Below are positions 1 through 23,016 of a stretch of 23,016 nt of DNA, piece by piece. The notes under the pieces were generated by a model. That model saw only the letters and a list, made by a program, of their open reading frames with translations. It was not told where the DNA came from and ran no database searches. Both the position numbers and the translations under genes were made by a program. The DNA comes from a virus. The stretch spans positions 1 to 23,016 of IMG/VR virus record IMGVR_UViG_3300033571_012128. One strand, given 5' to 3'. The first letter of the stretch is position 1. Each line of letters opens with the position of its first letter.

Positions 1-819
1 CTCCTACAGGACTGCGCCTAGCAATAGGTTCATCTATGCAAACTTGCCTACATCCGCGAGGATGCGATCATTGATAAGACCGATGGTTGTAACTGTGACG
101 CAAGTGTGTTGGAAAGAATATCTGCTTATGCTCCCGCAAGGGTAAAGCGGGCAGACAGAGAGTAACGGGTAGTGCCGACCTCAACACAATACTAACTTGT
201 TAACAGGCATAGGAAAGAGTAGTGTTTTGATCCGAGGTCTTGCAGCCAAGGGTTGAGACGCAGCATTAACGGTTGATGGGTGCTTCAGGCAAACATTGGT
301 CGTGACATGCGACTGAGTAGTCGAGCAAGACGAAAGGTACGTGGTGTGTTGTATTGCGTAATTCAAAACATTACGCAGCAACAGAGACAGCACATCATAG
401 TAGGTTACAGTTGTAGCACAATGGTAGTGCAACTCCATTTTGAGGAGTCGGCTGGTGGTTCAAATCCATCTAACGATTAAAACGCAAAGTCTGTCTCTAT
501 TGTTGATGAAAAACATCTAACACTCAGGACGCAAGTCAACTGAGTCTCGCGAAGCCCGCAAGGTGTAGTGAGTTTGTACAAAAATATTCGTAACGGTTTA
601 GCGACGGTGAATGGCTCGCAAGGTCAACGGATTAGAAGGTACAGAGTAATCAACGATGAAAGGTCTAATGCCTGACCTTAAAAACGGCGATGTTGGAAGT
701 GTACTGGTGTATCGAAAAGAACATCAGTGGATGTCTGGAGAAGGTTGGTTCGCAAGACTAACTATAATGCCAGAAGCATTTCTAGAAAGGGTGTAATCTC
801 AGCCCTTCTCAATCTTACT
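1..819 (+). ncRNA. Candidate giant structured RNA (GOLLD/ROOL-like), left end may lie outside the window
   Basis: No convincing gene is present on either strand, but hairpins are dense and many are closed by GNRA tetraloops. Seen directly: CCTA-GCAA-TAGG at 17-28; CATCC-GCGA-GGATG at 51-64; CCC-GCAA-GGG at 133-142 inside a TCTGC/GCAGA stem (121-125/151-155); GAC-GCAA-GTC at 528-537 stacked in ACTCAG/CTGAGT (522-527/540-545); GTTGG(T)TC-GCAA-GACTAAC at 744-762; AATGC/GCATT at 767-781. Weaker GCAA loops occur near 100, 558 and 618. GOLLD and ROOL are known large ornate RNAs of phages and prophages, often beside or around tRNAs, and rich in such loops. Family membership and strand are inference: hairpins read on either strand, but GNRA loops and the flanking tRNAs favour plus. 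The structured region may continue to about 1280. Confidence 0.6.
407..478 (+). tRNA. Degenerate tRNA-like element, anticodon TTT (Lys), possibly a pseudo-tRNA
   Basis: D stem GCAC/GTGC (416-419/427-430), anticodon stem ACTCC/GGAGT with loop ATTTTGA (437-443) and T arm GGTGG-TTCAAAT-CCATC are all good. The acceptor stem ACAGTTG/TAACGAT has mismatches at pairs 2 and 3, and no CCA is encoded. It sits within the candidate giant RNA, so it may be a tRNA-like domain or decayed copy rather than a working tRNA-Lys. Confidence 0.5.
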
Positions 820-895
820 GTCCAGTTAGTTCAGCGGCACGAACGCTACCATGACAAGGTAGAGGTCACTGGTTCAATCCCAGTACTGGACACCA
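820..895 (+). tRNA. tRNA-Val (anticodon GAC)
   Basis: Perfect acceptor stem GTCCAGT/ACTGGAC (820-826/885-891), D stem GTTC/GAAC, anticodon stem CTACC/GGTAG with loop ATGACAA giving GAC at 853-855, and T arm ACTGG-TTCAATC-CCAGT. CCA is encoded at 893-895 and is also the first three bases of a long inverted repeat that follows. Confidence 0.93.
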
Positions 896-999
896 TATTG
901 AAGCACACTATATTTTGGACACACCGAAGCACTGAGGTCGTGTGTTATGCCTCTGTTGAGGCGAGATTAGAGACTTCTGCATAGTGTGTTTCAATATGG
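893..999 (+). repeat. Long-stem hairpin 1 (19-bp arms, 69-nt structured loop)
   Basis: Arm 893-911 (CCATATTGAAGCACACTAT) pairs over its full 19 bases with 981-999 (ATAGTGTGTTTCAATATGG), with one G-U pair. The 69-nt loop contains GCCTC-TGTT-GAGGC and ACACAC/GTGTGT. It directly follows tRNA-Val and shares its CCA. A second copy of the same architecture lies at 1079-1208. Function unknown; probably a structured RNA or RNA-processing element. Confidence 0.65.
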
Positions 1000-1078
1000 T
1001 ATATGTAAATGGCGGGTGGCTTCGACCTAAATTGCCCTGCGCAATGAGCAGTTGGGATTACTGAACCTGTCTCTTATA

Positions 1079-1208
1079 CCATATTGAAGCATATTGTTTA
1101 GTCTTATGCATTGCAGCCTCAATCAATGACACTGTCTTAAGATAGTGTAATGGCTAGAGTAAAGCACGGAAAAGACGGTGCTATAATCGGCAGTGTGCTT
1201 CAATATGG
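1079..1208 (+). repeat. Long-stem hairpin 2 (18-bp arms, paralogue of the 893-999 element)
   Basis: Arm 1079-1096 (CCATATTGAAGCATATTG) pairs with 1191-1208 (CAGTGTGCTTCAATATGG) over 18 bases, two of them G-U. The 94-nt loop holds ACACTGTC-TTAA-GATAGTGT (8 bp) and AGCAC/GTGCT. Differences from copy 1 keep the pairing, which points to selection on the RNA stem. A 7-bp stem GTTAGAG/CTCTAAC (1208-1214/1235-1241) and GCCAG/CTGGC follow before the next tRNA. Confidence 0.65.
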
Positions 1209-1289
1209 TTAGAGTAGGGTGGTATGTAAGCAGTCTCTAACTGCCGAGGACTGGGATTCCCGAGCCAGCAACACTGGCACCATATTTTT

Positions 1290-1366
1290 GCCCAGGTGAT
1301 GTAATTGGCAAACATGTTCGGCTCAAACCCGAACTTCTGTGGGTTCGACTCCCACTCTGGGCACCA
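1290..1366 (+). tRNA. tRNA with Leu anticodon CAA on a class I (short variable loop) body
   Basis: Acceptor GCCCAGG/TCTGGGC, D stem ATGT/ACAT, anticodon stem TTCGG/CCGAA with loop CTCAAAC (anticodon CAA, codon TTG), variable loop of only five bases (CTTCT), T arm GTGGG-TTCGACT-CCCAC, discriminator A and encoded CCA. Bacterial tRNA-Leu normally carries a long variable arm, which is missing, so charging by leucyl-tRNA synthetase is uncertain. Confidence 0.85.
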
Positions 1367-1387
1367 ATTTTTAACATGGAGTTTTTT

Positions 1388-1564
1388 ATGTTTAAAATTT
1401 TGTTAGCATTTCTTCTTATTTTTGGTGGATTCTTCTTCGGCATTCAAGCATTCCGAAGTACAACCAAAAAGCAAAAATTGGAGTTGACTAAACTCGTTGG
1501 ATACAGTATACTTTGTTCTGTACTGACAGTTTTATTTTTGACTACATTTGTTTTAATTTTCTAA
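1388..1564 (+). CDS. Small two-helix membrane protein, unknown function
   Basis: 58 residues if started at the ATG at 1388, which has GGAG seven bases upstream; an in-frame ATG at 1376 would add four residues but has no ribosome binding site. Two hydrophobic stretches, residues 3-22 and about 40-57, flank a short basic loop (STTKKQK), predicting a hairpin of two inner-membrane helices. It sits between a tRNA and the SPFH-like lipoprotein gene, 10 bases upstream of the latter, so the two are probably co-transcribed. I do not recognise a family. Confidence 0.7.
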   Translation: MFKILLAFLLIFGGFFFGIQAFRSTTKKQKLELTKLVGYSILCSVLTVLFLTTFVLIF

Positions 1565-1574
1565 GAGGAACAAT

Positions 1575-2378
1575 ATGAAATATTTTGCTACTGTGTCGAT
1601 TGTCACCGCCGTTAGCCTTGCTCTTACGGGTTGTACTCGTATTGAGACTGGTGAAGTCGGGGTTCGAGTTGGGTTTGACAAGCAGGTTCAGCAAGGCGAA
1701 TTGCTCCCTGGCTCATTCAATCAGGTTTTGATTGGCGATGTTTTGACCTTCCCCGTCAAGGATGTTCAGGTCAACGTTTCCAACATGACTCCGCTGGCAA
1801 GTGATAACAGCACCGTCAAGGACTTTGACATGGCTGTGGTTTACAGCATCAATCCTCAGAGTGTTGCTGAACTCTATGTCAACAAGAATCGCAGTTTCCA
1901 CTCTGCAACTGAGGAAGGCGATATCCTTTTGATGTACAATTATGTGTTTCAGGTTGCTCGCAATGCAGCATACAAGAGTGCTCGCAGGTACGAGTCGCTG
2001 AAGATGAATGACAATCGTGCTCAGATTGAGCAGGAAATTCGTGAGAGCATGATTTCTTCTCTCGCCGAAGAAAAGTTGGACGGTTCGATTGTAGTTCAGC
2101 AGATTCTTGTTCGCAGCATTCTGCCCGCAGACAATATTGTCGCGAGCGCAAACGAATTGGTTCGCGCACAGAATGAATTGAAGAAGAAGGAAGTAGAAGT
2201 CGAAACTGCAAAGAAGGAAGCAGAACGTATTGCTGCTCTTAACGCCAACAAGGGCGCTGTTGAGTACATGCAAGCAATGGCGATGATCAACATCAGCGAA
2301 GGCATTCGCGATGGCAAGGTTCAGACCATTGTTGTTCCCGCGAACTTCGATGCTCTGATGTTTAGCGGTAAGAAGTAA
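1575..2378 (+). CDS. SPFH/band 7 (prohibitin-like) lipoprotein
   Basis: 267 residues. The N-terminus is a lipoprotein signal: a hydrophobic stretch ending in the lipobox LTGC with Cys20, so the mature protein should be lipid-anchored outside the inner membrane. After it, TGEVGVRVGFDKQV resembles the start of SPFH domains, followed by a body of the PV-DVQV and DF-MAVVYSINP type. Residues about 190-225 are a charged helix (ELKKKEVEVETAKKEAERIAA), as in the coiled-coil tail of prohibitin and stomatin proteins. Family members form ring or cage scaffolds on membranes. RBS AGAGGAA lies just upstream of the ATG. In a phage this may shape the envelope during infection or exclusion; that role is inference. 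Confidence 0.78.
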   Translation: MKYFATVSIVTAVSLALTGCTRIETGEVGVRVGFDKQVQQGELLPGSFNQVLIGDVLTFPVKDVQVNVSNMTPLASDNSTVKDFDMAVVYSINPQSVAELYVNKNRSFHSATEEGDILLMYNYVFQVARNAAYKSARRYESLKMNDNRAQIEQEIRESMISSLAEEKLDGSIVVQQILVRSILPADNIVASANELVRAQNELKKKEVEVETAKKEAERIAALNANKGAVEYMQAMAMINISEGIRDGKVQTIVVPANFDALMFSGKK

Positions 2379-2393
2379 TAAATAAAGTTTAAT

Positions 2394-2469
2394 GCGCTCG
2401 TAGTCTAGTGGATAAGGCATCTGCCTTCTAAGCAGAATGACGCAGGTTCGAATCCTGCCGAGCGCGCCA
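2394..2469 (+). tRNA. tRNA-Arg (anticodon TCT)
   Basis: Perfect acceptor GCGCTCG/CGAGCGC, anticodon stem TCTGC/GCAGA with loop CTTCTAA (anticodon TCT, codon AGA), T arm GCAGG-TTCGAAT-CCTGC, encoded CCA. First of a run of five closely spaced tRNAs. Confidence 0.95.
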
Positions 2470-2478
2470 TTTTAACAC

Positions 2479-2566
2479 GGAGATTGCTGAGGTTGGCTCC
2501 TCGAACGGTCTTGAAAATCGTAGTACTGAGAAATCGGTAATAGTTCGATGCTATCAATCTCCGCCA
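2479..2566 (+). tRNA. tRNA-Ser (anticodon TGA)
   Basis: Acceptor GGAGATT/AATCTCC, anticodon stem ACGGT/ATCGT with loop CTTGAAA (anticodon TGA, codon TCA), long variable arm as expected for class II serine tRNA, T loop TTCGATG, discriminator G and encoded CCA. Confidence 0.92.
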
Positions 2567-2573
2567 TTTTTAT

Positions 2574-2650
2574 GCCCCCGTAGCCCAACTGGCAGAGGCG
2601 TTAGTCTTAGGAACTAATCAGTGACAGTTCGAATCTGTCCGAGGGCACCA
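2574..2650 (+). tRNA. tRNA with Leu anticodon TAG on a class I body
   Basis: Acceptor GCCCCCG/CGAGGGC (one C-A mismatch), D stem GCC/GGC, anticodon stem TTAGT/ACTAA with loop CTTAGGA (anticodon TAG, codon CTA), five-base variable loop TCAGT, T arm GACAG-TTCGAAT-CTGTC, A and CCA. It lacks the long variable arm of normal tRNA-Leu, like those at 1290 and 4517. Confidence 0.88.
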
Positions 2651-2656
2651 GTTTAT

Positions 2657-2732
2657 GCATGGTTGGTCTGAGAGGTTAAGCGTCACCTTTACACGGTGAA
2701 TCATGTAGGTTCGAGTCCTACACCATGCACCA
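2657..2732 (+). tRNA. tRNA-Val (anticodon TAC)
   Basis: Perfect acceptor GCATGGT/ACCATGC, anticodon stem TCACC/GGTGA with loop TTTACAC (anticodon TAC, codon GTA), T arm GTAGG-TTCGAGT-CCTAC, discriminator A, encoded CCA. The D arm is weakly paired. Confidence 0.92.
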
Positions 2733-2738
2733 GTTTTT

Positions 2739-2812
2739 GCGGGTATGATGTAATGGTTGCCTGTGACCTTGCCAAGGTTATCGTGCGAGTTCGATTCTCG
2801 CTACCCGCTCCA
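2739..2812 (+). tRNA. tRNA-Gly (anticodon GCC)
   Basis: Perfect acceptor GCGGGTA/TACCCGC, anticodon stem TGACC/GGTTA with loop TTGCCAA (anticodon GCC, codon GGC), T loop TTCGATT, discriminator T and encoded CCA. U73 is typical of bacterial tRNA-Gly. Confidence 0.93.
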
Positions 2813-2831
2813 CTTTTGAAAGGAATATAAT

Positions 2832-3041
2832 ATGAAAAAGATTCTGGTCAGTTTTTCTATCCTCGCCCTACTCTCTGGTTGTGGTGGCTTTGAAGACACT
2901 ATTAGCAGCACAGCGAATGGATACACTGTGCGGTGTATCGAGGGGACCAAGTATGTCATCATCAACAGCGGAAAGGGTGTTGCCGTAACTGCTCTTGTTG
3001 ACACTGATGGTAAACCAAAGGCTTGTGTTGAGGATAAATAA
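2832..3041 (+). CDS. Small lipoprotein, unknown function
   Basis: 69 residues. A classic lipoprotein signal peptide (MKK start, hydrophobic core, lipobox LSGC with Cys17) predicts a short lipid-anchored protein of about 53 residues. The mature part has two further Cys residues (in VRCIE and KACVE) that could form a disulfide. RBS AAAGGAA lies seven to eight bases before the ATG. It stands between tRNA-Gly and tRNA-Ser and is the second lipoprotein in this cluster. Surface lipoproteins of phages sometimes mediate superinfection exclusion; that is only a possibility here. Confidence 0.75.
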   Translation: MKKILVSFSILALLSGCGGFEDTISSTANGYTVRCIEGTKYVIINSGKGVAVTALVDTDGKPKACVEDK

Positions 3042-3049
3042 ATTTAATT

Positions 3050-3135
3050 GGAAGGTAAAGCAGAGAGGATCTGTCGCTGTTTGCTAAACAGATGGTTTCT
3101 TCGGGGATGTGTTTCGAGTACACTGCCTTCCGCCA
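3050..3135 (+). tRNA. tRNA-Ser (anticodon GCT)
   Basis: Acceptor GGAAGGT/GCCTTCC, anticodon loop TTGCTAA (anticodon GCT, codon AGC) on a CTGT/ACAG stem, long variable arm with a TTCG loop, T loop TTCGAGT between GTGT and ACAC, discriminator G and encoded CCA. Starts nine bases after the lipoprotein stop codon. Confidence 0.92.
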
Positions 3136-3138
3136 TTC

Positions 3139-3230
3139 GCTCCTGTAGTGTAAGGTAGCACGACGGGACTTATAATCCCGATTCGCCAGATTAGCGGTTA
3201 GTCTTGGTTCAAGTCCAAGCGGGAGCACCA
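3139..3230 (+). tRNA. tRNA with Ile anticodon TAT and an unusually long variable region
   Basis: Acceptor GCTCCTG/CGGGAGC, D arm GTG/CAC, anticodon stem CGGGA/TCCCG with loop CTTATAA (anticodon TAT, codon ATA), T arm CTTGG-TTCAAGT-CCAAG, A and CCA. The variable region (3181-3202) is 22 bases, as in class II tRNAs, whereas tRNA-Ile normally has a short one. Identity is therefore uncertain. Confidence 0.82.
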
Positions 3231-3254
3231 ATTCTATCATTTTTCAATTCACCC

Positions 3255-3283
3255 TTTACTTTTCTGGTCAAATGTGATAAGGT
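3255..3283 (+). promoter_or_regulatory. Weak sigma70-like promoter candidate
   Basis: TTTACT, 17 bases, TAAGGT. The -10 is poor, but the position, 7 bases before the ATG at 3291, would give a leaderless or very short leader, which weakens the call. Confidence 0.25.
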
Positions 3284-3290
3284 AAGGGGT

Positions 3291-3884
3291 ATGAAGAAGT
3301 ATCACAAACTTTTTGCAGCACTGCTCCTTTTTCCCGTCGGGGAAATTTCTGCGAAAACGGTCGAAGTTCCCTATCAATGGGTTGAATATTGTCAACTAGA
3401 AGGATCAAATGATCCATCTTGCAGCGATGAAATTGACACATCGAAGCCCGTGAAATTTAAAGAAGAGGAACTTCTACCGATTTTGCACAAAGTCAATTTT
3501 AAATATAACCAGTTTCGATTCGCCGCCGACAAACCCAAGTATGGGAAAATGGATAGGTGGACATCAACCCTCGGTGATAGGAAAATTGATTTTTTCTATT
3601 CGGCGAGTGGTGATTGCGATGACTTTGTTTTGTCTAAAAGAAAAGAACTCTTAAGTTTGGGAATCCCGAACTCGATGATGTATATCACTCTGGTGAAAGT
3701 TAATGCGTATGCAGATGAGATGCATATGATTCTTGTCGTCAAAAACGGAAGGAAGTATTACGTTCTCGACAATATCAAAAAGATCGAGATCGTTGAAACG
3801 GTGGACTCGAATTATATTGGACTGTTTCACATGAATCCGATTGACAAGAAGTGGTATACAATTCATTCAAAGACTCTTAGATAA
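3291..3884 (+). CDS. Secreted transglutaminase-like cysteine peptidase (C93/BTLCP, LapG-type)
   Basis: 197 residues from the ATG at 3291, with GGTAAGGGG just upstream. Residues 1-21 look like a signal peptide (hydrophobic FAALLLFPVG, then ISAKT), so the enzyme should act in the periplasm. The catalytic layout of the bacterial transglutaminase-like cysteine proteinase family is visible: Cys109 in SGDCDDFVLSKRKELLSLGIP-type sequence, His145 in EMHMILVV and Asp160 in YVLDN. The best-known member, LapG, cleaves a large surface adhesin in response to low c-di-GMP and releases cells from biofilms. Whether this phage protein cuts an adhesin, a phage protein or something else is unknown; family placement is firm, substrate is inference. 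Confidence 0.82.
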   Translation: MKKYHKLFAALLLFPVGEISAKTVEVPYQWVEYCQLEGSNDPSCSDEIDTSKPVKFKEEELLPILHKVNFKYNQFRFAADKPKYGKMDRWTSTLGDRKIDFFYSASGDCDDFVLSKRKELLSLGIPNSMMYITLVKVNAYADEMHMILVVKNGRKYYVLDNIKKIEIVETVDSNYIGLFHMNPIDKKWYTIHSKTLR

Positions 3885-3887
3885 ATA
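3880..3887 (+). promoter_or_regulatory. T4-type late promoter candidate (GATAAATA)
   Basis: GATAAATA differs by one base from the T4 late consensus TATAAATA. It overlaps the stop of the peptidase gene and lies 29 bases before the ATG at 3917, a normal distance for a late promoter with a short leader. Confidence 0.5.
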
Positions 3888-3916
3888 TCTGGAGTTATTT
3901 TTGAGGATTTATCACC

Positions 3917-4327
3917 ATGCTTTCCTTTAAATCTTTCATTAAAGAAAATTCAGATATAGGTATTAACGTAAGAAGCGACACCGAGGCTGGTATATCGTAT
4001 GCAGATAAAATTGTAGACGGTGAAAAATATTATGAAACTCGCGATACAAATTCTCTTAAGCCTTATATCGGTAAACGAGTTTCCATCGTAAAAACTGGAG
4101 AAGGAAAGGCTAAAGCGATAGGTGCTGTTACGATAGGTGAACCAGTTGTTGTGGATGAAACAGAATTCAGAAAATTGCACACTAAACATCTTGTCCCGAT
4201 GGGTTCTCAATTTGATATAAAACCGAATGGAACAAAGCATCTATATCCGATGTTAGATCCAGAAAGATATGATAAAGAACGTGATGTCGCACATGGTATT
4301 ATTTCAAGAAAAGTTTTGGGACTATAG
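3917..4327 (+). CDS. ASCH-domain-like protein with a T4-type capsid-targeting N-terminus
   Basis: 136 residues. The start MLSFKSFIKE-N matches the spacing of the T4 capsid-targeting sequence (M-x-x-F/Y-x-x-F/Y-I-x-E), which ends in the I-x-E site cut by prohead protease gp21; this suggests packaging into the head. The middle (KYYETRD, then YIGKRVSIVKTG and AIGAVTIGEP) resembles ASCH domains, RNA-binding beta-barrels with a conserved K-x-x-E-x-R region; this call is by eye and moderate. A late-promoter-like GATAAATA is 29 bases upstream. The TAG stop lies inside tRNA-Met (its bases 8-10). Confidence 0.6.
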   Translation: MLSFKSFIKENSDIGINVRSDTEAGISYADKIVDGEKYYETRDTNSLKPYIGKRVSIVKTGEGKAKAIGAVTIGEPVVVDETEFRKLHTKHLVPMGSQFDIKPNGTKHLYPMLDPERYDKERDVAHGIISRKVLGL

Positions 4328-4393
4328 CATAACGGTCAATGCAGAGAACTCATAATTCTTTGATTCTAGGTTCAAATCCTAGTGGTCCCACCA
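4318..4393 (+). tRNA. tRNA-Met (anticodon CAT), overlapping the upstream gene
   Basis: Acceptor GGGACTA/TGGTCCC, D stem GCAT/ATGC, anticodon stem GAGAA/TTCTT with loop CTCATAA (CAT), T arm CTAGG-TTCAAAT-CCTAG, A and CCA. The first ten bases overlap the ASCH-like gene, whose TAG stop is T8-A9-G10 of the tRNA. Paired 1:72 end suggests an elongator Met; a tRNA-Ile read after lysidine modification of CAT cannot be excluded. Confidence 0.93.
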
Positions 4394-4395
4394 GT

Positions 4396-4424
4396 TTGAC
4401 TTTGCTATATAAATGTAGTATGAT
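4396..4424 (+). promoter_or_regulatory. Sigma70-type promoter for tRNA-Pro and tRNA-Leu
   Basis: TTGACT (4396-4401), 17-base spacer, TATGAT (4419-4424), ending nine bases before tRNA-Pro. Confidence 0.65.
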
Positions 4425-4432
4425 ACAAAAAT

Positions 4433-4508
4433 CAGGGTGTAACTCAATTGGTAGAGTGCGACGTTTGGGGCGTCGAAGTTGGAGGTTCGAGTCCTCTCAC
4501 CTTGACCA
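4433..4508 (+). tRNA. tRNA-Pro (anticodon TGG)
   Basis: Acceptor CAGGGTG/CACCTTG starting with C1 as usual for tRNA-Pro, anticodon stem CGACG/CGTCG with loop TTTGGGG (anticodon TGG, codon CCA), T loop TTCGAGT, A and CCA encoded. Confidence 0.94.
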
Positions 4509-4516
4509 AATTTTTG

Positions 4517-4590
4517 GCGAGTGTAGCGCAATCGGCAGAGGCATGAGACTTAAAATCTCAAAAGTGTGGGTTCGAATCCCACCACTCGCA
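4517..4590 (+). tRNA. tRNA with Leu anticodon TAA on a class I body, no encoded CCA
   Basis: Perfect acceptor GCGAGTG/CACTCGC, anticodon stem TGAGA/TCTCA with loop CTTAAAA (anticodon TAA, codon TTA), five-base variable loop AAAGT, T arm GTGGG-TTCGAAT-CCCAC, discriminator A. The genome continues CACA, so CCA must be added. Third Leu anticodon in this window without the long variable arm. Confidence 0.9.
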
Positions 4591-4595
4591 CACAT

Positions 4596-4620
4596 GAGCC
4601 TCCGTCAAGGCTCGAACTTT
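4596..4620 (+). terminator. Rho-independent terminator after the tRNA run
   Basis: Stem GAGCCT/AGGCTC (4596-4601/4608-4613), loop CCGTCA, followed by GAACTTTT. The T run continues directly into a late promoter, a compact end-and-restart arrangement. Confidence 0.7.
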
Positions 4621-4628
4621 TATAAATA
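4621..4628 (+). promoter_or_regulatory. T4-type late promoter (TATAAATA)
   Basis: Exact TATAAATA, 23 bases before the ATG of the GIY-YIG gene, with RBS CAGGAGA between them. Confidence 0.65.
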
Positions 4629-4650
4629 CATATAGTAACAGGAGATTCCT

Positions 4651-5292
4651 ATGTTCTATATCGTTTATAAGACGACAAATCAGGTCAATGGCAAGTTCTA
4701 TATTGGAACTCATAAGACCGTTGAACTGAATGACGATTATTTGGGTTCTGGGAAGTATTTGAAATACGCCATACAAAAATATGGTATCGAGAATTTCAAA
4801 AAAGAAATTCTGTTTGTATTTGATAATCCAGAAGATATGTTTGCTAAAGAAGCCGAGATAGTTACTGAAGAATTCATTAGTGAAAACAATACATACAATC
4901 TCAAGAAAGGTGGCTTCGGTGGGTTTGATTATGTAAATTCTTTAATTGACCAATCTTGGAAGGTTGAGAATGGTAAAAAATCACTCCACATGCAAAAAGT
5001 GAATACTGATCCAACATACAGAAAAAAACTAAATGAATCTGTATCAACAAGATTAAAAATATGGCATAAGGAAAGAAAAATATCTGCCCCCAATTGGAAA
5101 GGTAAAAAGCATACGGAAGAAAGTAAAAAGAAAATCAGCGAAAAACTGGCAATATCTTCTAAAGGGAGCAAAAATTCTCAATACGGTAAAATGTGGATTC
5201 ACAATAAAAGTTTAAAAAATAGTATTAGAATCAACAAAAACGATCCACTTCCATATGGTTGGGAATTAGGTAGAAAAATTAAATGGGATTAA
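4651..5292 (+). CDS. GIY-YIG homing endonuclease (Seg-like)
   Basis: 213 residues. The N-terminal nuclease domain shows the paired motifs YIVYKTTN (residues 3-10) and KFYIGTHKT (15-23), then YLGSGKYLKYAIQKYG and a Glu-rich helix containing the likely metal-binding Glu (FAKEAEIVTEEFI). The C-terminal half is Lys-rich with KKHTEESKKKISEKL and GKMWIHNKSLKNSIRI, DNA-binding modules typical of free-standing phage homing enzymes such as T4 Seg proteins. It is inserted inside the tRNA cluster, preceded by a terminator and its own late promoter, as expected for a mobile gene. It should cut a recipient tRNA region lacking the insertion; target not known. Confidence 0.88.
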   Translation: MFYIVYKTTNQVNGKFYIGTHKTVELNDDYLGSGKYLKYAIQKYGIENFKKEILFVFDNPEDMFAKEAEIVTEEFISENNTYNLKKGGFGGFDYVNSLIDQSWKVENGKKSLHMQKVNTDPTYRKKLNESVSTRLKIWHKERKISAPNWKGKKHTEESKKKISEKLAISSKGSKNSQYGKMWIHNKSLKNSIRINKNDPLPYGWELGRKIKWD

Positions 5293-5312
5293 CGCAGAGT
5301 TTGGCAAAAGAT

Positions 5313-5387
5313 GCGGAAATCGTATAAGGGCTATTATGTCGGTCTTCCAAACCGATGATGAGGGTTCGAATCCCTCTTTCCGCACCA
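5313..5387 (+). tRNA. tRNA-Gly (anticodon TCC)
   Basis: Perfect acceptor GCGGAAA/TTTCCGC, anticodon stem TCGGT/ACCGA with loop CTTCCAA (anticodon TCC, codon GGA), T arm GAGGG-TTCGAAT-CCCTC, A and CCA. D arm weakly paired. Confidence 0.92.
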
Positions 5388-5400
5388 TTTAGGATCGTAT

Positions 5401-5577
5401 ATGTTTGATAGTAGAATCGCTTCTGAAGAAGTCAAGAATCAAAGATTGGCAATTTGCCAAAAATGCGAACACAATAAAATCGGTGTTTGCTCTAAATGCG
5501 GATGCATTCTCAAATTAAAAACTCAATGGAAAACGACAATGTGCCCCGTCGGTAAGTGGGGACCATCGCCTTCGTAG
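5401..5577 (+). CDS. Small zinc-ribbon phage protein
   Basis: 58 residues, ATG at 5401 with AGGA eight bases upstream. Cysteines are arranged C-x-x-C (19, 22), C-x-x-C-x-C (30, 33, 35) and C48 in TMCPVGKW, a pattern seen in many small zinc-binding proteins of T4-like phages (RLAICQKCEH then CSKCGC then CPVGKW). Role unknown. Its 3' end overlaps the next tRNA by ten bases and its TAG stop is T8-A9-G10 of that tRNA. Confidence 0.8.
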   Translation: MFDSRIASEEVKNQRLAICQKCEHNKIGVCSKCGCILKLKTQWKTTMCPVGKWGPSPS

Positions 5578-5643
5578 TCTAGTGGATAAGGCATCAGTTT
5601 CCTAAACTGAAAAACACAGGTTCGAATCCTGTCGAGGGCACCA
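5568..5643 (+). tRNA. tRNA-Arg (anticodon CCT), overlapping the upstream gene
   Basis: Acceptor GCCTTCG/CGAGGGC (one T-G pair), anticodon stem TCAGT/ACTGA with loop TTCCTAA (anticodon CCT, codon AGG), T arm ACAGG-TTCGAAT-CCTGT, A and CCA. Its body resembles the tRNA-Arg(TCT) at 2394 (GTCTAGTGGATAAGGCATC in both), suggesting duplication. Confidence 0.94.
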
Positions 5644-5656
5644 TTTAAAACATAAC

Positions 5657-5732
5657 GCGGATGTAACTCAGTGGATAGAGACTCAGGCTTCGAACCTGAT
5701 GGTCGGGAGTTCGAATCTCTCCATCCGCGCCA
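5657..5732 (+). tRNA. tRNA-Arg (anticodon TCG)
   Basis: Perfect acceptor GCGGATG/CATCCGC, anticodon stem TCAGG/CCTGA with loop CTTCGAA (anticodon TCG, codon CGA), T arm GGGAG-TTCGAAT-CTCTC, discriminator G and CCA. Confidence 0.94.
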
Positions 5733-5737
5733 CTTTT

Positions 5738-6061
5738 ATGACAGAAACAAAAAAATTCAAATTCGAAGACTTACAACCTCACATAGACATGCTATGTGAT
5801 GCCTTAGAGAATAGGGGGGCGTCCTCATCTGGAGTCCCCAACGAAAAAGTCTATCCTCAAGCCCGAGCATATAGAAATTTGCTCACACAAATAAGAAAAC
5901 AGCAAATTTCTGGCCGAGATGTTCTATTAATTCTCGGTACTCTAAGGAATGAAACACTAGAACTAACGGGCAACAATCAAAGACATAGAATTGTAAAATT
6001 GCTGGACGCGCTCCAAATATACATGACAAAGGAATATGCTAAATACAACCATATTCAATAG
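5738..6061 (+). CDS. Unknown phage protein, 107 residues
   Basis: Start taken at the ATG at 5738, because the in-frame ATG at 5699 lies inside tRNA-Arg. No obvious Shine-Dalgarno is seen, and the ATG is only six bases after the tRNA CCA, so processing of the tRNA would leave a nearly leaderless message. The protein is soluble and mostly helical (LQPHIDMLCDALENRG, SGRDVLLILGTL). I do not recognise a family. Confidence 0.65.
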   Translation: MTETKKFKFEDLQPHIDMLCDALENRGASSSGVPNEKVYPQARAYRNLLTQIRKQQISGRDVLLILGTLRNETLELTGNNQRHRIVKLLDALQIYMTKEYAKYNHIQ

Positions 6062-6076
6062 TTCTTGGAGTATATT

Positions 6077-6301
6077 ATGGAATATCAGAACGTTTTAGAT
6101 CTAATTGATCAGATCAGCGCAGTCAATCTAAGCGAAGCCTACATTTCGGTGGAATCCGAAAAAGTAGACGATTTGATCAAATTTTTAAAAGAAAACAACG
6201 TCCAAGCGTCACCTACCCAGTGGAATTCTCCAGAAAGTCTCTATATCGGAGAAGGCCAAACTGCGTCCAAACAACTGACCGTTTTGGCCATATCTTTCTG
6301 A
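6077..6301 (+). CDS. Unknown small acidic protein, 74 residues
   Basis: Starts at ATG 6077 with TTGGAG six bases upstream; an in-frame TTG at 6065 is less likely because it overlaps that site. Helix-rich acidic protein (VLDLIDQISAV, KVDDLIKFLKENN). It follows the 107-residue gene by 15 bases, so they are likely one transcript. No family recognised. Confidence 0.65.
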   Translation: MEYQNVLDLIDQISAVNLSEAYISVESEKVDDLIKFLKENNVQASPTQWNSPESLYIGEGQTASKQLTVLAISF

Positions 6302-6315
6302 TAAAACGGGAAAAA

Positions 6316-6323
6316 CATAAATA
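6316..6323 (+). promoter_or_regulatory. T4-type late promoter candidate (CATAAATA)
   Basis: CATAAATA in an A/T-rich tract, 36 bases before the ATG at 6360, whose protein carries a capsid-targeting-like start. Late timing fits a head-packaged protein. Confidence 0.5.
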
Positions 6324-6359
6324 TAAAATACTCATCCCCTTAACTAAAGGTGCCTTCAA

Positions 6360-7490
6360 ATGTTAGGATTTAAGCAATATATTGTCGAAAAAGAACTCAA
6401 AGAATTCTCTTTTGAAATGGATAATTTCATTTCTTTGTTTGAGGGCGTTCTTGATGAGATGAAATTGACCGATATTCCCATAAAGGTTGAAAATCCTAAT
6501 GTTCATGTTGCATCAGAACATCCAACCACCCCATCTAGCGGCATTCCTTCACCGAGTGAAGAGGGCGGGAATCACTGGCATAAAGTTCGTGAGGGGGCGG
6601 AAAAATATTTTAATGCTTCTCCAGAAGAACAGCGAGCAATGAGAACAGAAGCGAAGAGAGTTCTCGGAGAAGGGAATCTTTTGGGGAACGAAGCATCGAA
6701 TCCAAAGTTAGCCAAGTCTGGTGAAAAGATTCCAGAATATACTACTAAGGCTCTGTCACTGGCACCGTCAACCATGTCTGGTATTGATGTGTGCCCAGCA
6801 GCATCAAAAGAATGTAAGGCTGCTTGCTTAGGATCTGCTGCGGGTCGCGGTACAATGTCAAATGTACGTCGCGGACGTATCAACAAAACACTCAAATTCT
6901 TCGATCACCCACATTTGTTTTACGCTAAACTCGACAATGAAATTGAGAATGCAAAGAAAACTGCGACTAGAAAGGGTAAAAAACTTGCAGTTCGTTTAAA
7001 TGTTTTGTCAGATATTCCTCATGAACATCTAGCACCAAAATTATTTGAAAAGCATGGCGACGTTTCATTCTATGATTATACTAAAATTGCTGGTAGAACT
7101 AATCATAAAAGAAAGCCATCAAATTATCATCTTACCCTATCATCAACTGGATTGAATCACGACGAAAGTAATTGGAATCAAGTTCGTAGACATCTAGATA
7201 GAGGTGGTGTTGCGGCGATGGCATTTAACATTCCATCACGCGGTAAAAAATCATCAACTCCACTTCCGACACATGTTCATGATGAAGAAACTGGTAAATC
7301 ATATCCCGTTATTGATGGCGACGAACATGATCACCGTCATTTAGACAAAGCCATCCACGGTATTCCAGAAAATCGGGGTGTTATTGCTGGCCTTAAATTT
7401 AAGGGCGGCGGTCCAAACATTGAAAGAGCGGGTAATTTCGCCGTTGAACACAACAATGGTATTGCAGTAGCCAAAAAGGGTGAAAATTAA
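6360..7490 (+). CDS. 376-residue Cys-motif protein with a T4-type capsid-targeting N-terminus
   Basis: The start MLGFKQYIVE-K has the same M-x-x-F-x-x-Y/F-I-x-E pattern as the protein at 3917 and as T4 internal proteins, followed by a second possible protease site (LFEG). After a Pro/Ser-rich linker (about residues 45-75), the core shows SLAPSTMSGIDVCPAAS, then C-x-x-x-C in KECKAACLGSAAGRG, then NVRRGRINKTLKFF, then conserved-looking VLSDIPHE and a C-terminal part rich in His (HVHDEE, DEHDHRHLD). Three clustered Cys and several His could bind metal. I recognise this as a type present in phages but cannot name a function. Late promoter candidate 36 bases upstream. Confidence 0.7.
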   Translation: MLGFKQYIVEKELKEFSFEMDNFISLFEGVLDEMKLTDIPIKVENPNVHVASEHPTTPSSGIPSPSEEGGNHWHKVREGAEKYFNASPEEQRAMRTEAKRVLGEGNLLGNEASNPKLAKSGEKIPEYTTKALSLAPSTMSGIDVCPAASKECKAACLGSAAGRGTMSNVRRGRINKTLKFFDHPHLFYAKLDNEIENAKKTATRKGKKLAVRLNVLSDIPHEHLAPKLFEKHGDVSFYDYTKIAGRTNHKRKPSNYHLTLSSTGLNHDESNWNQVRRHLDRGGVAAMAFNIPSRGKKSSTPLPTHVHDEETGKSYPVIDGDEHDHRHLDKAIHGIPENRGVIAGLKFKGGGPNIERAGNFAVEHNNGIAVAKKGEN

Positions 7491-7496
7491 TATTGC

Positions 7497-7532
7497 TTGA
7501 TTTTTAATAAATTTAGATTTATAATATAAATA
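7497..7532 (+). promoter_or_regulatory. Overlapping early (sigma70) and late (TATAAATA) promoters
   Basis: TTGATT (7497-7502), 17 bases, TATAAT (7520-7525), and an exact TATAAATA at 7525-7532 overlapping by one base. Both face the HNH gene starting at 7563. Confidence 0.6.
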
Positions 7533-7562
7533 TTGTGATGTTAAATTGAAGGAGATTGTGTC

Positions 7563-8135
7563 GTGTCATTGGTATTGGTTGTAGACAAGGGTGGTGCTCC
7601 AAAAGACTGGTGCGATTTTGAAATCGCTGCTTGCTATTACGCAAAGGAAAAGGTCGTTTGGGAACTCGGCGAAAAATTGAAGACCATGCTGGGTGGATAC
7701 AACCAGTATGGAGAACAATCACGGATTGACATTTCGTCAATCATCGGTGTGAGTGGTCCTATTCTTGGCGACAAGTTTTACAACACACAGACTGTGTTCG
7801 CTGATCGTATGACGCTGTATGCCCGCGATCAGTACATCTGCGCATATTGTGGTGATGAATTCAACACTAGCCAATTGACCATCGATCACGTGCTGCCAAA
7901 GTCACGCGGCGGTAAGAATTACTGGTCAAACTGTGTGACTGCATGCCGTGTGTGCAATCATCGTAAGGGCTGGAAGACACCAGAAGAAGCAAAGATGCAT
8001 CTGCTCTATGTTCCGTATGCACCAACAGTGCATGAAAGAATTCTTTTGAAGAATCGAAAGGTTCTTGCGGACCAAATGGAATTCTTGAAGGCAAGCATTC
8101 CAAAGACCAGTCGAGTCTGGAGGAAAGCGGCGTGA
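7563..8135 (+). CDS. HNH endonuclease
   Basis: 190 residues, GTG start at 7563 with AAGGAGA about eight bases upstream. The C-terminal half is an HNH nuclease of the zinc-stabilised type: C93-x-x-C96 in CAYCG, the catalytic D108-H109 in LTIDHVLPKSRGG, N123 region (WSNCVTACRVC) with C128-x-x-C131, and N132-H133 in CNHRKG. The N-terminal 90 residues are of unknown function and may direct target choice. It may be a homing enzyme or a DNA-processing nuclease. Its TGA overlaps the GTG of the following 38-residue gene. Confidence 0.85.
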   Translation: MSLVLVVDKGGAPKDWCDFEIAACYYAKEKVVWELGEKLKTMLGGYNQYGEQSRIDISSIIGVSGPILGDKFYNTQTVFADRMTLYARDQYICAYCGDEFNTSQLTIDHVLPKSRGGKNYWSNCVTACRVCNHRKGWKTPEEAKMHLLYVPYAPTVHERILLKNRKVLADQMEFLKASIPKTSRVWRKAA

Positions 8136-8248
8136 GCGGAAAGGGTAGTAAGCCTAGACCGCTGAGTGTTCCCAGAAAACAGTTTGATGAGAACTGGGAA
8201 CGCATCTTCGGGAAGAAAAAGCAGCAAAAGAATAAAATTGCGGGGTAG
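8132..8248 (+). CDS. Short conserved phage protein (SGKGSKPRP type), 38 residues
   Basis: GTG start at 8132 overlaps the TGA of the HNH gene (GTGA). The sequence opens MSGKGSKPRPLSV and continues to QFDENWERIFGKKK, a pattern I recognise as a very short basic protein recurring in many phages with no known function. It ends KIAG with TAG at 8246-8248, which is T8-A9-G10 of the next tRNA, so it overlaps that tRNA by ten bases. Confidence 0.75.
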   Translation: MSGKGSKPRPLSVPRKQFDENWERIFGKKKQQKNKIAG

Positions 8249-8313
8249 TTCAGTAGCAGAACATCGGACTCATAATCCGAGGGTCGGTGGTGCAATTCCA
8301 TCCCCCGCTACCA
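8239..8313 (+). tRNA. tRNA-Met (anticodon CAT), initiator-like
   Basis: Acceptor TGCGGGG/CCCCGCT has a T-T mismatch at pair 1:72, the place where bacterial initiator tRNA is unpaired, and the body GCGGGGT...CCCCCGC resembles initiator tRNA. D stem GTTC/GAAC, anticodon stem TCGGA/TCCGA with loop CTCATAA. It lacks the three G-C pairs of the initiator anticodon stem, and the T loop TGCAATT is odd. CCA encoded. Confidence 0.85.
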
Positions 8314-8335
8314 ATTCATATCTTTAGGAGAAATC

Positions 8336-8566
8336 ATGAAAGCAATTGTTTGGTCTAAAGAGTCTTGTCCGTATTGTGTTAAAGCAAAAGTTCTTCTTCG
8401 TAACAAAGGATACGAGATCGAAGAAAGAGTCATCGGGTTCGGGTACACAAAGGATCAACTTCTTGAGTCCGTTCCCCTTGCTCGCACCGTGCCGCAGATT
8501 TTTCTCGACGGTGAATACATCGGCGGACACGATGATCTCGTGAAACACTTTGGAGTGAATCAGTGA
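8336..8566 (+). CDS. Glutaredoxin
   Basis: 76 residues with the glutaredoxin fold signatures: beta-strand AIVWS, active site C11-P-Y-C14, the TVPQIFLDGEYIGG segment holding the cis-Pro glutathione-binding loop, and DDL at the end. Phage glutaredoxins supply electrons to ribonucleotide reductase and reduce protein disulfides using glutathione. Good RBS TAGGAGA. The last codons overlap the GTG of the next gene. No reductase gene is visible here, so its partner lies elsewhere or is the host's. Confidence 0.93.
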   Translation: MKAIVWSKESCPYCVKAKVLLRNKGYEIEERVIGFGYTKDQLLESVPLARTVPQIFLDGEYIGGHDDLVKHFGVNQ

Positions 8567-8775
8567 ACACGATTTTTTACACAGAAGCAGCAGTCTGTAA
8601 AGCATCCAGCGACGGTCAGCACATTGAAGTAGACAGACCTGCTAAAATTTATGAAAGTCCCGACGGCGGCAAGACCGTATACGTTCGCGACTTCGGTGCT
8701 GACCCTTCCACTAGGACGTTCGTCCAAACATCTGTTCAGAAACAGTGGAAAATAACTTATTCAAGCGAAAACTGA
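8563..8775 (+). CDS. Unknown small protein, 70 residues
   Basis: GTG start overlapping the glutaredoxin TGA (GTGA), so translation is probably coupled. Predicted beta-rich (IEVDRPAKIYESPDGGKTVYVRDFG). No family recognised. It ends the operon that begins at the tRNA-Met. Confidence 0.65.
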   Translation: MNTIFYTEAAVCKASSDGQHIEVDRPAKIYESPDGGKTVYVRDFGADPSTRTFVQTSVQKQWKITYSSEN

Positions 8776-8785
8776 ATACAGTCCT

Positions 8786-8808
8786 ATTGGCGGCGTTCTG
8801 CCCCCAAT
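8786..8808 (+). terminator. Hairpin after the glutaredoxin operon
   Basis: ATTGG-C-GGC / GCC-C-CCAAT, eight pairs with one C-C mismatch and loop GTTCT, 11 bases after the stop codon. There is no T run, so it may be an mRNA 3' end stabiliser or factor-dependent end rather than an intrinsic terminator. Confidence 0.4.
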
Positions 8809-8884
8809 CCCCTAACCTTATCCCCACCCCAGATAGATCCGCTGTAAACCGATTGCAGGAGGTTTTACGGCCACACGCAAGTTA

Positions 8885-8937
8885 TTGATTTCATTAGAGT
8901 TTTTACTATTGCGTTTTTCGATCATTTCAAGCATAAT
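8885..8937 (+). promoter_or_regulatory. Repeated promoter module, copy 1
   Basis: Upstream box TTGATTTCATTAGAGTTTTT (8885-8904), -35 TTGCGT (8909-8914), 17-base spacer, -10 CATAAT (8932-8937). First of six copies in 8.9-13.2 kb, all with the box exactly 24 bases before the -35. Confidence 0.8.
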
Positions 8938-8969
8938 TGTTTTATTGGATCAGGAATTAGGAGATTCAC

Positions 8970-9305
8970 ATGAACATCAACAATCTTGAAACTCTCTGGA
9001 ACGGACGGCGCGAAGCGGAGACCAATTCGGTCCAGTTGTACATTCCTTTCATGGGTTCTTGCAACACGCCCGCCCTTGAAAACTATCGTAGGTTCATGAA
9101 CTTGTATTACCGTTTTTATAATAACGGTGACAGGCCGAACGTCATGCGGCTGAATGCCCTTGCCAATAGGGCGGGGATTCAAGACTTTGAGTACCGTCGT
9201 TGGTCACTGGAGCGCGACCTTGAGCGCGTCGGTGATGGGCTGATTGACGCAGCCCTCGCCGAGATCGAGTCGGGTGCCGCACAACAGCAGCGGAATGCGG
9301 CATGA
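8970..9305 (+). CDS. Unknown protein, 111 residues
   Basis: First gene after promoter copy 1, RBS TAGGAGA. Soluble, helical, rich in Asn, Arg and Tyr (ENYRRFMNLYYRFYNNGDRPN), with an Ala/Glu-rich end (DAALAEIESGAAQQQ). Start MNINNLETLW recalls the MxxLxxMW start of the alanine-rich family downstream, but the rest is different. Overlaps the next gene by ATGA. Confidence 0.65.
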   Translation: MNINNLETLWNGRREAETNSVQLYIPFMGSCNTPALENYRRFMNLYYRFYNNGDRPNVMRLNALANRAGIQDFEYRRWSLERDLERVGDGLIDAALAEIESGAAQQQRNAA

Positions 9306-9556
9306 GCCGCGCCAAGATCACCGACGCCAATGGTTTCTCGCCGATGCGAGCGCTCGTAAAAGTCGCAGCCGACCCGCGCATCGATGAGATTGAGGGAGCG
9401 GGCATGGATGACGGTCGCGTGTTCCTACACTTGTGCGATGAGTATTGGTTTGAGGGGTACGACTGCGGCAGCAAGTCGGTGGGAAACGAAAATGACATCC
9501 GCTACGCGATGTCTCTCATTCGACCGCGCCCGAAACGGGCACGTGTAAGTAGTTGA
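9302..9556 (+). CDS. Unknown protein, 84 residues
   Basis: ATGA overlap with the upstream gene. Soluble, mixed charge, aromatic centre (VFLHLCDEYWFEGYDCG) that looks like a compact fold, and a basic C-terminal tail (RPRPKRARVSS). More GC-rich than the genes on either side. No family recognised. Its stop lies just before promoter copy 2. Confidence 0.6.
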   Translation: MSRAKITDANGFSPMRALVKVAADPRIDEIEGAGMDDGRVFLHLCDEYWFEGYDCGSKSVGNENDIRYAMSLIRPRPKRARVSS

Positions 9557-9605
9557 TTTCATTAGAGTTTTTACTATTGCGTTTTTCAATCGTTTCAAGC
9601 ATAAT
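9553..9605 (+). promoter_or_regulatory. Repeated promoter module, copy 2
   Basis: Box 9553-9572 identical to copy 1, TTGCGT 9577-9582, 17 bases, CATAAT 9600-9605. It matches copy 1 closely over the whole module, a sign of recent duplication. Confidence 0.8.
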
Positions 9606-9657
9606 TGTCTTATCGGATGGGGAAATGCTCTCTCTGTAGTAAATGAGGATTTCTAGG

Positions 9658-9873
9658 ATGATTTCTAAAATGAACACTGCTACAAAACAGGTCATCAAGA
9701 TCGGTCGCCAAAGTGCCCACAGCACTTTTGATTTTGTTGAGGTATTTGGTGGCGAACTTGGTATCGACAACAAGGTTCGTGGTGTCGAGAACAAGGATGA
9801 GATGATTGTCAAAATGGCTAATGTTATCATGGAACTGACCACTCGTGGGCAGTTCAATCTTCGTAACTTTTAA
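9658..9873 (+). CDS. Unknown small protein, 71 residues
   Basis: Start chosen at ATG 9658, with TGAGGA about nine bases upstream; an in-frame ATG at 9643 lacks a ribosome binding site and ATG 9670 is also possible. Soluble protein with the stretch STFDFVEVFGGELGIDNKVRG and a helical end (DEMIVKMANVIMELTTRG). No family recognised. Followed after 11 bases by the first alanine-rich gene. Confidence 0.65.
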   Translation: MISKMNTATKQVIKIGRQSAHSTFDFVEVFGGELGIDNKVRGVENKDEMIVKMANVIMELTTRGQFNLRNF

Positions 9874-9884
9874 AGGAGAATTTT

Positions 9885-10193
9885 ATGGGTCTTACTGTAA
9901 ACGAAATGTGGAACCATCTTGCGCAACATCAGCCTATCGCAGACAGGCGAGGCTATGGAGATGCGTGGAAAACAATGTGCAAGGAGCGCACCGTTAAAGC
10001 GGGGAGGGCTGCGGCGGATGCGGCGATGGTTGCAGCGAACGCGGCGTATTCGGCGAAGGCTGGGAAGGTTGCGGCGGAGGCGTCGTGGGCGAATCGGGCG
10101 GCGACTTTTGCGGCGGATGCGACAGTCAAGGCGGCGATGACTGACTACGACGCTCAACGCGCCATCGACGCGATCACAGTGGTAAAGCCATGA
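9885..10193 (+). CDS. Alanine-rich paralogue 1, 102 residues
   Basis: N-terminal module MGLTVNEMWNHLAQHQPIADRRGYGDAWKTMCKERT (residues 1-36; compare MW.RL.QHQ.FAD..GYG.AW..MC.ERT in the sisters), then about 55 residues of Ala-rich helix (AAADAAMVAANAAY), then a short end with DAQRAIDAI. RBS AAAGGAG. First of six relatives in 9.9-13.2 kb; it overlaps the next gene by ATGA. GCG codons dominate, making the gene locally GC-rich. No known family recognised. Confidence 0.8.
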   Translation: MGLTVNEMWNHLAQHQPIADRRGYGDAWKTMCKERTVKAGRAAADAAMVAANAAYSAKAGKVAAEASWANRAATFAADATVKAAMTDYDAQRAIDAITVVKP

Positions 10194-10564
10194 GTAGTCT
10201 TAACGAAATGAAGGCGAATCTGGCTCGTGAGCGTCAGGTTGTGAAGGATATGATCGGTGCCATAAAGGCGACTCGCGAGGCGATTAAGGTGTCGCGACAG
10301 ATGCAGAGTGCTCTCCGCGCCGAGATTCGCCGCGAGACGCGGATAGATCGCATCGTGAAGGAAGATCATCGTGCGGCTGTGAAGGCAGCGCGTGAGGCGA
10401 AGCGTGCTGAAAAAGCGGCTGCGCGTGCTGCCAAGGCAGAAGCCAAGCGCCTTAAGGCTGGATCTCAGCGGATGTTGCGAATCAAGCAGCAGCGACCTAG
10501 CGCATTGAAGATCGCCACCCCAGAAGAAATCAACGAGATGAATGCAAAACTCGGGATTGTCTAA
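10190..10564 (+). CDS. Basic coiled-coil protein, 124 residues
   Basis: Starts by ATGA overlap. The N-terminus MSSLNEMKANLARE echoes the LNEM start of the alanine-rich family. Residues about 10-100 form one long charged helix rich in Lys, Arg, Glu and Ala (REAKRAEKAAARAAKAEAKRL), a likely coiled coil with strong positive charge that could bind nucleic acid. The tail TPEEINEMNAKLGIV is distinct. No family recognised. Confidence 0.7.
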   Translation: MSSLNEMKANLARERQVVKDMIGAIKATREAIKVSRQMQSALRAEIRRETRIDRIVKEDHRAAVKAAREAKRAEKAAARAAKAEAKRLKAGSQRMLRIKQQRPSALKIATPEEINEMNAKLGIV

Positions 10565-10568
10565 GTCA

Positions 10569-10621
10569 TTGATTTCATTAGAGTTTTTCTTGTTGCGTTT
10601 TTAGTAAGAATTAGGCACTAT
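10569..10621 (+). promoter_or_regulatory. Repeated promoter module, copy 3
   Basis: Box 10569-10588 identical to copies 1 and 2, TTGCGT 10593-10598, 17 bases, CACTAT 10616-10621, then TTCTTATAG and a shared leader GTGATTAACAAGGAAC. Confidence 0.78.
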
Positions 10622-10651
10622 ATTCTTATAGTGATTAACAAGGAACTAACA

Positions 10652-10954
10652 ATGACAAACCTTAACGAAATGTGGACTCGTCTCGCGCAGCATCAGTCCT
10701 TTGCCGATGCTGGTGGTTACGGCGATGTTTGGCGCACAATGTGCCAAGAGCGCACACCAGATGTAGCAACAATTGCGGGAGCGACGTTAAAAGCCGCAGC
10801 GTTGGATGCGGCGTGGGCTGGGGCATCAGCGCAGAAGGCTAGGTTGCGCTCGGCTGCGGATGCGGCGATGATGGCGTGGGCTGCGACAACGGGGTCTCTG
10901 GTTGAGTATGCAGAAGACGCGATCTGGTACATCAACAAAGCGGAGAACATCTAA
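10652..10954 (+). CDS. Alanine-rich paralogue 2, 100 residues
   Basis: ATG at 10652 with AAGGAAC upstream. N-terminal module with MTNLNEMWTRLAQHQSFADAGG and YGDVWRTMCQERT, then an Ala-rich helix, ending in YINKAENI. Its TAA overlaps the ATG of paralogue 3 (TAATG). Leads a four-gene run of paralogues transcribed from promoter copy 3. Confidence 0.82.
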   Translation: MTNLNEMWTRLAQHQSFADAGGYGDVWRTMCQERTPDVATIAGATLKAAALDAAWAGASAQKARLRSAADAAMMAWAATTGSLVEYAEDAIWYINKAENI

Positions 10955-11238
10955 TGACTAATCTTGACACAATGTGGATTCGTCTCGCAGAACACCAGCC
11001 GATCGCAGATGAGCGCGGCTATGGAAAGAAATGGAAGCGGATGTGCGAAGAGCGCACACCAAAGGCAGCGGAGGCGGCGGCGAGGGAGGCGAGGGAGGCG
11101 TGGGAGGAGGCGAGGGAGGCGTGGGCGGCGGGTGCGGCGTATGCGGCGAATGCGGCGTGGGCGGCGAGGGCTGCGGCATCGGCGGCGTATTCGGCGGCGG
11201 AAGCGATTTGTTTCATCAACAAAGCGGAGAACATCTAA
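10954..11238 (+). CDS. Alanine-rich paralogue 3, 94 residues
   Basis: N-terminal module MTNLDTMWIRLAEHQPIADE and GYGKKWKRMCEERT, then a strongly periodic Ala/Glu/Arg/Trp helix with two copies of EAREAW separated by seven residues, ending FINKAENI like paralogue 2. The helix is encoded partly by a direct 21-base repeat at 11086-11127. TAATG overlaps join it to both neighbours. In other frames the same DNA reads as Gly- or Arg-rich, which is a by-product of GCG repeats. Confidence 0.82.
   Translation: MTNLDTMWIRLAEHQPIADERGYGKKWKRMCEERTPKAAEAAAREAREAWEEAREAWAAGAAYAANAAWAARAAASAAYSAAEAICFINKAENI
11086..11127 (+). repeat. Direct 21-base tandem repeat inside alanine-rich paralogue 3
   Basis: 11086-11106 and 11107-11127 match at 20 of 21 positions and encode one heptad each (EAREAWE, EAREAWA). 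This shows how the helix grows in heptad steps by slippage or unequal recombination. Confidence 0.8.
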
Positions 11239-11513
11239 TGACTAATCTTGACACAATGTGGGCGGTGCTGGAAGCGCACAAGCCGAAGTCCAAGTACGCT
11301 AAAGCGTGGCGCAAAATGTGCCGAAAGCGAACGGCTGATACTGCGTGGGAGGCATGGCAGGCAGCGGCTGCGGCGGGCGCGTTCGAGGCGTCGGAAGCGG
11401 CGTGGTTTGCGAGGGCTGCGGCAGAAGCGAGGGCTGCGGTGGCGGCTGCTGCGGCGAGGGTTGACCAATATAGCGAACTCGCCATCGACACGATGAGGGA
11501 GATAAAGCCGTGA
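11238..11513 (+). CDS. Alanine-rich paralogue 4, 91 residues
   Basis: N-terminus MTNLDTMWAVLEAHKPKSKY then AKAWRKMCRKRT, a diverged version of the family module lacking the GYG, then an almost pure Ala helix with Trp, Arg and Glu spaced along it (AAAAAGAFEASEAAWFARAAAEARAAV). Ends IDTMREIKP, close to the end of paralogue 1 rather than the INKAENI type. GTGA overlap with paralogue 5. Confidence 0.8.
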   Translation: MTNLDTMWAVLEAHKPKSKYAKAWRKMCRKRTADTAWEAWQAAAAAGAFEASEAAWFARAAAEARAAVAAAAARVDQYSELAIDTMREIKP

Positions 11514-11800
11514 GTGACCTTAAAAAGATGTGGGCGCGTCTTGAGCAGCATCAGTCCTTTGCAGACGAACGCGGCTATGGTGATGCTTGGAAGACCATGT
11601 GCAAGGAGCGCACACCAGAGGCGGCGAAGGCGGCGGCGTATTCGGCGGAGGTTGTGGGGGCGGATGCGGCATGGGCGGAGTGGGCTGCGAGGGTCGTACA
11701 GGTCGTTTCGGCGACGGGGACGGCGACGTCGGCGGCGGAGGTTGCGGAGCAGATGGCAGCGTATGTGATCAACCGCATCAACAAAGCGGAGAGGATCTAA
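11510..11800 (+). CDS. Alanine-rich paralogue 5, 96 residues
   Basis: GTG start overlapping the previous TGA. N-terminal module MSDLKKMWARLEQHQSFADE and RGYGDAWKTMCKERT, the best match to the family consensus, then an Ala/Val/Ser-rich helix and the end INRINKAERI. TAATG overlap joins it to the next, unrelated gene. Confidence 0.82.
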   Translation: MSDLKKMWARLEQHQSFADERGYGDAWKTMCKERTPEAAKAAAYSAEVVGADAAWAEWAARVVQVVSATGTATSAAEVAEQMAAYVINRINKAERI

Positions 11801-12003
11801 TGACATTCGAAACTGTATTCAAGTTGCGAGTCGTTTTCAAAAGCGGCTATACTATGGATTTTGAAGTGACGAGATACGAGGTTAGCCCCCATAAAATGAC
11901 ATGGGTCGCCGCCGATAAAAACTCTCTTCCATTGCGTTTGGACTACGATGAAGTTGCTGCTGTTTGGAAAATTGGCGAACGCCAGCGTCTTTCATTCTCG
12001 TAA
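11800..12003 (+). CDS. Unknown small protein, 67 residues
   Basis: Start by TAATG overlap with paralogue 5, so it closes the operon from promoter copy 3. Predicted all-beta (FETVFKLRVVFKSGYTMDFEV, then HKMTWVAADKN and RLDYDEVAAVWKIG), a pattern like small phage proteins of unknown function. Codon use is ordinary again, without GCG runs. Confidence 0.7.
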   Translation: MTFETVFKLRVVFKSGYTMDFEVTRYEVSPHKMTWVAADKNSLPLRLDYDEVAAVWKIGERQRLSFS

Positions 12004-12007
12004 GTAG

Positions 12008-12060
12008 TTGATTTCATTAGAGTTTTTCCTGTTGCGTTTTTAGCAAGAATTAGGCATAAT
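12008..12060 (+). promoter_or_regulatory. Repeated promoter module, copy 4
   Basis: Identical box 12008-12027, TTGCGT 12032-12037, 17 bases, CATAAT 12055-12060, then ATTCTTATAG and a leader GTGATTAACAAGGAAC nearly identical to copy 3. Confidence 0.8.
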
Positions 12061-12090
12061 ATTCTTATAGTGATTAACAAGGAACGAACT

Positions 12091-12345
12091 ATGAAACTGT
12101 ATTTCTACTCAGACCCTGGCCACGGCTGGCTTTCTGTGAGCCGCAAGACTCTTGAGAAATATGTGGATCTGAACAGCATTTCTTCTTATTCTTATCAGCG
12201 AAAAGATCGGGTCTTCCTCGAAGAAGATCTCGATGCGCAGTTGCTTATCACTGCGTTGCGTAATGCTGGTAAGTCTGTCGAGTTTGTGGAATACACCACA
12301 AACCGAAACAGCAAGATTCGGAATTATGATCACTTTCGCGTTTAA
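12091..12345 (+). CDS. Conserved phage-type hypothetical protein, 84 residues
   Basis: ATG at 12091 with AAGGAAC upstream. The sequence MKLYFYSDPGHGWLSVSRKT, the SSYSYQRKDRVFLEEDLDA stretch and a C-terminal helix match a type of small protein recurring in phages and plasmids, of unknown function. Single gene under promoter copy 4, possibly with the 115-residue gene 32 bases downstream. Confidence 0.75.
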   Translation: MKLYFYSDPGHGWLSVSRKTLEKYVDLNSISSYSYQRKDRVFLEEDLDAQLLITALRNAGKSVEFVEYTTNRNSKIRNYDHFRV

Positions 12346-12377
12346 TTCTCATTATTTTATTTCGTGAGGAAAACTAT

Positions 12378-12725
12378 ATGAGTTTTGATTTTTGTTCCCT
12401 TCATGATGCTGCTCACAACGCTGGTATGCGTGCACTCGTCGCCGCCGTTCCAACCCCGATGGTGGTCAGCGAGCGCGGCGGACAGCAGTGGTTTGTCGCC
12501 GAGGGTGCCTGTGGTTTCGCGTGGATCGAATTCCAAGGTAACACCGCTTGGGGTCGCTGGGCAAAGAAGGCTGGCGTTGCAAGCAAAAACTATCCTAGCG
12601 GTCTTTGCGTCTGGGTTAGTGAAGGTGGCCAGAGCATTACTCGCAAGGAAGCCTATGCTCGTGCATATGCTGATGTTCTCCGTAATGCGGGCATCGAAGC
12701 CTATGCTGGTTCGAGGCTTGACTAA
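12378..12725 (+). CDS. Conserved hypothetical protein, 115 residues
   Basis: RBS GTGAGGAAA. The stretches VAEGACGFAWIEFQGNTAWG, a Lys-rich segment, VWVSEGGQSITRKEAYARAY and GIEAYAGSRLD resemble a compact hypothetical protein seen in phages, function unknown. Well-balanced codon use and predicted alpha/beta fold. A perfect 12-bp hairpin follows 18 bases after the stop. Confidence 0.75.
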   Translation: MSFDFCSLHDAAHNAGMRALVAAVPTPMVVSERGGQQWFVAEGACGFAWIEFQGNTAWGRWAKKAGVASKNYPSGLCVWVSEGGQSITRKEAYARAYADVLRNAGIEAYAGSRLD

Positions 12726-12743
12726 TTCTTGTTACCCCTAATA

Positions 12744-12773
12744 GATGTTCCCGAAACAAACTTCGGGAACATC
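12744..12773 (+). terminator. Perfect 12-bp hairpin between two transcription units
   Basis: GATGTTCCCGAA / TTCGGGAACATC around loop ACAAAC, no mismatch. It separates the 115-residue gene from promoter copy 5. No T run directly follows (GTAAGTCTTTG), so it is either a non-canonical terminator, an mRNA end stabiliser or a protein-binding palindrome. Confidence 0.6.
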
Positions 12774-12781
12774 GTAAGTCT

Positions 12782-12834
12782 TTGATTCCATTAAGATTTT
12801 TCACCTTTACATTTGCCCGATATTAGATCATAAT
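12782..12834 (+). promoter_or_regulatory. Repeated promoter module, copy 5 (diverged)
   Basis: Box TTGATTCCATTAAGATTTTT (12782-12801), -35 TTTACA (12806-12811), 17 bases, -10 CATAAT (12829-12834), then ACTCTTATAGTGAT. Sequence has drifted but box position, spacer and -10 are kept. Confidence 0.78.
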
Positions 12835-12866
12835 ACTCTTATAGTGATCGACACGGGGATAATCTA

Positions 12867-13172
12867 ATGACTACCTTGAGCAAAATGTGGACTCGTCTTG
12901 AGCAACACCAGACCTTTGCTGATGCTGGTGGTTACGGTCCCGCTTGGGAACAGATGTGCACTTTGCGATCAGCACCCGCCGCATTGAGTGCCGCAAAAGC
13001 GGCATATGACACGGATGCCGCGACATTTGCGACGGCGGCGGCAACATTAGTCTGGGCGGCTCTGGAGGCAAAAGACTCAGCGGTCCAAGATCGCGCATCG
13101 GCTGATGCAATTTGCCGCGTCGGCGAAGAAGAAGAGTGGACGGTGGCGCGAAAGGCGATGCTGTCCCGCTAG
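12867..13172 (+). CDS. Alanine-rich paralogue 6, 101 residues
   Basis: N-terminal module MTTLSKMWTRLEQHQTFADA and GGYGPAWEQMCTLRS, then a moderately Ala-rich helix (AALSAAKAAYDTDAATFATAAA) and a different C-terminus (VGEEEEWTVARKAMLSR). Separated from the other five by two unrelated genes and served by its own promoter copy 5. The less repetitive helix suggests it is an older copy. Confidence 0.8.
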   Translation: MTTLSKMWTRLEQHQTFADAGGYGPAWEQMCTLRSAPAALSAAKAAYDTDAATFATAAATLVWAALEAKDSAVQDRASADAICRVGEEEEWTVARKAMLSR

Positions 13173-13183
13173 CGCGTAAGTCG

Positions 13184-13236
13184 TTGATTTCGTGTAAATT
13201 TTTCCTATTGATTCTTTTTTAAATTTTAAGTAGAAT
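13184..13236 (+). promoter_or_regulatory. Repeated promoter module, copy 6 (diverged)
   Basis: Box TTGATTTCGTGTAAATTTTT (13184-13203), -35 TTGATT (13208-13213), 17 bases, -10 TAGAAT (13231-13236), then ATTCTTATAG as in copies 3 and 4. Confidence 0.75.
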
Positions 13237-13284
13237 ATTCTTATAGGGTTGATAAACAGTTAATACCTCTGGAGATTCATTAAA

Positions 13285-13920
13285 ATGATCAAGCGTAGCA
13301 GAATGAACGAAAACCGCATCGAGAACGTCAACTCCACCTACATGGTGCAATCGGAGTCGGTTCAGGTTATGTCGGATATCTGGGAGTATTGTCGCGTTGC
13401 ATATTCGATCAACGAGCGCGGTGCAATCGCCAGAGATTTGCTCTGGGACAACGAGGAAGTGACCATTGATATTGATGAGGCTGCATTGCAGCGGTATCAC
13501 AACTTCATGTACAATCGTCGGGTCGAGGAAATGACTAGCGCGTTCAATTCGACCGCGAAGGATCCCGCGATCAATGGTCGCACGGTAAAGGTTGTGCGCG
13601 GCAGGACTGCCAAGGGCACCGAAGGTAAGGTTGTCGTCGTGATCCGTCGCGCATATGGTATGGGTTATCGCGCTTCGATTGAACCGAAACTCGGCATCGC
13701 CCTCGACGATGAAATGACCACCTACACCGCGCCGAACGGCAAGCAGTATCCGACACACAAGAACATTGTGTGGGTCTGGGCACGGAACTGTGAAGTAATC
13801 AACCCCGAGGTTGCCCCGATTGATGAGATCGAGAAGGAGGCGCGACTGAACGCTGATCACGATCTTCGAACTTTCACAACTCGGTATCTCACCGATAAGA
13901 CTGTGAAGAATGCCGCGTAA
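13285..13920 (+). CDS. Unknown protein with a KOW-like segment, 211 residues
   Basis: RBS CTGGAGA lies about 11 bases upstream. The N-terminal two thirds is acidic and helical (VMSDIWEYCRVAYSINERGAI). Residues about 98-120, GRTVKVVRGRTAKGTEGKVVVV, have the G-x-V-x-V-x-x-G-x-x-x-G-x-x-G-x-V form of a KOW motif, an RNA- or ribosome-binding beta turn found in NusG and ribosomal proteins. The C-terminus is basic and helical. Under promoter copy 6. Function unknown; a role with RNA or ribosomes is inference from the KOW-like segment alone. Confidence 0.7.
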   Translation: MIKRSRMNENRIENVNSTYMVQSESVQVMSDIWEYCRVAYSINERGAIARDLLWDNEEVTIDIDEAALQRYHNFMYNRRVEEMTSAFNSTAKDPAINGRTVKVVRGRTAKGTEGKVVVVIRRAYGMGYRASIEPKLGIALDDEMTTYTAPNGKQYPTHKNIVWVWARNCEVINPEVAPIDEIEKEARLNADHDLRTFTTRYLTDKTVKNAA

Positions 13921-13934
13921 ACCGCCACTGAGCG

Positions 13935-13963
13935 TTTACTTTTTAAATTTGCTAGTGTATAAT
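13935..13963 (+). promoter_or_regulatory. Sigma70-type promoter
   Basis: TTTACT (13935-13940), 17 bases, perfect TATAAT (13958-13963), 29 bases before the ATG at 13993. Lacks the upstream box of the repeated module. Confidence 0.7.
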
Positions 13964-13992
13964 TTTTCTGTCAATCATTAATGGAGTGAATC

Positions 13993-14382
13993 ATGGCTAA
14001 TACTAAGAAACCGTCGAAGACTATCCTGTCCCTCTACAATCTCATGAAGAGCGGCAAGCCCGTAAAGACTGAAGAGATTACTGCTACTTTGGATTGTTCC
14101 GTAGCAAGTGCAATGGTCTACATTTGCACGCTGCGTAAGGATTTCAATGCAGAAATTCAGACCAATCGAAACGGTCGAAAGGCCGAGTCTTATACGTTGA
14201 CAAACGCAAGTAAGATTGCATCACGCATGGAGAGCAGAGTTCCGAAGGCCACGGCAACCAAGAAGATGGTTACCGTAAATACCCGCGATGTTGAAGACGG
14301 ATCCGTACCGATTATTGATCGTGATTTCGATACCGTCAGTGAGGCGGAGTTTAATGACCTGAAAATGCAGTTGGGGATCTAA
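13993..14382 (+). CDS. Probable winged-helix DNA-binding protein, 129 residues
   Basis: RBS ATGGAGTGA. Residues about 8-58 read as a helix-turn-helix: SKTILSLYNLMKSGKPVKTEEITATLDCSVASAMVYICTLRKDF, with a short wing EIQTNRNGRKAESYTL. Residues 70-90 are a basic linker, and the acidic tail (VPIIDRDFDTVSEAEFNDLKMQLGI) could contact a partner. It may regulate the accessory or downstream genes; target unknown. Own promoter with perfect -10. Four bases before the next gene. Confidence 0.65.
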   Translation: MANTKKPSKTILSLYNLMKSGKPVKTEEITATLDCSVASAMVYICTLRKDFNAEIQTNRNGRKAESYTLTNASKIASRMESRVPKATATKKMVTVNTRDVEDGSVPIIDRDFDTVSEAEFNDLKMQLGI

Positions 14383-14386
14383 TAAA

Positions 14387-14629
14387 ATGAATACAAACGA
14401 TAATGAGTTGATGGCTCTTGAGATTTCTTTCATGAATCTCGCTGAACGATTTATCGGTGAGGAATTCTCGCCGTATGCCGTTGCCGCAGTTATGGCGAAG
14501 ATTTCTTTCATGATCTACAAGACTACTTTGAACGCCGAAGATTACAATCTCATGATTGATACTCTTTCACACAATCGCAATAAAATTCGTTCATTCGAAG
14601 AATTGAAGACTGTTAGCAGGTTGAACTGA
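14387..14629 (+). CDS. Unknown small helical protein, 80 residues
   Basis: RBS GGGGAT. Acidic all-helix protein (LMALEISFMNLAERFIGEEFSPYAV, then MIDTLSHNRNKIRSFEELK). Four bases after the HTH gene, and its TGA overlaps the ATG of the next gene (TGATG), so translation is coupled. No function known to me. Confidence 0.7.
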   Translation: MNTNDNELMALEISFMNLAERFIGEEFSPYAVAAVMAKISFMIYKTTLNAEDYNLMIDTLSHNRNKIRSFEELKTVSRLN

Positions 14630-14910
14630 TGCGAAGGCAATGGCGACTTGCCGATAAAAACAACCACTACTATTTCAAAGAAAGTGATGGTAGAGTTATC
14701 GGCCATGCGTACAATGTCGCATTCACAATCATTTGGGGTGCGAAAATTCCAATCAGCGCCAATGAAGATTTGTATCTAGGTCATTACGTTGAATTGGAAT
14801 TTGCCAAGCGAGCAATTGAAGAATACTGGAATGAAAAAGACAGAACTATAGATCTAACACTCTCACCCGAGACTAATGAGAAACTCAATCAATTTTTGAT
14901 GAAGGATTGA
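14629..14910 (+). CDS. Unknown protein, 93 residues
   Basis: TGATG start. N-terminal beta segment (RQWRLADKNNHYYFKESDGRVIG), a central YNVAFTIIWGAKIPI and an acidic helical C-terminus. Charged and aromatic, soluble. No family recognised. Followed two bases later by a 23-codon leader gene. Confidence 0.68.
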   Translation: MRRQWRLADKNNHYYFKESDGRVIGHAYNVAFTIIWGAKIPISANEDLYLGHYVELEFAKRAIEEYWNEKDRTIDLTLSPETNEKLNQFLMKD

Positions 14911-14912
14911 TC

Positions 14913-14984
14913 ATGAACATCTTTTACAATCCCCTCAAGTACCATTTTAAAGTAGAAATAGATTTTATAGGAGATAAAAATTAA
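14913..14984 (+). CDS. 23-residue leader peptide coupled to the AUU-start gene
   Basis: ATG 14913 to TAA 14984, 23 residues beginning MNIFYNP. It contains the Shine-Dalgarno of the next gene (TAGGAGAT) within its last codons, and its TAA shares a base with the ATT start at 14980 (ATTAA). This is the layout of termination-reinitiation coupling. It may be a real peptide or only a control element. Confidence 0.45.
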   Translation: MNIFYNPLKYHFKVEIDFIGDKN

Positions 14985-15516
14985 CATTTTCTTCCTGGAT
15001 CGTCAACCTAATACCGCTGCGCAGTATCACTGCGACAAGCATGTTGTAAAAATGATTCTCGAATCAGCGCAGTTGCTTTGCACTGCGCATCGAATTCTTG
15101 ACGGCAACCACTACCTCGATAAAACTGCTAATGGTCGCCGTATCAGTCGCTGGGAGTTGAATGATCAACGCGAGCAAACGCTATACAAAGCCTCCCACGT
15201 TAATCATCCCAGCGCCGTATGGGTTCGCGGGAATATGGATCATTACCGCTGGCTATATGACCTGATGTATTCTCTTATCGTGGAATACAAGCATCGGTAT
15301 GACGGTAAGTACCACAAGTGTGAATCTATGATGATGCCTTTGCTGGATTCGCCGAGAAACATACCCATTGTCGATTGGCAAGATCCGCCACAGGCTATGC
15401 CCGAAGATTCCAAGGTTCTGGGGGATTCGGTAGCCGCATATCGAAACTATTATCGGATACACAAGGCTCGTTTTGCAACTTGGAAAAATCGCGAGGTTCC
15501 GAGTTGGTATAAATAG
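14980..15516 (+). CDS. Conserved phage protein with an AUU start, 178 residues
   Basis: The open frame begins after a stop at 14968 and the conserved N-terminus NIFFLDRQPNTAAQYHCDKHVVKMILES starts immediately after ATT at 14980. AGGAG lies six bases before this ATT and no ATG, GTG or TTG is available until 15052, which would delete the conserved HCDKHVVKM motif. Start at AUU is therefore the best reading. I recognise the family (AAxxHCDKHVVKMxLE..QLL..AHR, then HP...W...N..W) from many phages; its biochemical role is not known to me. Late motif: aromatic-rich C-terminus ending SWYK. Confidence 0.78.
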   Translation: MNIFFLDRQPNTAAQYHCDKHVVKMILESAQLLCTAHRILDGNHYLDKTANGRRISRWELNDQREQTLYKASHVNHPSAVWVRGNMDHYRWLYDLMYSLIVEYKHRYDGKYHKCESMMMPLLDSPRNIPIVDWQDPPQAMPEDSKVLGDSVAAYRNYYRIHKARFATWKNREVPSWYK

Positions 15517-15520
15517 AGTG

Positions 15521-16168
15521 ATGGATATTAAGAATAAAGTACTCGAAGGTGTACTCAATAGAATTGATGCTTTGCCATCAAAGATCAATAACCTATCTGT
15601 TTGGGACATTGACGACACCCTTTTTGTTTCACCCAAAACTAACGTCTATGTGACTAAAGGCGGAAAAATTGTAAAGAAACTCTCCACAGAAGAATTCAAT
15701 GGCTATAAATTAAAAATGGGAGAGCAATTCGATTTCTTTGAATTCAGAGATTCGAATCTATTTTTCAGGACGGCAAAGCCCCTGTCCTCAAATCTCAGAA
15801 GGGCCAAACAAGCACTAGAATCTGAAAATACCATGGTGCTCATTCTGACAGCAAGATCAGACTTCAACGACAAAGAACGGTTCTTGAAGAAATTCGAGAT
15901 GTATGGATTGGATATGGGTAAACCTAATATCCACGTTGTGAGATCTGGGAATCTCGGGATGAGTACCTTTGAAGGTAAGAGGGCAACTCTCGCCGCAGTT
16001 CTTAACACTAAAATTCCAAGTTTTAAAGATAAAGAGGCTAAAAGATTTAAAAAAGCCTCGATGTATGACGACGATTCAAGAAATCTGGATGCGTTTTTGT
16101 CGTTGTCATCAAAAGACATTTCTCTATCTGCATTTATTGTTAAGAATGGTAAAATATACCCATATTGA
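15521..16168 (+). CDS. HAD-superfamily phosphatase, 215 residues
   Basis: ATG 15521, four bases after the previous stop; no clear Shine-Dalgarno, so coupling is likely. HAD motif I is VWDIDDTLF with nucleophile Asp29 and Asp31; motif II is LILTARSDF; a Lys-rich region supplies motif III; motif IV is MYDDDSRNL. Such phage HAD enzymes remove phosphates from nucleotides or nucleic acid ends, as in the phosphatase half of T4 polynucleotide kinase. With so many tRNAs encoded nearby, RNA-end repair is possible but not shown. Confidence 0.8.
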   Translation: MDIKNKVLEGVLNRIDALPSKINNLSVWDIDDTLFVSPKTNVYVTKGGKIVKKLSTEEFNGYKLKMGEQFDFFEFRDSNLFFRTAKPLSSNLRRAKQALESENTMVLILTARSDFNDKERFLKKFEMYGLDMGKPNIHVVRSGNLGMSTFEGKRATLAAVLNTKIPSFKDKEAKRFKKASMYDDDSRNLDAFLSLSSKDISLSAFIVKNGKIYPY

Positions 16169-16179
16169 ATAGGTGATGT

Positions 16180-16497
16180 ATGCCAACATACGAATTTTTT
16201 AATATAAAAACAAAACAGATTGAAGAGCATGTGATGTCAATCAGTGCCTATGATCAATTCAAGATAGACAATCCACATCTACACAGACATTTCAGCGAAG
16301 CGCCATTGTTCAGTTATTCTGGAACGGGTGATATGTCTGGAAAGAAAACTGATAATACTTGGAAGGAAGTCATGCATAAGATCGCGGAACAAAATCCGCG
16401 AAGTCCGCTTGCAGACAATGTGCTTCGCAAATCTGGGAAGCGAATCAAGACCGACCAAGTATTGGAAAAGCATCGTAAAAAGCAACAAAAGGGGTAA
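16180..16497 (+). CDS. Conserved T4-like phage protein of unknown function, 105 residues
   Basis: Starts MPTYEFFNIKTKQIEEHVMS, continues YDQFKIDNPHLHRHF and NTWKEVMHKIAEQNPRSPLADN, with a basic tail. The MPTYEF start resembles FmdB-type zinc-ribbon proteins, but the expected cysteines are absent. I recognise the overall type from T4-related phages without an assigned role. It is three bases upstream of the phoH start, so the two are co-expressed. Confidence 0.7.
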   Translation: MPTYEFFNIKTKQIEEHVMSISAYDQFKIDNPHLHRHFSEAPLFSYSGTGDMSGKKTDNTWKEVMHKIAEQNPRSPLADNVLRKSGKRIKTDQVLEKHRKKQQKG

Positions 16498-16500
16498 GTT

Positions 16501-17286
16501 TTGTCGAAGAAAAAAAATTCTAACACTGTTATTGAATTTAGTGAGGGGACTTCAGAGAAAAAGCCTCAAAGAATTAAGGCTTCAGAACTGAAGAAGTTTG
16601 AACCATTAACGACAAACCAAGCAAAGTTTTTTGAGTCATATACAAGGGGCGATTACTTCGTTATGCTTTGCGGTTCAGCGGGAACGGGTAAGTCGTTCAT
16701 TGCTTGTTACAAAGCAATCGAAGAAGTATTAGACAAATCATCATCATTTCATAGAGTGGTGATTGTCCGTTCAGCAGTCCAATCTCGCGATCTGGGGTTT
16801 ACGCCAGGGTCGGTTGAGGAAAAAATGAGCCTGTATGAACAGCCATACATGCAGATTTACCATACATTGTTTGCTAGACGCGATGCTTACGAAGCATTAA
16901 AAGAGTGTGGGCGAATCGAATTCATCTCGACCAGTTTTATCCGTGGAATGAGTTTCGACGATGCGGTGATCATCGTCGATGAGTGTCAAAATATGACATT
17001 CGAAGAATTATCAACGATCATGACTCGTGTCGGATATCGTTCAAAAATCATCTTCTGCGGCGACTACAAGCAAACTGATCTGTACCGCAATAACAAGGAC
17101 AAGTCTGGGCTTTGGAAATTTCACAAAATCGCTAAACTGATGCCATCATTCACAAATATAGAATTCACAACTGAGGATATCGTGAGATCAAGTCTGGTCA
17201 AAGATTTTTTGATAGCCACAGAAAAATACGAAAATGGATCAAAAGATGGCGATGGTGTTTTGATACCCGCATCGGAAAAAACTTGA
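16501..17286 (+). CDS. phoH: PhoH-like ATPase
   Basis: 261 residues from a TTG start at 16501, with AAGGGG about seven bases upstream. Walker A is GSAGTGKS (58-65) and Walker B VIIVDECQN (156-164), with the PhoH-family stretch RSAVQSRDLGFTPG (90-103) and FCGDYKQTDL (sensor region). PhoH proteins are P-loop NTPases related to superfamily 1 helicases and are common in marine and T4-like phages; RNA-related roles are suspected. The N-terminal 30 residues are a Lys-rich extension. Ends 67 bases before the nuclease gene, with a promoter between. Confidence 0.92.
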   Translation: MSKKKNSNTVIEFSEGTSEKKPQRIKASELKKFEPLTTNQAKFFESYTRGDYFVMLCGSAGTGKSFIACYKAIEEVLDKSSSFHRVVIVRSAVQSRDLGFTPGSVEEKMSLYEQPYMQIYHTLFARRDAYEALKECGRIEFISTSFIRGMSFDDAVIIVDECQNMTFEELSTIMTRVGYRSKIIFCGDYKQTDLYRNNKDKSGLWKFHKIAKLMPSFTNIEFTTEDIVRSSLVKDFLIATEKYENGSKDGDGVLIPASEKT

Positions 17287-17311
17287 CTTTTACTTGACTC
17301 GTCTGTATAAT
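17283..17311 (+). promoter_or_regulatory. Strong sigma70-type promoter
   Basis: TTGACT (17283-17288), 17 bases, perfect TATAAT (17306-17311), overlapping the phoH stop and 42 bases before the nuclease ATG. Confidence 0.78.
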
Positions 17312-17352
17312 TAGTATGTGGCTTCGTCAGTGATATTTACTTTCTGGTTATT

Positions 17353-18060
17353 ATGAAATTCAATCATGTTCCGACAGTTTTACCCGAGTTGATTCGAGAA
17401 GACTCAAAGGGTGGTCATAGAACTTACTTGACACCGAATGGTAAAAAGTATCCATCGGTCACCACAATCCTTGCCGAATACAATAGGAAAGAAATCCTAG
17501 AGTGGAGAAAGCGCGTTGGTGAGGATGAAGCCAATAAAATATCAAGGATGGCCGCGAAAAGGGGAGCAATTCTTCACAAGATTGTTGAAATGTATTTAAA
17601 TAACGAAGACATTTCAAACATAGAAATGATGCCCAATGTGAAATCTATGTTCTTTAAAATTAAGAAAGAACTAGATTTACATGTCAATAACATTTATTGC
17701 AGTGAGCGGGCACTGTTTTCCCATGAACTGCAAATTGCGGGTACAGCAGACTTCATCGCCGAGTATGATGGTGTTCTAACAGTATTCGATTTGAAGTCTT
17801 CAAATAAAATAAAAAATCCAGAAAATATTGGCAACTATTTCATGCAGACGGTTGCATATCGCGAGATGTTCCATGAAATGACGGGCATGCTCGCTAAGAA
17901 GACTATTCTATTAATTGGTGTTGAGGGTCATCACCCCGTTCAAAAATTTATCACGGAAGGTGCCGATCTAATACACCATAAAAATGAACTGATCAAATAT
18001 ATTGATCTGTATTATATTGATCTGTATAAGAGAAAGTCGTTGATTCTTAAAACAAATTGA
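17353..18060 (+). CDS. PD-(D/E)XK nuclease (Cas4/RecB-like)
   Basis: 235 residues. Motifs of the RecB/Cas4 nuclease family in order: KRGAILHKIVE with His75, ELQIAGTADFIAE with Asp133, VFDLKSS with Asp146 and Lys148, and the helical QTVAYREMF (Gln165, Tyr169). No four-cysteine iron-sulfur cluster is seen, unlike Cas4. Phage relatives are exonucleases or endonucleases in recombination and host DNA degradation. No Shine-Dalgarno is obvious before the ATG. Follows phoH, a pairing that also occurs in other T4-like phages. Confidence 0.85.
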   Translation: MKFNHVPTVLPELIREDSKGGHRTYLTPNGKKYPSVTTILAEYNRKEILEWRKRVGEDEANKISRMAAKRGAILHKIVEMYLNNEDISNIEMMPNVKSMFFKIKKELDLHVNNIYCSERALFSHELQIAGTADFIAEYDGVLTVFDLKSSNKIKNPENIGNYFMQTVAYREMFHEMTGMLAKKTILLIGVEGHHPVQKFITEGADLIHHKNELIKYIDLYYIDLYKRKSLILKTN

Positions 18061-18068
18061 TTTATAAT
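18040..18068 (+). promoter_or_regulatory. Sigma70-type promoter
   Basis: TTGATT (18040-18045), 17 bases, perfect TATAAT (18063-18068), overlapping the end of the nuclease gene and 31 bases before the ATG at 18100. AAGTCG precedes the TTGATT, as before the box in promoter copy 6. Confidence 0.7.
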
Positions 18069-18099
18069 GTTTGTAATAATGTGTCGTGTGAGGTGAATT

Positions 18100-18264
18100 A
18101 TGGATCTGCCCATTACTATTGATGAACTTCGAATCATTGTGGTTGCTCTGGAGAAGGCTGGCGTTGCAGACATCGCCGACCGACTGAAGTTGGTTGAGCA
18201 GTTGATGGTTGAAGGCAAACCATACAAGAAGATTCTCCGCGAACAATACAATATTGTTGCTTGA
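18100..18264 (+). CDS. Unknown small protein, 54 residues
   Basis: RBS GTGAGG about nine bases before the ATG. The protein (MDLPITIDELRIIVVALEKAG, then a helix ending LVEQLMVEGKPYKKIL) is acidic and helical. First gene of the peroxiredoxin unit. No family recognised. Confidence 0.65.
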   Translation: MDLPITIDELRIIVVALEKAGVADIADRLKLVEQLMVEGKPYKKILREQYNIVA

Positions 18265-18313
18265 TATGACGTATGAAGAATTTTTATGGAGTTTAAACGA
18301 AAAGGAGTTGACT

Positions 18314-18892
18314 ATGAAAACAGTTGGACATAAGTTGTCAAAATTTACCATCACTGGCGTAAAGCCTGGTGCCCTCACACCCGACGATGCATTTGAAACC
18401 ATCGATGAAACATCATTTTTTGGACAGTGGAAGATCTTCGTGTTTTATCCGAAGGACTTCACTTTTGTGTGCCCCACAGAAATTCTTGCCTACGACGAGT
18501 TGAACAAGGAGTTCACTGATCGTGATGCAGTTCTACTCATCGGTTCGACCGACAACGAGTTTTGCAAGTTGGCTTGGAAGAATGTACATGAGGGCTTGAA
18601 GAAGACCACTTGCTGGTTCTTTGCTGATACACATCGCGGCAGTGAATACTACGAAGAAACGACTGTAGGGCTGGTTGATCAACTTGGAGCATTTGACCTA
18701 CAGCATGGTGCCGCACTTCGTGCAACGTTCATCGTCGATCCAGATAATGTCATTCAGCACGTGACCGTAAACAATCTGAATGTCGGTCGCAATGCTGATG
18801 AGACACTGCGTGTTCTTGATGCACTTCAGACGAATGAACTGTGCGCATGCAACCGCCAGATCGGCGAAGCGACACTGAGCAACGCACTTTGA
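18314..18892 (+). CDS. ahpC: AhpC-type 2-Cys peroxiredoxin
   Basis: 192 residues from ATG 18314 (AAAGGAG seven bases upstream); an in-frame ATG at 18266 would add 16 residues but has no ribosome binding site. The peroxidatic site is FYPKDFTFVCPTE with Cys53, and the resolving Cys is in ELCAC (177 and 179). GSTDNEFCKLAW and ATFIVDPDNVIQHV are typical of AhpC. The enzyme reduces hydrogen and organic peroxides; with the glutaredoxin upstream it gives the phage a redox-defence kit. Host AhpF or thioredoxin would be its reductant. A metabolic gene probably taken from a host. Confidence 0.9.
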   Translation: MKTVGHKLSKFTITGVKPGALTPDDAFETIDETSFFGQWKIFVFYPKDFTFVCPTEILAYDELNKEFTDRDAVLLIGSTDNEFCKLAWKNVHEGLKKTTCWFFADTHRGSEYYEETTVGLVDQLGAFDLQHGAALRATFIVDPDNVIQHVTVNNLNVGRNADETLRVLDALQTNELCACNRQIGEATLSNAL

Positions 18893-19002
18893 AGAACTAC
18901 ATTCTAGATTTTATTAGGGACTGGGGGTTGATTTTAGTTCCCGTTGTGATGTTTGTGGCATTTTGGGCTATCTTACATTTTTTTCCGCAAATTTTATACT
19001 AA
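18889..19002 (+). CDS. Small single-span membrane protein, 37 residues
   Basis: TTG start overlapping the peroxiredoxin TGA (TTGA). Residues about 12-32, WGLILVPVVMFVAFWAILHFF, form one transmembrane helix with a charged N-terminal KNYILDFIRD. The overlap start and clean membrane helix make it plausible, but no family supports it. Confidence 0.5.
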   Translation: MKNYILDFIRDWGLILVPVVMFVAFWAILHFFPQILY

Positions 19003-19014
19003 AGGTAACAACAC

Positions 19015-19251
19015 ATGAAGAAACTAATTTTGACCCTCGCCCTAGCAGCCTCTCCCGTCTTTGCTCAAGATCGTGTCTCACAATACGATTTTGATAAGGA
19101 TGGAAAGGTATCTTTCGAAGACATCAATCGGTATTGCACAGTCTCTCAGAGCCTGTTCAAACAGGCTGATAAGAACGGAGACGGCTTCCTGTCGAACTTA
19201 GAAATGAGCACGGCACGACGCTATTTGTTCTCGCGGTGCGAGGCTAAATAA
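19015..19251 (+). CDS. Secreted EF-hand calcium-binding protein, 78 residues
   Basis: RBS AAAGGTAAC. A signal peptide (MKKLILTLALAASPVFA, likely cut before QDR) exports it to the periplasm. Two canonical 12-residue EF-hand loops follow: D25-F-D27-K-D29-G-K-V-S-F-E-D36 and D52-K-N54-G-D56-G-F-L-S-N-L-E63, with all ligand positions filled. Cys41 and Cys75 could form a disulfide. Short EF-hand proteins of this kind occur in proteobacterial periplasms; in a phage it may buffer calcium or aid the cell-wall hydrolase. That role is inference. Confidence 0.85.
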   Translation: MKKLILTLALAASPVFAQDRVSQYDFDKDGKVSFEDINRYCTVSQSLFKQADKNGDGFLSNLEMSTARRYLFSRCEAK

Positions 19252-19273
19252 TACTCTTAAATGAGGATTAAAC

Positions 19274-19432
19274 ATGACTCAGACAAATAAAAATCGTTGT
19301 AGTTGTGGAAGAAGTCCAACGGGATATTGTGTCGGACTGCATTCAATGACAAATGAGCAGTATAAGGCTCATCTTGATGTGCAGCAGAAGCAGTTGAACG
19401 AACAGGTCAAGCCACAACTGCTAAAGGGATAA
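19274..19432 (+). CDS. Small Cys/His protein, CDGSH-like motif, 52 residues
   Basis: ATG 19274 with TGAGGA upstream. The segment RCSCGRSPTGYCVGLHSMTNEQY has C-x-C-x-x-S-x-x-x-x-C-x-G-x-H, one residue shorter than the CDGSH iron-sulfur signature, and I recall similar CxCGRSPTGxCxGxH proteins in cyanobacteria and phages. It may bind iron-sulfur or zinc. The C-terminal helix is Gln-rich. It is the last gene before the tmRNA. Confidence 0.65.
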   Translation: MTQTNKNRCSCGRSPTGYCVGLHSMTNEQYKAHLDVQQKQLNEQVKPQLLKG

Positions 19433-19578
19433 TGCGTGTGATGGGGACTGGAAACTTGTAATCTCCAGTCTTAAACGAAGAGATTTCTCTCGCCCGCTAT
19501 TAGGATAAAGGAATAATGGTAGTCAACCTTTGACTAAAGGTGTTCTGGACTCGGGTTCGACCCCCGACATCTCCACCA

Positions 19579-19630
19579 AATTATCAGATGCCCACCACCT
19601 CTGCAGTAATGTACGTGGTGGCTTTCCGAC
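19579..19630 (+). other. Intervening segment removed from the permuted tmRNA
   Basis: Lies between the acceptor CCA and the GGGG 5' end and holds a 7-bp hairpin (19592-19598 with 19615-19621). In other permuted tmRNAs such a segment links the acceptor ends in the precursor and is cut out. Confidence 0.8.
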
Positions 19631-19717
19631 GGGGATGAATTTGGCTTCGACAGGGCAAGTAATAAACCAAAGGCTACCCGAAAGGCGACGAACGTAATTC
19701 GCGCAAACAAAGTAAAC

Positions 19718-19756
19718 GCAAACGATGATGTTTACGACATGGCTCTTGCGGCTTAA
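19718..19756 (+). other. ssrA: tmRNA proteolysis-tag reading frame
   Basis: Resume codon GCA at 19718, then AAC GAT GAT GTT TAC GAC ATG GCT CTT GCG GCT, stop TAA at 19754-19756, giving ANDDVYDMALAA. The AND start and the ALAA end match bacterial tmRNA tags, ALAA being the ClpXP recognition end. Confidence 0.93.
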
Positions 19757-19852
19757 GCCGATTTAGAATACCTGAGTTTTCGGTGGGTTTTCTTGGAAAC
19801 AGAATAAACGCACCATTTGTCATAACACAAACAACACACAAAGGAGAATATT

Positions 19853-20086
19853 ATGACACCATATGAAATTAGACTAGCGTTAGTAACCTTGGCAAAAGAT
19901 ATGTTGCATGATGAGTATCATACAGCCAGATCGTCAATTTCAGAGATCTGGAATTGGAAATGCTCACAAGCACTTGAACACAATAGCCCTATGCCACCAC
20001 TACCAGAATATCCAGAGTACTTCACCGAGAATGATGTAATCGAAAAAGCAACACGCTTAAACGAGTTCATTTCAAACGGTAAGTAA
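19853..20086 (+). CDS. Conserved small phage protein (MTPYEIR type), 77 residues
   Basis: RBS AAAGGAGAAT. Begins MTPYEIRLALVTLAKDMLHDEYHTARSSI, a start I recognise in small proteins of T4-like phages, with LNEFISNGK at the end. Helical, soluble, function unknown. It is the only gene between the tmRNA and the strong terminator, so it could share the tmRNA transcript. Confidence 0.75.
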   Translation: MTPYEIRLALVTLAKDMLHDEYHTARSSISEIWNWKCSQALEHNSPMPPLPEYPEYFTENDVIEKATRLNEFISNGK

Positions 20087-20092
20087 CCCTGG

Positions 20093-20121
20093 GGGTGGCG
20101 GTGGTCCGCCACCCTTTCTTT
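20093..20121 (+). terminator. Strong rho-independent terminator
   Basis: GGGTGGCGG-TGGT-CCGCCACCC, nine perfect pairs (20093-20114), followed by TTTCTTTCC. Confidence 0.9.
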
Positions 20122-20145
20122 CCTCTGCAATAATGGAGAAACAAC

Positions 20146-20772
20146 ATGAATGCAGTAGACATACTTCGTAGTGTAGAAAACTTTTTTAATCGTAATCACA
20201 ACTTTTTCTGCCTATGGGGCGGGCTGTTCGCTATGATATTCTTTGGACTTTATGTCCCATTCAATATCTACAGCAGAACGATGGAAATGTATGAAGCCCA
20301 GATTAGAACTAATCAAGTTCTAACGTCTCAATTGGATCACATGAGTCGTCGAGTTGAATTTTTAAATCTGTCTTATGATCAGCAGCGCAAAGTTCGCACT
20401 GAAGTTGAGTGTCTTGCAAAGAACATTTACTTTGAAGCGGGATCCGAATCTCGTGCTGGTAAAATCGCTGTCGCTGAAGTCACGATGAATCGAGTCAAGA
20501 GCAGAGAGTTCCCGCGAACCGTTTGTGGTGTTGTCTATCAGCGGACTCGAAACACTTGTCAATTTTCTTGGGTATGCCAAGGAAAGAATACAATTCGTCC
20601 GAGTTCTGTGTGGAATGAATCGTACAAGATTGCCGAGAATATTTTGATTTCAAAGAAAAGTTACGGTATAATTGGATCTGCAAAGTATTTCCATGCGACG
20701 TATGTAAACCCAGCATGGGCTACTGAGAAGAGAGTTGTAAATCAAATTGGAAACCATATTTTTTATCATTGA
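20146..20772 (+). CDS. Membrane-anchored SleB-type cell-wall hydrolase
   Basis: 208 residues. Residues about 20-40 (FFCLWGGLFAMIFFGLYVPF) are an uncleaved membrane anchor, followed by a coiled coil (50-85) and a Hydrolase_2 domain of the SleB/CwlJ type: CLAKNIYFEAGSES with likely catalytic Glu97, IAVAEVTMNRVKSREFPRTVCGVVYQ, QFSWVCQG and KYFHATYVNPAW. Such enzymes are muramidases or lytic transglycosylases. Anchored topology puts the domain in the periplasm, where it could help lysis or wall opening during infection. Own transcript after the terminator; RBS TGGAGA. Confidence 0.88.
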   Translation: MNAVDILRSVENFFNRNHNFFCLWGGLFAMIFFGLYVPFNIYSRTMEMYEAQIRTNQVLTSQLDHMSRRVEFLNLSYDQQRKVRTEVECLAKNIYFEAGSESRAGKIAVAEVTMNRVKSREFPRTVCGVVYQRTRNTCQFSWVCQGKNTIRPSSVWNESYKIAENILISKKSYGIIGSAKYFHATYVNPAWATEKRVVNQIGNHIFYH

Positions 20773-20778
20773 GGTTTT

Positions 20779-21822
20779 ATGCGTATACTAGATGATGTGA
20801 AGTTAGACTATAAAGACGTTCTGATCACACCGAAGCGATCTTCGTTGTCATCTAGAAGTGAAGTGAAACTTGAAAGGTTGTTTACTTTCCGATCTTACAA
20901 TTCTTGGTTTGGTGTTCCAATCATTGCCGCCAATATGGACGGTGTCGGCACTTTTGATATGGATGCCGAATTGAACAGGCATCGATGTATGGTTGCACTC
21001 ACCAAGCACCAAAAAGATACTGATTTGATTGAACACTTTTCAAAGAAATTGGAAAGTTCCATTTACTCCTTGGGTATCAGCGAATGTGATTTGCAGAAGT
21101 TTGACAACGTGTATAGCGTAGTCGGTAATCGATTGATGCGCGTTTGCATTGATGTCGCCAATGGATATACGCAATCGTTTGTTGACTTCATTAAGAAGTT
21201 CCGTGATCGATATCCCAGCGTTATTCTTATTGCTGGTAATGTTGTCACGGCGGAAATGACAGAAGAACTGATCCTCGCTGGTGTTGACATTGTGAAGGTT
21301 GGGATTGGTCCAGGGGCGGTGTGCACGACTAGGAAGATGACGGGAATCGGCTATCCACAATTGAGCGCGGTGATTGAGTGTGCTGATGCGGCTCACGGTC
21401 TCAAGGGTCATATCATTGCTGATGGTGGGTGCACGGTGGCTGGGGATGTGGTGAAGGCATTCGCCGCTGGTGCCGATTTTGTGATGCTCGGATCAATGCT
21501 TGCTGGGCATAAGGAAGGATTGCCCGCTGGATATACAGACACACTAGAAGGGCAAAGCCTAGTTGATTTCTATGGCATGAGTTCTAAGTCAGCCATGGAT
21601 TTGCATAATGGCGGAGTTGCTAATTACCGTGCATCGGAAGGCAAGCACGTAAAACTTCGCTACAAAGGTCCAGTTGCAAATACGATGCAAGAAATTCTGG
21701 GAGGGCTGCGTTCGGCATGCACTTATGTTGGCGCGTCTGAACTCAAGGAACTTCCAAAGCGAACTACGTTTGTTCGTGTCACTCAACAATTAAATACCAG
21801 TTTGAACGCATATGAAATCTAA
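20779..21822 (+). CDS. guaC: GMP reductase
   Basis: 347 residues, the exact length of Escherichia coli GuaC, and alignable along it. Active-site loop [24 protein letters not shown] with Cys182; ANMDGVGTF near the N-terminus; [61 protein letters not shown] at the end. No CBS domains are present, unlike many IMP dehydrogenases. The enzyme reduces GMP to IMP with NADPH, moving guanine nucleotides toward adenine synthesis. It follows the hydrolase gene by six bases and overlaps gene 33 by 11 bases, so all are one operon. A rare metabolic gene for a phage as far as I know. Confidence 0.93.
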
Positions 21823-22048
21823 ATCGAAGACAACTCGCGAAGAAAAGAATCAATTTTCTATGATGATCATGAATATGGCCATCGAGGAAAAAATTGATCA
21901 CATAGATGCAGTCACAACATATTGTGAACGCAACAATCTTGAAGTTGAGATGGCAGCAACACTTATCAACGACTCACTCAAAAGTATCATTGAAGGTGAA
22001 GCCATGAAAATGAGATTTTTACCTAGAGGGGATAAACTCCCTATATGA
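21812..22048 (+). CDS. 33: gp33-type late-transcription coactivator
   Basis: 78 residues, overlapping guaC by 11 bases. The segment [51 protein letters not shown] matches the phage late-transcription coactivator family (I-x-x-x-x-x-x-K-x-x-x-D-A-x-x-x-Y-C-E-x-x-x-x-E). In T4, gp33 bridges RNA polymerase to the sliding clamp at TATAAATA promoters. The late promoters found in this window and the neighbouring gp59 support the call. The Lys-rich N-terminus is short. Confidence 0.82.
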
Positions 22049-22212
22049 GTTGGCAAGCATTAATTTGGAACATCTTCGTTTGGTCTTTCACGGGATTTTT
22101 GATTTACGTTAAAGACGCTTCAATGTTCTGGCTATTTTTACCGCTGCTACTTACCACATTTGATAATGCTATGAAGTTGTATAAGCAAGAAGAATCCAAA
22201 CAGTCGGAGTGA
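22045..22212 (+). CDS. Small two-span membrane protein, 55 residues
   Basis: ATGA overlap with gene 33. Two hydrophobic segments, about residues 6-22 (LIWNIFVWSFTGFLIYV) and 27-39 (MFWLFLPLLLTTF), then a charged tail (KLYKQEESKQSE). Sits between genes 33 and 59 in place of nothing in T4. No family recognised; overlap on one side and a one-base gap on the other make it convincing. Confidence 0.7.
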   Translation: MSWQALIWNIFVWSFTGFLIYVKDASMFWLFLPLLLTTFDNAMKLYKQEESKQSE

Positions 22213-22213
22213 T

Positions 22214-22810
22214 ATGAACGGCTATAACTTGTACTGCACATATCAAGCAATCAAACTTCACTTTACCAATGAAAAATACAACTTCTTTCAATATGACGGG
22301 AAAACTCGCGTCTCTGTGGACGCATTCGAAAAACGCCGTGACAAGTTTCTGTTCCATCGTCTTGCACGTAAATATAACGATGATCAGATGGTTCCATTTT
22401 TGGTTGCTAATTTTGTATACGGTGATCACGGCTGGACTAAAGATTTGCTTGAAGAGGGTGCTGAGGAAAAATATAAAGAGTGGAGAAGAATTACAGATTC
22501 CATGAGCAAGATCTATCTGGAAGATCTACAAACGATCTGCCCAGATCCAAAAGAATTTAACAGTTTGTTTAAAGTTGAAGATGGACAGTTCCCGAGATTG
22601 TTGATGTGTTTTATGCAAAAGCAAATTACCATCGAAACAATGGTGATACTCAACAATATTTTTGACTTTATAAGAATTTGGGATAAGAAGATTTCAGACG
22701 ACATCATCTACCCAAAGATTAGTAGAAAGATTCGTAAGTATGGTGCGTTTTTGTCTGTAGACACTAAAAAGTACAAGGAGTTGACCAAGAAAATTCTTCT
22801 GGATGTATAA
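22214..22810 (+). CDS. 59: gp59-type helicase loader
   Basis: 198 residues. The N-terminal part YCTYQAIKLHFTNEKYNFFQYDGKTRVSVDAFEKRRDKFLFHRLARKY lines up with T4 gp59 (VYKLYLMIKQH, KYDVIKYN, RVSDAAYQKRRDKYFFQKLSEKY), as do LVANFVYGDHGWTKD and the all-helical C-terminus ending in YKELTKKIL. T4 gp59 loads helicase gp41 onto gp32-coated forks and links replication to recombination. Genes 33 and 59 are also neighbours in T4, with 32 next; gene 32 is not in this window. Confidence 0.88.
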   Translation: MNGYNLYCTYQAIKLHFTNEKYNFFQYDGKTRVSVDAFEKRRDKFLFHRLARKYNDDQMVPFLVANFVYGDHGWTKDLLEEGAEEKYKEWRRITDSMSKIYLEDLQTICPDPKEFNSLFKVEDGQFPRLLMCFMQKQITIETMVILNNIFDFIRIWDKKISDDIIYPKISRKIRKYGAFLSVDTKKYKELTKKILLDV

Positions 22811-22813
22811 ATA
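22806..22813 (+). promoter_or_regulatory. T4-type late promoter (TATAAATA)
   Basis: Exact TATAAATA overlapping the gp59 stop codon, 64 bases before the HNH ATG. Confidence 0.6.
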
Positions 22814-22818
22814 GAGAT

Positions 22819-22848
22819 GCAGGTCGCGATGCGCTAACATCCACCTGC
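22819..22848 (+). other. Hairpin in the leader of the HNH gene
   Basis: GCAGGT (22819-22824) pairs with ACCTGC (22843-22848) around an 18-base loop in the leader downstream of the late promoter. The Shine-Dalgarno AAAGGAG is outside it. Such leader hairpins keep homing genes silent on early read-through messages in T4; here that is inference. Confidence 0.45.
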
Positions 22849-22876
22849 TCTAGAAACTGTAAAGGAGTATTCCAGC

Positions 22877-23016
22877 ATGTCTATTTATCACAAGCATCAT
22901 ATCGTCCCTCGCCACATGGGAGGAACAGACGATCCATCTAATCTTATCGAACTCACAGTCGAAGAACACGCCGAAGCACATCGGAAGTTGTTCGAAGAAC
23001 ATGGTCGTTGGCAAGA
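22877..23016 (+). CDS. HNH homing endonuclease, 5' part only
   Basis: Cut by the window end after 46 codons. MSIYHKHHIVPRHMGGTDDPSNLIELTVEEHAEAHRKLF is the HNH core of many phage free-standing homing endonucleases: H-H-I-V-P-R-H-x-G-G, then D-x-x-N-L and H-x-x-A-H. RBS AAAGGAG. Placed directly after gp59, a spot where homing genes are common in T4-like phages. Confidence 0.85.
   Translation, partial: MSIYHKHHIVPRHMGGTDDPSNLIELTVEEHAEAHRKLFEEHGRWQ

Follow-up and report, generated by a model that had tools for sequence, protein, structure and literature searches.

A circularly permuted tmRNA and its degradation tag among T4-like phage genes

Known two-piece tmRNAs and the RNA of the window

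The two-piece phage tmRNA is an already known kind of RNA. A count in 2021 flagged 53 two-piece structures among 18,146 phage genomes, 50 of them marine or aquatic (PMC9004378), and 79 phage sequences, counting every form, are in the current tmRNA database (PMC11915505). For Methylophilales phage Melnitz (MZ577097), a two-piece tmRNA (ssrA) was published, which was grouped with alphaproteobacterial tmRNA by its authors and is adjoined by a glutamine riboswitch (PMC9004378). Most reports of phage tmRNAs in the literature surveyed came from genome sequences and included no functional test. The stretch of a virus record analysed here (23,016 bases, hereafter the window) adds a member to this kind.

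The analysis confirmed that the window encodes, at approximately 19518-19814, a complete two-piece tmRNA that is circularly permuted and has a degradation tag of its own. ARAGORN produced a permuted call (tmRNA*) spanning 19486-19847 with the tag ANDDVYDMALAA. The Rfam scan matched the full length (1-213) of the tmRNA_permuted model (RF04321, cut-off 47 bits) at 19518-19756 with 138.9 bits and an E-value of 1.2e-27. Among the lineage models, beta_tmRNA (RF01850) scored best with 108.5 bits (cut-off 84). The preliminary description of this DNA had named alpha_tmRNA (RF01849) as the model to search with; it passed its cut-off of 50 with 91.6 bits at 19445-19814 but remained below beta_tmRNA, and cyano_tmRNA (RF01851) with 37 bits was under its cut-off of 70. 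Scores with beta_tmRNA reached 138.9 bits within the subfamily of the window and 180.6 bits among other phages, where typical members scored higher than the window and differed from it in spacer and tail. The RNA is closest to the betaproteobacterial model by score, not by demonstrated descent.

Melnitz resembled the window in its RF04321 score (113.4 bits, over the cut-off), in the slot between PhoH/PDDEXK and gp33/gp59 genes, and in a tag also ending in ALAA (ANDNYVPVDYALAA). However, its spacer was much longer and its tag different, the beta model scored best for the window, and no riboswitch was listed in the window by the default Rfam scan. Among cultured phages, Stenotrophomonas phages Marzo and DLP_6 and Acinetobacter phage BUCT628 (loci L102, L103 and L104) scored 119.0, 136.8 and 123.9 bits with RF04321, respectively, all over the cut-off; the tmRNA gene was unannotated in the DLP_6 and BUCT628 records. 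All three were permuted according to ARAGORN but had other spacers and tags, and their DNA was closely similar to the window only at the T-arm region. The one Acinetobacter baumannii tmRNA checked was one-piece, so that BUCT628 and its host genus differ in form.

The preliminary description had also called a phage copy uncommon, which did not hold: 99 IMG/VR stretches fit one strict pattern, in addition to the 53 two-piece phage structures cited above, and judging by these sequences a phage tmRNA copy is not rare within the T4-like group. ARAGORN gave a permuted call in every stretch read except one (L041), whose match sits at the contig edge, and misplaced the tag in another (L064).

Structure and covariation of the two pieces

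All the parts described earlier were found, on the plus strand and in permuted order, with the acceptor piece and its CCA ahead of the coding piece and a spacer between them. The acceptor piece (19518..19578), which begins where the RF04321 match starts, is the tRNA-like 3' half and, by pair counts, also holds the 5' strands of the helices that join the two pieces. It contains the T stem-loop (19551-19567) and the acceptor 3' strand CATCTCC (19568-19574, from pair counts), and ends with A73 and CCA (19575-19578). The intervening spacer (19579..19630), which is expected to be removed, carries a hairpin of CCACCAC (19592-19598) with GTGGTGG (19615-19621). The coding piece up to the resume codon (19631..19717, placed by Rfam and pair counts) opens with the acceptor 5' strand GGGGATG (19631-19637) and includes a D-loop-like TGGCTTCGAC, the 3' strands of the inter-piece helices (19651-19657, 19668-19673 and 19674-19678, from pair counts), a small hairpin (19689-19701) and a conserved box preceding the resume codon. 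The tag frame follows from the resume codon GCA to the stop TAA (19718..19756, by both ARAGORN and Rfam).

GGGGATG does pair with CATCTCC, though not perfectly as first described, since the third pair is a G-U wobble. This G3-U70 wobble, the established alanine identity element, was invariant, appearing as U-G in 31/31 diverse phage sequences. The 11 further bases said to join the two halves were correct (GGTAG/CTACC plus CCTTTG/CAAAGG), and a third inter-piece helix of 7 pairs (TGTTCTG/CAGGGCA) was found closer to the tRNA-like core. All three helices carried two-sided changes in relatives.

The 3' tail (19757..19814) likely forms an H-type pseudoknot, read by eye, with stem 1 at 19776-19781 with 19795-19800 and stem 2 at 19782-19790 with 19806-19814 (8/9 pairs); the 3' end of the RNA likely fits a pseudoknot ending at 19814. 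Analogous tail stems were present in relatives as GACC/GGTC, as AACC/GGTT in L064 and as GACTCA/TGAGTC in L016. A terminator-like hairpin past the next small ORF (20091..20116, plus strand, from a consensus scan only) is a possible candidate for the end of the tmRNA transcript. On the other side, the RNA had been given as 19446-19815, and the alpha_tmRNA match lies near that extent, but conservation among relatives begins only at about 19513. Upstream of this point the sequence of relatives is unrelated, with the end of a protein gene in some, so positions 19446-19512 are probably outside the mature RNA, and for the same reason an upstream hairpin at 19445-19471 was not accepted as belonging to the conserved structure.

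The spacer hairpin type was common to 55 sequences including the window, 31 of them distinct. Across 27 close relatives, all distinct, pairing was kept in 97.7% of cells and 10/41 pairs showed two-sided changes. None of 500 shuffles matched this, a count that is not a probability because the sequences are related; sliding the structure, a control that preserves relatedness, lowered pairing to 33-51% with zero two-sided pairs. Among 31 diverse phage sequences, the core helices paired in 98.8% of cells with two-sided changes at 9/19 pairs. A chance origin is excluded by the E-values together with the shuffled and slid controls. Close DNA relatives were absent at E 1e-5 among 50,697 phage records; with E raised to 1, the matches in these records were short and none spanned more than 19% of the query. 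A plasmid search likewise gave nothing beyond short matches. Overall, Rfam, ARAGORN, covariation and phage synteny concur, which supports the identity of a phage-encoded permuted tmRNA with its own tag, as the preliminary description had proposed.

The spacer itself was as conserved as the mature pieces by substitution count. Its hairpin was paired in 27/27 distinct relatives, among which one pair appeared as C-G, U-A and U-G, and the loop CCTCTGCAGNAATGTACGTG of the hairpin (19592-19621) was present in 48/100 loci. A plain tRNA-like cut-out would not predict a conserved spacer, which counts against the rescue reading preferred below; the simplest guess for a spacer that is conserved though expected to be discarded is a processing signal.

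The conserved coding piece bears on whether the RNA could instead be a decoy, in which the tRNA-like domain would titrate SmpB and block the host tmRNA. A phage tRNA-like domain acting in this manner has a precedent in mycobacteriophage DS6A, whose tRNA-like-only RNA was proposed to inhibit tmRNA (PMC4131195, PMC11915505). However, a full tag frame, a resume-codon box and the structure of the coding piece were all conserved and would be needless for a decoy, which makes this explanation very improbable.

Genomic slot and tag variation

The window contains T4-like genes, namely PhoH, a PDDEXK exonuclease, endolysin, the late-transcription coactivator gp33 and the helicase loader gp59. In relatives whose contig reaches far enough for comparison, the order was largely kept as PhoH, PDDEXK nuclease, AhpC, EF-hand protein, tmRNA, endolysin, IMPDH, gp33 and gp59. 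Four more distant loci whose spacers and tags are different (L026, L031, L087 and L088) again had the nuclease on one side of the tmRNA and gp33/gp59 on the other, and the slot was common to dozens of separate contigs and to Melnitz with its annotated tmRNA. The tmRNA backbone differed by about 6%, and the neighbouring proteins were mostly 55-85% identical to those of the window. The fixed slot, including distant phages and Melnitz, therefore points to long retention of the tmRNA in T4-like phages rather than stray capture. The idea that the locus has no phage role, being either a host gene fragment that was captured or part of a chimeric contig, is already contradicted and barely credible: imprecise excision is able to bring ssrA pieces into phages (PMC9004378), but phage genes flank the tmRNA on both sides, the slot is identical across the separate contigs, and two strict patterns had zero matches in the cellular genome collection, which excludes only near-identical cellular genes.

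Other features of the window were also recorded. Metabolic host-like genes flank the tmRNA (18209-21822) and are kept in many relatives; they include an AhpC/TSA peroxiredoxin (18209-18892), an EF-hand protein (19015-19251) and an IMPDH/GMP reductase (20779-21822). A small ORF (19274-19432) with a CxCGxSxxxxCxGxH motif adjoins the tmRNA in many relatives; it looks CDGSH-like, but Pfam lent this no support, giving no match at a threshold as loose as E 10. The stretch 407-8313 holds fifteen tRNA genes, with small ORFs scattered between them and two homing/HNH endonuclease-like ORFs (4651-5292 and 7563-8135). A GOLLD RNA (341-805, 218.1 bits) lies at the start of this array with a tRNA-Lys inside it (407-478).

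Ten further tags were found in the subfamily beside that of the window. Every one started with AND, ended with xAA (nearly all LAA or MAA) and was 12 to 14 residues long, with the frame maintained and length differences of whole codons. The mean pairwise difference was 0.207 in the tag and approximately 0.06 in the acceptor piece, the spacer and the pre-tag coding part. Of the 69 locus pairs whose two flanks each reach 94% identity or more, and which are not independent, 11 carried different tags. Several genome pairs about 98% identical on both sides had a changed tag and 3' tail with the rest almost constant; the flanks of loci L036 and L040, for example, were 98.2% and 98.7% identical, yet these loci differed in tag and tail, and L040 had an additional small gene downstream. 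From such pairs, the tag-tail block looks like it was swapped between phages by recombination, an exchange for which no earlier description was found in a narrow literature search. In addition, the DLP_6 tag ANDDSFAPMAIAA resembled the subfamily tag ANDDSFTPMALAA despite differing backbones.

This variation would be expected if the phage RNA competed with the host tmRNA and its tag rerouted rescued proteins, to another protease or adaptor or into slower decay, while diversifying under host pressure. The raised tag divergence, the differing tags between near-identical flanks and the block that differs between L036 and L040 all agree with such a role. However, all tags retain the AND start and an xAA ending, in nearly all of them LAA or MAA, the usual degron, and recombination among phages could reshuffle a stretch that tolerates change with no selection at work, so rerouting appears unlikely. 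A broader proposal, that the tmRNA is a fixed component, the tag a fast-changing exchangeable module selected to steer rescued proteins against the host through protease or adaptor choice, and the spacer hairpin kept for a function of its own, is quite unlikely and is offered as speculation.

Ribosome rescue as the proposed role

The reading preferred here is a functional two-piece phage tmRNA that would carry out ordinary trans-translation with host partners, to which we assign a probability of roughly 0.8 on the basis of the permuted order, the covarying structure, the alanine element, the tag frame and the fixed locus. The steps that we infer are processing, charging, tagging and a benefit to the phage. 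The transcript would be processed like a tRNA, exposing the CCA end, removing the spacer and making the 5' end of GGGGATG, and the resulting acceptor RNA and coding RNA would stay together through the acceptor stem plus some 18 additional pairs. The RNA would be charged with alanine by the host AlaRS and brought by host SmpB and EF-Tu to ribosomes stalled on broken mRNAs. Translation would resume at GCA, add A+ANDDVYDMALAA and stop at TAA.

Host factors would be needed because genes for SmpB and SspB were absent from the 20 and 21 tmRNA-bearing phage records searched, respectively, many of them fragmentary; the window contig, like most relatives, is a fragment, and SmpB could sit elsewhere in the phage of the window. 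The tag frame has a resume codon, a stop and a hydrophobic degron end, and the tag, once the charged alanine is counted, is AANDDVY-DM-ALAA. Apart from two inserted residues it is similar to AANDENYALAA, the tag of E. coli, and the tagged product would therefore be expected to be degraded by ClpXP-type proteases via the -ALAA end. The phage would benefit from ribosomes being freed while mRNAs are cut during infection. Both roles suggested earlier, rescue during RNA degradation and redirected proteolysis, are plausible as putative functions.

Overall, phages can retain a permuted tmRNA as a lasting gene. Dozens of natural variants occupy one slot with a near-constant scaffold and a changing tag, and this family lets one ask whether phages keep a tmRNA for freeing ribosomes alone or also for choosing which proteins are degraded.
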